NCBI RefSeq assembly: GCF_022539405.1
Contig: NZ_CP054394.1
Coordinates: 2,426,501-2,490,500 of the forward strand
Direction: 5' to 3'
DNA length: 64,000 nt
Origin: Natranaerofaba carboxydovora
GTDB lineage: Bacteria; Bacillota; Natranaerobiia; Natranaerobiales; Natranaerofabaceae
Shown: positions 1 to 64,000 of the stretch, one piece after another
Position numbering within the stretch: position 1 is the first letter of the stretch
Layout of the letters: each line of letters opens with the position of its first letter
Position numbers and translations under genes: made by a program
Notes under the pieces: model-generated
Seen by the model: the letters and a program-made list of their open reading frames with translations, nothing else
What the model was told of the DNA's origin: nothing
Databases searched by the model: none

Positions 1-533
1 GCATCTCCACTTAAGATTACATAAAACATAATATGCCCATTCTCATCACCTTCAAATCTATTGCCATCAGTAACGCGAAATCTTAACTCAAATTCTGAAA
101 CCTCGTCAACTTTTACGTTTTCGTCATAGTTTCTGATTCCACTTGCAGCAATACTGTAGCCAAATGGGCTTACAGGCTCTTCTTCAACAGCTACAACAGC
201 CTCTACATCGCGAGGAGAACCACTCCAACCATCAGGTAATTCCAGTACGCCTACTGCATTGTAATCCCCCGCCTGATTAGCATTGTAGTCTGTTATGCTC
301 CAGGTGATGGTCGCTTCTCCTTCTTCTCCCCCTGCTCCTGTAACATCAACTGTACCTGCCAACTCTTCTATTGCGTCAGCTTCTTCAGTGCCGAATGGAA
401 CTGAAATGTCAAAGTCTACCTCTTCTGTTGATTCATATTGGATACCTTCTGCTAACACAACCCCGCTAAACAATGTGAACACCATTACTACTGATAACAA
501 CATAGATAGTATTTTTTTGTTTTTCATTTTCAT
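1..533 (-). CDS. secreted surface protein, Big_4-like domain (3' end off-window)
   Basis: About 177 codons are visible; the C-terminus lies beyond the left edge. A signal peptide is clear: a Lys-rich start, the hydrophobic run LLSVVMVFTLFSG, then VLAEG. Residues near 55-95 resemble a bacterial Ig-like (Big_4) fold, with a W..tdYnanqAGdY pattern. The following segment (YDENV, then EFELRFRVTDG) recurs in the surface proteins at 49315-51286 and 57311-59770. The protein is strongly acidic. I chose ATG 533, which has AAAGGAG upstream; ATG 527 is possible. Probably a cell-surface or matrix protein related to the other two, which end in copper-amine-oxidase-N stalk domains; whether this one does cannot be seen. 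Confidence 0.8.
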   Translation of the reverse strand, partial: MKMKNKKILSMLLSVVMVFTLFSGVVLAEGIQYESTEEVDFDISVPFGTEEADAIEELAGTVDVTGAGGEEGEATITWSITDYNANQAGDYNAVGVLELPDGWSGSPRDVEAVVAVEEEPVSPFGYSIAASGIRNYDENVKVDEVSEFELRFRVTDGNRFEGDENGHIMFYVILSGD

Positions 534-577
534 TTTTCATCTAGCTCCTTTAAGTATTTTGTCCTTGCTTTTACCGC

Positions 578-610
578 CTAGAAAGCCCTATACTTTCGCC
601 GTAGATTCAT
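578..610 (-). other. possible 10-residue leader ORF
   Basis: A very good ribosome site (AGGGGGTGAAGTT) precedes ATG 610 and a short basic ORF, MNLRRKYRAF, ending TAG. It lies in the 5' leader of the surface protein that starts at 533. It could be a leader peptide or a remnant of an earlier start. Only position and SD strength support it. Confidence 0.25.
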
Positions 611-644
611 AACTTCACCCCCTTTCAGAGTTATAATACTGCAT

Positions 645-674
645 AAAAAAAGAGCAACCCCGAGTTGGGCGCTC
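645..674 (-). terminator. intrinsic terminator after galU copy 1
   Basis: On the minus strand GAGC, CCC, loop, GGG and GCTC form a hairpin followed by seven T residues. It lies downstream of the GalU gene ending at 814 and directly before the leader of the surface gene starting at 533. Confidence 0.6.
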
Positions 675-813
675 CTTCTTTTTCACAGTAATACCACACT
701 TTGTATGGAAACTGCTTGCCTCGGTTATTTTGTTTTTGGTTTCTAAAGATATTTTCAATCTCTAAAGATATTATAGCATGTTTTCATTAAAAAAGGTATA
801 TATTTTTTCAAAA

Positions 814-1662
814 TTATTCAATATTTTGCTTTTTTAGGCTAGTTTTTATCAACTCCTCCCTCAAGTCCTCCTTTTCCATAGCAAAGTCAACAATCGCCTT
901 CAAATAACCCATAAGGTTTCCCGTATCATATCTTGTCCCTTCAATCGTATGTGCAAAGACTTTTTTGTTTTTTGACAATACATCTATAGCATCAGTAAGT
1001 TGTATCTCCCCATCTACTCCTGTGCCAATACCTTCAAGACATGAAAATATATCAGGGCTAAATACATACCTTCCCATTGTCCCAAGGTTTGACAGAGCTT
1101 TATCAGCCGGGGGCTTTTCAATAATTGATTCTATCTTTACTTGTTTAACTTGTTTTTTGGCACAACTTTTTTCTATTTCTTCACTCTTTATAACTGCATA
1201 TTTATGAGATTCTTCTAGTAAGATCTCTCTAACACCAATTACTCCACCTAATTCTCCCTTATATTCCTCACATCCCTCATATTCCTCATATATATCAATC
1301 AACTGCTTAAGACAAGGCTTTTCTTCACTCTTTACCACTGCATCACCTAATATCACTCCAAAAGGCTCATCACCAACAAAACTTTTGGCATGCAAAATTG
1401 CATCTCCAAGACCGATAGCCTCTTTTTGTCTAATGTAATGCAGATTAACATCTGTCCTGTCAAAATGATCTATAATCGATTCTTTACCCCTACTGATAAC
1501 AACAAGTATATCTTCTACTCCCGAGAAAATAGCTTCTTCAACCAGATACTGAATAACTGGCTTATCAAGGATTGGCATCATCTCTTTGGGTATCACTTTG
1601 GTAGCAGGAAGCAGCCTGGTCCCAAAGCCACCTGCGGGGATTACTGCTTTTTTTACTGTCAT
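814..1662 (-). CDS. galU: UTP--glucose-1-phosphate uridylyltransferase (copy 1)
   Basis: Converts glucose-1-phosphate and UTP to UDP-glucose in the cytoplasm. The N-terminus shows the nucleotidyltransferase signature AVIPAGGFGTRLLPATK, then PKEMMPILDKPVIQY. YIRQKEAIGLGDAI, GVILGDAVV and EKP follow at the expected spacing. At 282 residues it is close to the usual length. A run of five G about 9 nt before the ATG serves as SD. It is divergent from the dehydratase gene at 1875. A second GalU lies at 41247-42122; this copy differs by an insert near residues 125-150 and by Val instead of Asp in the GDAVV segment (copy 2 has GDDIV). Whether the two supply different polymers cannot be told from sequence. 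Confidence 0.93.
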   Translation of the reverse strand: MTVKKAVIPAGGFGTRLLPATKVIPKEMMPILDKPVIQYLVEEAIFSGVEDILVVISRGKESIIDHFDRTDVNLHYIRQKEAIGLGDAILHAKSFVGDEPFGVILGDAVVKSEEKPCLKQLIDIYEEYEGCEEYKGELGGVIGVREILLEESHKYAVIKSEEIEKSCAKKQVKQVKIESIIEKPPADKALSNLGTMGRYVFSPDIFSCLEGIGTGVDGEIQLTDAIDVLSKNKKVFAHTIEGTRYDTGNLMGYLKAIVDFAMEKEDLREELIKTSLKKQNIE

Positions 1663-1804
1663 TTGTTAAAACCCCCAGTTTTAATTTGTTATCTAATTTA
1701 ATATTGATATTCAATTTTCTTGTATCTCATTTGTCAGGTATTGCTCTTATTTTTTAATCTTATAATCATTTTAAAGGACTTAGATAATATTTTCTAGAAC
1801 TATA

Positions 1805-1833
1805 TTTCAATGCACACCATTTTTTAGTATAAT
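1805..1833 (+). promoter_or_regulatory. probable promoter of the pglF-type gene
   Basis: TATAAT at 1828-1833 lies 17 nt after a weak -35 (TTTCAA, 1805-1810). The predicted start would be about 35 nt upstream of the TTG start at 1875. Confidence 0.4.
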
Positions 1834-1874
1834 TAATAACAAATGATTTAGGGTAAGTAGGGAGAGGATTAACC

Positions 1875-3746
1875 TTGACCAAAGGATACATAAAAAAAGG
1901 GCTACAGGTCCTTGTAGACATCTACCTCTTTAACATGGCCTTTATTTTGGCGCTACTTATACGCTTTGAAGGCTATGTACCAAGGAGTTGGATAGATCTA
2001 TACCTAGAGAATTTCATCTGGCTAACTGCAGTTTTTATTATAACCTGTTTTATCTTCAGGCTATACAACCGTCTATGGTCATACTCTAGCATTCATGACC
2101 TAATAGTATTATTTACGGCAATCACCATTGGTGTTGCCTCCACTTTTGGACTTTCTGCAATTATCGGAGCAGTACTTCCAAGAAGTATTTATTTTATCGC
2201 CTGGTTTCTCTGCCTTCTTCTGCTTGGTGGATTTAGACTTGGATTTAGAGTATTAAAGCTCTACAATATGCCAGCCTTACTAAGCAGTAATAAGGGCAGA
2301 AGCAAAAATATCTCTGCTAATAAAAAAAATGCCAAAAACGCTCTTATCCTTGGAGCTGGCGATGCAGGAAGTATCTCACTAAAAGAACTAAGCCGTCATC
2401 AAGATGAAGTCCCTATAAATGTAGTAGGTTTTTTAGATGATGCACCTGCCAAGCAAAACTGCTGGATAAACGGGGTAAAAGTCCTTGGAAAAATCTCAGA
2501 CCTAGAAAAAGTCTGCAATAAGCACGGGGTAGAAGAAGTAATAATAGCAATGCCAAACGCCCCAAGAACCATAGTAAGGGACATAATCCGTACCTGCAGT
2601 GACAATAATATTAAAGCCAAAATCCTTCCCCCGGTACACCACCTGATATCAGGAAGGGTAACTGTCAGCAGTATGAGAGAGGTAAACATTGAAGACCTCC
2701 TAAGAAGAGAACCGGTAGATCTGAATATAGATGAAATATCAGGATATATTAAGGGCAAGATCATCATGGTCACCGGAGCAGGAGGCTCCATAGGATCAGA
2801 ACTAGTAAGACAGATTATTGAATTTGACCCAGAGAAATTAATATTAATTGATCACTCAGAAAATAGTCTCTTTGATATTCAAAGAGAGCTAGAAACACAT
2901 CAACATAAGGACAAGCTACTAACAATGATTGCAGATATTCAGGACAAAGCAAGAATAAACTCGATTTTTGAAAATCTAAAACCTCAGGTTGTATTTCACG
3001 CGGCAGCACATAAACATGTACCTTTGATGGAGAATAACCCAGAAGAAGCTGTGAAAAACAATATCTTTGGCACCCAAAACGTAGCAGAAGCAGCAGATAC
3101 ATACAAGGCAGAAAGGTTTGTCCTAATCTCAACAGACAAGGCAGTAAACCCAAAAAGCGCCATGGGCGCAACAAAAAGAGCAGCAGAAATAATAGTCCAG
3201 AGCCTAGCAACCCGCTCAGATACATCTTTTTGTGCTGTAAGGTTTGGTAATGTTCTTGGAAGTAGGAGCAGTGTAGTCCCACTCTTTCAGGAACAGATAA
3301 AAAAAGGCGGGCCAGTAACGATTACTCATCCAGATATGACAAGGTATTTCATGACCATTCCAGAAGCCTGCCAGCTGGTTATAGAAGCAGGTAGTATGGG
3401 CAAAAAAGGAGAAATATTTATCCTTGATATGGGTGAACCGATAAAAATCCTAGACCTTGCCAAAGACTTAATAAAACTCTCAGGCTATGAACCAGAAGTA
3501 GACATACCAATCACCGTTACGGGAATAAGAGAAGGAGAAAAGATCCACGAAGAACTATTGACAAACAGAGAAGAAGTAACAAACACAACTCACGAAAGAA
3601 TATATATCACAGATAACGACACTCTAGACCTTAAAGATATTAAACAAGAACTTAAAGAATTAGGCGAAATCACTTCTTATGATCTTAGTTTTCTTGCCAA
3701 AAAGTTAGAAAACTGGATTGACTCTCACGAGATAAGAAGTAACTAA
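1875..3746 (+). CDS. pglF: membrane UDP-sugar 4,6-dehydratase (PglF/CapD family)
   Basis: A 623-residue nucleoside-diphosphate-sugar dehydratase. The first 120 residues hold four membrane helices. Next comes a Rossmann/CoA-binding-like domain (ILGAGDAGSISL, VVGFLDD) and then an extended SDR domain (VTGAGGSIGSE, FHAAAHKHVPLME, STDKAVNPKSAMGATKR). PglF-type enzymes carry Met where most SDRs have Tyr, as here. They convert UDP-GlcNAc to the 4-keto-6-deoxy sugar, the first step toward bacillosamine-type sugars. Homologues of the next enzymes (aminotransferase, acetyltransferase, phosphoglycosyltransferase) lie at 17.4-20.6 kb, so it probably feeds them. The TTG start is preceded by AGGGAGAGG. It is the only gene of this pathway on the plus strand. 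Confidence 0.88.
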   Translation: MTKGYIKKGLQVLVDIYLFNMAFILALLIRFEGYVPRSWIDLYLENFIWLTAVFIITCFIFRLYNRLWSYSSIHDLIVLFTAITIGVASTFGLSAIIGAVLPRSIYFIAWFLCLLLLGGFRLGFRVLKLYNMPALLSSNKGRSKNISANKKNAKNALILGAGDAGSISLKELSRHQDEVPINVVGFLDDAPAKQNCWINGVKVLGKISDLEKVCNKHGVEEVIIAMPNAPRTIVRDIIRTCSDNNIKAKILPPVHHLISGRVTVSSMREVNIEDLLRREPVDLNIDEISGYIKGKIIMVTGAGGSIGSELVRQIIEFDPEKLILIDHSENSLFDIQRELETHQHKDKLLTMIADIQDKARINSIFENLKPQVVFHAAAHKHVPLMENNPEEAVKNNIFGTQNVAEAADTYKAERFVLISTDKAVNPKSAMGATKRAAEIIVQSLATRSDTSFCAVRFGNVLGSRSSVVPLFQEQIKKGGPVTITHPDMTRYFMTIPEACQLVIEAGSMGKKGEIFILDMGEPIKILDLAKDLIKLSGYEPEVDIPITVTGIREGEKIHEELLTNREEVTNTTHERIYITDNDTLDLKDIKQELKELGEITSYDLSFLAKKLENWIDSHEIRSN

Positions 3747-3753
3747 CTAGATC

Positions 3754-3805
3754 AAAAAAAGGCTCCGGCATAAACTTTTTACTTTAATGCCGGAGCCTTT
3801 TTTTT
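3754..3805. terminator. bidirectional intrinsic terminator
   Basis: A perfect 11-bp stem (GGCTCCGGCAT and its complement) is flanked by an A-run on the left and a T-run on the right. It serves the convergent genes ending at 3746 and 3827. Confidence 0.9.
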
Positions 3806-3826
3806 GATAAATCTTTTTATCTATGC

Positions 3827-4843
3827 TTATACTACATCGTCGCTTTCTTCAGATTCATCTGTAGGCTCAGATTCTTCTTCTCTGTCAGCTTCCTCTTCCT
3901 CCAATGTAGTAACGATCGCAGTATTTGTTTCATCATCCCAGTCAACCTCTTCTCCCATAGCTTCACTGACAAACCTAAGAGGTACCATGGTTCTTTCTGC
4001 TAAATTAATTGCTGGAACATCACCTTCGACAATTTCACCATCAACTTCTACCTGAATTACAGAATGCCCCTCAAAAGTTCCATGATCTCCGGCTTCTATT
4101 CCAACAGCAGAACTAGAAGCTTCTCCTTCAGTTGATACAATAGCTGTTTCTGTCTCTTCATCCCAATCTACATCTGCTCCCATAGCTTCACTTACAAATC
4201 TAAGCGGCACCATTGTTCTACCTTCTAAATTCACCGCTGGTACATCTCCTTCAACACTCTCGCCATCAACTTCTATTTGCGCTACATCATAGCCTTCAAA
4301 AGTATCTTCTTTTTCTACATCTTCATCAACGTCTTCGTCCACTTCTTCATCAGCTTCTTCTGGTTCTTCCCCCTGCACTTCTACTAAGAAGTTAGCACCA
4401 GGCTCAACCCAATGTGTAGTTGATATCATATAAGCCCCTGGCTCAGAAAGGGTTATTGAACCACTTACTTGGTTAAACTGCTCTGGATATTCTTGGATAG
4501 AAGGTTTCTCACTGGTTAACTCTCCTTGTAATTCGTATTCTGCATCATCCCATTCCAAAGGTTCTTCATCTTCAGCAACACTTGCATCCTCGATAGAATC
4601 AACTTCAAAAATCTCAGCATAAGCAAAAAGTGAATCTTCAGGAAGATCTTCTGTTACTTTGATAGTAGCCGGTGCTTCAACTGTGTACTGGTTACCATCT
4701 TCTTCGCCAACTACATTTGTCAATTCAAGTGTTCCTAATGTTTCTGTCTCCCCCTCACTTTCAACTTCTGCGCCCATAACTGGTGCCACAAAAAGCGAGC
4801 TTAAAAGAAAAACTGCTGCAATGATACATAAAACTTTTTTCAT
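3827..4843 (-). CDS. secreted stalk-domain (copper amine oxidase N-like) protein
   Basis: A 338-residue exported acidic protein. The signal peptide is MKKVLCIIAAVFLLSS followed by a small-residue cleavage region ending MGA. The middle is Glu/Asp-rich and of unknown fold. Two tandem units near residues 190-240 and 260-310 match the Cu_amine_oxidN1 'stalk' half-repeat: VDGE.VEGDVPA, then RTMVPLRFVSEAMG, then VDWD-ET-TAIV. The domain name is historical and does not imply amine oxidase activity. The protein ends in an acidic tail. A role in cell-wall or matrix attachment is inferred from domain company only. Confidence 0.85.
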   Translation of the reverse strand: MKKVLCIIAAVFLLSSLFVAPVMGAEVESEGETETLGTLELTNVVGEEDGNQYTVEAPATIKVTEDLPEDSLFAYAEIFEVDSIEDASVAEDEEPLEWDDAEYELQGELTSEKPSIQEYPEQFNQVSGSITLSEPGAYMISTTHWVEPGANFLVEVQGEEPEEADEEVDEDVDEDVEKEDTFEGYDVAQIEVDGESVEGDVPAVNLEGRTMVPLRFVSEAMGADVDWDEETETAIVSTEGEASSSAVGIEAGDHGTFEGHSVIQVEVDGEIVEGDVPAINLAERTMVPLRFVSEAMGEEVDWDDETNTAIVTTLEEEEADREEESEPTDESEESDDVV

Positions 4844-4872
4844 AACATAACCCCTCTCTCTTATTATTTTTT

Positions 4873-4981
4873 GGGGACTGCTTCGAACTATCTTAAGCTA
4901 CATAATTCTACATAATTCGACAATCCCCTAAAGCAGAGAATGAGGCCATCGTATCAACGACAGCCTCATTCTCTGCTTTAG
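4873..4981 (-). promoter_or_regulatory. structured leader: 19-bp perfect inverted repeat
   Basis: CTAAAGCAGAGAATGAGGC (4928-4946) pairs perfectly with 4963-4981; an inner TCGT/ACGA pair extends the stem. No T-tract follows on either strand. On the minus strand GGGGATTG just downstream could also pair with CAGTCCCC near 4873-4880. It lies between the end of the ligase gene (5052) and the start of the stalk gene (4843). It may be a processing or mRNA-stability element rather than a simple terminator. Confidence 0.6.
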
Positions 4982-5051
4982 CTCATGTTCTATGATATTC
5001 TATACATAGTTAATTTTTCCTTCTAAATTTTAATAAAAATCATAAAAATTA

Positions 5052-7397
5052 TCAATTATCCTCTAGTCCAAGCATCGAAATATAACTTTCATAACTTTCT
5101 ATTATGCCCTTTCTTTCATCTTCATCTTCAACCCTATCAAATACTTCTTCGGCCCTTTCTAGATCTCCTAACCCCTTATAAGTAATCGCCTCAAAAACAT
5201 ACCTCTCTTCATTATCTTCTGGCAGTTCACTTTCATTCATAAAACTCTCTGCTCCTTCAAAATCTTCCATCAAAACATAAGCTTTAAATACATTCAAGTC
5301 AAAGGTTCTATCTTCTGAATGATAATCCAAAAACTCATCTCTAAGATCGATTGCTTTTTGTAGCTTAGAATGGGCTTTTTCAGTACTTTCATTTGGATCT
5401 TCATTAAACATATAATGTTCAGCCGCAAATATCAACCCATTAGAATAACGTAAAAAGCTGTTATAATTATGGATATAATATTCATTTGACTTCTTAAGAG
5501 AATCAAGGCCTTCTTCTATTTTACCTACACTTAACATAAAACTTCCATGATCTGCTAGGTTTGTCGGATGGTAGGGCTTTAGCTCTAATGCTCTCTCTGC
5601 GTTATCTATAGCCATAGGGATATATCTTCCTTCTTGATTTTGCTCATAAATATTCTTATATAACTCAGCAAGATTCATGTAATGATCAGCATTCAAATGA
5701 TCATTACTAGTTGCATTATTCAAACTGCTTAAAGCCCTTTGAGCATCCCCTTGTTGAAGAAATGCATGAGCAGTTCTTCCTGCACTAAATCCGTTATAGA
5801 CAACCAGAGAATATATCACGAGCCCAAAAGCTGCTGCCATAGAAACATAAGGGAACAATTTATTTAACCTAAAGGAAACCGAAGGGCTAACGTCAAAGCT
5901 CTCAACAGTTTCACTTCCAGTAGAATCTAAGTAATAATGATTCAATAAACCAAACAAAGCCCATAGATATATCGCTACAGCACCAAGAGACAGGTTGAAG
6001 TCTACTATACTGTGCCCTCCAAGGGCTATAGCAGCAACAAACACCCCTGTTGCCTTTATATATTCTTCACTCTCGCTTTTTTTGTGCTTTAGCACCATTA
6101 TCATCTGATAGAGTAGTGCTATCCATATAGTACTAAAGATCAACATCCCCGGTATACCCGTCTCAACTCCAACTTGAAACAGGTGACTGTGGACTTCTGT
6201 AGTAGTATAATCCCTGTCCATATACTGAAAGTACAAACTCTCCCAGCCGCCACCTCCTGCACCAAGGATAGGTCTATCAGTAGTTATATCCCAGGCAACC
6301 TGCATTAACTCTATCCTTGTGGTAAAGCCTGTCTCTTCAAAATCTATTCTCTCAATCCTACCAGAGATGGCATCCGGCATCATCTCGAGAGTCCTATCAT
6401 AATTTAGCGCCGCAAAGATAGTACTAGCAAGCATCACCACAACCAAAAACCCGGCAAGACCGTACTGAACACTTCTTTTCTCTAGCTGTTTGATCCTGTT
6501 AAAGAAATAAGTAGCAAGATAAGTCAGGCCAAAGGCACCGACAAGTCCAATTATTATATATATCCAACCGGTATTCTGGTTCTCCTGCACCGCTGTCCAT
6601 ACAGGCATCGACACAACCAAAAACATAATCCCTGGTATTGCAGTATAGACAAAAACGCTGACAAAGCGTCTTATATTCATAGCCCAGTAGATTATCACTA
6701 CTATAGGAAATAACATCCAGGCAGCCCTTGACATGGTAAAGACAAAAGTTATTAGGATTATAAAGGAGGCACTTCCCATAAGACCCTGAAGCCAGATCTT
6801 CTTCTCAAGCTGCATCCTTGACAGGGTGACAAAAAAGGCTGCAGTAAGAAGTGCCGCAGTAGTATTTGGATACTGCAAAGTTCCAAATATCCTACTTCCA
6901 CTCACAGCACCAGGATAATCAAATGAACCAAACCCTGTACCAAGACTGATAACTGTCATTACACTAGCACCAATAATCAAAGCATACAAAAACCACCTGT
7001 CAAAGCCAATATTAGACAGCCTTGACACCATCAAAAATACCGCAAAATAAGTAGCCACAGCCATAAATTCCAGCACAGCTTCTCTTGGTACAACCGCAAC
7101 TATTATACTAACCCCATATATCAAACTAAACAAAAGCAAAACATAATCCAAAGGAGTTGACAAAAATCCTGTCTCACCAGACATCAGCCTATGAATAACA
7201 AAAAGCAAAAAGATAAAAAACACTGCCGCCTGGGTCAAAAGCATCTCCCCATCAAAGAATAGCCCTCTATAAAAAAGACCGTGTATCAATGTTATAGCAA
7301 CCAAAACTATAACAACATATCTCATTATAGAAGGTTTGATTTCTGTTTCTTTTATTTTTTTATCTTTATTATTCTTCTTTTTGTTCTTTGAAGTCAA
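5052..7397 (-). CDS. O-antigen ligase/polymerase-like membrane protein with TPR tail
   Basis: A 781-residue protein. After a Lys-rich start, about twelve membrane helices span residues 25-490, with a Wzy_C/O-antigen-ligase core: GAGGGGWESLYFQY, an extracellular loop, and EVHSHLFQVGVETGIPG, where the His is characteristic of the family. Residues 520-780 are soluble TPR-like helices (ADHYMNLAELYKNIYE, AERALELKPYHP). Such proteins join or polymerise lipid-linked glycans outside the membrane, and the TPR tail may bind partners. The TTG start at 7397 has AGGTG upstream. It stands between the sugar genes and the kinase/helicase island. Ligase and polymerase cannot be separated by sequence. Confidence 0.82.
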   Translation of the reverse strand: MTSKNKKKNNKDKKIKETEIKPSIMRYVVIVLVAITLIHGLFYRGLFFDGEMLLTQAAVFFIFLLFVIHRLMSGETGFLSTPLDYVLLLFSLIYGVSIIVAVVPREAVLEFMAVATYFAVFLMVSRLSNIGFDRWFLYALIIGASVMTVISLGTGFGSFDYPGAVSGSRIFGTLQYPNTTAALLTAAFFVTLSRMQLEKKIWLQGLMGSASFIILITFVFTMSRAAWMLFPIVVIIYWAMNIRRFVSVFVYTAIPGIMFLVVSMPVWTAVQENQNTGWIYIIIGLVGAFGLTYLATYFFNRIKQLEKRSVQYGLAGFLVVVMLASTIFAALNYDRTLEMMPDAISGRIERIDFEETGFTTRIELMQVAWDITTDRPILGAGGGGWESLYFQYMDRDYTTTEVHSHLFQVGVETGIPGMLIFSTIWIALLYQMIMVLKHKKSESEEYIKATGVFVAAIALGGHSIVDFNLSLGAVAIYLWALFGLLNHYYLDSTGSETVESFDVSPSVSFRLNKLFPYVSMAAAFGLVIYSLVVYNGFSAGRTAHAFLQQGDAQRALSSLNNATSNDHLNADHYMNLAELYKNIYEQNQEGRYIPMAIDNAERALELKPYHPTNLADHGSFMLSVGKIEEGLDSLKKSNEYYIHNYNSFLRYSNGLIFAAEHYMFNEDPNESTEKAHSKLQKAIDLRDEFLDYHSEDRTFDLNVFKAYVLMEDFEGAESFMNESELPEDNEERYVFEAITYKGLGDLERAEEVFDRVEDEDERKGIIESYESYISMLGLEDN

Positions 7398-7505
7398 ATC
7401 GTATTCACCTCTACTAAGCTATAAAATTTAATTAATAAAAATTCTTCAAAAATCCCTATACAAAAATCCTTATATCTAATTCTTCAATTATACTAAAATC
7501 CCTTT

Positions 7506-9707
7506 TCAATTTTTTGACTTTCTAGAAATCACCCAAATTACTATTATAATTATAAAGAAGAAAAATGTTAACTCAACAAACAAAAACAGTATAACTATAA
7601 GTAAAAACAATGCTGTCAAAAAAACAGCAAGCAATGCAGCTATCTCCAAAACAATCCAAAAAGGTTTTGGTAATAAATCGTAACACTTTTCATCAAAAAC
7701 TAAGTCATACTTAATTTCAAAATAAGCATAAACACCAACCAAAGATAAAATTATCATAAAAACCAAATAAGGCATGGTCGTCATATTTGGAAGGACCAAA
7801 AACACACCAACAACTGCCAAACCTATAATTATTTTTTTAAAGGTGTTTTTCTCAACTCTTAAAATATCTTTGGTTTTATTTTCTAGTTTTTTATCATATA
7901 CTTCTACAAATTTTATAATGGGTATTAATAAAGTTGGTAAAAAGCCTGCCCCACCTAATAAAACAAGCATAAACATCAACAAAAAAGTTGTAAGATTAGA
8001 AACAAAAAATCTATAATCAAGATTATAATTTTCGCTAAAATTTTCTCCTAACCTTTTAATTAGTGAGCTTTTCATTAAAACATTATCTTTTAACCAAACA
8101 AAAATATCAAAAACCTTCCCATAAGTATATACATACTCTTCATTATTACTTGCTTTATTATTACTTACCTTATTATTATAGATCAATTTTTCATCGCTTA
8201 CTTCATTATTTACCATCTCAACTTCATCTTCTGTCACATTACTATCACTTGAGTAACTTGAAGCAATCTCCTTAGTAAGTTCTTCTTCGAATTCCTTATC
8301 AGGCATAAGTCCATCGTTAAGTGCCGATTGATTATCATAATCAGTATCTTTGTGCAATACCTTTTCATTTTTATTTTCCTCTAACTGTGATTGTTTACTA
8401 TTTGCTTGTTTCTTTTGCTCTTTTGGAGGCATTTTTTTAAGATTTTCGAGAATTTTTTCTAGTTTATCAGTACTAGAAATGTTTTCTTCATTAAAAGTTT
8501 CTATGTCTTCTACCCCGTTTAATTTGGTTTGTAATTCGTAAGCTAACTCTTTTAGAAGACCACTATTAGTTTTTGCATAACACACAAGACCCGGATAGAC
8601 ATGATTAGCCCCAAACCTAACATACGGCCTAAAATTTGAATTATTAACTCTTGAATTTAACCCTATATCGTAATGAAATAGTGACTTTAAAAACTTTTTA
8701 TCTATTTTTACAATATCTTCCTGGTCAATTGACAAGTAAATAATATTGCCTTTTAACTCATATTCCAGGGACTCCAAATCAATACACCAATCTGATTTTA
8801 TAAGCCCTTCGATTTTGGCAGGAATTTGATATAGGTTTTCCAAAATATAATCAAGCTGGTTTTTGATATCGCCTGCAATCTGTTTCAAAGTATCAAAGTT
8901 ACTGTCAGAAACAACGTTTATATCAGTATTATAAAGCCCTAGGATTTGTTTAGTATTATTAGATATGGCAACAGGTTTCCAATAAAATGCATCCTTTGCA
9001 TCTTCCATTTTTTCTGTCCTTTTACATTTCAAAAGCACAAAAGGATCAGGTATTTTTTCAAATTTCACCAAAAACCCATAAGCAAAATTTATTTCCTTAG
9101 AAACAAGCCTTTCAATACTATCTATATTTAAATAAAACACAGTATTTTTTCGCTTTTTATATATGTCGATATTATCTTTTAGATCCTGAAATATATCCTC
9201 TTCTACATGAGGATCTAAGGGCTGTAAATGAGGGATATATCTATTTGTGTCTTCTTCACTCAAAAGCCCTACCCGTGGTTGATGCATTTCCCTGGTGATC
9301 AAAGACCCTGAAAGGGGGTCAACCTGTACCTTCTGCCTGGTGCTGTACTTTTGATATTTCACCCCATCCCTAACCGACTGCATTCCAAGAGCTGTAAGCT
9401 CAAAATCCAAAACATGCCCATATCCCTCTAGTATCTTAACTAATTTTTCTATATATTTGGGGGTAAGACCCATCATATCCGCTATCATTTGTATGTCTTT
9501 TACTCCACCGTAGATCAACTCAAGAACAGAATGTTCTATAGTCTCAAACTCTTCACTACTCGATTCAATTGTCTCAAGCTCTAAGTCAGCAAGGGGATAA
9601 TACACACATGACCAAAGTTCAACCTTACCCCCTCTCAAAAATTCCGGATATTCCTCAAAAAAATCCTCTAACACCACGTGAGGAAAGGTAAAAGGGGTTT
9701 TTGCCAT
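7506..9707 (-). CDS. winged-helix/multi-TM protein of kinase-helicase island
   Basis: I do not recognise the family. The 733 residues read as three parts. Residues 1-150 look like a winged-helix domain (IEHSVLELIYGGVKDIQMIA, LTPKYIEKLVKILEGYG), followed by a conserved-looking linker STRQKVQVDPLSGSL. Residues 180-400 form a soluble mixed domain. A low-complexity Asn/Glu/Lys linker (about 425-540) leads to about six membrane helices at 565-728. It is the last gene of the island: its ATG lies 33 nt after the helicase stop, with AAAGGAG upstream. The arrangement suggests a membrane-tethered effector or sensor working with the helicase, but no catalytic motif is visible. Confidence 0.75.
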   Translation of the reverse strand: MAKTPFTFPHVVLEDFFEEYPEFLRGGKVELWSCVYYPLADLELETIESSSEEFETIEHSVLELIYGGVKDIQMIADMMGLTPKYIEKLVKILEGYGHVLDFELTALGMQSVRDGVKYQKYSTRQKVQVDPLSGSLITREMHQPRVGLLSEEDTNRYIPHLQPLDPHVEEDIFQDLKDNIDIYKKRKNTVFYLNIDSIERLVSKEINFAYGFLVKFEKIPDPFVLLKCKRTEKMEDAKDAFYWKPVAISNNTKQILGLYNTDINVVSDSNFDTLKQIAGDIKNQLDYILENLYQIPAKIEGLIKSDWCIDLESLEYELKGNIIYLSIDQEDIVKIDKKFLKSLFHYDIGLNSRVNNSNFRPYVRFGANHVYPGLVCYAKTNSGLLKELAYELQTKLNGVEDIETFNEENISSTDKLEKILENLKKMPPKEQKKQANSKQSQLEENKNEKVLHKDTDYDNQSALNDGLMPDKEFEEELTKEIASSYSSDSNVTEDEVEMVNNEVSDEKLIYNNKVSNNKASNNEEYVYTYGKVFDIFVWLKDNVLMKSSLIKRLGENFSENYNLDYRFFVSNLTTFLLMFMLVLLGGAGFLPTLLIPIIKFVEVYDKKLENKTKDILRVEKNTFKKIIIGLAVVGVFLVLPNMTTMPYLVFMIILSLVGVYAYFEIKYDLVFDEKCYDLLPKPFWIVLEIAALLAVFLTALFLLIVILFLFVELTFFFFIIIIVIWVISRKSKN

Positions 9708-9740
9708 AACCTAGCTCTCCTTTTCTTCCTTATCTTTTTA

Positions 9741-12700
9741 TTACAAATCCTTGCTATTAATTCGCTGGGCTTTTCCCTGTTCTGCATAACTAAGCATCAA
9801 ATTAATAAACTGGGAAAATTCTTTTTCACTAGTTCCCGGCAGCGGCCTTCCATATTCATCTACAAGCGGCTGCTCAAAGTCATCCTTCTCAAAGTACTCA
9901 CATGTAGACAAAAATTCTAAATCTCCAATAAACACCAACTGTTCCTGACACCTAGACAGGGCCACATTAAGACGCCGAAGCTCTTTCAAAAATCCTATCC
10001 TTGGAACGTGGGGAGGTTTTTTACTGCTTCTTGTACAACTGTAGATAATCACACTTCTTTCCTGGCCTTGAAAGCTATCAAGTGATGCAACAAGATCCAC
10101 TACTTCCTTCTTAGATATACCAGGTATAGCTTCTATTACCATGTCCCTAATATGCTGAACCTGTTTTTTGTAAGGGGTTATCACACCTACATCATTTAAC
10201 GGCTTTCTATAACTCTCATCTTCATCATCAGCTTCTCCTGCTTCAGACAATATCTGCTTCAAAACTTCCACCACCAAATTGGCTTCATAATCATTATAAT
10301 AGCCCTGCTCTAGAACCCTGGTTTCATATCTATTCTTTGCAGTAGAAGTATCAATTAGGACAAAAGGGTTATTAAATAAATTAGGGAAAGGTGTCTTAAC
10401 ATCGATCTTATTCTTAAATGAACGGTACTTACCCTCATAAAACCATTCCGACAAAAGCTCTGCAATAACATCAGGCATCCTGTACTGAGTATCAAGTAAT
10501 ATTTTGTTATCAGCGGAAAAATCCTCATATAGATATTCAAACAAACTCTTTGTTAAAAAATCAGTATCTATGCCTGCATCTTTGCACCGTTCTATCACTG
10601 CTTCATCAGCAATTGGCGGTATTTGAAGGTGATCTCCAAGCATTATCACTTTCTCTGCTCTACTCATTGGGACTATGGCATTATGTATCTGAATTTGCCC
10701 TGCCTCATCAATAATCGCTACATCAAAATCAAGATTTTGAAAACGCTGTTGACTGTTAATCCCTATACATGTTGCCCCAATCAAATCAACTGATTCTAAT
10801 AAAACTTTTGATAGGGCATAGTTTTTCTTATTATCCAAAAAACCACGCCAGCGATTAAGAGCCTTTTCTACAATCCTTACTTTTCTGTATTGTTTATCAC
10901 AGCTTTTTTTGAGTTTTGTTAATTCATCCAAGGCTTTCTCCTTATCAATACTTCTAGGGCTTAACTCCAGGATATTATCCCCCAAATCTCTATATTCAAA
11001 ATCTTCTACCTCCAAAACTGCATCATCCCATTTATCAGATTCCTGATACCACCTGTTTTTTACTGGCTCAATTTTATCCTTTCTAAATTCCTCCATAGAG
11101 TCAATTAAGTTTTGATATTCCTTTATAATCATCTCATTTTCGTCGTGCAATTCCCTGTATTTTTTAGAAGCGCTATTTAACGACCGTTTATTAATCATAT
11201 ACATAATCCAGGTAAATACCTTTTTCCAGGCCGGACTATTAAGATGTTTATTTATCTTCTCTTTTAGCTTGTCTATCTCACCTCTTAGGTCTTGAATTTT
11301 ATTCTTTTGTTTTTGATCTTGATCTTTATAATCTTTTAAAGGCTCAATATAATCTTTATATAAGCTATCATATCTTTTAACCAGATCATCATGCAGGGTT
11401 TGTACTTCTTTAGCAATTGGTTCTAATTCACTTAGCTTATCAAAGAATTTTGTAAGCTCTTCTCTTTTCTCTTGAACTTTTTTCATATATACTTCATTAG
11501 CATTGATTATATTTTTTTGCAGTTCATAGGCACGGTTTTCATACATCAATGGAGTTATATTCGACTGGATCTTTTCTTCACTGCCTATTCTAATAGTATC
11601 AATTTTATCTTCATCTACTAATTTTTCTAACACATTATCAACCGCTTTATTATTTTGAGAAGAGACCAAAACACGCAATTCTTCTTCTAATACAAAATAC
11701 TTCACCCATTCTAATATAACTGTTGTCTTACCCGTCCCAGGAGGCCCAAGCACCAAAAGAGCATCCTCTGTTTCGACACCCTTCTTTATAGCCTCTAATT
11801 GGCTTTCATTAGGAGGTTTGGTGCTATTTTTTAGTCTATCTATGATATGATCAAGTTTCTTGTCAGAAAATCCTCGAAACTCACCCCTGCCGATTACAGG
11901 GTCAATATATGTAGAGGGAGTTGTCCCATTTCTTATCCCTTCTATAACCTCTTCGCGCACCATTCGCTGTACAGCATTATACTCTAAGGAAATAATTCCC
12001 TGAGGAAGCATTTTGTTGACCTGGAATTTTTCATCAAAGAGGATAACTATACTATAAGGCTCCTGATCTGTGTCTATATCCATGATCACACCAGATACTT
12101 CTTCGTCCCCGTCCAAATGTATAACCACCCGTGCACCTTTTTTGTACAAATTCTGGTCAAAATCATTAACTAAAAATTTATAAGCTAATTTTTCTACCCG
12201 GGCATAATCATCCACAGCACTGAATTGATAATAGCTAATCTGTGGGCCAGACTGGGCAGCAACTTTTTGGATCTCATCTTCTGCAGTTACATAATATTCA
12301 GCCATTGTCAATAACTCATCTAGTTTGTTGCTAACTGTGTACTCTTCTTCTAAATCATTTGTTTCTTCTTTTCCAGGGGTCTTTAGATCATTTATCCTCT
12401 CAACCAAACCAGAGACAAAAGGCTGAAATTTTCTTCTGGCAGTTTCTGGCCTAACAGTTCCCCAGCTACTTCTCTGCCCGTGCCATAACACAGCTCCATG
12501 ATTAGTACGTATTTTTAAGGCATGCTTAATAAAATGATTTTGTTTACCTACGGTTTTCTCCTGTACACTGGTTATGGTGAAATTCCCTTCCTCTTCTAAA
12601 GCACAGACCAGTATTACCTTCTCTGTTAAAATATTAAAAAACTCTTTACTCTTTGGAGCATAATTTATCAAAAAGACTTTTTGTTCTACTAGTTGATTAA

Positions 12701-12836
12701 TCAAAACCTCTGAATCAATGGAAAAATCAGCACATTGATTAAAAAAAGCATTAGTACAAACAAGGGGCAGTGGACTATCAATCTCATAAGTTCCCTCATC
12801 TTCATACAAATAGATAGGTGCTTTCATCTCGCTCAT
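9741..12836 (-). CDS. superfamily 1 helicase (Upf1/DNA2-like, AAA_11/AAA_12)
   Basis: A 1031-residue helicase. Residues 1-350 form an unassigned N-terminal region. Walker A GPPGTGKTT is at 364-372, motif Ia VLVSSQNNKAVD follows, then a coiled-coil insertion at about 430-660. Walker B IIDEAGQ is at 709-715, motif III LGDHLQIPP at 733-741, DTQYRMPDVIAELL near 785, and the C-terminal helicase motifs DSFQGQERSVIIYS and LNVALSRC near 950-990. This is the Upf1-like SF1B group, which acts on RNA or DNA. The start overlaps the upstream 56-codon gene by ATGA, implying translational coupling. In bacteria such helicases with long N-terminal extensions often occur in defence islands; the substrate is not predictable here. 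Confidence 0.88.
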   Translation of the reverse strand: MSEMKAPIYLYEDEGTYEIDSPLPLVCTNAFFNQCADFSIDSEVLINQLVEQKVFLINYAPKSKEFFNILTEKVILVCALEEEGNFTITSVQEKTVGKQNHFIKHALKIRTNHGAVLWHGQRSSWGTVRPETARRKFQPFVSGLVERINDLKTPGKEETNDLEEEYTVSNKLDELLTMAEYYVTAEDEIQKVAAQSGPQISYYQFSAVDDYARVEKLAYKFLVNDFDQNLYKKGARVVIHLDGDEEVSGVIMDIDTDQEPYSIVILFDEKFQVNKMLPQGIISLEYNAVQRMVREEVIEGIRNGTTPSTYIDPVIGRGEFRGFSDKKLDHIIDRLKNSTKPPNESQLEAIKKGVETEDALLVLGPPGTGKTTVILEWVKYFVLEEELRVLVSSQNNKAVDNVLEKLVDEDKIDTIRIGSEEKIQSNITPLMYENRAYELQKNIINANEVYMKKVQEKREELTKFFDKLSELEPIAKEVQTLHDDLVKRYDSLYKDYIEPLKDYKDQDQKQKNKIQDLRGEIDKLKEKINKHLNSPAWKKVFTWIMYMINKRSLNSASKKYRELHDENEMIIKEYQNLIDSMEEFRKDKIEPVKNRWYQESDKWDDAVLEVEDFEYRDLGDNILELSPRSIDKEKALDELTKLKKSCDKQYRKVRIVEKALNRWRGFLDNKKNYALSKVLLESVDLIGATCIGINSQQRFQNLDFDVAIIDEAGQIQIHNAIVPMSRAEKVIMLGDHLQIPPIADEAVIERCKDAGIDTDFLTKSLFEYLYEDFSADNKILLDTQYRMPDVIAELLSEWFYEGKYRSFKNKIDVKTPFPNLFNNPFVLIDTSTAKNRYETRVLEQGYYNDYEANLVVEVLKQILSEAGEADDEDESYRKPLNDVGVITPYKKQVQHIRDMVIEAIPGISKKEVVDLVASLDSFQGQERSVIIYSCTRSSKKPPHVPRIGFLKELRRLNVALSRCQEQLVFIGDLEFLSTCEYFEKDDFEQPLVDEYGRPLPGTSEKEFSQFINLMLSYAEQGKAQRINSKDL

Positions 12837-13003
12837 GAGCTTTCACCTTCTCCCCTAGAAGAACTATAGCTATCATCAATATCAATAGATGTAATAGATT
12901 CTAGATGATTAAGTTTTCTTTCTAGCTCCAAAAAGCTCCCCTTAGAATCAAATCGCTTAAGCATTCTCTCGTCAAAGTCATCCCACTTAATCTTGTCTTC
13001 CAA
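12833..13003 (-). CDS. 56-residue micro-gene between kinase and helicase
   Basis: The TTG start at 13003 abuts the kinase stop (TAG at 13006-13004), with a GGGGG ribosome site just inside the kinase end. The ORF ends TGA, overlapping the helicase ATG (ATGA). It is acidic at both ends, with an amphipathic Leu/Lys middle (SFLELERKLNHLES). The fit between both neighbours, without a gap or out-of-frame stop, argues that it is a real gene. I do not recognise it; it could be an adaptor or regulator of the kinase/helicase pair. Confidence 0.6.
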   Translation of the reverse strand: MEDKIKWDDFDERMLKRFDSKGSFLELERKLNHLESITSIDIDDSYSSSRGEGESS

Positions 13004-13825
13004 CTACTTAACCCCCTTAATGACCTTTATCAACTCTCTTTTAAGTTGATTGGCATCCTTTGGCCTCTCTTCTGGATTAAGTTTCATACACTTTTCTATC
13101 AGCTCACTCACCTGCCCCGGGATTTTATTATTTATATCCTTTGGAGGATAAAAAACCTTCCATTCCCTTTGATCATCAAAATCAACTTGATAATGTTTTC
13201 CGGGAGCAGGAACCTCACCCGTAGCTATCTCATACAACAGGACACCCACCGAGAATATATCTGCCCTGTCCTGACCTATACCAAATACATATTCACTTTG
13301 CTCAGGTGCCCTATAAAAGTCTGTACCCTCCCCGGCAAAAGGTACTCTTGTAGATAAGTTGAAGTCAATTAAATAGACTTGATTGTTTTTTTGCACCATT
13401 ATATTCGCTGGTTTTAGATCCCTGTGCTGGTATTTCTTTTGATGCAAAATAGACAAACTATCACATAAATTTATCATTATCTGAAGTCCCTGCCTTAACG
13501 GCAGTTTCCCTTTCAGTAACTGCTCTAAAGTACGACCTTCTTCGATAAGCTGCATTATTAAATAAAAACGTTCATTTTTTTCATCATAATACGTGCTATA
13601 GAGAGCAGGGATACTGGTAGTCTTATTAGCAAAATAATTTAGCATCTGGGCTTCTGTTTTGGCATTTTGAAGGTCTTTTTTGGGAACATCCAAAGATTTT
13701 ATCCCTACTTTTCTTTTTTCTTCTTCATCAAATGCTTCAAAAAACTTTGACTCACCATCTTGAGTTTCATAAATGGTCTTAGTTATTGTATAGTTATGAG
13801 ACTTATTATAGCTAAGCTTTTGCAT
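13004..13825 (-). CDS. Ser/Thr protein kinase of the island
   Basis: A compact Hanks-type kinase of 273 residues with no membrane or sensor domain. The beta-3 lysine is in VGIKSL (K43), the catalytic loop HRDLKPAN at 134-141, and the magnesium motif is DFN rather than DFG at 154-156. APEQ (173-176) and the C-lobe DIFSVGVLLYEIATG are normal. The Gly-rich loop is poor (ETQDGESKFF). With Lys, Asp, Asn and DFx all present it is probably active. It overlaps the upstream pseudokinase by 14 nt and abuts the micro-gene, so all are co-translated. Substrate unknown; the adjacent pseudokinase and helicase are obvious candidates. Confidence 0.88.
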   Translation of the reverse strand: MQKLSYNKSHNYTITKTIYETQDGESKFFEAFDEEEKRKVGIKSLDVPKKDLQNAKTEAQMLNYFANKTTSIPALYSTYYDEKNERFYLIMQLIEEGRTLEQLLKGKLPLRQGLQIMINLCDSLSILHQKKYQHRDLKPANIMVQKNNQVYLIDFNLSTRVPFAGEGTDFYRAPEQSEYVFGIGQDRADIFSVGVLLYEIATGEVPAPGKHYQVDFDDQREWKVFYPPKDINNKIPGQVSELIEKCMKLNPEERPKDANQLKRELIKVIKGVK

Positions 13826-15140
13826 ACTCTTTCACCTCTTTTTGGATCACATCTAGCACGTCTTCTATACCCGGGCGTTTCGAAGAAGTTTTGTTTATCA
13901 TACTGTCTACAATACCCAAAAACTCCTCGGATAGGTCAAACTTTTTTAACGCATCAAAAACATTTGTTTCTGCATTTGCCTTGCTAAAAATAAATAAATA
14001 AATTATTAGCATCCCAAAAGAATAAATATCTACCTTACTCCAATCTATATCATCTCCACCTGATTTGATCTCTCCTGGTTGAAACATATCGACGCTTCTA
14101 TTTATGACTTTTGTTTTCATGGTAGCACCACTTACATTAACCAGTTTTGCATATTCGAAGTTTCCGATCTTGGCAATACGAGCACCGCTTTTTTTCTTTC
14201 TTACATAGATACTTGATGGGCTTAGGGCACGGTGGTATATTGGCTCATCAGCGTTATGAAGCTCATGCAATCCCTTAGCAACATCAAGTATCATATCAAG
14301 GCGTTCTTTTATAGTTAGAGATGGTAAATTTATCTCTGTCAGATTAACATCCTCGTCCCCTAGTTCATAACAGGTAAAAAACAGCACATTATCCTTTTCT
14401 GTCGAAATATTATGGTTTTTGACCACATTAGCCATTTCCTCATCCCAGCTTCGCCTAATAGCTTTTAGATCCCGGGTGATAAACTCAATGTCTTTTTGAG
14501 TATATTCTAGGGGTCTTCTAAACTGCCTAATAACATAATAAGAGATGGTTTCAAGCTCTACTTCCTCTATCTTGCAATAATACTTTTTCTCACAACCTTC
14601 TTCATATTTTTTGACATCTAAATTTTCGATAGGGATATAATCCTCAATCATCACCTTGTCTGCAAAGTCTTCCCTATCTTTCTTACAATCAGGATCATAA
14701 ATCCTGATTTTTTTCTTCATTATTTTTTTAAATATAAAATAGCTGTTAAGTACACGGTGAAATAAAAGTAGATGGTCTATAACTTCATCGGGATGAGCTT
14801 TTCCCAAAGGAGATTTCTTTGAAGTATCTTCTGGTCCATCTGTGTGGGTATATTTATTTCCCAGGTTTTTGACCTTATGTAAGTAATCTGACTGCCAGCC
14901 AAGCAAAAGGCGTCTGTTTTTTGCCTCTCTGATCATATCGTTGTTTGACTTTTCATAACCGTCATCTTTTTTTCTAGAAAGATTATTATAATCAAAAAAC
15001 CATTTCAGAAAATACTCCATTGCCCTTCTCAAATTACTAGCTGCATCAGTAGGGCTTGTCTTAGCTTTCTTCTCTGCATCTACGCAGTGATTGTATAATC
15101 CTTCATCAATATCCTTAACAAAATCAAACAGGTTAGACAT
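13812..15140 (-). CDS. HEPN/DUF4145-like + pseudokinase fusion
   Basis: The first gene of the island, 442 residues. Residues 1-140 are helical, with ASNLRRAMEYFLKW and VKNLGNKYTH, resembling the DUF4145/HEPN-like fold. Residues 200-440 keep kinase shape but not chemistry: the catalytic loop reads HRALSPSSIYV (303-313), with Ala for the catalytic Asp; DFG is replaced by GNF (326-328); the C-lobe DIYSFGMLIIYLF remains. It is therefore probably a catalytically dead scaffold or ligand sensor for the neighbouring kinase. ATG 15140 has GAGGTG upstream. The HEPN assignment is a fold guess; the RNase motif is not convincing. Confidence 0.7.
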   Translation of the reverse strand: MSNLFDFVKDIDEGLYNHCVDAEKKAKTSPTDAASNLRRAMEYFLKWFFDYNNLSRKKDDGYEKSNNDMIREAKNRRLLLGWQSDYLHKVKNLGNKYTHTDGPEDTSKKSPLGKAHPDEVIDHLLLFHRVLNSYFIFKKIMKKKIRIYDPDCKKDREDFADKVMIEDYIPIENLDVKKYEEGCEKKYYCKIEEVELETISYYVIRQFRRPLEYTQKDIEFITRDLKAIRRSWDEEMANVVKNHNISTEKDNVLFFTCYELGDEDVNLTEINLPSLTIKERLDMILDVAKGLHELHNADEPIYHRALSPSSIYVRKKKSGARIAKIGNFEYAKLVNVSGATMKTKVINRSVDMFQPGEIKSGGDDIDWSKVDIYSFGMLIIYLFIFSKANAETNVFDALKKFDLSEEFLGIVDSMINKTSSKRPGIEDVLDVIQKEVKEYAKA

Positions 15141-15258
15141 CGTATCACCTCACGTACTATAGTTTAATATTCATAATATTTAAATAATCCAATGTTATAA
15201 TTTTCTATATTTATATAGGATTTACCTCCCATTTTTTCTAGGACTTGTTTACTGATAT

Positions 15259-15281
15259 AAAAAAACGCCCGTCAAAGGGCG
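15259..15281 (-). terminator. intrinsic terminator after LRR gene
   Basis: On the minus strand CGCCC, loop TTTGAC, GGGCG and seven T. It separates the LRR gene from the kinase/helicase island. Confidence 0.75.
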
Positions 15282-15308
15282 CTAAAAGTTTTAAACACTT
15301 AAGCTTTA

Positions 15309-17228
15309 TTAAACATCCAAACCAATATCAATTTCACTAGTATTTTCATGATATTTTACAGGTTTTTTCAGCATATCACTAACGAATCTCAAAGGCACCA
15401 GGGTTCTTCCATTTTGTTCTCTAGCAGGTACATCCAGGTCTTTAATACTGTTATTAACGTAAATTTCTTTTTCACCAAGGGTCATTTCAATTTTTACATC
15501 TTTTTTTTCAATTAGGATCGCGTTCTCCTCGCCTATGTAATCTACTTTGGCTCCTAGTTCTTCTGAAACAGCCCTAACAGGAATTAAAGTTCTTCCATCT
15601 TCAATAACAGGTGGTTGATCGAAATCTATCTGCTTTCCTTTTACAAAAACTTTATCTTCTAAAGGCTTTTGTCTAATCTGTTCTATCCTTTCAGGATTAT
15701 TTTTAATTTCTTCTATATCTTCAAGGCGCCTGTTAATTCTGTCCATGTCTTTTTCTTCTATGTCTAGATCTTCTTTGTTATTTTGAGGTTCATATTTAAC
15801 TGTAACACCGTCATTCTCAAAATTTTCAATTATTGAGCTATTATTAGATCCCATGCTTATATCGATGTAATTTTTCTTTAACTTCAGCATTCTAAGATTA
15901 TCTAAATCTTTTAAAGGGGTAATATCTGTTACAAGGTTGTCATTAAACTTTAAGTAACTTACTTTTTCTAGATTTTCTACAGGACTTATATCTTTCACCT
16001 TATTGCCTTTAAAATTCAAAGCATTGTTTAACCCTTCTAAAGATTTTACCGGGGATATATCAGTGACCTTATTGTTTCTAAATGCTAATGTATCTAATTC
16101 TGTTAGTTCTTCTACAGGACTAATATCTGAAACATTGTTTTTGCAAAAATTAAGTCTATTCAGATTTTGGAGGTTCGTTAGAGGGCTTATATTATCTACA
16201 TAATTTTCTTCAAATGTTAGCACTTCAAGACTTTCCAGGTTTTTTAAAGGAGAAATATCACTTACATGATTTAGATCAAAATTAAGTTCCTCAAGATTGT
16301 TCAATTCTTGTAAAGGGCTTAGATTACTTATAAGATTAGCTCTCATATTAATTCTTCTCAGCTCTTTAAGCCCCCTTAAAGGTTCTAAGTTTTGTTCTAT
16401 TTCACCTCCTAATGGGCATACGTCGATAATTTCGTTGGAATTAATTAATAGTATCTCTAATTTTTCCATGTTTTCAAGCGCATCCAAATTATTGACTTCA
16501 TTTAAAACAAAATTTAGCTCTTTTATATTTGTTAATTCTTTTAATGGTTCTATGTCAGATACCTCATTACCACCAAATCTTAAATTCTTAATGTTTACTA
16601 AGTCCCGCAAAGGCTCTAGATTTTTAACATTATTGTCATTTAGTTTTAATTCCTCTAATTTACTTAAATTTTTTAAAGGCCCAATATCTTCTATTTTGTT
16701 TGAATTAATATTTAATTTTCTAAGATTATTTAATTCTGCCAGAGGGCTTAAATCTTTTATTTCATTTCCTCTTAATTTCAAAACTTCTAAATTGTCTAGT
16801 TCTTTTAGAGGACTTAAATCATTTAACTTATTGTTTTTAAGATTCAATTTTTTTAAATTATCTAAATTTTGTAAAGGAGTTATATCTTCTATAGAATACC
16901 CAGGTGCCTCTAACTTTTTTAAATTTTTGGCATACTCAAGACAGGATAAATCTTTAATATCCTCTGGTTCTTCTAATATACCAAGGACACTTAAATCTAA
17001 CTCCTTAATGTTTTTCATATCTTCTATAGTAATGTTTTCTTTTTCATCTGCATCAATTTGCTCTCGGATTTCATCTTTTATAGTCTCGTAGTAAATTTCA
17101 ACATCTTCATCTGCTGTGGTGGCAGTAGCAGAACCGTGTAAAAATAAAAAAACACTTAAAAAAAATATTGTCAAAAAATAAATCTTTAAAGTTATTGCTT
17201 TAAGACATTTGCTTACCATGTTTAACAC
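15309..17228 (-). CDS. secreted leucine-rich-repeat protein with stalk domain
   Basis: A signal/anchor segment (FLTIFFLSVFLFLHGSA) is followed by about sixteen 22-residue SDS22/internalin-type leucine-rich repeats of the form L..L.L..N.I.DISPL..L.N. A C-terminal pair of copper-amine-oxidase-N units follows (RTLIPVRAVSEELGAKVDY; RTLVPLRFVSDMLKKPVKY). The LRR arc is a protein- or glycan-binding surface, and the stalk part probably positions it at the wall. I place the start at GTG 17228, 7 nt after GGAGG; an ATG at 17243 overlaps that SD and ATG 17219 is too far from it. It has its own terminator. Confidence 0.85.
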   Translation of the reverse strand: MLNMVSKCLKAITLKIYFLTIFFLSVFLFLHGSATATTADEDVEIYYETIKDEIREQIDADEKENITIEDMKNIKELDLSVLGILEEPEDIKDLSCLEYAKNLKKLEAPGYSIEDITPLQNLDNLKKLNLKNNKLNDLSPLKELDNLEVLKLRGNEIKDLSPLAELNNLRKLNINSNKIEDIGPLKNLSKLEELKLNDNNVKNLEPLRDLVNIKNLRFGGNEVSDIEPLKELTNIKELNFVLNEVNNLDALENMEKLEILLINSNEIIDVCPLGGEIEQNLEPLRGLKELRRINMRANLISNLSPLQELNNLEELNFDLNHVSDISPLKNLESLEVLTFEENYVDNISPLTNLQNLNRLNFCKNNVSDISPVEELTELDTLAFRNNKVTDISPVKSLEGLNNALNFKGNKVKDISPVENLEKVSYLKFNDNLVTDITPLKDLDNLRMLKLKKNYIDISMGSNNSSIIENFENDGVTVKYEPQNNKEDLDIEEKDMDRINRRLEDIEEIKNNPERIEQIRQKPLEDKVFVKGKQIDFDQPPVIEDGRTLIPVRAVSEELGAKVDYIGEENAILIEKKDVKIEMTLGEKEIYVNNSIKDLDVPAREQNGRTLVPLRFVSDMLKKPVKYHENTSEIDIGLDV

Positions 17229-17410
17229 GAACCCTCCTCCCATATTCCATAATATAAAGTTTATTTATTATTATACCTGTTTATTTAAACACCCCAAGGG
17301 ACAGTAATATTTTATAAAAAATATCAAAAATAACTCCTTTAAACACAACAAATCCTCCTACAAATACATCTGTTTACTCATTTTTGTTTATACAGATATT
17401 TACCGGCAAC

Positions 17411-18517
17411 TCATCTATTAACAACCTCATCTAATTTTTGCACCACATAATCAATCTCTTCTTCTAAGATATTATTAAAAAATGGCAAAGCTATAGTCCT
17501 TTTACCCACCCCTTCACATACTGGAAAATCTCCCTCTTTGAACCCAAACTGCTCTCTATAAAAAGGCTGAAGATGGATAGGAGAAAAGTAAGGCCTACAA
17601 CCTATACCCTGGCTTTGTAAATATTCCATTACACTATCACGATCAATCCCTTCTTCCACCTGCACCACATAAACAAACCAGCTCATCTTCACTTTGTCTG
17701 ATACATAAGGTGGTTTAACACCATCTACTCTTTTCAGTTTTTCAGTATATTCCTCTGCTACTTTTTTTCTTTTGTCAAGAATCTCATCAAGCCTCTCAAG
17801 CTGTGCCACCCCAAGGGCAGCACTTAGCTCATCCATCCTGTAGTTATAACCTAGCCTTACATGATGAAGCCATTCTTCTCCTTCTCCTCGTCCCTGGTTT
17901 CTCATGCTCCTGCATAACTTAGCTATCTCATCATTATCAGTTACTATTATCCCGCCCTCACCTGTTGTAATCTGTTTATTTGGGTAGAAGGCAAATACAG
18001 AAGCATCTGATAACTGCCCTGCTTTTATCTCCTCAAATGAGGCTCCTAATGCCTCACAGGAGTCTTCGATAATTTTAAGGTTATATTTATCAGCAAGTTC
18101 TTTTAACTTCTTCATATCCATCATCTGGCCAAATACATGAACGGGCAAGATGGCTTTGGTCTTGTCAGTTATCTTATCCTCGATCTTATCAATATCCATG
18201 TTATATGTATAAGGATCTATATCTACAAAGACAGGCCTCGCCCTTTCAAATAAAATACAGTTACTTGAAGCTATAAAGCTAAAGGGAGTAGTTATCACTT
18301 CATCACCTTCACCAATGCCAAGTGCCCTTACTAATAGATGAAGGCCGCTTGTCCCGCTATTAACTGCAATGGCATGTTTTTTCTCGGTGATTTCTCTAGT
18401 CTTAGCTTCAAAAGCCTCTAACTTTGGACCCATAGCCAGGTGACGAGAGTTCATAACTTGATTTACAATTTCTATTTCTTTTTCTGTTATATCTGGACTT
18501 GCTAAAGGTATCTGCAT
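17411..18517 (-). CDS. DegT/DnrJ/EryC1 sugar aminotransferase (PglE-like)
   Basis: A PLP-dependent aminotransferase of 368 residues. Family motifs are NSGTSGLHLLVRAL, EDSCEALGAS, AFYPNKQITTGEGG (the Lys is the Schiff-base residue) and LGYNYRMDELSAALG. Next to PglD- and PglC-like genes, the likely reaction is amination of the 4-keto-6-deoxy UDP-sugar made by the PglF-type protein at 1875. ATG 18517 has GGAGG upstream. It is the last gene of the glycan operon. An alternative substrate, such as a different keto-sugar, is possible. Confidence 0.87.
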   Translation of the reverse strand: MQIPLASPDITEKEIEIVNQVMNSRHLAMGPKLEAFEAKTREITEKKHAIAVNSGTSGLHLLVRALGIGEGDEVITTPFSFIASSNCILFERARPVFVDIDPYTYNMDIDKIEDKITDKTKAILPVHVFGQMMDMKKLKELADKYNLKIIEDSCEALGASFEEIKAGQLSDASVFAFYPNKQITTGEGGIIVTDNDEIAKLCRSMRNQGRGEGEEWLHHVRLGYNYRMDELSAALGVAQLERLDEILDKRKKVAEEYTEKLKRVDGVKPPYVSDKVKMSWFVYVVQVEEGIDRDSVMEYLQSQGIGCRPYFSPIHLQPFYREQFGFKEGDFPVCEGVGKRTIALPFFNNILEEEIDYVVQKLDEVVNR

Positions 18518-18557
18518 CTATTTACCTCCAGATGTTAAATAATATTTGCCTTTTACT

Positions 18558-19337
18558 TTATAATCTTTTTGCCAGGTAGTAAAACTTGTTAACCAGGTCT
18601 TTCCCCACGCTGTTATTATATACCGTTGTTGCAGTAAATCTAGCAGACCTAAATAAGTATTTGCTTACATAAAACTTTAATCTTGATTTTTGCCATCTAT
18701 GGGTATGAGTATAAATATAAATAGAGTTATTATCCTTGATAAAGTCTACTATATCTTTAATATCACTAAAATTTCCCCTATTCCAACTATAAGCAGCATC
18801 ACTGATGAAAGTATATCTTTCTTTTCCAACTTGAGAAGGGATATCAACAGTTGCATCATATAATCCAAATAATCTTTTGCTCTCACCGGGGACAAAAAGA
18901 TCTTTGTTACCCCTCCATCCATTTCTTTTTTTAAGTGGATTACCATGAGGACAGATAGATTTTAAATCAAACCCAAGATCTACAAATTTATCTATATAAT
19001 ATTTAAATTCTTCTATAGCCTTTTCTCTATCGCCATTATGCTTATCCAATACATCGTAATGATAACCAACTTCATGGCCAAGATCTTCTATTTCTCTAAG
19101 AAGTTCAACATTAGCAGGGGTTAACAATTCCCCATGAACGTAATATGTTGAAGTTATATTATTATTACTTTCTATTCGGGCAATATCAAGGGCCCGACTT
19201 ATTTTCCCTTCCAGGTCATGTCTTATTATGGCAAAGGGCTCCTTTATGTTATCTTCAAAAGCATCCTTCACCTTATAAGTATTTATATCAAATTCATTTA
19301 GCTTTTTACAAAAAAATTCCCAATCCTTATATATCAT
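18558..19337 (-). CDS. polysaccharide deacetylase-like (NodB-fold) protein
   Basis: A 259-residue protein of a family often seen in glycan clusters. RHDLE near residue 39 provides the paired His-Asp of a NodB-like metal site. EVGYHYDVLD supplies further His, and CPHGNPL a third His-bearing strand. IYIYTHTHRWQ resembles the C-terminal catalytic His segment. No signal peptide, so it acts inside the cell. It could deacetylate a sugar or lipid-linked sugar. Activity unproven; it sits between the aminotransferase and acetyltransferase genes. GGAG lies upstream of the ATG. Confidence 0.65.
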   Translation of the reverse strand: MIYKDWEFFCKKLNEFDINTYKVKDAFEDNIKEPFAIIRHDLEGKISRALDIARIESNNNITSTYYVHGELLTPANVELLREIEDLGHEVGYHYDVLDKHNGDREKAIEEFKYYIDKFVDLGFDLKSICPHGNPLKKRNGWRGNKDLFVPGESKRLFGLYDATVDIPSQVGKERYTFISDAAYSWNRGNFSDIKDIVDFIKDNNSIYIYTHTHRWQKSRLKFYVSKYLFRSARFTATTVYNNSVGKDLVNKFYYLAKRL

Positions 19338-19368
19338 TTTAATTTATCTCCTTCATTACCAAAAAGTA

Positions 19369-20013
19369 TTACTGACTAATATCTTTAGCAGGAACACCAA
19401 CCATAGTAGCACCTTCAGCCACATCGTCTACAACAACTGCCCCTGCTCCAATTCTTGACCAGGGACCGACTTTTTTCCCTTGAATAATAGTACTACCGCT
19501 ACCAAGTTCTGATCCCTCTTCTATTACAACATTACCTGAAATATTAACATCCCAGTACAAACTAGCATAATCTTTAATTATAGCATCATGACCAAACCCA
19601 CACCTTGGATTTATAGATACATGGTTACCAATTACTATATTAGTGGTAATAACCGTATAAGGACCAATGATTATTCCTTCGCCAAGTTCTACATTTTTTG
19701 TCATATAAACACTTGGATGAATAACATTAAAAAATCTACAGTTATTATTTTTCGCTCTTTCTATCAGTTCTTTTTTAACCTTTGGGTTTCCAATAGCACA
19801 TACTACATAGATATCATCTTTGTCGTTTAGCTCTTCTATTTTACCTAGAACAGGATAACCATCAACAAAAAAGTCTTTTTCATAGTTATCATCAACAAAA
19901 CCAACTATTTCAAAAGTTTTAGAAGTAGTATTAACCTCATTAATATCCTCAATATATTTTATAACTTCTCTGCCAAAGCCACCTGCTCCAATGACAGCGA
20001 CCTTTTTTTTCAT
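19369..20013 (-). CDS. pglD: sugar N/O-acetyltransferase (PglD/NeuD family)
   Basis: About 214 residues. An N-terminal Rossmann-like sugar-binding domain (VAVIGAGGFGREVI) is followed by a left-handed beta-helix of hexapeptide repeats ending GAGAVVVDDVAEGATMVGVPAK. NFGH-type active-site context is seen as CGFGHDAIIKDY. PglD acetylates UDP-4-amino-sugars with acetyl-CoA. I use ATG 20013, with AGAGGAAG upstream; the in-frame GTG 20022 overlaps the SD. Close coupling with PglC (20029) supports a bacillosamine-type pathway. Confidence 0.85.
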   Translation of the reverse strand: MKKKVAVIGAGGFGREVIKYIEDINEVNTTSKTFEIVGFVDDNYEKDFFVDGYPVLGKIEELNDKDDIYVVCAIGNPKVKKELIERAKNNNCRFFNVIHPSVYMTKNVELGEGIIIGPYTVITTNIVIGNHVSINPRCGFGHDAIIKDYASLYWDVNISGNVVIEEGSELGSGSTIIQGKKVGPWSRIGAGAVVVDDVAEGATMVGVPAKDISQ

Positions 20014-20028
20014 TAGCCACACTTCCTC

Positions 20029-20643
20029 TTAATAGTTAGATACATTTTGATCCTGTCCATCACCCATAAATTCAGGCATGGTAGCATGACCTTCTGCACT
20101 AATTCCTTCTCTTTTTATAACTTTTACAAAGGTTAGCCACAAAATCTTTATATCAAGCCAAAAACTTCTATTATCTACGTACCATACATCAAGTTCGAAC
20201 TTCTCCTCCCAGCTAAGAAGATTCCTTCCATTTACCTGGGCCCATCCAGTTATACCAGGCCTTACTTCATGCCTTCTTGCCTGTGTAGTATTATACCTTT
20301 CTAAGTATTCCATCTTTAGGGGTCTAGGGCCTACAAAACTCATATCCCCTTTTAAAACATTAAAAAGCTCGGGTAGCTCATCTAAGCTATAATCCCGTAA
20401 AAACTCCCCAAAAGAAGTAAGCCGTATCTCATCGGGAAGTAAGTTTCCTTCTTCATCTGTCTCATTAGTCATCGTCCTAAATTTATAAATATTAAAGGGT
20501 TTACCATTTAGACCTGGTCGTTTCTGGATAAATAATACGGGAGTACCAAGTTTAGCCCCAACCAAGGCTGAGATTATCAGAAGTAAGGGAGAAAATAATA
20601 TTATTAACATTATAGACATAATAAAGTCGAACAAGCGTTTCAT
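20029..20643 (-). CDS. pglC: initiating phosphoglycosyl transferase (PglC/WcaJ C-domain type)
   Basis: A monotopic 204-residue Bac_transf protein. It has an N-terminal re-entrant hydrophobic helix ([17 protein letters not shown]), the RPGLNGKPF and [13 protein letters not shown] catalytic segment (Asp-Glu dyad), [20 protein letters not shown], and a C-terminal extension typical of small PglC enzymes. It transfers a phospho-sugar from the UDP-sugar to undecaprenyl phosphate at the inner face of the membrane, starting glycan assembly. It starts right after the glycosyltransferase gene ends (20644). Confidence 0.9.
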
Positions 20644-21777
20644 TTAAGTCCCTCCCTTAGCCCTACTTAGCCCCATCTCAGTTAAAATCTTATCATTTAT
20701 CAAGTTAACATCAAATTTGTTCTCGGCAATTTCTCTGCTTTTTAGCCCCATTTTTTTAATCATATCAGGATTTTTTATAAACTCTTCAATTGTTTTCGCA
20801 AGATAGTTACTATCCTTAGTAGGAATTAAATAGCCATTCTCTCCTTCTACTACAGTTTCTCTACAACCAGGTGCATCTGTAGTAATAATAGGCCTACCAA
20901 CAGACATAGCTTCCTGGATAGTCCTTGGTACTCCTTCCCTGTAATAAGAAGGAAGAACAAATACGCTGCACTTTTTTAGATAAGGCCTTACGTCATCCTT
21001 TTCTCCAAGATATTCCACAATTCCTTCTGATTCCCACTCTTCTATATCTTTTTTCTTAACAGAGTCCGGATTGTTATCTAAGGGGCCAATCAACATAAAT
21101 AGAACATCAGGGTACTTCTCTTTTATCTTCCTTGCTGCTTCTATATATTCTCCTATACCTTTTCCCCATATTAATCTTGCTATTAACAAAAAGCTTATCC
21201 TATCTGTCTTGGGGTCAGAGTAATCAAACTCATAGGTATTAACTCCGGAACCATTAACCAAGACAACATTATTATCAGATATTATTTTTTTTTCTTTAAA
21301 CAGCTGTATGTCATCAGGGTTTTGAAAGAAAACTTTTTGGTTAAACTTAAAAGCAAGCTTATATTGTAAGGAAACAAGTTTTTGTAGTAGCTTTTGTTTT
21401 AAAAAACCACCATTAGAAAAAGTATAACCTAAACCCGTAACCAAAGAATAGATATTTTTAACTCCTGCTAATTTTGCTGCAATAGAGCCATATATCACAG
21501 GTTTAATAGTATATGAAAAAACTATATCTGGTTTTTCCTTTTTAAATACTTCTATTAAATTTTTCAAAAATTTAATATCACTTACAGGGTTTATCCCGGT
21601 CCTATTTAGAGGTATCTTTATAAAAGTGGCTCCTAGGGATAAAAGTTCTTCTTCCACCCCTTCTTCAGGGCCAGCAGCTATAACTTCATGGCCTAATTCT
21701 ATCCATTCTCTTATCAAGTCTCCCCTAAAATTAATAAGGGAACTGGATTTGCCGGATATTATCATAATTCTTGGCAA
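20644..21777 (-). CDS. glycosyltransferase family 4 (PglA-like)
   Basis: A 377-residue GT-B enzyme. The N-lobe is MIISGKSSSLINFRGDLI. The C-lobe carries the GT4 pattern FVLPSYYREGVPRTIQEAM with SVGRPIITTDAPGCRETV and NGYLIP. PglA-type enzymes add the second sugar to the undecaprenyl-linked bacillosamine-like sugar, and the position next to PglC fits. A TTG start at 21777 has AGGAGG 11 nt upstream; the ATG at 21765 is further away. Donor sugar unknown. Confidence 0.85.
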   Translation of the reverse strand: MPRIMIISGKSSSLINFRGDLIREWIELGHEVIAAGPEEGVEEELLSLGATFIKIPLNRTGINPVSDIKFLKNLIEVFKKEKPDIVFSYTIKPVIYGSIAAKLAGVKNIYSLVTGLGYTFSNGGFLKQKLLQKLVSLQYKLAFKFNQKVFFQNPDDIQLFKEKKIISDNNVVLVNGSGVNTYEFDYSDPKTDRISFLLIARLIWGKGIGEYIEAARKIKEKYPDVLFMLIGPLDNNPDSVKKKDIEEWESEGIVEYLGEKDDVRPYLKKCSVFVLPSYYREGVPRTIQEAMSVGRPIITTDAPGCRETVVEGENGYLIPTKDSNYLAKTIEEFIKNPDMIKKMGLKSREIAENKFDVNLINDKILTEMGLSRAKGGT

Positions 21778-21816
21778 TCTATTAGTTTCCTCCTTTGTAG
21801 GGCAAAAACAATTGTT

Positions 21817-23016
21817 TCAATCATAACATAGGATATAGTCATCAGTTTTCTTATAATAATCATTAAGAGCGTATATAAAAACAACAAGCAACCAAAACTG
21901 GGGCCAGCGTAAGTTTTGATGTGTTAATCCGTAAAATAGCACAGGAGACAAGTACAATATAAGATCGATACCTGTCGCTCTAAATATATAATAAAACAAA
22001 GCTACAAATAAAGAAAAACCGATTATACCGTAAGAAAACAAAATAGTGCCTATCCCAGAATGCATCTCTTTGTTCCCTAATTCTGATTCAAACCTCTCGA
22101 AGGCTCCTTCACCTGAACCAAAAACAAGATATTCCGGATGATTTACTATTCTATCATAGCCCCTACCGGCTAAATTATCATCTGGGGATTCTCCGATAGT
22201 TGTTACTCTTTCTTCGATGTTATCCAGCACCGGGACATCATAATAAAAATTAACTATAAAAAATCCTAAAAATAAAACAACTGAAAGCAGGCCTATTAAA
22301 AAGACAAGTCTTGGTTTTTTAAACAATTCAAAAAAAAGTAGTATTATAAAACCTATAATGACTGCACTAGAAAGTGAAATGGCTAAAAGATACAATAAAC
22401 CTAAATAAAAAATAAGTTGCTTTGTAATAGAAATTTTATAATAATTCAAACCGATACCTAAAAAACAAGCTGAAAGGAGAACGAAATAACCTAGTTGATT
22501 TGGATTATTAAAAAAAATTGTCTGCCTAATTTGACCCCAGCTACCAGCCCTAAGATCCTCCAATTCTATCGTAAAACTTGATAAAAAAACCTGGATCACT
22601 ACCGAAATTATAATAGAAATTAATATTATATACAAAAACTTCCTCTTATCAACACTGCTTGTATACAGTGCCAAAAACGAGACAAAAACTAGAAAGTTAA
22701 AGAAATAAAATAAAATACTCTGAACTATAAAGATATCCTGGGTAATAAAATAAAATATCAAATTTATAATTCCAATATAAGAAACTAACATACCAAAAAT
22801 ATATACAAGTTTTCTATGCGGATAAATATCTACTTCTCCAGTATAAATCAGTAATAGTATTATAAAAATCAGCACACCCAGAATGAAATCTGCAACCTGA
22901 GGCATTCCGCTGTCAAAAAAATAAAAAGGAGCTAATATAAAATAAGCACAAAACATATAGGGTAAAAAAGAAATAAGCTTCTCTTTTTTAAAAGAACCCT
23001 CTAAAATTTCTTTCAT
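21817..23016 (-). CDS. O-antigen/exopolysaccharide polymerase (Wzy-like)
   Basis: A 399-residue protein with about eleven membrane helices and a large extracellular loop holding AGSWGQIRQTIFFNNPNQ. The C-terminal part reads EMHSGIGTILFSYGIIGF, the Wzy/O-antigen-ligase hallmark. It probably polymerises the repeat units flipped by the Wzx-like protein at 30593-32038. Sequence divergence in this family prevents naming the polymer. Confidence 0.75.
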   Translation of the reverse strand: MKEILEGSFKKEKLISFLPYMFCAYFILAPFYFFDSGMPQVADFILGVLIFIILLLIYTGEVDIYPHRKLVYIFGMLVSYIGIINLIFYFITQDIFIVQSILFYFFNFLVFVSFLALYTSSVDKRKFLYIILISIIISVVIQVFLSSFTIELEDLRAGSWGQIRQTIFFNNPNQLGYFVLLSACFLGIGLNYYKISITKQLIFYLGLLYLLAISLSSAVIIGFIILLFFELFKKPRLVFLIGLLSVVLFLGFFIVNFYYDVPVLDNIEERVTTIGESPDDNLAGRGYDRIVNHPEYLVFGSGEGAFERFESELGNKEMHSGIGTILFSYGIIGFSLFVALFYYIFRATGIDLILYLSPVLFYGLTHQNLRWPQFWLLVVFIYALNDYYKKTDDYILCYD

Positions 23017-23104
23017 AAATCCATCAACTACCCTTCTAAAGCTTGATGCAAATCAGTTCCATCTTTTATTAACCATACCATCCATTAATCAACCATTATG
23101 TAGA

Positions 23105-24274
23105 CTAACTGATATCATTTTCATTTAATATACGTCTAACAATTTCCAAGTAACGAGAAACCTGGTGTTCCACAGTATAGTACTCTGATATTTCCTTAGC
23201 CCTTTCTCCCATCTTCACCCACTTATCTTTATATTCCCAAGCACGGTCAAAAGTATCTCTATACGCTTTTTTTGTTGGTTTCTCAACGTGAAAGCCAGTT
23301 TCACTATCAACCACGGTAACTGAAGGTTCCCCTGCTTTGTAAGCAATAACTGGCTTACCTGCCGCCATCGCTTCTATAATAGAAATTCCGAAAGGTTCTG
23401 CATTCCTGCGTCCATTTATCGCTATATCTATTGTATGATAAAGAGACTTCACGTCTTCTATCATACCTAATAAATGAATTTGTCCATTACCATACTTCGC
23501 TGCTATATCATTTAAGTAAGAACCAAGTTTAGACTCTAAAGGGCCTCCGGCGATAATAAGATGAGCCCCTTCAGAAAATGCCTTAGATTCCAAAAAGGCA
23601 TTTAATACAATGTCTGGAGCTTTATCATATACAAGGCGAGATACCATGCCAAAAACGACATCTCCTTGTGATATTCCTAATTCAGTCTTAAAATCTTTTT
23701 GGGGTTGTCCAACAACCCTATCCTTAGAAAAACCCGGGTAAACAATATCACTACTTTCTAATCCAAGTTTATTTAATGTGTACAGGCTATTTCCTATTGG
23801 GATAATGTTATAATTATTTAAAATGTAATTAATGTAATACCTTTTATATAAGTTCATAGTATCTGGTATATGCCATAGCACTGGTATGTCTAAGCGTTTG
23901 GAGAGAAGTCCACTTAAATGAAGTAAAAACGGTTTTCTTACCGATAATACGCATGGTAAATCGCAAGCAGGAAAGTTCTTTGACAAGTAATCAGCAGCCT
24001 GAAAAGTCCTCCAAAGCAAGCTCGCAATATTTAGAGGTTTTTTTAGTACACTACCACCAAATACTGGAAAAGGGTGCCCTGGCTCAAACGATCGATCAAA
24101 AAGACTTTTGTAAGTGTCTTTTGTATCTCCATTACCAATAATAATACCTGATACTTTAACGTCCCGTTTTTGTAATTCTTTTGTATATTCAATCTCTGAA
24201 GTACGTACCCCCCCACCATCTGCACCAGTAACAACTTTTATTATTTCAAATCTATTCACCTTATGAATTACCAC
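23105..24274 (-). CDS. glycosyltransferase family 4
   Basis: A 389-residue GT-B enzyme. N-lobe VTGADGGGVRTSEIEY; C-lobe FGMVSRLVYDKAPD, IIAGGPLESKLG and FGISIIEAMAAGKPVIAYKAGEPSVTV (EX7E-type motif). The start is uncertain: GTG 24274 lies directly after AAGGG, and GTG 24259 is in frame. It probably builds the repeat unit in the cytoplasm. Donor and linkage unknown. Confidence 0.85.
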   Translation of the reverse strand: MVIHKVNRFEIIKVVTGADGGGVRTSEIEYTKELQKRDVKVSGIIIGNGDTKDTYKSLFDRSFEPGHPFPVFGGSVLKKPLNIASLLWRTFQAADYLSKNFPACDLPCVLSVRKPFLLHLSGLLSKRLDIPVLWHIPDTMNLYKRYYINYILNNYNIIPIGNSLYTLNKLGLESSDIVYPGFSKDRVVGQPQKDFKTELGISQGDVVFGMVSRLVYDKAPDIVLNAFLESKAFSEGAHLIIAGGPLESKLGSYLNDIAAKYGNGQIHLLGMIEDVKSLYHTIDIAINGRRNAEPFGISIIEAMAAGKPVIAYKAGEPSVTVVDSETGFHVEKPTKKAYRDTFDRAWEYKDKWVKMGERAKEISEYYTVEHQVSRYLEIVRRILNENDIS

Positions 24275-24650
24275 CCTTCGGAATGCAATTATAATTTTTA
24301 CAACTATTATCGATAAGTGCTAATTAATTACAAGTTCTAAGTTAATATCACAAGTTAATTTTATTTCAAATTTTATAATATCCCGTACCATGATTTTATT
24401 TTTATTCCATATTTCCCCCTTATACTATCTTTTAAAAGCTATATCATAGTTTTTAGTTCACCATCATGATAAGTCAAACCACCTATTATCCTTAACATGT
24501 GAGAGGGATATCCTGCACGGGAATAATACATTCAAAATATAGGCTCACATTAACTTTATACTTTTAAGAATCTCGTTCAATTGTCATAACCATTTTTTAA
24601 AATGAAGTTAATTTCCCCGTAATTAAAAAACTAGATTATAAAATTTAATT
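24275..24650. other. 376-nt gap without a gene
   Basis: AT-rich spacer between two minus-strand cluster genes. I see no convincing ORF, strong hairpin or RNA gene. Confidence 0.5.
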
Positions 24651-25325
24651 CTAGTTCTTCGAATTAATATTTTCAGGCTTTCTATAATAATATAAATACT
24701 TTATCCCTTGTGGATGTACAACTCCAATCGTCGCTGGAATCAAGTCAAGATCTAAAATTTTTGCCATAGCTAGCCTGTGATTTCCTCCTTCACCATGAAT
24801 TGGCTTGCCTTCTCTGTCAATAAATACTTCAATCTCACCTCTTCCTTTAGCAAACCAACGATTTTTACCTTCAAGTTCTTCTCTAGTTAACAACCTACCA
24901 ATTTTACGTACGCTTTCAAAAATATTGTCTAACTGTTTATATCTATGTATAACATCTTCTATGGTTTTACATCCATCAACGTCTCCTCTTTTATATATAT
25001 TTTTCAACATTGCTTCATATCTTCCTGTTTTTTCCCAAGGAACACCTTCTATCCAATGTTTTTTACATGCTTTATACAATGATTTTTCTTTAATAAAAAC
25101 TGTATCATAATCCCAATCTCCTGCTATTACTTTTCCACTTAAAACTTTTTTACTACCAAAATGCTTAATTCTTTCATTCTTTCTTATTCTCCTTTCAACC
25201 TCATTTGGATTCACCCAAATCCTCTCTTTATATCTAGGTGCTTGAAAACCATATAATAATTTATTTTTTAAATTAATCAAGATATAAAATTTCATCAATC
25301 TTATATATTCCAAAATCTTACTCAT
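24651..25325 (-). CDS. ParB/Srx-fold-like protein of glycan cluster (copy 1)
   Basis: 224 residues, no clear family name. The C-terminal third carries EVFIDREGKPIHGEGG and NHRLAMAKIL, which resembles the ParB/sulfiredoxin-fold signature (G.HR..A). VNPNEVERRI and GKVIAGDWDYD in the N-terminal half also recall ParB-like nuclease or kinase folds. The start is basic with a possible amphipathic helix. A second copy lies at 28813-29586. Both sit in the glycan operon, so a role in glycan modification (for example as a kinase or phosphate-handling enzyme) is a guess. Confidence 0.6.
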   Translation of the reverse strand: MSKILEYIRLMKFYILINLKNKLLYGFQAPRYKERIWVNPNEVERRIRKNERIKHFGSKKVLSGKVIAGDWDYDTVFIKEKSLYKACKKHWIEGVPWEKTGRYEAMLKNIYKRGDVDGCKTIEDVIHRYKQLDNIFESVRKIGRLLTREELEGKNRWFAKGRGEIEVFIDREGKPIHGEGGNHRLAMAKILDLDLIPATIGVVHPQGIKYLYYYRKPENINSKN

Positions 25326-25358
25326 CCCCTCTTTTCACCACCGTAAAAACTGTGTTTA

Positions 25359-25472
25359 TTATTGATTATTTTGTTTTATTGCTCCTATAACTTTTTTAAC
25401 ATGCCTATCCCAAGAATTTATCTCTGCCCAATCCTTTTTATTGAAAATAATTTTTCCAGGATTGTATTTTTG
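25359..25472 (-). pseudogene. C-terminal fragment of a glycosyltransferase
   Basis: An open stretch without a start codon encodes NPGKIIFNKKDWAEI, then NSWDRHVKKVI, then a stop. The SWD.HV..V ending is typical of the last helix of GT4-type glycosyltransferases. A stop codon directly precedes it. It is best read as the tail of a deleted glycosyltransferase between the ParB-like and GT2 genes. Confidence 0.5.
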
Positions 25473-25483
25473 TTAAATTTTTG

Positions 25484-26377
25484 TTAAATTATTTTTTTAA
25501 GTTTATTCCTTAAAAACCCTACCAAATTAGCTGTTTTCATTACAATGCTAATTACTTGTCCCGTTAACACAAGTTTATAATAATAATTTTCATAATATTG
25601 GGAACCACTTTTCATTATATTTTCCCGAACATTTTTAGGGCGTATAGGTATGAAAATTCTTACCAGCAACCAAAGTATATTCGTTTGTCTTCCTTCTTCT
25701 TTCCATATTTCTGGTTGAGCTAACCCAACTCTCCATTGTTTTTTTACTAGCAAAAAAAAAGGTCTAGCTATTTTTTCAACATAAGCTTTTTCACAGTATA
25801 CCATTTTACAACCTTGTGTAACTGCCTTTCTTGTCCAACGAACATCAGCACCGGAACGTACTCCTTCAGGAAATTTTCCAACTTCATCAAATACCTCTTT
25901 TTTTATAAATAAATTAGCTGTTTTTGCAACTTGCTTTTCAAGTATTGATTCTCTCATTTTAATATTAGTAATAGAATCATATATTTTCCCTGCAGTTATA
26001 TTATTGCCAAAATCAAATGCCACTTCTCCTCCGACAATATCTGCGCCTTTATTATATAAACATGAGACTCCTGCTAAAAGCCAATTTTTTGAAGGAAAGC
26101 AAGTCGAGTCAAGCAAAACAATAATATCCCCTCTAGCTTTTTCAATTCCTCTGTTCCTAGCAGAATATGGACTTGATAAATTAAAGTGTTCAAATAGTAA
26201 AGATACATTCTCAAATTTTTCAACTACTTTAACTGTGTCATCCGTTGAACCGTTATCAACAACTATAATTTCATAATTTTCCTTAGGATAATTTTGTTCT
26301 TCTAATTTGGTTAATGTGTTATAAATAGCTTTTGAATCATTATAAACAGGAATTATAATAGACACAGTTGGATTCAT
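25484..26377 (-). CDS. glycosyltransferase family 2
   Basis: A GT-A enzyme of 297 residues. VSIIIPVYND opens the fold, then EIIVVDNGSTDDT (UDP-sugar binding), ARNRGIEKARGDIIVLLDST (a variant of the DxD segment), GGEVAF and a C-terminal amphipathic helix. I place the start at ATG 26377, 12 nt after GGAGG; a TTG at 26389 touches that SD. Cytoplasmic face of the membrane. Substrate unknown. Confidence 0.87.
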   Translation of the reverse strand: MNPTVSIIIPVYNDSKAIYNTLTKLEEQNYPKENYEIIVVDNGSTDDTVKVVEKFENVSLLFEHFNLSSPYSARNRGIEKARGDIIVLLDSTCFPSKNWLLAGVSCLYNKGADIVGGEVAFDFGNNITAGKIYDSITNIKMRESILEKQVAKTANLFIKKEVFDEVGKFPEGVRSGADVRWTRKAVTQGCKMVYCEKAYVEKIARPFFLLVKKQWRVGLAQPEIWKEEGRQTNILWLLVRIFIPIRPKNVRENIMKSGSQYYENYYYKLVLTGQVISIVMKTANLVGFLRNKLKKII

Positions 26378-26468
26378 AAAGTTTTTCAACCTCCATGTTT
26401 TGTAAAATCACCAATTACACAATTTGTTAATTACAAGTTTATCTATATCCTATGTTACCCTTTTTAAA

Positions 26469-27629
26469 CTATAAAGCTCTTGTAATTTCATATATCCTAG
26501 AATTTAATGTCCTTTGGTCTTCAGTATTAATGGAAAAACTATTTAAGTTTGTTTCATATGTTAAAGCAAGTTGTCTTTTCAAAGCGAACTTTGTTTTCTC
26601 ATAACATTGGTTATTATTGTTTTTAAAAAATCTATCCTTAAATATATTATATATATACGGTAGTTCAAATCCGGGAGCGTTATATGGATATCCATATCTA
26701 TTAACACTTATTTTTTTATCCATTGCTGGAAAAGTTATATCTAAAGCATGATTATCCTTTTCTAAAATAGTAAAAAGTGAATCACTGAAGGCATAATTTA
26801 GCGCTTTTTTAAATTTTTTAGACTCCCAAAATTGATTGTCACTATCAATATAATAATAGATTAGGGCAAAGGCATATAGATTAAATAGATGATAGCCATT
26901 CTCCTTATAAACCATATTTCTACCACTCACAAGCCTGTTTTTCCAGTTTTTACACAAATCATAACCCCATCTTAATTTTTCTTTTTTATTATGTTTTCTT
27001 TGGATTTTATGCTTAATTAAACCATTATTATAAACTTGAAAATTATGTTTTATTTTTTTTAAAAATATATCAATTTGTCTTCTACATTCTTGATTTTGTT
27101 GTAAGTTATGTAGAAGTGCCCCTGCTGCTGCAAACCACAGTTGATGGTTAAAAGTCATGTCAAATCCTTTATAACTACCATCAACATTTACCACTACCCA
27201 CAACCCTAGATTATCATCAAAAGGATGTAATAAAAATACTTCGTTAGCAGCATTAATAAATTTATCATTATCTAAAACTGAGTAAGCTTCAACTAAAGCC
27301 TCTATAACCCATGCTTGTCCAATTAATCCATTGCTAAAATCTTTTTTAGGGTTTTTCCTACAATAAAAAGTAGCTTGCATAGGTCTAGCTTCATCTGATA
27401 ACAAATACTCTCCACATTTCTCTAAACCTTCTAAAAAGATTTTGTCTCCTGTTTCCTTATATAAGTAACTAAAAGTAATCAACCAATGCGCTGTATTTCT
27501 GACAGGAGTTTCTGGATCCATATATGGTCCATTATTACCTGGCAAAACATACCCATATTTATTAAGTTCATCTAAATATTCTACTCCTAATTTGTGAATC
27601 AAGGCTTTATATCTTTCATAATAACACAA
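26469..27629 (-). CDS. alpha/alpha-toroid (six-hairpin glycosidase-like) protein
   Basis: 386 residues of paired helices with aromatic-rich loops: RNTAHWLITFSYLYKETG, NGLIGQAWVIEALVEAY and TFNHQLWFAAAGALL. This matches the six-hairpin glycosidase or epimerase-like toroid. It also recalls the AglQ-type proteins of archaeal glycan clusters, though that link is from memory. No signal peptide, so it probably acts on a cytoplasmic glycan or lipid-linked sugar. The start is TTG 27629 with AGGTGG upstream. Confidence 0.6.
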   Translation of the reverse strand: MCYYERYKALIHKLGVEYLDELNKYGYVLPGNNGPYMDPETPVRNTAHWLITFSYLYKETGDKIFLEGLEKCGEYLLSDEARPMQATFYCRKNPKKDFSNGLIGQAWVIEALVEAYSVLDNDKFINAANEVFLLHPFDDNLGLWVVVNVDGSYKGFDMTFNHQLWFAAAGALLHNLQQNQECRRQIDIFLKKIKHNFQVYNNGLIKHKIQRKHNKKEKLRWGYDLCKNWKNRLVSGRNMVYKENGYHLFNLYAFALIYYYIDSDNQFWESKKFKKALNYAFSDSLFTILEKDNHALDITFPAMDKKISVNRYGYPYNAPGFELPYIYNIFKDRFFKNNNNQCYEKTKFALKRQLALTYETNLNSFSINTEDQRTLNSRIYEITRAL

Positions 27630-27644
27630 TCGTTTTCACCACCT

Positions 27645-28763
27645 TTATATATCCCCTTCTATTTTATCAAAAGCTTCAAATGCCCTCACAAAATTCAGCA
27701 ATACTTTAATTGTGTGTTCATTAAGCTCCCTAAATTCTACAATTTTATCAATTCGTTCTATAAAATATAGCCACCTATACAAATTCTTATTGTTTAAAAT
27801 ATGTTCTTTACAATTGTCAATATATTGAATAATAAAATATTCTCGTGCTCTATCTAACTGAGTTAGTAAATTAAAAAAATTATACCTTTTCCAGTTACTC
27901 CTACTACGAACATAATTTCTAAGAAATAAGTCTGTTAAATCAAACAAGCAAGTTCTATATTTTGTAGATTCCCAGTCTAAAATTTTAAGGTTTTCAACTT
28001 TTTGGCTTTCTAAATACAATACATGCTTTTCATTCAAATCTCCATGAGAAATACTCATGTAAATTATATCATTGTGAAACATTTTTAACTTACTTGCTAT
28101 TTTGCTTTGAAAATGTAGTATGTCATTAAATTCGCTTTTTTTTGAATATTTGTTTCTTATATGTTTTTTTAAGCATTTAATGTTTTGTTCATGAGAACTT
28201 ATTAAATCATTAACCTTTACAGTAATCAATTCTTCAGATTTTACTAGTTTCCCTAAAAGTTCTATCATTATTGTATTAAATGTATTCATATTTTTGTAAT
28301 CATAAGACAACGGTACTCCATTAATATATTTTTCCGTATATTGCTTCTTACTTAAATTATAATTAATAATTGGGGGAGCAAAATCTTTTCCGTACCTAGT
28401 GATTCTTTCAATTTCATTTTTAATACTTTTTTCTGTATAATATGAATGATATCTTTTATGAACTATTTCCTTTTTTAAATCAAAATACTTTAGACCTGTT
28501 TGAATTTCAATGACTAAATCAGCCTTATGCTCATACATTTTAACCGGTAATTTTTTAAATTTTGTACACACTAGTAAAAAGCTAAATAATATTTTGTTTA
28601 TGCTAATTGTTTTAATTAATAAGCTTTTTAAATTATTCCCTTTTTGAAAAAAAGGTTTACCTTTAAAAAATAATATCAAACCCAATCTTAATAAGTTTTG
28701 ATCATAATAAAACCATATGCTGTTTATTTTAACATATCTATAACCAATATAATTATTCTCCAT
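27645..28763 (-). CDS. APH/choline-kinase-fold phosphotransferase-like protein
   Basis: About 372 residues. The catalytic segment SHGDLNEKHVL (H-G-D with Asn/His downstream) and LKILDWES place it in the aminoglycoside-phosphotransferase/LPS-kinase superfamily. The N-lobe is divergent. It may phosphorylate a sugar or lipid-linked glycan. I use ATG 28763, with TTTGGAGAG 9 nt upstream, rather than TTG 28784. The gene is AT-rich like its neighbours. Confidence 0.65.
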   Translation of the reverse strand: MENNYIGYRYVKINSIWFYYDQNLLRLGLILFFKGKPFFQKGNNLKSLLIKTISINKILFSFLLVCTKFKKLPVKMYEHKADLVIEIQTGLKYFDLKKEIVHKRYHSYYTEKSIKNEIERITRYGKDFAPPIINYNLSKKQYTEKYINGVPLSYDYKNMNTFNTIMIELLGKLVKSEELITVKVNDLISSHEQNIKCLKKHIRNKYSKKSEFNDILHFQSKIASKLKMFHNDIIYMSISHGDLNEKHVLYLESQKVENLKILDWESTKYRTCLFDLTDLFLRNYVRSRSNWKRYNFFNLLTQLDRAREYFIIQYIDNCKEHILNNKNLYRWLYFIERIDKIVEFRELNEHTIKVLLNFVRAFEAFDKIEGDI

Positions 28764-28812
28764 AGTAGCACTCTCCAAAATCAATTAAGAAATATATTTT
28801 TAAATTTTTTGT

Positions 28813-29586
28813 CTAACTATACTTACTTTCAATCTCATTTTTAATACCTTCATTTATTGCAGACACTATATCTTTTTCGTAGTGATACAAGCAATATAAA
28901 GCCCAATTATAATGAATTGCTTTAATATAAACAGGTATTTTTTTAATGTTAAGTAACTTAACTATTGCTAAACGGTGATGTCCTTCTCCGTGCTTTTTTT
29001 GGAGTTCTCCGTTTCTATCTATAAATACAGTTATTTCGTTTTCTTTTTTGTTTCCTAATTCCTCTTGACTCTTATAGCCGTATTTTTTTATATTATTATA
29101 AGTTTTTATCAATTCATTATAATAATTAGCTAATTGCGCAAGGTTCTCGCAACCTTTGGTTTTTTCTAAAGAAATTAAATTCTGTTCTATATTTTTTTTC
29201 ATCATTTTATATTCATCGCACTCCCAATATGAATACCCATAAATGAACAATTGCTTTATACTCTTACAGTTAACATCTGCATTTAGATAATCATCTATTA
29301 ACAATCTTGAACTTATATCCCATCCTCCGTTAATTATAAATTTCCTTTTTTTGCTATTGCAATTTTCAAGAGAAGGTCGTCCACCCCATTTAATTTTATC
29401 CACATCGACATATATTACTTGATGAACTAAACCTTCTGCTTCATCAGGAAATAATTTGATTTGTTTCTCTGAACTAAAATTTAATATATTATACAACTTA
29501 TTAAGTTGAAATGTTTTATACACAAAATGATAAACGCTCTTTAGATAATTTTTTAATGACTTATAACTTCTCGTAAATTGTTCCAA
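28813..29586 (-). CDS. ParB/Srx-fold-like protein of glycan cluster (copy 2)
   Basis: 257 residues, a diverged paralogue of 24651-25325. It shares TVFIDRNGELQKKHGEG followed by HHRLAIVKLL, and the preceding tyrosine-rich helix. Copy 2 has EGHHRLA where copy 1 has GGNHRLA. VDVDKIKWGGRPSL in the N-terminal half resembles the ParB-like VDPDxI strand. Start TTG 29586, with a poor SD. Function unknown; the duplication inside one operon suggests two related substrates. Confidence 0.6.
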   Translation of the reverse strand: MEQFTRSYKSLKNYLKSVYHFVYKTFQLNKLYNILNFSSEKQIKLFPDEAEGLVHQVIYVDVDKIKWGGRPSLENCNSKKRKFIINGGWDISSRLLIDDYLNADVNCKSIKQLFIYGYSYWECDEYKMMKKNIEQNLISLEKTKGCENLAQLANYYNELIKTYNNIKKYGYKSQEELGNKKENEITVFIDRNGELQKKHGEGHHRLAIVKLLNIKKIPVYIKAIHYNWALYCLYHYEKDIVSAINEGIKNEIESKYS

Positions 29587-29670
29587 AAAAACCAGTATAA
29601 TATAATAACTTTTTAGTTAATAACTTTAGCATATACTGTTCTCCCTCTTATTCATATCAATTATCCTCGT

Positions 29671-30429
29671 TTATTTAGGCTCTCCTATAAAAAGTAATCT
29701 TTCAGCGTCTTTATTTATTGATGAAGATTTCCCAAGCACCCTTATGTTCTTTAATCCTCCTTGCTGCAAAAAACTCCTTATATATTCTTCTTGACCTTCA
29801 GGCATTTCAGGCATTTTATAGGACCATTCTTTTTCCTTTTCCTCAGAAGTACCCATTTCAAATATGACAGCTTTTCCAGCTTTCATAGAAATAGAACTTA
29901 TAAACTTTTGGGCAGCCTCTACGCCATCTTTGTAAATAATATGATGTACTACAGATAAACATAAAATTACATCAAAGTTAGGTAGTTTCAAAATATCTGG
30001 TGGCGTCATCCAAGACTTCATTGCAGCAACCCCGGAATTTCCATCATAAAGCCTTGAGACCTCACCAGGTACTAAGCGTTTATCGTCTATTTCTATCCCT
30101 AAAGCAAAATAACCATTACTTGCTATCTGCTTTAATAACCAACCTTCCGCACATCCAATATCTAAAACATTATAAGCATTATGAACTTTTAGTGCATCTA
30201 TTATTAACTCCAAGCGATTTTCGCATTCTCGCTTACTACCACTAAAAGTTTGTCCTTCAATTTCGAGAGGCTGGTAAGGTAATACTAAGTTTTTATACTT
30301 AAAAAATAATTTTTTATGTGCTTTTTTAGTAGATTTATATTGAATACTTTTTAAAATCTTTTTCATTTTTTTTCTTATAAAATTTATGAGTCTAATTTGC
30401 TTAATATATCTAATAAATTTAATAGTCAA
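29671..30429 (-). CDS. class I SAM-dependent methyltransferase
   Basis: 252 residues. Motif I is VLDIGCAEGWLL near residue 93, followed by the acidic strand GIEIDDKR and FDVILCLSVVHHIIY (motif post-II). Probably methylates a sugar or a lipid-linked intermediate of the cluster. The basic N-terminal helix (RYIKQIRLINFIRKKMKK) may associate with the membrane. TTG 30429 has GGAGAG upstream. Confidence 0.8.
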   Translation of the reverse strand: MTIKFIRYIKQIRLINFIRKKMKKILKSIQYKSTKKAHKKLFFKYKNLVLPYQPLEIEGQTFSGSKRECENRLELIIDALKVHNAYNVLDIGCAEGWLLKQIASNGYFALGIEIDDKRLVPGEVSRLYDGNSGVAAMKSWMTPPDILKLPNFDVILCLSVVHHIIYKDGVEAAQKFISSISMKAGKAVIFEMGTSEEKEKEWSYKMPEMPEGQEEYIRSFLQQGGLKNIRVLGKSSSINKDAERLLFIGEPK

Positions 30430-30592
30430 AACTATTTCTCTCCTATCTTAAGGTTATGGAATTATCATAGAATCTACTATGATAAAGTGTGATATGTTTT
30501 TATCTCTTCGGTTCCTATTTATCAGGTTGCTCCCTATGCCCAAATAATGTTTTTATGTTTAGGTGACACTATATTTCAAAATCTAATAAATT

Positions 30593-32038
30593 TTATAATA
30601 CCTTTCTTAAATCCCAATAAATTTTCTTAGTCATGTTCCAGCAAATCAAAATATAAGTACTAGCACCAGCACCAACTACAACTAACAACATTGCTATCTC
30701 GTTATACATTAAGTTAATCAGCATCAATTGTAAGCCAACTACAACAACAGCCATTGTAGCGACAGCCAAAAAAGGCCATTTAGCTATCAAAAGTATGTCT
30801 TTTATACTACGCTCAATAGATTTCATAGCATATAATTGTTTAATGTTTGCAGTTACAATTCCTTTTATTGCTCTTATAGTAATTACAAAAGCTACACCAT
30901 ATTGGGCAAATATAAATAAAGCTGCTATATATAACACATTTGAAAAAGAATCTATTTGAAAATTTAATTTTGATTTCCCAAGGGAATATATCAAATTACT
31001 AGCAGTGCCCGTTGACAAAATAGTAAGAGCAGAAACAACTGAAAACACCTGTATAAATATCACTCCGCCCTGCCAGTCTTCTCCAAATATTAAAGGAACA
31101 AACAAGTTAGCTGTTAATGCTACCCCTATAAAAACCGGAAAAGAAAAGAAAGCAAGTAGTTGTGTAATCTTTTCATAAATCTGAAACAACTCATCTTTTT
31201 TTTCAAGCTTTGAAAAATAAGAATATAGAACTTTGCCAAACGACCTTTTAATAAGCTTCTTTAGTTTTTCAACCATGTTCTTACTAAAGTAATAAAAGCC
31301 TAAAATTTCGGGAGCTAAAAAGTAACCGATTAAAATTTCATCTAAATGTTTTGTAACTGAATTAATAGCTGTTTTGCCAAATACAAATTTGCCAAAATCA
31401 TAGTAATGCCTTAAACTTTCTATACTAGCACTCTTTATCAATTTATAACCTGTTAATTTATAATTGTATATCATAAAAGTAGTAGAGTTTACAAATGCCC
31501 TTAAAATATTAGCATATATTACTGAAATAACTCCATATCCCAAATATAATAGAACTCCTAATAGTATAAAAGAACCTATTTGATTAAATAGCCGCACCTT
31601 AACTAACTGTTTAAATTTCATCTCCCTTTCAAGGGTTGATCTAAATACCAGCGTAGGTGCCTTCAAAATTAACAAGATTGACGCAAGGTGAAGATAGCCA
31701 GCTAAACCAGGAAGTTCAAGGAATCCAGACACAAAAGGCGCAATTAGATTTAGTATCCCAAAAAGTAGCAAGCCTGCCACTATATTGAGTAAAAAAACAG
31801 AGGTTATCTCCTCGTTGTTAACTTCATCTTTTTGAATGATTGCTTTACTAAACCCAAAATCCTCAAACCGTTGGGAGGTATTAATTACTATATTGATAAT
31901 AGCTATATAGGCAAATTCGTAAGGAGATAAAAAAATAGCTTTTAATATATGATTTAATGATTCTATCCCCGCAGAAATTCCTGTTTCTAGAGTTGTCCAT
32001 TTAACCCCAGTAATAAACTTTTTTTTACTCTTTTCCAA
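30593..32038 (-). CDS. flippase (Wzx/MOP superfamily)
   Basis: About 481 residues with twelve to fourteen membrane helices. The N-terminus KFITGVKWTTLETGIS and the repeated helix pairs are typical of the RfbX/Wzx group. It should flip undecaprenyl-linked repeat units to the outer face. The start is TTG 32038, 9 nt after GGAGG; an in-frame ATG further upstream has no SD. It is the first gene of the glycan operon, which runs to 17411. Confidence 0.85.
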   Translation of the reverse strand: MEKSKKKFITGVKWTTLETGISAGIESLNHILKAIFLSPYEFAYIAIINIVINTSQRFEDFGFSKAIIQKDEVNNEEITSVFLLNIVAGLLLFGILNLIAPFVSGFLELPGLAGYLHLASILLILKAPTLVFRSTLEREMKFKQLVKVRLFNQIGSFILLGVLLYLGYGVISVIYANILRAFVNSTTFMIYNYKLTGYKLIKSASIESLRHYYDFGKFVFGKTAINSVTKHLDEILIGYFLAPEILGFYYFSKNMVEKLKKLIKRSFGKVLYSYFSKLEKKDELFQIYEKITQLLAFFSFPVFIGVALTANLFVPLIFGEDWQGGVIFIQVFSVVSALTILSTGTASNLIYSLGKSKLNFQIDSFSNVLYIAALFIFAQYGVAFVITIRAIKGIVTANIKQLYAMKSIERSIKDILLIAKWPFLAVATMAVVVVGLQLMLINLMYNEIAMLLVVVGAGASTYILICWNMTKKIYWDLRKVL

Positions 32039-32382
32039 TTCAGTACTCCTCCATAAAAGAAAACACTCTTTTAAATAACAACACAACTACATTTGATTCT
32101 TAAAATCTATGTTTATTTACCTTTTGTCAGATCACGGCTTTTTTATATTTAGTATTATAGGCGCAATATCCCCTGTTACTAATTAACTATTATAGTTTAA
32201 ATCCATCTACATACCAACCCCTCTATAGACAAATCTACTAGAATAACGTTAGCTTTTAAAACAAATTCTAACACCAAGTTTTACTGTTCTACAAGCCCTT
32301 TTACAAATTCTACAATATGCGCTCATTCCCTGCTTGAAAAAAATTCTTTTTTATCAAAATAAATAGAGGAATTTGACATCTT

Positions 32383-32412
32383 TTGAAGAATTGTTCTTCT
32401 TGTTTGTATAAG
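32383..32412 (+). promoter_or_regulatory. promoter with a 15-bp palindrome in the spacer
   Basis: TTGAAG (32383-32388), an 18-nt spacer, then TATAAG (32407-32412). The spacer holds GAAGAATTGTTCTTC (32385-32399), a perfect 6-3-6 palindrome overlapping the -35. It could be an operator for the ComK-like gene that follows. Confidence 0.4.
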
Positions 32413-32453
32413 AAAATTTTGGCTAGGATTTTAAGACGATTGGAGGTGACAAG

Positions 32454-33032
32454 ATGACTGATACATGAATAACAGGTAGAGAACTAAAAGAAGTATTAAA
32501 GAAGACTAAGCACGATATAGCTGCACTTATACCATACTACACCGAAGATAATAAAAACTACAGCAGGATATTATACAATGATAACAGCACCATATATGTC
32601 AAATCTGCAATGTATTCTCTTATAAGGCGGGTAGTAAAGGCCTTTGGTCAGGATTATAGTACTATGAACCAGATGTACGGAGAATCTTTAAAACAACAGC
32701 TCGTTCCCCTTCCCCTTACCACTTCTTTGATGTTAGTCCCTCTCAAAATGAGAAAGTCAAACAAAAAGCAGGACGGGGCTTATGGGTATGTTAATTTTTA
32801 CGGGATAAGCGAAGTAGACCGAGAAAAATTCAAAGAAAAAGAAGCATTCATCAAGCTAAATGATACTTACACGCAAAAGCTATACCAGGAATACGGTAGT
32901 TCAGTAGATAGGATAAAGGAGTGTATACATGCAGCTCAGGTTTTTCGGCTTAATACAAATATTACAGAAATGATTTATGAGGAGAGTAGGGAGGCTAAGC
33001 ATTTTTCTAATATTAAATTTAATGATAAGTAA
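32454..33032 (+). pseudogene. ComK-like regulator with in-frame TGA at codon 5
   Basis: An excellent SD (TTGGAGGTGAC) precedes ATG 32454, but codon 5 is TGA (32466-32468). The same frame then stays open for 187 codons to a normal stop. The reading ITGRELKEVL, AALIPYYTEDN, SRILYNDN, VPLPL...LVPLKM and DGAYGYVNFYGI parallels the gene at 33317 and, from memory, the layout of Bacillus ComK (P..... CSKII, FG..Y, later FP). No other start occurs before ATG 32610. Either TGA is a mutation (perhaps from TGG) or it is read through. A shortened 140-residue product from 32610 is possible. A terminator follows. Confidence 0.55.
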
Positions 33033-33040
33033 GTGGACAA

Positions 33041-33070
33041 AAGCAGGCGAAAAGGTGCCTGCTTTTTTTA
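33041..33070 (+). terminator. intrinsic terminator
   Basis: AAGCAGGC, an 8-nt loop, GCCTGCTT and a T-run, nine nt after the stop of the first ComK-like gene. Confidence 0.9.
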
Positions 33071-33316
33071 TTATAAAAATATTTAAGATTTAATAAAAAC
33101 TGGGACTTTGTCAAAGTAAGACTCTTTTACTTAGGTAAAATCGCTGCTAATTTGCCTAAAATACTGGGTTCTTGCAGGATAGTACCCCGTAAAGTGCTTG
33201 CGATTTGTAATAAAATAGTGCCGACTTTGGCGAAGTCTTGAATATTTCTGTCGATATTTTACAGTTATAATTTGAAATGTCTTACAAAATAAAATATGGA
33301 AAGTGAGCGATAAAAC

Positions 33317-33853
33317 ATGAAAATGGGTAAGTTCTATCAAAAAGGTAACGACATTATTAATCACGACAACAAGGGCAAGATCTCAGCTATTATCCCCATC
33401 TACGGGGAAGATGGACGTAACTGCAGTAGGATAATCTTTGAGGATGGTACAGAACTGATCAGAAACACTTCTGTAAAGGCATCAATAGGGCTTTTGTTTA
33501 GACTTCATGGCCTAGACCTAAAGACTCTACAAAGATATTACGGGGAGTTCTTTGAAAGTATACATATCCCCCTGCCTATTACCTACAAAACCATTATGAT
33601 TCCCTTGAGGCTTAGAGAGCCCCTTGGAAAACACGACGGTGCTATAGGCTATATAAATTATTATCATATAGATGACCTAGAAGTTATTGAACCTGAAGAT
33701 ATCTTAGGTAAAGAAGAAGTCTATATAACCCTAAACTGCGAGAAGAAAATAAAGGTCCATCAGATACCTAAGACCACAAGGACAAAGATAAACCAGTCAA
33801 AGTTAGTTGCTATTCTTTTCTCTAAGAATTTTAGGGATGATTGTATGGGGTAG
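33317..33853 (+). CDS. ComK-like competence-regulator homologue
   Basis: 178 residues, paralogue of the preceding gene. Shared blocks are ISAIIPIYGEDG, CSRIIFEDGTELI, a central helix, HIPLPITYKTIMIPLRL and HDGAIGYINYYHI, then a strand-rich tail with VYITLNCEKKIKV. The order of CS+II..D, the hydrophobic P.....FP-like strand and G+I...H/Y resembles Bacillus ComK, a DNA-binding activator of competence genes. I rate it a probable PF06338-type protein, not proven. ATG 33317 or 33323; the SD is weak. It ends in a strong terminator. Its last 46 bp recur at 35216-35261. Confidence 0.55.
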   Translation: MKMGKFYQKGNDIINHDNKGKISAIIPIYGEDGRNCSRIIFEDGTELIRNTSVKASIGLLFRLHGLDLKTLQRYYGEFFESIHIPLPITYKTIMIPLRLREPLGKHDGAIGYINYYHIDDLEVIEPEDILGKEEVYITLNCEKKIKVHQIPKTTRTKINQSKLVAILFSKNFRDDCMG

Positions 33854-33864
33854 GGGTTTGGTAG

Positions 33865-33908
33865 GAGCAGGAAGCAGGGTACCGGTTCTCCTGCTTCCTG
33901 CTCTTTTA
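33865..33908 (+). terminator. terminator hairpin built on a REP-like sequence
   Basis: GAGCAGGAAGCAGG (33865-33878) pairs perfectly with 33890-33903, then TTTTA. The loop (ACCGGTTCT) plus right arm match the REP-like family around the RAYT gene at 45-46 kb. It also lies at the end of the convergent VapC gene. Confidence 0.75.
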
Positions 33909-34337
33909 GATATAATCAGGGATCACATCCATATTATCTTTAAAAGCCTCCCGTAGTCTTTTATCCCAACACGCAGAAACAACTTTTTCGTTAGTTTGTC
34001 TAAGCAAAAAATTTGCACTAGCCAGATGAATAGCATCAAAGCCGCGCAGAGGATATTTTTCAACTAATTTACCGGTTGCTTTAATAATTTTATCGCTTAC
34101 CTCTACAGCTAAATAATCTTTGAAGTCCATTTCAAAAGCATTAACTACAGATAAATAATCCTTCTGATCATAATAATTCTCCCGCTTAAGTCTCATAAAA
34201 GCTGCTCTTGTTTCGGCATAAGCAATCTTTGAAGTTGCAACAATATCCGATTTTTCGACTTCAGCATATATTATATCTGTACCTTTTTCATTAACATAGA
34301 GTTTAATTAATGCACTGGTATCTAAGTACAAAATCAT
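33906..34337 (-). CDS. vapC: PIN-domain toxin (VapC family)
   Basis: 143 residues. YLDTSALIKLY opens the PIN fold with the first catalytic Asp. AYAETRAAF supplies the acidic residue of the second motif, and FDAIHLASANFL the third. VapC toxins are magnesium-dependent RNases. The start overlaps the end of the antitoxin gene by 4 nt, the standard coupled layout. Confidence 0.88.
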   Translation of the reverse strand: MILYLDTSALIKLYVNEKGTDIIYAEVEKSDIVATSKIAYAETRAAFMRLKRENYYDQKDYLSVVNAFEMDFKDYLAVEVSDKIIKATGKLVEKYPLRGFDAIHLASANFLLRQTNEKVVSACWDKRLREAFKDNMDVIPDYI

Positions 34338-34606
34338 CTTCTGTCCTCCGATACTATATCCGATGCTTTACTAATATTTTTGCTTTTTAATTTAACGGGA
34401 GTTTTCATCCCTTTGGGTTTATCTCCTTGCCAGGTAGCCATGCCAGTTTTTTGTAACTCTACTATTTCTTTTGGGACTTGCTCCTCATACGGTACTATCC
34501 TGGCAATAGGGATGCCATGTTCTGTGATGACTATGGTTTCACCTTGTTTGACTTGTTTTAAATATTTGCTTAGTTTATTTTTGGCTTCTCTTACTCCTAT
34601 ATCCAA
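34334..34606 (-). CDS. Phd/YefM-type antitoxin
   Basis: 90 residues. REAKNKLSKYLKQVKQGETIVIT with HGIPIARIVPY is the prevent-host-death DNA-binding domain. The C-terminal tail would wrap the PIN toxin. Start TTG 34606, with GGAGG 7 nt upstream. Likely autoregulates the promoter at 34640-34668. Confidence 0.88.
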   Translation of the reverse strand: MDIGVREAKNKLSKYLKQVKQGETIVITEHGIPIARIVPYEEQVPKEIVELQKTGMATWQGDKPKGMKTPVKLKSKNISKASDIVSEDRR

Positions 34607-34639
34607 AACAATACCTCCAATAAATCAATTTGTAGCTAT

Positions 34640-34668
34640 ATTGTACTGTTTTTGTGTCTACAATGCAA
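34640..34668 (-). promoter_or_regulatory. promoter of the phd-vapC pair
   Basis: TTGCAT (34668-34663), 17-nt spacer, TACAAT (34645-34640) on the minus strand, about 34 nt before the antitoxin TTG. Confidence 0.6.
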
Positions 34669-34684
34669 GGAGTGATAACAGTTT

Positions 34685-35055
34685 TTACAGAATTTGTGCC
34701 AGAAAGCCCATCCTTACTAGTGGCTTTAGCCGTGGGATGAATGGCACTTGCATAGCAAAATATGATATAATATAAATAGTCAAGTACAAGACTTAAAAAC
34801 ACTACAACTGAATATATGCGGTTGTTGAGAGTAGCCATTCTCGGGCGTAAAATATTCAATGCCAGACGTTAGTCAGTCGTCAATAAACAGACTGTGATAG
34901 ATGGTAAAAGTCTATCAGCCCATACTGCTATATGCACTGGTATGGGAAGGGTACTGGCATACCCTTAGCTTGGGAGCTGTCCAAAGCAGAAATGGATTGA
35001 GGACGGTAAGCTACCCAAGAATCCCACGCATTTATGCGTGTGGAGCGTCAATTTC
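34685..35055 (+). mobile_element. tnpB-less IS200/IS605-type remnant with omegaRNA-like end
   Basis: The left end has an imperfect hairpin (CCATCC ... CTTTAGCCGTGGGATG) of the same design as the left end of the complete TnpB element at 41.2 kb. It is followed by TATAAT-rich sequence. No transposase ORF remains. The right part (about 34800-35055) has the composition of an omegaRNA: GCTTGGGAGCTGTCC, GAGGACGGTAAGCTACCC and the terminal hairpin CCCACGCATTTATGCGTG. It looks like a non-autonomous derivative. Exact ends need comparison with family members. Confidence 0.5.
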
Positions 35056-35075
35056 TTATCAGGGAATACATAAAA

Positions 35076-35114
35076 TAAAAAAAGGTAATCGCGCTCACCT
35101 GAACGAGACTACCT
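35076..35114 (-). terminator. minus-strand terminator, repeat family copy A
   Basis: AGGTA..., loop, TACCT stem followed on the minus strand by TTTTTTTATTTT. It is the first of three related hairpins (38373-38414, 43213-43253). The homology of copies A and B continues about 45 bp further. Confidence 0.55.
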
Positions 35115-35158
35115 GCTATAGTAGTTTTTCGCACTCACCTGAGTGAGAATAGCTACCT
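35080..35158. repeat. dispersed double-hairpin repeat, copy A
   Basis: About 78 bp alignable with 38381-38455 (aggta.tc.cgct.ac.tgaacg.ga.....acctgc, then cactc.cct). The second half has its own small CTCA/TGAG hairpin. Confidence 0.5.
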
Positions 35159-35190
35159 CTGTTTCTGCTTATAGTCTACCCCATTTAATA

Positions 35191-35261
35191 GCTATAGGCT
35201 ATATAACTAGACTAATTGCTATTCTTTTCTCTAAGAATTTTAGGGATGATTGTATGGGGTA
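35191..35261 (+). pseudogene. remnant copy of the ComK-like gene 3' end
   Basis: GCTATAGGCTATATAA (35191-35206) matches 33641-33656, and 35216-35261 matches 33807-33852 perfectly (46 bp), with the roughly 150 bp in between deleted. Together they are the remains of a third ComK-like gene copy. A terminator follows. Confidence 0.65.
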
Positions 35262-35266
35262 ATACA

Positions 35267-35295
35267 GGGGAGCCCTCTCGTGGCTCCCCATTTTT
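35267..35295 (+). terminator. intrinsic terminator
   Basis: GGGGAGCC, loop CTCTCGT, GGCTCCCC, then ATTTTT. It follows the ComK-like remnant. Confidence 0.75.
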
Positions 35296-35374
35296 GATAA
35301 TTCTACTACTTTGAGCATTCATCTCAAAGTATCTTTGTATTATTAGATGAGCAACGGTTAGCTTAACAGTTTCC

Positions 35375-35623
35375 TTATACGGTTTCCTCTTTTAACATAA
35401 AATCAGCTTCTTGTTTTCCTCTTTCCGTTGCAAAGTATTTATCTTTATGTCGCTCAATTCTACCTGTGATAATATTAGTTTCCAATAGATCCTCGATGTT
35501 GTTCACAAAGATGAACATACCTTCTTTTCCTAACTCTTTTAGGAGTTCTTTATATGTTAACCCTTCTTCGTTTTCACTTAGCACTTTTAAAATTTTAAAT
35601 ATCTCTTTTTTATTCTTTGTCAT
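35375..35623 (-). CDS. small winged-helix protein, partner of HD gene
   Basis: 82 residues. IFKILKVLSENEEGLTY, KELLKELGKEG and a short wing ending GRIERHKDKYFATERGKQEA read as a winged helix. The start overlaps the HD gene stop (TAATG), so the two are translationally coupled. It may regulate or target the HD enzyme. No named family recognised. Confidence 0.6.
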   Translation of the reverse strand: MTKNKKEIFKILKVLSENEEGLTYKELLKELGKEGMFIFVNNIEDLLETNIITGRIERHKDKYFATERGKQEADFMLKEETV

Positions 35624-37308
35624 TAGCTCTCACTCCCTTTTTCTTTATTCTTTTTATAGATATATTTGTCTTTAACACTTTCACAAATATCATTGTAAAT
35701 TTCTTTGATTTTTTCACTTTGTTCTTTTAGATTATCTCCTATTAAAAACATGTGAAACATTCGCTCTTCATTTTTAACAACTTTCAAACTATCTATATAA
35801 GGCGAAATTTCATTTGCTGGAATGAGCTGTGTATTACCATCGTTATCATCAATCACTATCTTTAACTCTGTTTCATCTTTAGTCTCCCATTTAAGTAATT
35901 TTGGTAAAATCTTTTTGTAAAGAAAAACTACATCCGAGTGCTTATCATTAATTTCTGTCAATATTAAGTCTATATCGTCTTGGATAATCTCAGAACATCT
36001 ATTTTTAAAATCAGTAAAATTAGCATCCTCTTTTGCTTCTTTATTAACTTTTGTGTAAATATCTTTAAAAAACTTGTAGTACATGTCATACCTTTTAAAG
36101 ATAGAATAAATATTCTCCGTTTTTCTTAATATAAAAGTCTCTATCAATAAAAATAAGTTGTTAATTATTTTTATATCTTTATTATGTAAATCTTCTTTTT
36201 GTGAAAAAATTGTTTTTATTAGATTATTAAACCAACCCTCATCACAGTAAAAATAATCTTCATATCCTTCGTTTGAAGTGTTCTCATAATCATTAATCTT
36301 ACTCCAAAGGTTATCAAAACCATTTTCCATTAATATTAGACGTATCTTCTCGTATTCCTCTTTTTGATTATTAAAATATATTTGGATTAAAATCTCTGTT
36401 ATTTTTCCAACTATTTGATCCATTCTTACTTTACCATGATGGTAAATCAAATACTTATGTGTTAGGTATCGCTGATGAAAAAAAGATTCAATACTGGATA
36501 AAGCTTGTCCTTTCGGCAAAATCCTATAGATGTCTTCTTCGGTGCGAGCTATAGTGAAGTTATTTAAAAGTCTTTCTATATCAAATTTTCCTAATTCTAG
36601 CCCAGAAGAATAGGGGTCTCTCAAGGTATAATCTAACCTGTCCGCATCCACCTCACCTGAAGCAATTTCATACAATGTATGTATTATGTTTTCTTCATCT
36701 TCTGCTACATCACCCTGGTTTATGATTTTCTTAGCTAATAACCTGCTAAAATATTGAAATTCTGTCAGTTTGCTTTCTGGAAGTATTTCATCAATTATTT
36801 TAAGACTAATGTATTCGTGCAGTTTTCCTTCATCTAATAAGTTTGCAGCACCAAAATGATTAATCATTTCAGTGCAGTTCTCAAATATCTGTTTTTCAGG
36901 TCCTTTAATATCGTCTTTTGTATCAAACAATTCTCTCAAATAATTACTTACTGCACTTTCTACTGTATGACTATATGGAAAATGTCCAACATCATGTAAT
37001 AAACAGGCAAGCCTTACACTTTGAAATAGCAATCCTCTAGTAAAATCGAAAACAAATTTAGATTCAGGATCATCTAATTTATCACGTAAAGCTACTTTGC
37101 CTGGGTGCCTTAAATTAAAACCATATTTTTTAAAAGTTTGATCTTCTGCTTCAAAAAATTCTTCTGCCACATCAACATATCTAGCAGAGTTTAACTCACT
37201 GACTAAATATTTTTTTAAAAACTCAAAAGCATCTCGAATGAAACTTTTGACTGCAGGATCAGAAAAATCTTGAGTAGCATTTAGAAAAATATCTCCACCT
37301 ATCTTCAT
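35623..37308 (-). CDS. HD-domain phosphohydrolase (SAMHD1/dGTPase-like)
   Basis: 561 residues. LACLLHDVGHFPYSHTVES carries the H..HD core, and GEVDADRLDYTLRDPYSSG with ERLLNNF is the typical downstream segment of YdhJ/SAMHD1-like enzymes. FFHQRYLTHKYLIYHHGKV completes the site. These hydrolyse (d)NTPs or related nucleotides, and some act in phage defence by nucleotide depletion. The C-terminal 250 residues are unassigned. It is coupled to a winged-helix gene and close to toxin-antitoxin and IS genes. Confidence 0.82.
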   Translation of the reverse strand: MKIGGDIFLNATQDFSDPAVKSFIRDAFEFLKKYLVSELNSARYVDVAEEFFEAEDQTFKKYGFNLRHPGKVALRDKLDDPESKFVFDFTRGLLFQSVRLACLLHDVGHFPYSHTVESAVSNYLRELFDTKDDIKGPEKQIFENCTEMINHFGAANLLDEGKLHEYISLKIIDEILPESKLTEFQYFSRLLAKKIINQGDVAEDEENIIHTLYEIASGEVDADRLDYTLRDPYSSGLELGKFDIERLLNNFTIARTEEDIYRILPKGQALSSIESFFHQRYLTHKYLIYHHGKVRMDQIVGKITEILIQIYFNNQKEEYEKIRLILMENGFDNLWSKINDYENTSNEGYEDYFYCDEGWFNNLIKTIFSQKEDLHNKDIKIINNLFLLIETFILRKTENIYSIFKRYDMYYKFFKDIYTKVNKEAKEDANFTDFKNRCSEIIQDDIDLILTEINDKHSDVVFLYKKILPKLLKWETKDETELKIVIDDNDGNTQLIPANEISPYIDSLKVVKNEERMFHMFLIGDNLKEQSEKIKEIYNDICESVKDKYIYKKNKEKGSES

Positions 37309-37467
37309 GACACCTAGTGAATGTAGAAATCTACAGTGTTTATTTGAAGGATAGGTATGATAAGCAGTTCCATTTTATTATAAAAATCCCTCTAATTTTG
37401 TCGAAACTCTGTATTTTTGCTAGTTTTTATGGCGGGTGTATTTGGATGAGTTTTTGATACCTATCAC

Positions 37468-37493
37468 ACAGGGGCTGTCCCTCTGTGTCGTCC
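37468..37493. repeat. REP-like hairpin before the HD gene
   Basis: ACACAGGGGCTGTCCCTCTGTGT forms a near-perfect hairpin in the 186-nt gap upstream of the HD gene. No T-tract. It resembles the GGGACGG-type palindromes common in Firmicutes. Confidence 0.45.
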
Positions 37494-37494
37494 T

Positions 37495-38043
37495 TTAAAC
37501 CTGCTCTCTAATCCATATACTGCTTTTATCATTAGTATCATGCATAACAAAATCAAATTCTCCTAAAAATGGACCACTAAGCTCATCATCACCTTCATAG
37601 TCCACAATATACGTAATTGCTGAAGCCGAATGTCCTAATATTGATATCAAGTTTTCCATTGCTGTTTTTTTAAGCATTTCATATTTAGGTTCTATTTTAA
37701 AGTCGTCAATGTATAGTATCCCTGATTTTAAAGCATACTCTTCTTTTATAGGACCATTTTTATCTACTAAAAATGATACTGCCCATAAAGAATCTCCGTC
37801 AATTTCATCCGCTAAATCTAAAATATCTAAAGGGGTATCATCTAAAACATTATAATATGGAAAGAAGTAGCACCTAAAGCTACCGATTTCAAAGGTTTCA
37901 ATCTCATCAGTTACCTCATCTTCTCTCATTACAGGTTTTTCAGCAACAAACTTGCCGATGTGAGTTATTGCTTTTAAATCTGTTAAGTTTGAGCGGGTCT
38001 CAAGGTCAATATAAATAAGGTCAATAATTTCTTCTAAGCTCAT
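37495..38043 (-). CDS. hypothetical protein downstream of ImmA remnant
   Basis: 182 residues, acidic, no recognised motif. It starts MSLEEIIDLIYIDLETRSNL and contains several short strand-like stretches (SFRCYFFPYYNVL, SAITYIVDYEGDDELSG). The start overlaps the ImmA-like ORF by 4 nt, so the two were one operon. It may be the cognate substrate or target protein of the peptidase. Unknown function. Confidence 0.55.
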   Translation of the reverse strand: MSLEEIIDLIYIDLETRSNLTDLKAITHIGKFVAEKPVMREDEVTDEIETFEIGSFRCYFFPYYNVLDDTPLDILDLADEIDGDSLWAVSFLVDKNGPIKEEYALKSGILYIDDFKIEPKYEMLKKTAMENLISILGHSASAITYIVDYEGDDELSGPFLGEFDFVMHDTNDKSSIWIREQV

Positions 38044-38255
38044 AATTCTGCCTCCTTATAAAGAAACACAACTTTTCCCGTGTAATAATACAAATTTAAT
38101 TCAGCAGCAATTTCATTACAGAATTGTTCCGTAAAGTCATCCGCCGGGAGCATCTGGCAAAGGTCAAAGGCTGCACTTCTGCCAACAAAAATATGGGCTA
38201 GTTCATGAACCAGGGTAAACATTCTTGCCGCTTTAACATCTCTTTTACTTACAAG
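38040..38255 (-). pseudogene. ImmA/IrrE-type metallopeptidase, N-terminus lost
   Basis: The zinc motif HELAH sits in FTLVHELAHIFVG, preceded in frame by SKRDVKAARM, as in the XRE/ImmA family, but a TAG (38258-38256) cuts the frame just before. The remaining ORF from ATG 38222 is 60 codons with a later acidic segment (NEIAAELNLY). ImmA peptidases cleave repressors. Only the catalytic core remains, so it is probably inactive or a remnant. Confidence 0.6.
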
Positions 38256-38372
38256 CTAAGTTCATAAGCCTAGGTAAATTCTAAGTTGATTTAACCTATA
38301 TTTTTATTATAACAGTTTATTTATTTAATTCCCATATTAACCAAGCTAACCATCACCCTCATAGTCCAGTTT

Positions 38373-38414
38373 AAAAAAGCAGGTAGTCACGCTAACTTGA
38401 ACGGGACCACCTGC
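38373..38414 (-). terminator. minus-strand terminator, repeat family copy B
   Basis: GCAGGTAGT and ACCACCTGC pair around AACTTGAACG, followed on the minus strand by TTTTTTAA. Homologous to 35076-35114 and 43213-43253; the wider repeat reaches about 38455. Confidence 0.55.
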
Positions 38415-38793
38415 CATATGTTCTAGCACTCGCCTCAATTAAAATACCTATCTTAAATTCAACAATAGCCGAGATCGCCTATCTTAATTATTGATAGACG
38501 ATCTCTCCGCTCCTTCTGCCTAATTGGCAGATGAGCATTGATGTTTCTTTTTTTCCCTTTTTATAGCTTTTTCTTGCAAAATTGTCAACTTTATCCTCCG
38601 TTTTTTACCTAAATAATTGTACTCTTATGAATATTATACCATCAATTAGTAAAAATATAAAACATATATTAGCTTTGCAAACTAAGTCAGTAAGGTTATT
38701 AATAACTCTTATAAAATTATAGTGAATGTTACTCAAGCTGCTAGTGAAACATTCGAAAATACTAAAAAATATACTGTCCAAACTAAAACAAAA
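38415..38793. other. gap with inverted repeats, no gene
   Basis: Contains the GAGATCG-CTATC (38471-38483)/GATAG-CGATCTC (38493-38505) inverted repeat with one mismatch and a small CTGCC/GGCAG hairpin nearby. Short open frames around 38605-38826 lack start signals and are not credible. Confidence 0.5.
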
Positions 38794-38821
38794 CTCGCCC
38801 ATAAGAAAACTTATAGGCGAG
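38794..38821 (-). terminator. probable terminator after Rpn-like tail gene
   Basis: CTCGCC-ATAAG and CTTAT-GGCGAG arms with one mismatch, followed on the minus strand by TTTTGTTTT. Confidence 0.5.
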
Positions 38822-38853
38822 CTCATAAGTCATTATACCGGGAGATTAGATTT

Positions 38854-39024
38854 CTAACTCTCCTGCTCAGAAACCTCTTCTTTGGTTAGGCCAGTTATTT
38901 CTATTATCTCATTTATTTTATAACCTTTTTCCAACATTTGTTTAGCTATCTCTTTTTTTCCTTCTTCTCTACCTTTTTCTTTACCACGTTTCTCCCATGA
39001 TGTAACTAACTTTTCTTTTTTCAA
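38854..39024 (-). CDS. stand-alone Rpn-like C-terminal tail (locus 1)
   Basis: 56 residues from TTG 39024, with AGAGG 9 nt upstream. The sequence (KLVTSWEKRGKEKGREEG, then EIAKQMLEKGYKINEI, GLTKEEVSE) duplicates the tail of the adjacent upstream gene. E. coli Rpn proteins carry intragenic short forms that bind and inhibit the nuclease; this separate tail looks like a permanent version of such a product. It lies directly downstream of the truncated Rpn-like gene (39026-39462). Confidence 0.6.
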   Translation of the reverse strand: MKKEKLVTSWEKRGKEKGREEGKKEIAKQMLEKGYKINEIIEITGLTKEEVSEQES

Positions 39025-39025
39025 G

Positions 39026-39462
39026 TTAATTAACCTCTTTTCTAATCTTCTCAACTTCTTCTTTAGTTAGGCCAGTATGTTTTATTATTTTCGCTATATC
39101 TTCCCCATCAGCTAACATGCTCTTAGCTATCTCTTTTTTTCCTTCTTCTCTACCTTCTTCTCTGCCTTCTTCTCTACCGCGTTTCTCCCAAGATGTTACT
39201 AATTTTTCCAACTTGCTCACCTCCCCTGGTGGAAGTTCTTCTGATAGTTCTTCTTTAATCTTTTCTTCTTCTTCAGGTTCTAAACCAATATATGCATCCA
39301 TGAAAGTGACTAGAATTTCCATTCTTGCTTCATCAATCTCTAGCTTAAGCATCATTCGCAAGAATTCTTTTTTGACCTGTTTCTTTTCCTCTTCGGTGTA
39401 ATCCATTTTACTCATTAGTGCTGCCACTACAGGGTTTTCTCTTCTTAGGTATTCTTTCCAGT
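39026..39462 (-). pseudogene. Rpn-like gene truncated at its 5' side by TnpB element
   Basis: The ORF from ATG 39427 reads AALMSKMDYTEEEKKQVKKE, FLRMMLKLEIDEARMEIL and an acidic stretch, then the coiled tail LEKLVTSWEKRGREEGREEG. The frame continues upstream (HWKEYLRRENPVVA) to 39463 and stops exactly where IS200/IS605 sequence begins. The PD-(D/E)XK nuclease part, usual for the Rpn/DUF4351 family, is missing. The paralogue at 52300-52899 shows the same downstream half. Confidence 0.65.
39209..39226 (-). promoter_or_regulatory. internal ribosome site for the Rpn tail (locus 1)
   Basis: GGGGAGGTG lies 6-7 nt before an in-frame TTG at 39211 inside the Rpn-like gene. Initiation there would give a 61-residue tail protein starting LEKLVTSWEKRG (Leu read as Met). 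Confidence 0.5.
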
Positions 39463-39469
39463 GAACTAC

Positions 39470-39700
39470 TCACGACTAAAGTCGCGAGCTTCTAGCCGCC
39501 CCCAAACTGTTCAGGATGCGCCAGCATACAAATCGCAACCTAGCAGAAGGGGAATACTATACGGGTATCCTATATCCCGGGTATGCCGCCAGTTAAAGAT
39601 ATAAGAGTTCCCATATAGCCAACTATAGCGGGTTCACAGAAGCCGCATAGTACATATACAGCATATAGCTATATACGTTACCTCATATTGCTATGAAGTT
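39470..39700 (-). ncRNA. probable omegaRNA of TnpB element
   Basis: About 220 nt between the tnpB stop and the right end, slightly overlapping the gene end. TnpB guide RNAs occupy this position. Visible pairs include CCCGGGATATAGGATACCCG and the terminal CTCGCGACTTTAGTCGTGAG hairpin. The guide would be the flanking Rpn-like sequence. Confidence 0.5.
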
Positions 39701-41113
39701 TTGGTTTCTAAGTTTGGCCTTGCGCTCTTTGACATCTTTTTTATTTATTCTTGGAAAAACCCTATAGAATTTACGATGAAGATTCATGCTTCCGTTAAAA
39801 TCAGCGTTTAAAATCTTTCCATCTTCAAAGATAATCAGGCTACAGCCATTACCTGTAAGCGAAAACCTTTCGCCTACTTGTTTATCTTTATAATGAATCT
39901 GTGAAGTCATAAAAGCGCTTCTTTCTGTGACATAGATCTTTTCATGGTAAGCTTTGTACCTTGTGTATTTGATGATTTTTCCGTGTAGCCAGTAGTTACG
40001 TTTTAGATTCATTTTCTTTGCTTTGGATGCGCCTTTTTTCTGCTTGAAGCTTTTTAAGTGTTCGAAGATGACAACTTCAACGCCGTACTCTTTTGCCAGC
40101 TCAACGATTCTTGCGCTAACTTTATGAGCTGTGTCTTTATTCAAGTTTGAAGTATAGTCCCAAAGCTTTTTATTGGACTTCTCGCTTTTTACAGGCTTAC
40201 CGCTTAGTCTTTGCTTTTTCGTGATCTTTTGAAGTGCCTGGTATCTTAGGCAATTTACCTTTTTACCGGATATGAACTCTGTTTTAAGTAGCTTATAGCT
40301 CTGTTTGATAGTTATTACAGCTAAATGACTTATTCCCAAATCTATCGCCATTGTAATAAGCTCTGGTTTATCTTTTAGGTAAGTCTTTAGCTTTTTCATG
40401 TTGATTTTCTTTTTAAACGGGAAGCATAAATACCACTCGCCTTTTTTGAAAGACAGAGATGGCGAACACATTTTGTAGTAAGGGTTTGTCCCAAACGTGT
40501 CTTTTATAATCTCTTTAATTTCCTGTTTAGAGTAGCCATTAGCTTTAAGTTTACTTCTAAGCTCTTTCTTTTGAGCTTCGATTTCCTGGTGCTTAAAGTG
40601 GTCTTTGTGCATCCTGTTAAACTGTTCTGTTAGCTTAGTTGGATAATTAACCATACTCCACTTATTGCCGTCAAACACTCTAAGTTTTATAAACTGGTTC
40701 TGAATATCTTCGAACTCCAGGCTAAAGTCATTATTGTAAAAAGTAGGACTCATGTTTGGCTTTGGAAGCCTGGGAGCATTTTTGTTTTTGTTTTTGAGCC
40801 AGTTATTGTAGTTTGACCTGTAGCTGTTCATTTTGCCTATGGCGTGGTTAATGATGCTTCTCTTTAGTACAGAAGGCGGTACATTGTGTTTTTCATTTAG
40901 CGGAATTTCGGGCTCCGGGTTATCCCTTGTTCTTATGGTAAGCCGCTCCAACTCTCTCATCGGAAACTTGTAATCTAATATTTCCATGTTGTCGGCAATA
41001 ACGTCTATATAGAATGACAGCAATTTGTTGATCTCGTCTTTAGTTTTTTGCAGGTTTTCGAGCTTTCCCATATTTGGATCTATTATTTTTAGCTTGATAG
41101 TTTTAGTAGCCAC
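39683..41113 (-). CDS. tnpB: TnpB RNA-guided nuclease (zinc-ribbon cysteines lost)
   Basis: About 476 residues. RuvC residues are intact: AIDLGISHLAV (Asp), VVIFEHLKS (Glu) and KILNADFNGSMNL (Asp). The ribbon between the second and third motif, usually with four Cys, reads TSQIHYKDKQVGERF and GNGCSLII and keeps only one Cys. The N-terminal half is basic and helical. TnpB cuts DNA beside a transposon-specific motif, guided by omegaRNA. I favour GTG 41113, with GTGAGGAG upstream; ATG 41134 has no SD. Confidence 0.85.
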   Translation of the reverse strand: MATKTIKLKIIDPNMGKLENLQKTKDEINKLLSFYIDVIADNMEILDYKFPMRELERLTIRTRDNPEPEIPLNEKHNVPPSVLKRSIINHAIGKMNSYRSNYNNWLKNKNKNAPRLPKPNMSPTFYNNDFSLEFEDIQNQFIKLRVFDGNKWSMVNYPTKLTEQFNRMHKDHFKHQEIEAQKKELRSKLKANGYSKQEIKEIIKDTFGTNPYYKMCSPSLSFKKGEWYLCFPFKKKINMKKLKTYLKDKPELITMAIDLGISHLAVITIKQSYKLLKTEFISGKKVNCLRYQALQKITKKQRLSGKPVKSEKSNKKLWDYTSNLNKDTAHKVSARIVELAKEYGVEVVIFEHLKSFKQKKGASKAKKMNLKRNYWLHGKIIKYTRYKAYHEKIYVTERSAFMTSQIHYKDKQVGERFSLTGNGCSLIIFEDGKILNADFNGSMNLHRKFYRVFPRINKKDVKERKAKLRNQNFIAI

Positions 41114-41246
41114 GAACTCCTCACCCTTTAACATTTAATCTTGAAGCATTCTTTCATATTGGAGAGTCAGTATGATAGGCTCTAACTCATGACTAAAGTC
41201 ACAAGTATGTGAGCCGTTTGTAATCAAAATTGGCGGGTTTTGAATA

Positions 41247-42122
41247 TTAACTGTTCAAAAGGTTTTCTAAGTACTTTTTAAAATCCTCACTGATATCTTC
41301 TCTATGAAGAGCAAACTCCACAGTAGTCTTAAGATACCCAAGTAAATCCCCTGCATCATATCTAATGCCTTCAAATTCATAAGCCACTACTGACTCTTTT
41401 TTGGCAAGGTCATTAAGGGCATCAGTAAGCTGTATCTCCCCTCCGCTTCCTGGCTTTGTCTTCTCTAGCAGTTCAAATACTCTAGGGCTTATAACATACC
41501 TACCCATAATAGCCAGGTTAGAAGGAGCTTCTTCTAGGGGAGGTTTTTCTACAAGTTCATCTACTTGAGAGGCTTTATCTGTTTCTTTACCGGTCTTTTT
41601 CACTATTCCATATCTACTTACTTCTTCGTCAGGTACTTGTTTAACCCCTATTACACTTGCTTTATCTTTTTCATAAATATCTATCATCTGCTTAAGACAA
41701 GGGGCTCCGTCTCTATTAACTACTATATCATCACCAAGCATAACCCCAAAGGGTTCATCCCCTACAAACTTCTTGGCATAAAGGATAGCATGGCCAAGAC
41801 CAAGGGGCTCTTTTTGTCTTATATAATGTATGTTTATGTCACTTGTTTTTTGAACTTTCTCTAAGAGGTCGTGTTTTTCTTTTTTCAAAAGGGTATCTTC
41901 TAGTTCATAAGCCTTATCAAAATGATTCTCTATAGCTTCTTTGCCCCGGCTTGTTATTATTAGGATGTCTTCTATACCTGACTCTATGGCTTCTTCTACT
42001 ATGTACTGGATAGTTGGTTTGTCTAGTATGGGAAGCATCTCTTTTGGTACAGCTTTGGTTGCAGGCAAAAACCTTGTTCCAAGGCCTGCTGCCGGGATCA
42101 CTGCTTTTTTCACCTTATTCAT
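41247..42122 (-). CDS. galU: UTP--glucose-1-phosphate uridylyltransferase (copy 2)
   Basis: 291 residues with KAVIPAAGLGTRFLPATKAVPKE split over the canonical motif. YIRQKEPLGLGHAIL and GVMLGDDIV are complete, including the metal-binding Asp that reads Val in copy 1. AAGGAGG lies 8-9 nt before ATG 42122. It is 13 nt downstream of the epimerase gene and forms one operon with it and probably with ugd, pgm and pgi: the route to UDP-glucose and UDP-uronates. Confidence 0.95.
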   Translation of the reverse strand: MNKVKKAVIPAAGLGTRFLPATKAVPKEMLPILDKPTIQYIVEEAIESGIEDILIITSRGKEAIENHFDKAYELEDTLLKKEKHDLLEKVQKTSDINIHYIRQKEPLGLGHAILYAKKFVGDEPFGVMLGDDIVVNRDGAPCLKQMIDIYEKDKASVIGVKQVPDEEVSRYGIVKKTGKETDKASQVDELVEKPPLEEAPSNLAIMGRYVISPRVFELLEKTKPGSGGEIQLTDALNDLAKKESVVAYEFEGIRYDAGDLLGYLKTTVEFALHREDISEDFKKYLENLLNS

Positions 42123-42135
42123 AACTACGTCCTCC

Positions 42136-43113
42136 TTATAATGTGATCCATTCTGCAAATACCTTTAGCCCCTCTTCTAAAGAAGTAGAAGGACTATAAC
42201 CAAGCTTCTCCTTTGACCTTGATATATCTGCATAAGTAATAGGAACATCCCCTGGTTGGTCAGGTGCCCATTCTATATTTGCTTCTTTGCCTAATACTTT
42301 CTCTATAGACCTTACAAGTTCTATCAGCTTAACCGGGGTGGAATTTCCCAGGTTGAAGTTCTCAAATAGGTGTTCGCTTTTTTGCTCCACTATTTCATAA
42401 TTAACAGCTTTCAGAATACCATCTACTATATCATCCACGTAGGTATAATCCCTTGCGCTGTAACCATCACCAAAGAGAGTTATCTTCTCGTCATTAAGTA
42501 TCCTCTCGGTGAACTTACGTATAGCAAGGTCCGGTCTTTGCCTTGGGCCAAAGACGGTAAAGAATCTTAGAGACACTGTGGGTATCTCATATAAGTCTGC
42601 GTATGTCTGACATAGGGTTTCTCCTGATATCTTGGTTGCAGCGTATGGTGATGCCGGGTTTAAAAGGGCATCGTCTTCACTAAAGGGTACTTTTTTGTTC
42701 TTACCGTATACTGAACTTGATGAGCCAAAGATAAATTTGTCTATCTTGTATTTTCTTGCCCCTTCTAGGAGGTTAAGAGTTCCTTCTATATTGGTAGACT
42801 GGTAGAGATAGGGCTTATTAAGTGAAGGTCTTACCCCTGCCCGTGCTGCCAGATGGATTATCACCTCCGGAGCATAGGTATCTATCACCTCATCTACAAG
42901 CTCTTTGTCCCTTATATCTCCTCTAACCAGATTAAAGTTATCATAGGATAGATGAGCTTTTATGTTGTCTTCTTTTAATCTAGCTGGATAAAAGTGATTA
43001 AAGTCATCTAAGGTTATTACTTCTTTACCTGCCTGAAGGAGTTTGTCTACAAGGTGACTACCTATAAAACCTGCTCCTCCTGTTACTAAGTATCTATTGT
43101 AGGTTAAGTCCAT
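42136..43113 (-). CDS. NAD-dependent UDP-glucuronate 4-epimerase-like protein
   Basis: An extended SDR of 325 residues. TGGAGFIGSHLVDKLL binds NAD, and DDFNHFYPARLKEDN is typical of the UDP-glucuronate/UDP-galacturonate epimerases. SSSSVYG and YAATKISGE give the Ser-Tyr-Lys triad. Between ugd and galU, the likely substrate is UDP-glucuronate, giving UDP-galacturonate. A UDP-glucose 4-epimerase is less likely. The SD is AGGAG. Confidence 0.82.
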   Translation of the reverse strand: MDLTYNRYLVTGGAGFIGSHLVDKLLQAGKEVITLDDFNHFYPARLKEDNIKAHLSYDNFNLVRGDIRDKELVDEVIDTYAPEVIIHLAARAGVRPSLNKPYLYQSTNIEGTLNLLEGARKYKIDKFIFGSSSSVYGKNKKVPFSEDDALLNPASPYAATKISGETLCQTYADLYEIPTVSLRFFTVFGPRQRPDLAIRKFTERILNDEKITLFGDGYSARDYTYVDDIVDGILKAVNYEIVEQKSEHLFENFNLGNSTPVKLIELVRSIEKVLGKEANIEWAPDQPGDVPITYADISRSKEKLGYSPSTSLEEGLKVFAEWITL

Positions 43114-43212
43114 TTGATTTCCAACTCCTATATTTTTATTTCCATCAAAGTAAAGAATTCAACAGATAAAGAGTTCAACAGAAGATCGCCTAATCCTGCC
43201 GGAAGGGATAAT

Positions 43213-43253
43213 AAAAACAGGTGGCCTCACCCACTTGTAAGTAAACCACCTGT
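43213..43253 (-). terminator. terminator, repeat family copy C
   Basis: ACAGGTGG and CCACCTGT pair; on the minus strand TTTTTATTAT follows. It serves the zinc-finger gene ending at 43255. Loop sequence is related to copies A and B. Confidence 0.7.
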
Positions 43254-43254
43254 G

Positions 43255-43614
43255 TTAGTTGATTGCTTCGATATCTTTACGGTCAAATTTCCATTCCCCA
43301 TCTTTTTTAACCGGTTCTAACTTTCCTTCTTTTATCATCAGGGAAATGGTCTCACAATTTTCTATTAACAAGTCTACTACATCCTCTATGTTTAACACTT
43401 TAGGACGCGTATTTGCTTCCTTTGTAGATAAGCATTTTGATAAGTTTTGTAAAAGCGACATCTCTTGTTTATTATATATTTTTTCATTGCAGTTAGGACA
43501 AATATACGGCTCTAAGCCTTTTATTCTTAGCTCATATTCGCCCCAACCAGTTTTTATATCTACAGCTTCTTTTTTCATTTTTTTATCACATAAATAACAA
43601 TTAATACCGGGCAT
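43255..43614 (-). CDS. YgiT-type zinc-finger/HTH protein
   Basis: 119 residues. CYLCDKKM and CPNCNEKIY form the two CxxC pairs of an MqsA/YgiT-like zinc domain. The rest (VLNIEDVVDLLIENCETI, then WKFDRKDIEAI) resembles an excisionase-like winged helix. Usually the antitoxin/regulator part of a TA pair, but no MqsR-like toxin is adjacent. It may be a solitary regulator. Confidence 0.65.
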   Translation of the reverse strand: MPGINCYLCDKKMKKEAVDIKTGWGEYELRIKGLEPYICPNCNEKIYNKQEMSLLQNLSKCLSTKEANTRPKVLNIEDVVDLLIENCETISLMIKEGKLEPVKKDGEWKFDRKDIEAIN

Positions 43615-43797
43615 TACTGTTCACCAACCCATTTTGATTATTTCTACATCATTTACAAAATTTAGCAAGGCAAAAGATAAAAAAATAGGGAAAATTAAAA
43701 GAGGACCGGACGCATCCAATCCCCTTAGGTGGTAGTCCGCAGACAGCCACCGCATTTCCTTATTAGTATTATACAGTAATCCATAAAGTTATTCAAG

Positions 43798-45210
43798 CTA
43801 CCTTCCAACCCCTCTATAGACAAAGCCTTTTGATTCTAGCTCTTCTTTGTCATATATGTTTCTACCATCAATGACTATCTTTTCTTTCATCTTTTCATTT
43901 GCTTCAGTGAAGTCTAGCTCTTTGAACTCTGGCCAGTCGGTTATAAGCATAAGAGCATGGGCATCATCAAGGACAGAGTACTCGCATCTTGCATAATCTA
44001 CTTCCATATCAGGATACTCTTCTTTGAAGTTATCCATGGCTTTTGGGTCATAAACTTTGACAAAGGCTCCAAGCTCAAGGAGTTTGTCTATTATATCTAG
44101 GGCCGGGCTATCACGGAGGTCATCAGTTCCCGGTTTGAAGGATAGCCCTAGTATGGCTATGGTCTTACCCCTAAGTATATTAAGCTCTTCTCTTAGCTTC
44201 TCTATCAGAAGCATACGCTGGGCGTAATTAGTTTTGCGGGCCTGCTTGATAAGGCCTAGTTCTTCACCGTATTCACCTGCCATGTAGAGTAAAGCTCTAG
44301 TATCCTTACCGAAGCAACTTCCACCCCAGCCTACACCCGCTCCAAGAAAGCTTGCACTTATACGGCTGTCTGAGCCAATTCCTTTGGCTACCTGATCTAT
44401 GTCAGCACCTAGCTTCTCAGCAAGGTTAGCTATCTCGTTGATGAAGCTTATCTTCATGGGTAAGAAGGCATTAGCTGCGTATTTAATAAGCTCTGCACTT
44501 CTTGGGTCAGTCTTAATAAAAGCAGGGTTTGGGTAGTTTTCAGGTCTTTTGACAGCTTCAGGTTCTTTGAAGTTCTGGTCTATTAAAGGCTTATAGAGTG
44601 TCTCCAGGGTGTCTTCTGCTTCCTTGTAGTCAGTACCTATTACAATTCTATCTGGATAGAGGGTATCTAGGATTGCTACTCCTTCCCTGAGAAACTCTGG
44701 TACTGATGCTGTATAGAAAGTAGCTTCAGTGTTTCTTTCTTTAAGTGATCTTTCTATAACTGCTTTTACCCTTTCCTGGGTGCCTACAGGTACTGTGGAT
44801 TTATTTACCACAACAGGTCCTCTAGTGTCAGCTGTGGATTGACTATTTGCAGATTGTCCTTTCTCCTCAAGGTGCTTTCCTATCTCTCTAGCTACTGCTT
44901 CTACTCCTGAGGTATCTGCATCCCCGTTATCTTTTGTGGGGGTACCTACACAGATGAAGATAACATCTGACGAATTAACATAATCTTTTAGTGAAGTGCT
45001 AAACTTCAAGTTATCATAGGCATCATGTAATAACTCCTCTAGACCGTGCTCGTAGATTGTAGGGGTCTTTTCTTTTAGCTTGGAGATGACAGCAGGGTTA
45101 GTATCAACGCAGGTTACTTTGTGACCTAGATAGGCAAGGGACACCCCTGTTGTAAGACCTACATAGCCTGTCCCAACTATAGTTATATTTAAAGATTTAT
45201 TTTCTGGCAT
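43798..45210 (-). CDS. ugd: UDP-glucose 6-dehydrogenase
   Basis: 470 residues. IVGTGYVGLTTGVSLAYLG is the Rossmann motif, then STVPVGT and EFLREG; the catalytic Cys is in GVGWGGSCFGKDTRAL, and LGLSFKPGTDDLRDSPA closes the second Rossmann half. It oxidises UDP-glucose to UDP-glucuronate with two NAD. Compared with TuaD-type sequences, about 14 extra residues (GQSANSQSTADTRGP) lie before VVVNKSTVPVGT. The SD is AAGGAAGG. It is separated from pgm by the RAYT gene. Confidence 0.95.
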   Translation of the reverse strand: MPENKSLNITIVGTGYVGLTTGVSLAYLGHKVTCVDTNPAVISKLKEKTPTIYEHGLEELLHDAYDNLKFSTSLKDYVNSSDVIFICVGTPTKDNGDADTSGVEAVAREIGKHLEEKGQSANSQSTADTRGPVVVNKSTVPVGTQERVKAVIERSLKERNTEATFYTASVPEFLREGVAILDTLYPDRIVIGTDYKEAEDTLETLYKPLIDQNFKEPEAVKRPENYPNPAFIKTDPRSAELIKYAANAFLPMKISFINEIANLAEKLGADIDQVAKGIGSDSRISASFLGAGVGWGGSCFGKDTRALLYMAGEYGEELGLIKQARKTNYAQRMLLIEKLREELNILRGKTIAILGLSFKPGTDDLRDSPALDIIDKLLELGAFVKVYDPKAMDNFKEEYPDMEVDYARCEYSVLDDAHALMLITDWPEFKELDFTEANEKMKEKIVIDGRNIYDKEELESKGFVYRGVGR

Positions 45211-45237
45211 TTAAAGCACCTTCCTTTTCATTTTTTT

Positions 45238-45264
45238 GAAGCAGCGGGACGGTTCTCCTGCTTC
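45238..45264. repeat. REP hairpin, left of RAYT
   Basis: GAAGCAG (45238-45244) pairs with CTGCTTC (45258-45264) around CGGGACGGTTCTC. It is the inverted counterpart of 46218-46245. Confidence 0.7.
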
Positions 45265-45309
45265 CCTTGCTTTTTCTGCTTTTCATTGCTTGCCGTTACT
45301 TATTTGATT

Positions 45310-46104
45310 TCATTCCTTTTTTGCTTTGAAGATCATACTCGGTGATATTTCTAGTATACGAGCTGCTTGCCTCTGAGTAACACCATCAAGTTCTTTTATC
45401 TTCAACAAAACCTTATCACGTTTTCTTTTTGCTAAGCCTTGAACTTCTTTAATATCCAATCCTAAAGATGAAATAACTTTATTAATTTCTTCTCTCGCTT
45501 TTTCATCGGTTAATCTGACTCCATTCATATCATCCAAGCAAGTATCAGTATTTTGAGCTTCATTAAATTCTTTAAACAATTCTATTGCTTCTTTTCTGTT
45601 CTTAGAAAAAGTCCCCAAGACAATATCAACATCTAGTAACTCGTGAAGGTGTATATTTTTTTTATAATATCCTCTACAACTACTCCACTTCCAGTTAACA
45701 GGTTTTTTTACCATGCCCGCTTTTACTGGATTTTGATGGATATAACGTATTACTGTTAATAAGTAGGCTTCATTCTCAACGGGTTCACTTCTAAATCTAT
45801 CCTGAAACAGATGACCAATATTATAATACTTATGGTTGTAATACCTTACATAGCTCACCGCTGTTCGTTTAATTATCTCCGCAAGATTCATTTCCCCTTC
45901 TTGTAGTAGCAAGTGGAGATGATTACTCATTAGACACCAGCCAAGAACCTTATATGAATTATTGTTATTGTTTTTTGATTTCTTTAAAGTACCAAGATAG
46001 CGAATACGGTCTTCGTCGTCATGAAATATCTCTTTACGATTCGTGCCTCTAAGTATGACATGATAAATCCTGGATTTACTTTTTTTCCTGGCCTGACGAG
46101 GCAT
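45310..46104 (-). CDS. REP-associated tyrosine transposase (RAYT, TnpA_REP)
   Basis: 264 residues. The Y1 transposase fold shows RIYHVILRGTNRKEIF, the HUH motif in MSNHLHLLL, the tyrosine helix KRTAVSYVRYYNHKY, and LFQDRFRSEPVENEAYLLTVIRYIHQNPVKA. RAYTs nick and rejoin REP palindromes. The gene is flanked on both sides by inverted copies of a GGGACGGTTCTC palindrome, the expected BIME layout. The C-terminal part has a helix-turn-helix-like segment (VTQRQAARILEISPS). Confidence 0.9.
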   Translation of the reverse strand: MPRQARKKSKSRIYHVILRGTNRKEIFHDDEDRIRYLGTLKKSKNNNNNSYKVLGWCLMSNHLHLLLQEGEMNLAEIIKRTAVSYVRYYNHKYYNIGHLFQDRFRSEPVENEAYLLTVIRYIHQNPVKAGMVKKPVNWKWSSCRGYYKKNIHLHELLDVDIVLGTFSKNRKEAIELFKEFNEAQNTDTCLDDMNGVRLTDEKAREEINKVISSLGLDIKEVQGLAKRKRDKVLLKIKELDGVTQRQAARILEISPSMIFKAKKE

Positions 46105-46217
46105 TTTTCGTCATCCCCTGTCAATATTTTCTTTTTAGCACTATAAGCTTACCACAAATAGCTAAAATAAACCAGAAAAAAATAAGGGGAGTAGAGCGGG
46201 AAAGTAGGAAGGCGAGC

Positions 46218-46245
46218 GAAGCGGGAGAACCGTCCCGCTGCTTCC
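46218..46245. repeat. REP hairpin, right of RAYT
   Basis: GCGGGAGAACCGTCCCGC plus flanks GAA and TGCTTCC. It is the reverse complement of the left copy with one substitution. Confidence 0.7.
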
Positions 46246-46258
46246 AAGTCTATTCCTG

Positions 46259-47722
46259 CTAGATACCAAGCAGTTCTCTGGCCGAGTCAAGGATCTCCTG
46301 CAGGTTCTTCTCACTATCACTTTCCCCATAGATTCTAACAAGGTCCTCTGTACCCGATGGGCGCATAAGACACCAGGAGCCATCAGATAAATATAGTTTT
46401 AGACCTTTTTGTCTATTTATCTTCTCAACCCCTCTATAGGCCAGGTTGTTTGGTTTTAGTTCTTCTAAGAGGGTTAGGATTTTTTCTTTTTGATCTCTTG
46501 TGAGAGATAGGTCTATTCTTTTACTAATGAAGGTACCGTATTTTTCTTCTGTTTTTTTTAGAAGACCCTCTAGGTCTGTTTCTTTTTCTTCTAGGATTTC
46601 AGTGATAAATAGGGCTGCTGCTATTCCGTCTTTTTCTGGGTATTTTGGGTCTACACCAAGACCACCACTTTCTTCTGCTCCCATGATGGCATTCTGGGTT
46701 AGCATGGCATGGGTAAGGTATTTGAAGCCTACTGGTGTTTCTACAATAGATAGGCCTTTCTCCCCTGCTACCTTGTCTATGGCGTGGGTAGTAGCTATTG
46801 TCCTTGATAAGGATAGGTTGGATATTTTGGCTTCATTTTCTTGACCATGTTCATAATCATGCTTAGCTCTATCAATCCACTTGTCAGTTGTATAATCTGC
46901 AACTGAGCCAAATATCTGATTGGGGCTAATGTAGTCTCCTGTGGACGATACCACTCCGAATCTATCAGCATCCCCGTCAAGAGCAAGGCCAAGGTCTGCT
47001 TTTTGGTCTATGACAGCTTGTTTTAGGTATTCTAGGTTATCATCCATTGGTTCTGGCAATTTGCCACAGAAGTCCGGGGACGGTTCTTCTGCTACGGTAT
47101 GTACCTCGTGGCCTCTCTCTTCTAAGAGTAAAGCCAGATAACCACACCCAGCCCCGTGCATGGAGTCTACTACTATTTTTAGCTTTTTGGGTGGGGCTTG
47201 ATCTTGGTGCTTAGATGATGCATTATTTTTATCTCTTAGATGGTCCTTGTAGAGATTTTCAAAAGAAGTTATTTTTAAAAGGTCAGCTTTTTCTTTGTAT
47301 GTTGATGGCTTATCTGGGATAAGCTCTTCTATTTCCCGGGTAATGTAGTCGTATGCAGGCCCACCGTAATGGGGGAAAAACTTAAACCCATTATATTCTG
47401 GTGGGTTATGGCTTGCTGTTATCATAACTGCTCCTGCTAAGTCTTTTTCTTTAATCACGTGAGACAGGGCAGGAGTTGGTAGATAGCTATCATTTAAGTA
47501 GACAGGGATATCATATATGGTAAAGGTTTTGGCAGCAATTTCGGCGAATTCATCAGAGTGTTTTCTTGTATCATAGCCTATGGCTATGCCTTTTTTCTCA
47601 TCTATATCTGATTTTATAAGATGTCTTGCTACTCCTTCTGTGGCTCTTTTTACGTTTTGGGTGGTGAAGTCTTTTGATATTTTATCTCTCCAGCCATCTG
47701 TGCCAAATTTTATTTTACTCAT
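46259..47722 (-). CDS. phosphoglucomutase/phosphomannomutase
   Basis: 487 residues of the alpha-D-phosphohexomutase family: TASHNPPEYNGFKF (catalytic Ser), LALDGDADRFGV (metal loop), EESGGLG (sugar loop) and RPSGTEDLVRIYGES (phosphate loop). It converts glucose-6-P to glucose-1-P for GalU. Two polar insertions relative to typical members are seen (near KNNASSKHQDQAPPKK and KHDYEHGQENEAKIS). Thirty-five nt after pgi; GGAGG SD. Confidence 0.93.
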   Translation of the reverse strand: MSKIKFGTDGWRDKISKDFTTQNVKRATEGVARHLIKSDIDEKKGIAIGYDTRKHSDEFAEIAAKTFTIYDIPVYLNDSYLPTPALSHVIKEKDLAGAVMITASHNPPEYNGFKFFPHYGGPAYDYITREIEELIPDKPSTYKEKADLLKITSFENLYKDHLRDKNNASSKHQDQAPPKKLKIVVDSMHGAGCGYLALLLEERGHEVHTVAEEPSPDFCGKLPEPMDDNLEYLKQAVIDQKADLGLALDGDADRFGVVSSTGDYISPNQIFGSVADYTTDKWIDRAKHDYEHGQENEAKISNLSLSRTIATTHAIDKVAGEKGLSIVETPVGFKYLTHAMLTQNAIMGAEESGGLGVDPKYPEKDGIAAALFITEILEEKETDLEGLLKKTEEKYGTFISKRIDLSLTRDQKEKILTLLEELKPNNLAYRGVEKINRQKGLKLYLSDGSWCLMRPSGTEDLVRIYGESDSEKNLQEILDSARELLGI

Positions 47723-47757
47723 GTTATACTGCCTCCTTCAAATATGATGTTGTTATA

Positions 47758-49107
47758 TTAATCAAACATAGACTCCTTTTGGTCGTCGTTAGAGTTAGAA
47801 GAAGAGGAAGCAGGAGAACCGGTCCCAAGGCTTTCTCTTATGTTTTGCTTGTATTTTTCCACCCCTGGTTGGACAAAGGGGTTAACTCCTAGTAGATAAG
47901 CGCTCATAGCACAGGCTTTCATGAAAAAGTAGGTTAGCATGCCGAAGTAATACGGGCTTTTCTCTGGTACGTCTATCTTGATATTTGGTACATCTCCCAT
48001 GCTGTGGGCTTTTATGGTTCCTTCACAGGCTATCTCGTTTAGGTCTGATATCTCCCAGCCAGAATAATTCTTATCTCCTTTTAGAGTGTTAAGCCTATTG
48101 TCAGGCCTATTAACCCATATTGTAGTGGAGAAGAAATCCCTTCTTCCCTCCTGGACGTACTGGCCAAGGGAGTGAAGATCTCTTGTATATGATGCCCCAA
48201 CGGGGAAGATTCCTTTCTTTTGTTTGCCTTCGCTTTCACCATACAGCTGTTTCCACCATTCACCGAGCAGCTCTAGAGATGGGTCATAGCTTGCTAGCAG
48301 CTCGATGGTTTTTCCTTTTTTGTAGAAGATATTTCTTAGGGCTGCATATCTATAGCAGGGGTTTTCTTCTATATCTTTTTCGCTGTAGATGGTTTCTGCG
48401 TCTTTGGCCCCTTCTAGGACTTTTTCTGTATCGATCCCCATAATCTCAAAAGGAAATAACGCTACCGGGGTATGGACTGTGTATCTACCGGGCATTCCTT
48501 CGGGGATTACAAGGGTGTCATAACCCTCTTTTAGGGCAAGCTTGTAGAGGGGCCCTTTTTGACTAGAGGTGGTGACTATTATTCTGTTCTTTGCTTCTTT
48601 TTTGCCGTATTTTTTCTCTAAATGGTCTTTAAATATATCAAAAACTATATTTGGTTCTAGGGTTGTACCTGATTTTGACACTACGTTTATATAGAGGTTT
48701 TTGTCTTTTAGCAGCTCATAGAGTTCTTTTATGTAATCAGAGCTAAGACTGCTCCCGGCAAAAAACACCTGAGGACCATTTCTTTCTTCTCTTGGTAGTT
48801 GATTGTGAAAAGAACTGCACAGGAAGTTAAACCCTGCTCTACTGCTAAGATAAGAACCTCCAACACCAATTACCAAGAAAACATCGGCATTTTCTTTTAC
48901 CCTTTTGGCGATCTCTTTTAAGTCCTTGTGGCCTTTGCTGTTTAAGAACTCAGATGGCCAACCGATCCAGCGGGTTTCTTCTTTTCCTGGACCTTTTTGC
49001 TCGTGAAGGATATGGTGTACTGATTTTATATTTTCTCTAAAAAAGAACAACTCGTCCTCACAGACAAACTGTTCAGGGTATTTTAGTTCAAGGGTTATTT
49101 TGGACAT
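47758..49107 (-). CDS. pgi: glucose-6-phosphate isomerase
   Basis: About 449 residues. VVSKSGTTLEPN, GMPGRYTVHTPVALFPFEIMG, GESEGKQKKGIFPVGASYTRDLHSLG (split in three motifs) and CAMSAYLLGVNPFVQPG mark the Firmicute-type Pgi. It interconverts glucose-6-P and fructose-6-P, here the first step of the UDP-sugar operon. ATG 49107 has AGGTGG 8 nt upstream. The last 25 codons (after KQNIRESLG) are a Ser/Asn tail encoded partly by a REP-like sequence at 47806-47826. Confidence 0.94.
   Translation of the reverse strand: MSKITLELKYPEQFVCEDELFFFRENIKSVHHILHEQKGPGKEETRWIGWPSEFLNSKGHKDLKEIAKRVKENADVFLVIGVGGSYLSSRAGFNFLCSSFHNQLPREERNGPQVFFAGSSLSSDYIKELYELLKDKNLYINVVSKSGTTLEPNIVFDIFKDHLEKKYGKKEAKNRIIVTTSSQKGPLYKLALKEGYDTLVIPEGMPGRYTVHTPVALFPFEIMGIDTEKVLEGAKDAETIYSEKDIEENPCYRYAALRNIFYKKGKTIELLASYDPSLELLGEWWKQLYGESEGKQKKGIFPVGASYTRDLHSLGQYVQEGRRDFFSTTIWVNRPDNRLNTLKGDKNYSGWEISDLNEIACEGTIKAHSMGDVPNIKIDVPEKSPYYFGMLTYFFMKACAMSAYLLGVNPFVQPGVEKYKQNIRESLGTGSPASSSSNSNDDQKESMFD
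47806..47826. repeat. REP-like sequence inside the pgi 3' end
   Basis: GGAAGCAGGAGAACCGGTCC, matching the REP family except for one inserted G. It encodes GTGSPASS in the extra C-terminal tail of Pgi. Confidence 0.6.
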
Positions 49108-49233
49108 ATTTATAACCACCTTCGCTTTTTGTCCTCTTCAATTCATCACAATATCCGGCTTCAGTATTAGATGAGATACTTATTGATGAGATACTATTAT
49201 AGTAGATTCTATGTGTTTTTGTTTTTTCCTGCA

Positions 49234-49279
49234 AAAGTAAAACCTCCTGCAAAAAACTGTAAGCAGGAGGTTTTACTTT
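49234..49279. terminator. bidirectional terminator, 17-bp perfect stem
   Basis: AAAGTAAAACCTCCTGC (49234-49250) pairs with 49263-49279. GC core CCTCCTGC with A/T tracts on both sides. Confidence 0.85.
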
Positions 49280-49286
49280 AGTATTA

Positions 49287-49315
49287 GGAAACAGCGGAAC
49301 CGGTCTACTGCTTCC
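49287..49315. repeat. REP-like sequence at the end of surface pseudogene
   Basis: GGAAACAGCGGAACCGGT then CTACTGCTTCC, a diverged member of the RAYT-linked palindrome family. Confidence 0.5.
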
Positions 49316-51286
49316 TACATCTCTACAGTTATCTCCTCTTCGTCTTCGTCCCATTCTACATCTGCACCAAAGGCTTCTGCGAAGAATCTAAAGGGTATCA
49401 TGGTTCTATCAGAGTCTTCATCTATATATGGCTCACTATCTAACTCATGGGGTTCATCATCAATATAGGCTGTTATTTCGTCTATAAATAACATTACTTC
49501 TGTTCCTTCGTATTCTGCTTCTACTGCTCTTTTGTCACTGTCCCATTCTACGTCAACACCAAGTAGTTCGCCGATTATTCTAAATGGCAGATAGGTACGG
49601 TTATCTTCTTCTCTTATTACAGGGGCTGCGTCTATCATCATATCATCACCATCGACGTATGCTACCTGGCTTCCTATGCTTACTACTATCTCTGTATCTT
49701 CATCATCTTCAAAGTTTAAGGTAATATCTTTACTTATACCCACATCTGTGTAGATGGTCACAGATGTTTGTGGCACTTGACGGATCAAGATCTAGTTCTA
49801 TTCTTTCTACGTCATCTCTAGAGGTAACTGTAAATTCTACCTCATCGATTTCACCTTCATCACTAGGACCTCTGTATGCTGTAACTTCTACATCACCAGT
49901 GGCATTTGTTACAACGTTAAATTCTACATCTCCGTTAGATGGATAGGCTCCAATAACCCATTCTTCATCGCCTTCTTCGCCATCTAAAACTCTACCATAA
50001 TCTTCGTCAATGTCAACTACAGATGCATCTCCATCGAAGTGAAGCTCAAATACTACAGCTCCGTGGTCGTCATAATTAACTCTTGTTCCATCAGTTGTAC
50101 GGAAACGCATTTCAAACTCGTTATCATCGCCAAGTTCTACTTCATCATCGTAGTCTCTTTCTTATACTGCTTGCAGATGCACTATAGCGAGCACTTTCAA
50201 AGTCAACTACTTCTACTGAACCTCCATCACTATCATCTTCACTTGTAACATAGTAGTCAAAAGTATCTCCAATATCCTGATCTCTGTCAATATCAACTTC
50301 AAATGTTACTTGAGTTTTTTCGCCACCCTCAAGGGTTACTTCTTCTGTTTGATCAGCATCCCCATCATCATCATCCTGGTCCCAATAGAATTCTATATCC
50401 TGTGTCGCTTCATTTGTGCCTTCATTTGCTACATCTACAACTGCCTCGAAAGTGCTTCCTTGCATGACTGTATCTGATGTTTCATCTCATTGATATCAAC
50501 TTGGAAGTCAACTTCTTCAGGTGCTACTGTTGATAGTTCTACATCATTACTTGAAATATCTGCACCTACAAAAGCAGCACTTTCTGCATTAAAAGATTCA
50601 GTAGTTTCTTCTGTTATTCTCCCTTGGAATGAAATTACTAAAGTGTTGTCATCAATTACCTCAAAATCGATATCACCAGAGCCATCGTCTAGCCCAAAAC
50701 TGTCTGCTATGTTAGTTAAATCAGGGTTGTAATTCGATTCGTCTCTCGCTCCACTTGCAAATTCGTCGTTATTAACTGTCAATTCTATTGAAGGATCCCA
50801 TGTGCCATAGGTAAATTCACTATCATCAATTTCTATTCCAAATACATTTACTATTTCTGTTTCAGAGTGACTAAAGCGACCTATATGAGTATCAAACTCT
50901 ACTGTCACGGTAAGCTCATGTTCGCCAGCTATATTTTCCTCTGCATCTTGATCATCATTTAACCAAAAGTCGTCTGGATCATAAGTTCCACCTGAAATTG
51001 AAGCATAATCAAAACTGTAAACTTCTCCAACAATGTCTGACTCTATTGTTACTTCCACATCATCTTTATCAAAGCTATCATACGAACCACCTGTAACTGA
51101 GTTTTCATATGCAATATTACTTACACTTAAGTCATCAATTTCTTCTTCAGTATGGTAGTAGTCATCTACATTAATGTCAAATTCTTCGCTAGCAACTTCC
51201 TGTCCCATCGCTACCCCACTAAATAGGGTAAATACCATAGCTAGTGCGATTAAAAGTGAAATAGATTTTCTCGTTGTTTTTTTCAT
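49315..51286 (-). pseudogene. surface protein split by three frameshifts
   Basis: Four overlapping frames together make one acidic secreted protein of about 650 residues. The signal peptide MKKTTRKSISLLIALAM is almost identical to that of the gene starting at 59770. Frame breaks lie near 50480 (AATGAGATGAA, dinucleotide slip), 50150 (in an AAGAAAGAGA run) and 49755-49775. The domain YSASASSI...DYDDEVELGDDNEFEM recurs elsewhere in the window. The C-terminal two stalk units are nearly identical to those of 55001-57199. ATG 51286 has AAGGAGGG. The gene is broken unless frames are joined by recoding or the sequence has errors. Confidence 0.75.
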
Positions 51287-51501
51287 GTAATCTTTTCCCT
51301 CCTTCAAATTGTCTTACTAAACTACTTAAATAAATTACGTTCTTACTAATACTTTCTTTTGTTTGTCAACAAACAAAAGCCTTTTTCAAGGTATAAACTT
51401 CAATTGGTCGACCAAAACTAATTGGTGTAAGATACCTTTTTCCTTAGTAACTCTGGTTGGAAAGTGTTCTTGACCCCTGCTCTTTTTACCACCCCCTAAA
51501 G
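51287..51501 (-). promoter_or_regulatory. conserved 5' leader shared with the 59770 gene (copy 1)
   Basis: About 215 nt, alignable almost base for base with 59771-59987. Conserved elements are an 11-bp inverted repeat CTTTTGTTTGT (51356-51366 with 51369-51379) and the palindrome TTGGTCGACCAA (51404-51415). Confidence 0.6.
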
Positions 51502-51507
51502 AGACTT

Positions 51508-51537
51508 ATTATAATTAAGCTTTTTTGTCTATGTGAA
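51508..51537 (-). promoter_or_regulatory. promoter of the split surface gene
   Basis: TTCACA (51537-51532), 18-nt spacer, TATAAT (51513-51508) on the minus strand, inside an AAGCTTTTTT/AAAAAAGCTT palindrome. Confidence 0.5.
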
Positions 51538-51631
51538 AAAAGCTTATAAACTAATCCAGGTGGTGACTTACAATTCGCAAGGAGGGAAAGTCACATGAGT
51601 AACCTTTATTTTTCTGAAATGGATTATAAAT

Positions 51632-51653
51632 AAAAAAACCCCTATAAATAGGG
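51632..51653 (-). terminator. short terminator-like hairpin
   Basis: CCCTAT-TT-ATAGGG followed by GTTTTTTTATTT on the minus strand. Confidence 0.5.
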
Positions 51654-51942
51654 AGCGAAGAAACTACATTTAATTCCACTTGCCATTTTTTTATCTAGAT
51701 TAAATCAGATTATTTCCATTTAATTTTTTTCACTCTAAATATATCAAAGCACTATTTATTCTATTTACTTTGAATATATCAACTATTAATAAAGCTTCTT
51801 TTTATTAATCACTATAAATTTACAGTACATTTGTTCTATCTATTTTAATTTAAAGCAGCTATTTTTTAAGCTACTAAAAACTTACTTCTTTTTTCAGAGC
51901 TAGTTAATGAATCGGTTACACTTAACTAGACAAATAAACAAA
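51654..51942. other. AT-rich gap, nothing recognised
   Basis: No credible ORF, RNA gene or strong hairpin on either strand. Confidence 0.5.
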
Positions 51943-51971
51943 TAAAAACCCCGGCCAATATGATGCCGGGA
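51943..51971 (-). terminator. terminator after Rpn-like tail gene (locus 2)
   Basis: CCCGG, 11-nt loop, CCGGG, then GTTTTTATTTG on the minus strand. Confidence 0.75.
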
Positions 51972-51999
51972 CCAGAACTTCTTATTTTTTTACGCTTTT

Positions 52000-52284
52000 T
52001 TATTTTTTTAATTTTTCTATTACGTTTAACAACTCTTTTTCTGTTTCAAGGTTAATCAGTTTGACTACTATTTCCTCTAGCTTCTCTTTTTGAGATATGC
52101 CTTTGATTTTTTCCTCAGTAGAGTCTTTAATAGAACCAAATTTTTGTTTAGCCTGGTTTATAATTACTGTTTTTAAAGCATTTAATTCTCCTTCTGCTTT
52201 GCCTTCTGCTTTGCCTTTCTCTATGCCTTCTTTTCTGCCTTCTTCTCTACCTTTTCTTTCCCACGAAGTCATTAATTTTTCCAA
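52000..52284 (-). CDS. stand-alone Rpn-like C-terminal tail (locus 2)
   Basis: 94 residues from TTG 52284 (AGGGG 8 nt upstream; in-frame GTG 52293 also possible). LEKLMTSWERKGREEG, an extended EG(K/A)AEG repeat, NALKTVIINQAKQKFGSI and STEEKIKGISQKEKLEEIV copy the tail of the upstream gene with more repeat units. It is parallel to 38854-39024 at locus 1. Possible antitoxin-like regulator of Rpn nucleases. Confidence 0.65.
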   Translation of the reverse strand: MEKLMTSWERKGREEGRKEGIEKGKAEGKAEGELNALKTVIINQAKQKFGSIKDSTEEKIKGISQKEKLEEIVVKLINLETEKELLNVIEKLKK

Positions 52285-52299
52285 CTTCTTCACCCCTGC

Positions 52300-52899
52300 T
52301 TATTCTGTTTCTAAAATCTTTATCAGCTCTTTTTCTGAGTCTAACTTTATAATCTTATTTACTACTTCCTCCAGTTTTTCCTTTTGAGATATATTATTGA
52401 TTTTTTCCTCTGTAGAGCCTTCAATAGAGCCAAATTTTTGATTAGCCAGATTTATGATTACTGTCTTTAGAGCATTTACTTCGCCTTCTGCTTTGCCTTC
52501 TGCTTTGCCTTCTTCCCTACCTTTTCTTTCCCACGAAGTCATTAATTTTTCCAACTTCTCCACCTCCTTTTCAGGGAGTTCTTCTTCAAGGTCTTCAATA
52601 ACCGCCTCTTCTTCTTCGGGTGGTAGCTTTAAATAATTATCCATAAAAGTTGTTAATATTTCAGCTTTTGCTTCGTCTAGCTCTAGTTTTAGGAGCATCC
52701 TAAAGAACTCTTTCTTTACCTGTTTTCTTTCTTCTTTATTATAATCCATTTTGCAAAGAAGTGCAGCTACAGCAGGGTTTTCCTTCTTTAAATATTCTCT
52801 CCAATTCTTGCGTTTTAAATGAAGCTGTAAAAAATTAAAATCTACTACGTTATGAAAGGGGAAGTCTATACTATAATTATCTTTCGTCTTATTTTTCAT
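52300..52899 (-). CDS. Rpn/DUF4351-family protein lacking the nuclease domain
   Basis: 199 residues. After a short odd start (KNKTKDNYSIDFPFHNVVDF) it goes directly into the family's C-terminal half: NWREYLKKENPAVAALL, a helical middle and the coiled repeat tail. The PD-(D/E)XK nuclease domain normally preceding this is missing, as if deleted internally. It contains an internal SD plus TTG for the tail (52554). Likely not a nuclease; could be a decoy or antitoxin remnant. The start ATG 52899 has a weak SD. Confidence 0.65.
   Translation of the reverse strand: MKNKTKDNYSIDFPFHNVVDFNFLQLHLKRKNWREYLKKENPAVAALLCKMDYNKEERKQVKKEFFRMLLKLELDEAKAEILTTFMDNYLKLPPEEEEAVIEDLEEELPEKEVEKLEKLMTSWERKGREEGKAEGKAEGEVNALKTVIINLANQKFGSIEGSTEEKINNISQKEKLEEVVNKIIKLDSEKELIKILETE
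52552..52569 (-). promoter_or_regulatory. internal ribosome site for the Rpn tail (locus 2)
   Basis: AAGGAGGTG, fully complementary to the 16S anti-SD, lies 8 nt before an in-frame TTG at 52554. Initiation would give an 84-residue tail product. Confidence 0.55.
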
Positions 52900-53062
52900 T
52901 TCAATCTTATTTTATCATAGAAGAATTAAGTGTGCATTGCTAGCTTAAGCTGATTTTCCCTAAATTTTATATAATAAATGGAACAGTTAAAATAATCCTA
53001 GTAAAAACTGGGGTCAAAATAATAGGTGAATTTTATTACTAACAGCAAATTCTAAAATATAT

Positions 53063-53091
53063 TTGCACATATAACATATATGTGATATAGT
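53063..53091 (+). promoter_or_regulatory. higBA promoter with palindromic operator
   Basis: TTGCAC (53063-53068), 17-nt spacer and extended -10 TGATATAGT (TATAGT 53086-53091). CACATATA-ACA-TATATGTG (53066-53084) is a perfect palindrome filling the spacer, as expected for an autoregulated toxin-antitoxin promoter. Confidence 0.6.
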
Positions 53092-53128
53092 TTTGTCAAA
53101 GTAAATAATTGTAGGTTGAGGTGTAGTT

Positions 53129-53476
53129 ATGTATGAAATAATATATTATGAAAGTTTTAGTGAAAATCCTGTAATAGACTTTATAAGTAATCAATATCCA
53201 AAAGAACAGGCTAAAATCTTAAGAGAAATAGATTTGCTTCAAACTTTTGGGATTTCACTGGGTATGCCGCATCTTAGAAAAATTAAAAATACTGAACTCT
53301 GGGAATTAAGAATTATTCATGGTAATAATATATTCAGGATACTTTTCAAAGATTTAGACAAGAGTACCTATCTGTTACTTCATGGGTTTCAAAAAAAACA
53401 AGATAAAACCCCAAAAAAAGAAATTGATATAGCTTTAAAAAGATTGAAAGAATATTTAGAAGGTGGTGATAGATAA
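53129..53476 (+). CDS. higB: HigB/Gp49-type toxin
   Basis: 115 residues of the phage-derived Gp49/RelE superfamily: a YEIIYYESFSENPVIDFI start, GMPHLRKIKNTELWELRI and NNIFRILFKD, then a helical C-terminus. Such toxins cleave mRNA on the ribosome. It overlaps the antitoxin gene by one nt (TAATG). Toxin-first order is usual for HigBA. Confidence 0.88.
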   Translation: MYEIIYYESFSENPVIDFISNQYPKEQAKILREIDLLQTFGISLGMPHLRKIKNTELWELRIIHGNNIFRILFKDLDKSTYLLLHGFQKKQDKTPKKEIDIALKRLKEYLEGGDR

Positions 53477-53745
53477 TGAAACATGAAGAAGCAAAGAAAA
53501 AGTTATTAGAAAATCCTGAAGTAAAAAGAGAGTACGATGAACTAGAATATCTTTATGAAATTAAAGAGCAAATTATAAAGATACGCAACGAAAAGGGGCT
53601 TAGCCAAAAAGAGTTAGCTGAAATCTTAGGAACCAAGCAATCTGCAATTTCCAGGCTAGAGAATGATATGTATAATCCCACTGTAGAATTTTTAAATAAA
53701 ATCGCTAAAGCCTGTGATAAAGAACTTGAAATTAATTTTAAGTAG
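53476..53745 (+). CDS. higA: HigA-type XRE antitoxin
   Basis: 89 residues with an N-terminal helical arm and the HTH: IRNEKGLSQKELAEILGTKQ, then SAISRLENDMYNPTVEFL. It would bind HigB and the palindrome at 53066-53084. A terminator begins at its stop codon. Confidence 0.9.
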   Translation: MKHEEAKKKLLENPEVKREYDELEYLYEIKEQIIKIRNEKGLSQKELAEILGTKQSAISRLENDMYNPTVEFLNKIAKACDKELEINFK

Positions 53746-53767
53746 GATTTTTATCCTGCTTTTTTAT
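53743..53767 (+). terminator. terminator of higBA
   Basis: AGTAGGAT-TTTT-ATCCTGCT followed by TTTTT; overlaps the higA stop. Confidence 0.7.
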
Positions 53768-53982
53768 ATTGATTTAAGAATACATTGTGAGAATGTCTGA
53801 TAAGTCAATAGAGGGAGTTTTTGTTAAGCTTCTATGAGAGAGAAGTGGGGGAGTGAATGATCTAGGCATTTGGATGAAAAAAATCTTTTAGATAATATGA
53901 AGGTAAGCGTCAATTAATCACCTTGATGGTTAAAAATGAACTCCCGAATATATTACTAACTGCCATGTCAGCACACAATGTA

Positions 53983-54013
53983 ATGAAGCCACAGCAATTA
54001 GCTGTGGCTTCAT
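53983..54013 (-). terminator. 13-bp hairpin after the short stalk gene
   Basis: ATGAAGCCACAGC, AATTA loop, GCTGTGGCTTCAT. Strong stem but no T-tract on either strand; terminator or mRNA 3'-end stabiliser. Confidence 0.55.
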
Positions 54014-54023
54014 CCCTACCAGG

Positions 54024-54764
54024 TTATTCTGTTGGTATTCGGTAAAATGTAGCATCACTACCCTTTGGTATGTAGAACAAGTCATAATCTTCAGCGTTCT
54101 CAATACCATACTGACTACCATTACTCCAACTTGTTCCGTATTTATCAATGTGGTCCTCTTCACTACTTATATAGCCATGATCAGGTCCGTCATTAAAACC
54201 TAAAAGATAGTAATGTCCATCATCGCGACCTTCTAAATCCCTAATCAATAAATAATTACCGTAATTTGGTGGCTCCGGTAAATATTCCGGATATTTTTCT
54301 GATATACTTAATATACTATCTGCTCCATAGTAAAGTTCTTCTTCATCTATGCAGGTGATATCAATCGTTGAAAAAACAATATTCTCTGAAGTCATGTTAT
54401 TTTCTGCAGTAAATCTAAGATGGCTACCACTGGGGTCATAATATTCCTCCCACTCTTTTCCCTCCAGATATTCTTTTTCATCACCCGGTCTCTTTCCAAT
54501 ATAGATATTCTGTTCAGTTCCATCCCATTCTAAGTGTTCACCTAAAGCATCTGAAACGAAACGTAAAGGCACAAAGGTTCTTCCCTCATGAATAAATGGT
54601 TCTTGTTCTGTGTTTTGTTTTTCACCGTCAACATAAATCGTAATGTTGTTGTAAAGTACTTCTAGGTTTTCTTTGGTATCTTCAGCAAACGCTGATGGTA
54701 GTAAAAAGGTCAGAACTAAAACCATACTGACTAAGAGAATTTTACCTTTTAAATGTAAATACAT
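54024..54764 (-). CDS. secreted protein with one stalk domain
   Basis: About 246 residues. Signal peptide KILLVSMVLVLTFLLPSAFA. One copper-amine-oxidase-N unit follows (ITIYVDGEKQN, then GRTFVPLRFVSDALGEHLEW). The C-terminal 130 residues are unassigned, with many Tyr and acidic residues. I use ATG 54764, 8 nt after GGAGG; ATG 54779 overlaps that SD. Probably surface-exposed; function unknown. Confidence 0.8.
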   Translation of the reverse strand: MYLHLKGKILLVSMVLVLTFLLPSAFAEDTKENLEVLYNNITIYVDGEKQNTEQEPFIHEGRTFVPLRFVSDALGEHLEWDGTEQNIYIGKRPGDEKEYLEGKEWEEYYDPSGSHLRFTAENNMTSENIVFSTIDITCIDEEELYYGADSILSISEKYPEYLPEPPNYGNYLLIRDLEGRDDGHYYLLGFNDGPDHGYISSEEDHIDKYGTSWSNGSQYGIENAEDYDLFYIPKGSDATFYRIPTE

Positions 54765-54888
54765 AAATAATCCCTCCATAAACTCTTTATCTAATTCTCA
54801 TTTACTCTTGGCCTTTGCTTCTTCTTTAGCTCCTCTAAATTTTATTATAATTTCGCAAACGCCAAACTTGTATTTACTAATTTCTATA

Positions 54889-54920
54889 GCAAGAACCACT
54901 CCTGGGGAAGTGGTTCTTGC
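54889..54920. terminator. 11-bp hairpin upstream of short stalk gene
   Basis: GCAAGAACCAC pairs with GTGGTTCTTGC. Located 30 nt after remains of a stalk-domain end; no long T-tract. Confidence 0.45.
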
Positions 54921-54925
54921 TACTT

Positions 54926-54961
54926 AATACCTAATAGTTATCTCTTCTTCATCCTCATGCC
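54926..54961 (-). pseudogene. orphan last 11 codons of a stalk domain
   Basis: The frame reads HEDEEEITIRY then stop, matching the ending DEDEEEITVEM of the genes at 49315 and 55001. It lies about 40 nt after the stop of 55001-57199, behind a GCCAGC/GCTGGC hairpin. Probably the displaced original end of that gene. Confidence 0.5.
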
Positions 54962-55000
54962 AGCAAGTCCTTAGCTGGCAAAAAAGGAGGTTATTTAAAT

Positions 55001-57199
55001 CTACATCTCTACAGTTATCTCCTCTTCGTCTTCGTCCCATTCTACATCTGCACCAAAGGCTTCTGCGAAGAATCTAAAGGGTATCATGGTTCTGTCAGAG
55101 TCTTCGTCAATATATGGCTCTCCGTCTAGTTCGTAGGGTTCATCATCAATATAGGCTGTTATTTCGTCTATAAATAACATTACTTCTGTTCCTTCGTATT
55201 CTGCTTCTACTGCTCTTTTGTCACCGTCCCATTCTACATCAACACCAAGTATTTCACCTACGATTCTGAAAGGTAAGAATGTCCTATCATTTACAATTGT
55301 AGGGGATACATCCATACTTACTTCCTCTCCATCAACTATAGCTTTTTTGTCATCTATGGTCATTATTACTTTTTGGGGTGTTAGTTCTTCGAATACTATA
55401 TCAAAGGTTTTACTAAGGCCAAAGTCAGTAAAAAGATCAACAGTATACTCGCCGTAGTCATCTGCTTCTACCTGGAAGGAGGCTTTGCCGTATTCAAAGT
55501 CTTGTTTGTCTAGGATTTCTAGGCCATCGGTATCAAGGATTTCATATTCCACGTCTTCGACAAATTCTTCAGGGTATTCGGTATCATCTTCTGTGTAGGT
55601 TTCGAATTCGCCGGGTATTGCTCTGATACCGTTAGAGTCAAGCATAGTTAGGATAACTTCGCCATCTAGCTCTCCGGGTTCTATCTTCTTGGTTATTTCT
55701 ATCTCATCAGGTTCTCCTGATAGATACAGGGTTTTGGAGTCTTCTAAGTCTTTTTCAGCGTGGCGAGCTCTTATTTCGGTTTCGCCGGTGGACCTTGGAG
55801 TTATCTGTCCGGTACTGCTGTTAATTGATGCTGTGGAGGTGCTAGAGGAGGCAAAATAGATGTCGTCGTCAGTGGTATCATACTCGATTCTTACTCCATC
55901 TTCATCGATTAGGTATACTTTTGCTTTGTCTTCTTCATAGTATTCAAAGTTATAGCTGTCATCACCGGCAGTGAAATTTCTCATTACCTTGTTATCTAAT
56001 TCTAATTCTATGTCTTCTATCTCACCGAATTCGGTTACATTTACATAGGTTTCATCTCTCATTGCAGTGCCGGATATTTCTCCTCTTACTTCCCATTCTC
56101 CAAGTTCATCAAAATCTATATCTGCAAACATTGCTTCGTTATCAGGACAGTATTCTATATCCCGGCCGGAGTATTCTGTTTCTTCACCGTCAGGGTTATA
56201 TGCTGTAATTTCTATTCTTTCTGTGTAGTCATATTCTTCTCTTGTTTGTCTAGAGAAGTTTTCGAAATTCGCAAGGCCATGTTCATAATCTTTATTTATA
56301 TTACCATATTCATCCATAATTCTAAAGTATATTTTTTGTTCACCTTCTGTTATGTTTATTTCATCATCCAAAGCTGTTATAGTGTCTAAGTCTGATGCGG
56401 CTACTACTGTGATTGATTTTTTTACGTAACCTCTCTCAGCGTCTCCTACTGCAGCGGTGTATTCATATGCACCGGCTTTTTCTGTTTCCACTGAAAGTTC
56501 TGCCACCCCGTCCCGGTCGGTTTCTACTGTGTCAAGTTCGTTCCAGCTAGATTCACCTTCTTCTCGCTGATAAAAAGTCACTTCCATGTTCCTTAGCCTG
56601 GGGCCGTCCTCGTATTCTCTTACCGTTGCTGTAAGATCGTAAATTTCCCCCGCTTCAACCAGGTCATCAGAGATCTCTAGGTCATAGCTTTCTGCGTCTA
56701 ATTCGGCCACTTCTATGCTAACGTTGCCGCCGTAATCACTTCCCATAAACATGTCTACTACCTGGTCATTGTCTTTTTCTTTGCCGATGTAAAATTCAAC
56801 TTCGCCGGGGTCATTTGTTTCTACCCATATGGAGATGTATCTACCATCAACGAAATCGGCATCAGGGTCATCTGTCTCTATTCGCCAGATGTTATCTCCC
56901 TGGTAATCGACTTGGTAGTTTCTTTCTTCGTGGTAGTAAAGGTCAATATCATCACTGTCTCTACTTGATTCGATATAGAAGTAAACATGGTTTTCTTCGC
57001 CTATATAATCTCCGTCTTCATTTTTTAATACAAATTCTATCTCGGCTCTTTCATCTTCTGCCGGGTCTAGTTCTTCGTCGTAGTAGATTACTCCGCTTTT
57101 GTCTCTGTCTAGGTCATCTTGGGCATAGGAATAGACTGTAGTGCTAAAAAGTGTTACTGCCAGGATAATAATTAAGGTTAAGTGTGCTTTTTGTTTCAT
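55001..57199 (-). CDS. large secreted Ig-like/stalk-domain surface protein
   Basis: 732 residues. Signal peptide LIIILAVTLFSTTVYSYA, then several beta-rich Ig-like domains (YDLTATVREYEDGPRLR, AELSVETEKAGAYEY, DEYGNINKDYEHG), and a BIG-like domain with SINSSTGQITPRSTGETEIRA split over its motif. The C-terminal two stalk units (DRTFLPFRIVGEILGVDVEW; DRTMIPFRFFAEAFGADVEW) are near-identical to those in 49315-51286. Very acidic. Likely S-layer-like or adhesive; no SLH or LPXTG anchor is seen. Confidence 0.87.
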   Translation of the reverse strand: MKQKAHLTLIIILAVTLFSTTVYSYAQDDLDRDKSGVIYYDEELDPAEDERAEIEFVLKNEDGDYIGEENHVYFYIESSRDSDDIDLYYHEERNYQVDYQGDNIWRIETDDPDADFVDGRYISIWVETNDPGEVEFYIGKEKDNDQVVDMFMGSDYGGNVSIEVAELDAESYDLEISDDLVEAGEIYDLTATVREYEDGPRLRNMEVTFYQREEGESSWNELDTVETDRDGVAELSVETEKAGAYEYTAAVGDAERGYVKKSITVVAASDLDTITALDDEINITEGEQKIYFRIMDEYGNINKDYEHGLANFENFSRQTREEYDYTERIEITAYNPDGEETEYSGRDIEYCPDNEAMFADIDFDELGEWEVRGEISGTAMRDETYVNVTEFGEIEDIELELDNKVMRNFTAGDDSYNFEYYEEDKAKVYLIDEDGVRIEYDTTDDDIYFASSSTSTASINSSTGQITPRSTGETEIRARHAEKDLEDSKTLYLSGEPDEIEITKKIEPGELDGEVILTMLDSNGIRAIPGEFETYTEDDTEYPEEFVEDVEYEILDTDGLEILDKQDFEYGKASFQVEADDYGEYTVDLFTDFGLSKTFDIVFEELTPQKVIMTIDDKKAIVDGEEVSMDVSPTIVNDRTFLPFRIVGEILGVDVEWDGDKRAVEAEYEGTEVMLFIDEITAYIDDEPYELDGEPYIDEDSDRTMIPFRFFAEAFGADVEWDEDEEEITVEM

Positions 57200-57269
57200 G
57201 TTATTATTCCCCCCTCTTGATACATAAATCTAATTTTCTTTGGTAACACTATTTAATAATATATAATAA

Positions 57270-57297
57270 AAGAACCACCCCATAAGGGGCGGTTCTT
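57270..57297 (-). terminator. terminator of the 826-residue-class surface gene
   Basis: AAGAACC-CCCC, ATAA loop, GGGG-GGTTCTT with one mismatch, followed by TTTATTATA on the minus strand. Confidence 0.75.
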
Positions 57298-57310
57298 TAT
57301 AGTAATTGAT

Positions 57311-59770
57311 TTATCTGTCGATAGTTATTTCGTTAGTAGCTGAGTCCCAGGTTACGTCTGCACCTAATGCTTCACTGAATGCACGTACAGGCATGTAGGT
57401 ACGTCCAGTGTCTTCGTCTAGGTATGGTACTACTGCGTTGCCATCGTCGTCTTCTAGAGTCATAGCTTCGTCGTTTACAGTGAATCCTGTTCTGCCTAAC
57501 CAGAATTCTGCTGTGATATCTTCAAGTTCTGTAGTGATCTTTCTTTCGTCATGGTCATAGCTTACATCAGCGTCTAGTGCTTCTGCTAGTGCACGGAATG
57601 GAAGCATTGTTCTATCGTCTTCGATGAATGGACTTACACCATCTTCAAACTCGTACTCTTCTCCGTCGATAGTGAAAGTACCTTCACCGATTGTCATTCC
57701 AACTGATCTTTCAGCTTCTTCTCTAAATTCTACTTCAAATGCTGTTGTCAAACCTTCTTCAGTTACTACTTCTACTTCATAAGTTCCATAATCTTCTGCT
57801 TCGATTTCAAAGATTCCCTGGCCGTCTTCAATATCTTCTTTGGAGTCTTCTACTACTTCTAATTCGTCTGGTAGATAAACATCGAAATCTTCGTCAATGT
57901 GCTCGCCATCGTCATCAAGGTTTACAGTTCTGTATCCGTCTTCGTCTCTAATAGTTAGAGTAACTTCACCTTCAAGCTCTCCTCTATCTGCTTCAAATTC
58001 TGCTTCTAGATAGTCTGGATCTTCGCCTACTGTGAATACTGCACTGTCTCTTAAGTCTTCTTCGTTATGAGTTATAGTGATTGTAGTTTCGCCTTGGCTG
58101 TTTATATTCATTTCGCCGTCGTATCTTCCTACGCTTGCTATTGAACTTCTGCTAGAGCTGAATCTAATGTCTTCGTCGTCATGGTCGTATGGTTTTTCCA
58201 TGCCTTGGTCGTCAATTAGGGTTACATCTACTTTAAATTCCTCATCAAGATCATCATGGTCTTGAGTTGCTTCATGGCTTAGGTCAATTTCAATATCTTC
58301 TAGGTCGCCAAACTCGGCTGCTGTTACTGTAGTATACGCCCTTTGTGTTGTTCCTGCAATATTAGCTCTTACTTCGTAGTCGCCTTCTTCGTCAATTTCT
58401 GAGTAATCTACAGTTACTTTGTACATTTCTTCGGTACCGTTTACTTCTTCATCTTCTGTAACTGTAATTTCGTCGTCATCAGCATCATAAGTGTCGCCTT
58501 CAGGGTCTGTTACCCTTACTCCCATTTCATCTTCTTTAGTTAGTTTGTTGCCAAACTCGTCTTCGATTGCAAAGTATACGTGAAATTTATCATCTTCTAC
58601 GTTGTGGAATTGGGCTTCTTCATGGGCTGTAATTGCATCGGCATCGCCAGCAGTCACTGTTAATGTTTCCTCACTACTTCTCATAGAGTCATCATCGTCC
58701 CATACAGCACGGAATTCATAATCACCTGTTGTCGTGATTTCATAATCATACTCCGCTTCACCATCTTCATCGGTTTCTACTGTAGCAATTTCGTCCCAAT
58801 CATCATCACTGTCTTCTTCTCGATATTCAAATACGATGTCTTCGCCCACTGCATCATATTGGTTCATGGTGGCAGTTGCTGTCAGTTCAAGTTCGTTGCC
58901 TGCTTTCATTTCATCGTCCGGGTCAAGTGCTAGATCTATATTGTCAACGCCTTCGGGAGATTCAACGTCAATCGTTACGGAATCAATTTCGCCGGAGAGG
59001 TCATCACTATCATAATCTTTCCATAGAGTTACCTCAATTTCGCCTGACTTATAAGAAACTACATCAAATTCATAGATGTTACTATCATCAAGATATTTAT
59101 CTTCAAATTTATAAACATTACCATCACTACCACTTGCACCTTCAACTTCCGCAGCATCGTGGCTAACTTCTACATAGAAGGTTACATCATCAGCAGAATT
59201 ATCTCCATCTACTGCATCAGGATCTCCAAACCTGGTGTTATCGAGATACCGGAAGTCTACTTCAAATTCTGAGGCTTCCTCGATGTCAACTTCATCATCG
59301 TAATCATCGACCTTACTTTGACCGCTACTGTAATCCTGGACACCTTCACCAAAAACTCTCAGCCTGAAGTCTTGGTAACCATATTCTGCATCTTCTTCAT
59401 CTACTCCACCAAGATCATCATCACTTAAATAAAACTTAAAATTGTGGGTGTCTTCTCCTAAAGCAGCTGTGTTAAAATCTATATCAAATGTTACTTCTCC
59501 ATCATCGACCTCTACTGAACCAGTTGTGTCCTCCCAGCTGCCAGCACCCTCCTCATATACGCCTGCATAAACCTTATCTGCTACATCATCTTCATCGACC
59601 GTGACTGTCATCTCAACTTCTTCGTCAGTCCCACTATATACTACCCTGTATGTTTCCTTATCTAGTTCAAAGTCGCCTTCTTCAGCCGCCACTGCCACAC
59701 CACTAAATAGAGTAAATACCATTGCTAGTGCGACTAAAAGTGAAAGTGATTTTCTCGTTGTTTTTTTCAT
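57311..59770 (-). CDS. major-type secreted surface protein with stalk domains
   Basis: About 819 residues from ATG 59770 (AAGGAGGG upstream; a TTG at 59791 precedes the SD and is rejected). Signal peptide SLSLLVALAMVFTLFSGVAVA. Ig-like beta domains follow, including VDDYDDEVDIEEASEFEV-like repeats, NELELTATATMNQYDAVGED, DEFGNKLTKEDEMGVRV and a BIG-like SVGRYDGEMNINSQGETTI. Two stalk units close it (DRTMLPFRALAEALDADVSY; GRTYMPVRAFSEALGADVTW). It shares promoter and leader with the broken gene at 49315-51286. The long acidic composition and strong signals make it a plausible abundant surface protein. Confidence 0.88.
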   Translation of the reverse strand: MKKTTRKSLSLLVALAMVFTLFSGVAVAAEEGDFELDKETYRVVYSGTDEEVEMTVTVDEDDVADKVYAGVYEEGAGSWEDTTGSVEVDDGEVTFDIDFNTAALGEDTHNFKFYLSDDDLGGVDEEDAEYGYQDFRLRVFGEGVQDYSSGQSKVDDYDDEVDIEEASEFEVDFRYLDNTRFGDPDAVDGDNSADDVTFYVEVSHDAAEVEGASGSDGNVYKFEDKYLDDSNIYEFDVVSYKSGEIEVTLWKDYDSDDLSGEIDSVTIDVESPEGVDNIDLALDPDDEMKAGNELELTATATMNQYDAVGEDIVFEYREEDSDDDWDEIATVETDEDGEAEYDYEITTTGDYEFRAVWDDDDSMRSSEETLTVTAGDADAITAHEEAQFHNVEDDKFHVYFAIEDEFGNKLTKEDEMGVRVTDPEGDTYDADDDEITVTEDEEVNGTEEMYKVTVDYSEIDEEGDYEVRANIAGTTQRAYTTVTAAEFGDLEDIEIDLSHEATQDHDDLDEEFKVDVTLIDDQGMEKPYDHDDEDIRFSSSRSSIASVGRYDGEMNINSQGETTITITHNEEDLRDSAVFTVGEDPDYLEAEFEADRGELEGEVTLTIRDEDGYRTVNLDDDGEHIDEDFDVYLPDELEVVEDSKEDIEDGQGIFEIEAEDYGTYEVEVVTEEGLTTAFEVEFREEAERSVGMTIGEGTFTIDGEEYEFEDGVSPFIEDDRTMLPFRALAEALDADVSYDHDERKITTELEDITAEFWLGRTGFTVNDEAMTLEDDDGNAVVPYLDEDTGRTYMPVRAFSEALGADVTWDSATNEITIDR

Positions 59771-59987
59771 GTAATCTTTTCCCTCCTTCAAATTGTCTTT
59801 CCAAAATACCTAATAAATTACATTCTTACTAGATCTTTCTTTTGTTTGTCACAAACAAAAGCCTTTTTCAAGGTATAAACTTCAATTGGTCGACCAAAAC
59901 TAATTGGTGTAAGATACCTCTTTCCTTAGTAACTCTGGTTAAAAAAATGCCTTTGACCCCTGCTCTTTTTACCACCCCCTCAAAAGA
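59771..59987 (-). promoter_or_regulatory. conserved 5' leader (copy 2)
   Basis: Aligns with 51287-51501. Same CTTTTGTTTGT/ACAAACAAAAG inverted repeat and TTGGTCGACCAA palindrome. Confidence 0.6.
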
Positions 59988-59993
59988 GTTTGT

Positions 59994-60022
59994 TTTATAA
60001 TTAAGCTTTTTGGGCTGTTTAA
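59994..60022 (-). promoter_or_regulatory. promoter of the major-type surface gene
   Basis: TTAAAC (60022-60017), 17-nt spacer, TATAAA (59999-59994) on the minus strand. The AAGCTTTT/AAAAGCTT palindrome is retained. Confidence 0.45.
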
Positions 60023-60090
60023 AAAAGCTTATGAACTAGGCTAGGTGGTGACTTACAATCTGTAAGGAGGAAAAGTCACATAAGTAACCT

Positions 60091-60449
60091 TTATTACGTC
60101 TGCACATATTCGGTTGTAGGATAAAATCCCCTCCCTTAAGTTAATAAATGTTTTTTTCTGTTTTATCGTCATCACTTATTTATGACGATAAAATTTAGAA
60201 AATGTTCCTTTTCATGAATAATTTTTAATAATTCTTTTAAGAAATGCTAAAAGTGTAGCTTTTGTACATAAAATAAAAGGATTTTCACTTTGGGTTGTAT
60301 TCTACATGAAATTAGCAAGTCCTTCTAATTAGACAAACTTTTTCTAAAAAATTCTTATTACGACAGATGTATTTTTATTCTCTTTTTGTAAACTTTATAT
60401 CTTTTGACGTGTGTGTTTTGTTATATGTTTCATTTTTTATTAAATTTAT
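60091..60449. other. AT-rich gap, no gene seen
   Basis: Between the end of the conserved leader/promoter block and the terminator of the GGDEF gene. No credible ORF or RNA gene. Confidence 0.5.
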
Positions 60450-60482
60450 AAAAAATTTCCGGCTAAGGCCCTAACCGGAAAT
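60450..60482 (-). terminator. terminator of the GGDEF/HD-GYP gene
   Basis: ATTTCCGG and CCGGAAAT pair around TTAGGGCCTTAG, then TTTTTATAAAT on the minus strand. Confidence 0.8.
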
Positions 60483-62651
60483 CTAACCTATCTCTTCTGA
60501 GTTATCATCTTTGCAGCTTTTATCACCTATACCTTCATCAATTAAGTACTCTTCACTTTCAATAACCTCACAGAATATCTCTACAAGCTCCGGGTCAAAC
60601 TGGGTGCCGGCACAGTTTCTTAGTTCCTTAATGGCTTCTTCTTTTGATAGGGCTTTTCTATAGGGTCTATCACTTGTCATGGCATCATAGGCATCTACTA
60701 TCGCTAAGATTCTACACTCTGCAGGGATATCTTTTCCTTTTGTTCCAAGGGGATAGCCCCTGCCGTCCCACCTCTCGTGGTGTTTTAGGATTAGGTCTGC
60801 TATGCCTGATAGGTCTGGAGATGAGAGGGCTATCCTGTGACCTTTTTCTGAGTGTTGTTTCATTATCTTCCATTCCTCATCTGAGAGGGGGCCTTTTTTG
60901 AAAAGTATATTATCCGGTGTGCCTACCTTACCTATATCGTGCACCTGGGCAAGAAGGGATAGATCTCCAAGCCTTCTTGAGCTTAGGCCTATTCTTTCTC
61001 CTATTTTGGTACATAGTAGGCTTAGTCTTTTCACATGGCCTTCTGTTACGTGGTCTCTTTCTGCAAGGGCACTCATTAGGGTGTCAATTACCTGGACCCT
61101 GGCACTTTTTGATTTATCTAGCTTGTCGCGATACATGTGTTCATCTGCTTTTTTCAAGGTCTCTTCAAGAGAGCTTGTCCCATCTTCTGCTGTGCTTAAG
61201 CCAAGGGAGATGCTAAGGGGTAGTTCAGAGTATCTTTTAGAATAATCTTCTGATAGCTCTCTTATTTTCTTTATTACTTCTTCGCCTTCTTTTTCGTCTG
61301 TAGAAGGAAGGATTATGGCGAATTCATCCCCGCCTATTCTTGCAGTTATATCCTTTTCTCTAGTGGCATTTTGTATAACTTTAGCTGCTATCTGCAATAG
61401 TTCATCCCCTTTGTCATGGCCCATGGTATCATTAACTATCTTTAACCCATCAAGGTCACAAGAGATTATTGCTATTGGGTAGGAATTTTTCTTTTCTAAT
61501 CTTTTTAGCTCTTTTTCGAAATAATCTCTATTATAGAGGCCTGTTAGACTGTCGTGCATGCTTAGGTATCTAAGTTTATCTTCAAGCTTTTTTCTCTCTG
61601 TGATATCATTTGCTACCATAAGGGCTGATATTGAGTCATCAAGGTTTTCAAGCCTTGTAACGTTCATATCTAGAGTTTTACCATTTGTTTTTCTTTCATA
61701 ATTAAGAGGGCCGGGGTGGTTTATCTTATCATCAAAGATATCTTTTGTCTTACAATCATCACATAACTTCTCATAGCCAAGAAATTCATAACAATACTCT
61801 CCAAGATGATCACCAAACTCTTCTCTAGAAGATCTGTTCATAAACTCTATAGTGAAGTCACTTCCGATTACAAATACATATTCCTTCATGTTATTAAATA
61901 ATTTGTATAGATAATCCCGCTCTTTTTTGATCTTATCCTGAAGCTTTCTTTGCTCTGTTACATCTATTCCTGTGCCTACTACGTATTTTATTTCATCAGA
62001 TTCACCAGTTATAATTGTGTTTCGCCAGGAGATTAGTTTTTTGTCATTATTTTTTGTTTTAAGATAATTATCGTAGTAGTTTGGGAAGTTACTTGCAAGC
62101 AGTTCATTAAAGACTCCCTTGACATCTTCTTTTTCCTCATCAGTTATTAGAACTTCCCAGATGGGAGTATCTTTAACATCTTCAAAGCCAAAGCCTGTCA
62201 CTTCTTCACAGGCTTTGTTGAAATAAACTATCCTACCTGAAGTATCCATCACAATCACAAGGGCTCCCTGGACATTTAGTATTTTTTCGCTAAACTCCCG
62301 TTCTTCTTTAAGCTTTTCTTTTTGTCTTCTGATTATATAGAGTGGTCTACCTATCCCAAAACCTACTATTATATATGTTAAACTACAGCTCAGTACTGCC
62401 ATGGTAAGTATAGACCCATAGGTTAGATATGAACCAAGACTAATAGAAAAAATAGCCCACATAGAAGAGGCTACTCCACCGTATAGATATAGCTTATAAG
62501 AAGTATACACAACAAAAAACAGTCCAAGAATTCCAGTGATGTAAAGGGGAAATAAAAATACAGATACCAAAACCATAAAAGCTCCAATTGTGATTAAACT
62601 CTTCTCTCCTGGTGTTAAAGATGTTATTACAGATGTTAAGCGCTCTTTCAT
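60483..62651 (-). CDS. membrane PAS-PAS-GGDEF-HD-GYP cyclic-di-GMP protein
   Basis: 722 residues. Four membrane helices (about 18-100), a coiled linker, PAS 1 (about 122-238), PAS 2 (about 245-355, with CYEF and CDDC cysteines that could bind metal or sense redox), GGDEF domain (GGDEF at 440-444, with the inhibitory RxxD site at 431-434), and HD-GYP phosphodiesterase (HD at 571-572; HHERWDGRGYP at 624-634). Both synthesis and hydrolysis motifs are intact, so it can in principle make and break c-di-GMP. It probably links an internal or membrane signal to surface or glycan output. Single gene with its own terminator. Confidence 0.93.
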   Translation of the reverse strand: MKERLTSVITSLTPGEKSLITIGAFMVLVSVFLFPLYITGILGLFFVVYTSYKLYLYGGVASSMWAIFSISLGSYLTYGSILTMAVLSCSLTYIIVGFGIGRPLYIIRRQKEKLKEEREFSEKILNVQGALVIVMDTSGRIVYFNKACEEVTGFGFEDVKDTPIWEVLITDEEKEDVKGVFNELLASNFPNYYDNYLKTKNNDKKLISWRNTIITGESDEIKYVVGTGIDVTEQRKLQDKIKKERDYLYKLFNNMKEYVFVIGSDFTIEFMNRSSREEFGDHLGEYCYEFLGYEKLCDDCKTKDIFDDKINHPGPLNYERKTNGKTLDMNVTRLENLDDSISALMVANDITERKKLEDKLRYLSMHDSLTGLYNRDYFEKELKRLEKKNSYPIAIISCDLDGLKIVNDTMGHDKGDELLQIAAKVIQNATREKDITARIGGDEFAIILPSTDEKEGEEVIKKIRELSEDYSKRYSELPLSISLGLSTAEDGTSSLEETLKKADEHMYRDKLDKSKSARVQVIDTLMSALAERDHVTEGHVKRLSLLCTKIGERIGLSSRRLGDLSLLAQVHDIGKVGTPDNILFKKGPLSDEEWKIMKQHSEKGHRIALSSPDLSGIADLILKHHERWDGRGYPLGTKGKDIPAECRILAIVDAYDAMTSDRPYRKALSKEEAIKELRNCAGTQFDPELVEIFCEVIESEEYLIDEGIGDKSCKDDNSEEIG

Positions 62652-62717
62652 CAGTACCCTCCGGCTTTAATATTTTTCGGTCACATTTTGATTTTCGACA
62701 AAAAATTACAAGAACAA

Positions 62718-62765
62718 TAAAAATTCCCTATTTATGCTAATTTCATTTTAGCATAAATAGGGAAT
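62718..62765 (-). terminator. terminator after DUF3343 gene
   Basis: Perfect 18-bp stem (62723-62740 with 62748-62765), then TTTTTATTG on the minus strand. Confidence 0.85.
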
Positions 62766-62799
62766 ATATTTCCATACTTCTATAAGTTTAGAGGGTTGT

Positions 62800-63054
62800 T
62801 TAAATATACACCTCTGGCTTTTTCTTTTTGTCCTCTGGAATTAGATAGATGTTCTCGAACTCTATAGAGTATTTGTCACACATCTCTATAAGTCTATCTA
62901 TCTCTTCTTTGTCAGTTACCTTCCCACAAAAACCGCAGGAAGCTCCTACTTTTCTTGGAAGGGGAATAAGCTTAACATCTCTATTCTCTTCTTTTGCCAC
63001 CTGGTCAAACTTTAATGCCAGGTGAGTGGTGGGAAAGGTAAACACCCAGTACAT
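62800..63054 (-). CDS. DUF3343 (putative Se/S carrier-like) protein
   Basis: 84 residues. It opens MYWVFTFPTTHLALKFD, as is typical of the family, and has the GASCGFCG cysteine cluster near residue 40. These small proteins accompany YedE/YedF-like genes and are proposed to carry selenium or sulfur. I choose ATG 63054, with AGAAGG 8 nt upstream, over upstream ATG/GTG codons overlapping the SD. Confidence 0.8.
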   Translation of the reverse strand: MYWVFTFPTTHLALKFDQVAKEENRDVKLIPLPRKVGASCGFCGKVTDKEEIDRLIEMCDKYSIEFENIYLIPEDKKKKPEVYI

Positions 63055-63148
63055 ATACATCACCTTCTCGTATCATGAGATCAAAATATAAAATTAGTGT
63101 CTAAAAGTCTAAATATTAAGTCTGCACATAAAGACCTATTTTGCTATG

Positions 63149-63373
63149 CTATTCTGGTGTAATATTAACAACAAAATCTTCACTATCTTCTTCTACTTCA
63201 ACGTAAAATCCTTTTTGCAGGGCAAACTTCTTTACATTATCTTTTGCCGTGGGGCTATTTACAAGGACTTTGTAGTTTCCACTTCCTTCTGATAAGGCAT
63301 TCTTGGTTAATATGACAGGCTGAGGACAAGACAGCCCTCTTGCATCTATGGTTTTAAATTCTTTTTCTGACAT
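63149..63373 (-). CDS. TusA/YedF-like sulfurtransferase
   Basis: 74 residues. IDARGLSCPQPVILTKNAL contains the conserved CPxP cysteine that carries persulfide (or selenium). This is the N-terminal half of YedF. AAGGAGG SD. Lies between DUF3343 and YedE-like genes; the set is a recognised selenium-metabolism neighbourhood in anaerobes, with direct roles still unproven. Confidence 0.87.
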   Translation of the reverse strand: MSEKEFKTIDARGLSCPQPVILTKNALSEGSGNYKVLVNSPTAKDNVKKFALQKGFYVEVEEDSEDFVVNITPE

Positions 63374-63506
63374 TTTAAGATTCCTCCTTTGTTTTAGAAA
63401 AGTAATTAAATTTTCGAATTCCTACATTATATATACTACATATATACTACTATACTCGAAATATTTTAATCTTACCTGACTTACCTGAATACTTCTCTAA
63501 TATTCC

Positions 63507-63532
63507 AAAAGAGGTCTATGCACCTCTTTTTT
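63507..63532. terminator. hairpin between yedE and tusA
   Basis: AAAGAGGT, CTATGC loop, ACCTCTTT with A/T tracts on both sides; bidirectional. Confidence 0.55.
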
Positions 63533-63534
63533 AC

Positions 63535-63779
63535 GACTAAAGATTCTGCAGGAATTAATTTGTGCTTTTAGAATTTTCGATTTCTAAAATTCGCTTAGCA
63601 CTTTCCATTATTCACACCCAGGATTCCAGTAGAGGTCTATGTAGCACGATTTAGAATTTTTGATTTCTAAAATTCGCTAAGTGCTACCTCTTTTTACAAC
63701 TAAAGATTCTGCAGGAATTAATTTGTGCTTTTAGAATTTTTGCTTTCTAAAATTCGCTTAGCACATAATTAATCCTGCA
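63535..63779. repeat. cluster of three palindromic elements
   Basis: Hairpins at 63562-63601, 63641-63687 and 63725-63764 share the core TTAGAATTTT...CTAAAATTCGCTTAGCAC. Direct repeats 63536-63570 and 63699-63733 precede the first and third. The middle one is inserted inside an AGAGGT/ACCTCT hairpin like that at 63507-63532. Confidence 0.7.
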
Positions 63780-63787
63780 CGAATCTA

Positions 63788-64000
63788 CTACATATCCGCC
63801 GATTTAGAACTCCCTACACCTACTCCAAGTCCTTCTGTATTCATAAATGCAGTAGCAAAGACAAAGACAAATCCTACAACAAGGGCAGCTATCCCCGCAG
63901 TAGTCGCCCCTGCAGGGCTTGCCGCTATCCCAAAGTTATGGGCAAGGGCTCCTCCTGTAAGCATACCAAAGACGGCAACACTTGCATCACCATCACCTGA
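63788..64000 (-). CDS. yedE: YedE-like sulfur/selenium transporter (5' part off-window)
   Basis: The last 70 codons are visible. SGDGDASVAVFGML, then GGALAHNFGIAASPAG and hydrophobic ALVVGFVFVFATAFMN are typical of the C-terminal end of YedE/YeeE-type membrane proteins. It imports a sulfur or selenium compound. It is the first gene of the YedE-TusA-DUF3343 set in this window. Confidence 0.8.
   Translation of the reverse strand, partial: SGDGDASVAVFGMLTGGALAHNFGIAASPAGATTAGIAALVVGFVFVFATAFMNTEGLGVGVGSSKSADM

Follow-up and report, generated by a model that had tools for sequence, protein, structure and literature searches.

Rpn remnants and stand-alone tails at two loci of the window

The window is a 64,000-nucleotide stretch of Natranaerofaba carboxydovora DNA (contig NZ_CP054394.1, positions 2,426,501 to 2,490,500), and it holds two Rpn-like loci of the same layout. 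At each, a gene remnant with an internal Shine-Dalgarno (SD) sequence is followed by a stand-alone copy of its tail. The initial annotation described the first remnant and missed both its stand-alone tail copy and the second locus. The features, in window coordinates, are:

52300-52899, minus strand: 5'-truncated Rpn remnant of 199 aa, consisting of a middle helical domain and a tail, without the nuclease domain
52561-52569, minus strand: internal SD AAGGAGGTG, inside ORF 52300-52899
52552-52554, minus strand: internal in-frame TTG, start of an RpnS-like tail (predicted 84-aa product, 52554 to 52300)
52000-52284, minus strand: stand-alone tail copy, 94 aa from a TTG, or 97 aa if GTG 52293 is used
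51939-51973, minus strand: terminator-like hairpin and T-rich run after the stand-alone tail (z -1.6, weak)
39026-39463, minus strand: second Rpn remnant, without the nuclease domain, its 5' end abutting an IS605-type element
39218-39226, minus strand: equivalent internal SD GGGGAGGTG, 6 nt before TTG 39211
38854-39024, minus strand: stand-alone copy of the second remnant's tail (TTG start, SD -6.5, dN/dS 0.35)
39683-41134, minus strand: IS605-type OrfB (TnpB), the element end abutting the second remnant

We compared ORF 52300-52899 with its homologues; of the complete ones in the phylum, most are about 313-333 aa long and begin with a nuclease half (HDRLFKEL...VDILVE...LVHIEPQ...FNERMF). Alignment of the ORF to full-length relatives starts only at about residue 125, just past the end of PD-(D/E)XK, and the nuclease half of about 120 residues is absent. 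Of the features of the Rpn nuclease family (COG5464, PF04754/TIGR01784), the ORF has the conserved middle domain, at about 40-48% identity to full-length relatives, and the repeat-bearing tail, and it lacks the N-terminal PD-(D/E)XK domain. Searching the 900 nt upstream of either remnant with a nuclease profile made from 84 intact relatives found no match. Because the alignment covers only the part past the nuclease and no nuclease lies upstream, we conclude that ORF 52300-52899 is a 5'-truncated Rpn and not a nuclease gene. The tail therefore has nothing in cis to inhibit.

We also considered that the nuclease might be encoded in a different frame or at another place; searching the DNA upstream, the whole window and the genome yielded only a third, broken Rpn. 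When the nuclease half of a relative served as query, neither the window nor the genome gave another credible match, and no intact Rpn nuclease was found in the genome with this query, TIGR01784 or PF04754; PF12784 was uninformative, as its controls gave no match either. The TIGR01784 and PF04754 genome searches returned two remnants, at 2465 and 2492 kb, and nothing else; they could miss distant Rpn genes, and the locus of ORF 52300-52899 itself was found by protein similarity, not by these two models.

The AlphaFold model of ORF 52300-52899 is all-helical without strands (mean pLDDT 71.6, pTM 0.45) and contains a long helix at residues 123-156. A PDB sequence search gave no significant match. 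The DUF4351 family (PF14261) matched both the ORF (13.9 bits) and the stand-alone tail copy 52000-52284 (20.5 bits) below the Pfam gathering cut-off of 25. This copy starts immediately past the ORF's stop codon, shares 77% amino acid identity with the upstream tail and has two more four-residue repeats (dS 0.54, dN 0.12 and dN/dS 0.23 for the pair). Its SD, at -6.6 kcal/mol, is weaker than the internal site at 52554. Promoter consensus matches were many, in AT-rich DNA.

At the second locus, the remnant carries GGGGAGGTGAGCAAGTTG at the same place, the tail boundary, and the tails differ by one repeat net, with one fewer in the stand-alone copy 38854-39024. The third Rpn, of the PF04754 subfamily, lies just past the window end (G000:C1:2491723-2492394; L138:1223-1894, minus strand) and has lost part of its nuclease by an internal deletion with a frame change. 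It has GAGGAGGTGGAAGAAATG at the tail boundary at -12.5 kcal/mol, the next best site in that gene reaching -3.1. Thus, in all three Rpn loci found in the genome, the internal site is kept and the nuclease is broken or gone.

A strong internal ribosome site lies at the tail boundary

The 9-mer AAGGAGGTG in ORF 52300-52899 (52569-52561) ends 6 nt before the TTG at 52554. The 16S-like 3' ends of the genome read GGATCACCTCCTT, so the anti-SD is canonical, and the 9-nt complement reported 8 nt before an in-frame TTG is present as described, the 8 nt being counted from the GGAGG core. Initiation at this codon would produce residues 116-199 of the ORF, an 84-aa tail whose predicted mass of about 9 kDa agrees with the product size that had been proposed. 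The ORF shows two features by which RpnS is recognised: an SD with an in-frame start codon at the tail boundary, and four-residue repeats in the first tail helix whose number varies between tail copies. No structured RNA was found around the SD of TTG 52554 (z 0.2). The ORF's own ATG, at 52899, is essentially without an SD (-0.1 kcal/mol); if the remnant is transcribed, its main product should therefore be the 84-aa tail.

The 9-mer occurs once in the window against 0.6 occurrences expected, and by itself it is not surprising; its placement is. Since the 9-mer alone is not rare, we scored every internal in-frame ATG, GTG and TTG in the 46 non-overlapping window ORFs that reach 120 aa or more, 616 sites in all, taking the duplex energy with ACCUCCUU as SD strength. 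TTG 52554 ranked first at -12.2 kcal/mol. TTG 39211 in the second remnant followed at -11.8, and the third-ranked site reached only -9.3 kcal/mol.

The site could nevertheless be a coincidence, in which Lys-Glu-Val, encoded within a linker rich in Lys and Glu, gives the 9-mer by chance and the TTG is an ordinary leucine codon. Lys and Glu are indeed common at the tail boundary, and the expected count of the 9-mer would allow one chance occurrence. Yet synonymous codon shuffles reached the strength of the site in only 0.8% of cases for ORF 52300-52899 (p = 0.008), in 0.2% for the second locus (p = 0.002) and in under 0.2% (p below 0.002) for the intact close relative L068, which has the same GGGGAGGTGAGTAAGTTG. 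The top two of the 616 internal starts are both Rpn tail boundaries, and the distant subfamily of the third locus also has the site. Synonymous shuffling and the window-wide scan thus strongly disfavour a chance 9-mer, and we consider coincidence very improbable.

The internal site is conserved in relatives

We collected 119 homologues and reduced them to 65 representatives below 80% identity, both window loci included. The best boundary SD and start had a mean of -7.3 kcal/mol, compared with -3.7 kcal/mol for synonymous shuffles within the gene (Wilcoxon p = 2e-7 over the 65 representatives, a pooled value inflated by relatedness). In 34 of the 65 representatives, no site elsewhere in the gene was stronger than the boundary. 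The start codon at the boundary was ATG in 33 of the 65, GTG in 13 and TTG in 6, with none in 13. The site is conserved in Clostridia relatives, the intact L068 among them. Some of the Bacillaceae (Oceanobacillus, Gracilibacillus and some Bacillus) lack it, and it is therefore not universal. The initial annotation had named an SD that is not conserved in relatives as evidence against its proposal; we found instead that the site is conserved beyond amino-acid needs, as judged by the synonymous shuffles. Although relatedness inflates the pooled statistics, the sequence evidence at the window locus stands on its own. We conclude that TTG 52554 is very probably a real internal start of the RpnS type, conserved in relatives.

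The remnants resemble known Rpn gene-within-gene systems

In E. coli, each of the five rpn genes produces RpnS by internal initiation, and RpnS blocks the toxic RpnL (PMC10327210). Like the window ORF, E. coli RpnA-E have an internal SD and start where the middle domain meets the variable tail, four-residue charged/Gly repeats near the tail start and a long first tail helix. In contrast to them, the window locus has no nuclease half, encodes no toxin and uses TTG as its start. The suggestion that the E. coli logic applies here thus holds for the position and form of an RpnS-type internal start, whereas the nuclease target is not encoded at the locus.

The initial annotation pointed to the same logic in a Firmicute. 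A cloned C. difficile rpn gene was already shown in E. coli to produce RpnS from an internal start and ribosome-binding site (PMC10327210), so the extension to Gram-positive bacteria is not new. The C. difficile gene resembles the window locus as a Gram-positive Rpn with an internally initiated tail, the window product being predicted, and differs in yielding a functional-length Rpn together with RpnS where the window locus is a remnant only. Another close comparison is the intact 284-aa protein of L068 (a Syntrophomonadaceae MAG, PWGO01000028.1), whose middle domain is 68% identical in amino acids to that of the window ORF and 88% to that of the second remnant. L068 shares the internal site but retains the nuclease and its own start, and no downstream tail copy was detected there.

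Separate downstream copies are also known, namely ypaA/RpnES and rpnCS, with DUF4351 in some species (PMC10327210). Like the window copy, ypaA and rpnCS are stand-alone tail genes directly downstream of the parent and derived from the parent's own tail; the window parent differs in lacking a nuclease, and its two tails differ in repeat number. Altering the number of four-residue repeats breaks RpnL-RpnS recognition (PMC10327210), so the two tails at each window locus, with their unequal repeats, might not recognise the same partner.

An apparent excess of tails kept where the nuclease is broken

Among the relatives, a downstream tail copy accompanies 18 of 116 loci, and it nearly always starts at the boundary. 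Loss of the internal SD was not tied to such a copy, which was present at 9 of 61 strong-SD and 5 of 33 weak-SD loci. In the first sample, away from contig edges, 17 homologues keep the tail with the nuclease missing, partial or frame-broken; the reverse, an intact nuclease lacking a tail, occurs once (L052). The 17:1 asymmetry departs from the length-based expectation of 0.375 (binomial p = 0.0025, with relatedness uncorrected and several loci from one genome). A further 20 loci brought about five more with the tail kept, and no case of the reverse, giving overall about 20 versus 1. This excess is suggestive only, because frameshifts in these sequences can be sequencing errors.

In L071 (Texcoconibacillus) and L084 (Evansella vedderi), Rpn tails, or units of a tail with a middle domain, form arrays of two to three tandem copies, either inside an rpn locus or downstream of it.

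The internal start may have outlived its toxin

The reading that we hold with good confidence is that the site is the internal RpnS antitoxin start of a formerly intact Rpn gene-within-gene toxin-antitoxin, whose nuclease half has since been deleted while the antitoxin part was retained. In the ancestor, the full ORF would have encoded RpnL, with nuclease, middle domain and tail, and AAGGAGG-TTG would have directed synthesis of the tail alone, which would dimerise through its repeat-bearing helix and block the nuclease. Deletion of the nuclease half would have left a gene whose start lies within the middle domain and lacks a ribosome site. A second tail would then be made from the downstream copy, by the weaker site just past the first stop. 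The missing nuclease, the conserved internal site and the downstream duplicate can be read from the DNA itself; that the locus is transcribed and translated, and that its tails had, or still have, an antitoxin role, we infer.

What was retained is best read as either a still functional solo RpnS or a recent relic. These are sub-questions of the deletion reading, and the relic does not exclude it. We give nearly even chances to a dead, unexpressed fragment in which the site persists only through recent decay. The loss or breakage of the nuclease half in all three loci, the IS element abutting the second locus, the missing SD at the remaining ATG and gene decay nearby are consistent with such a relic, whereas the open frames of the middle domain and both tails and the retention of a strong site at all three loci argue against it. 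So does the low dN/dS of the tail pairs (0.23 and 0.35), though this may predate the nuclease loss. Selective retention of the tails, which would neutralise related Rpn nucleases on mobile DNA or phage, seems unlikely to us. It could account for the asymmetry among non-edge homologues and for the duplicated stand-alone tails, but the same asymmetry would follow equally well if cells died on losing the antitoxin before the toxin, with no later selection. Moreover, some frameshifts may be sequencing errors and relatedness is uncorrected, and cross-protection is limited by the specificity of E. coli RpnS for its cognate RpnL and for the number of repeats (PMC10327210). A broader version, that all Rpn loci of this genome are now solo antitoxins, with the nuclease lost, the start kept and the tail duplicated at two of them, and form an anti-Rpn immunity set against incoming Rpn nucleases, is less likely still.

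Sequence by itself shows the RpnS internal start to be a conserved, selected element of many Gram-positive Rpn genes rather than an E. coli peculiarity, and one that can outlive its toxin. The apparent excess of remnants with a broken toxin and a kept antitoxin agrees with the prediction from gene-within-gene toxin-antitoxin organisation, and offers a test of that model over many genomes.

Other genes near the two loci

Divergent from the first Rpn remnant is a HigB/HigA-like toxin-antitoxin pair (Gp49/DUF891 and HTH_3; 53129-53745, plus strand). By eye, four overlapping-frame ORFs at 49315-51307 (minus strand) resemble pieces of one decayed surface protein, and the intact gene 55001-57199 (minus strand) shares its end almost exactly. 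Near the second locus, 37495-38222 (minus strand) contains a short ORF with HELAH, metallopeptidase-like in the ImmA/IrrE style by eye, beside a 182-aa ORF. Neither of these two ORFs had a Pfam match.
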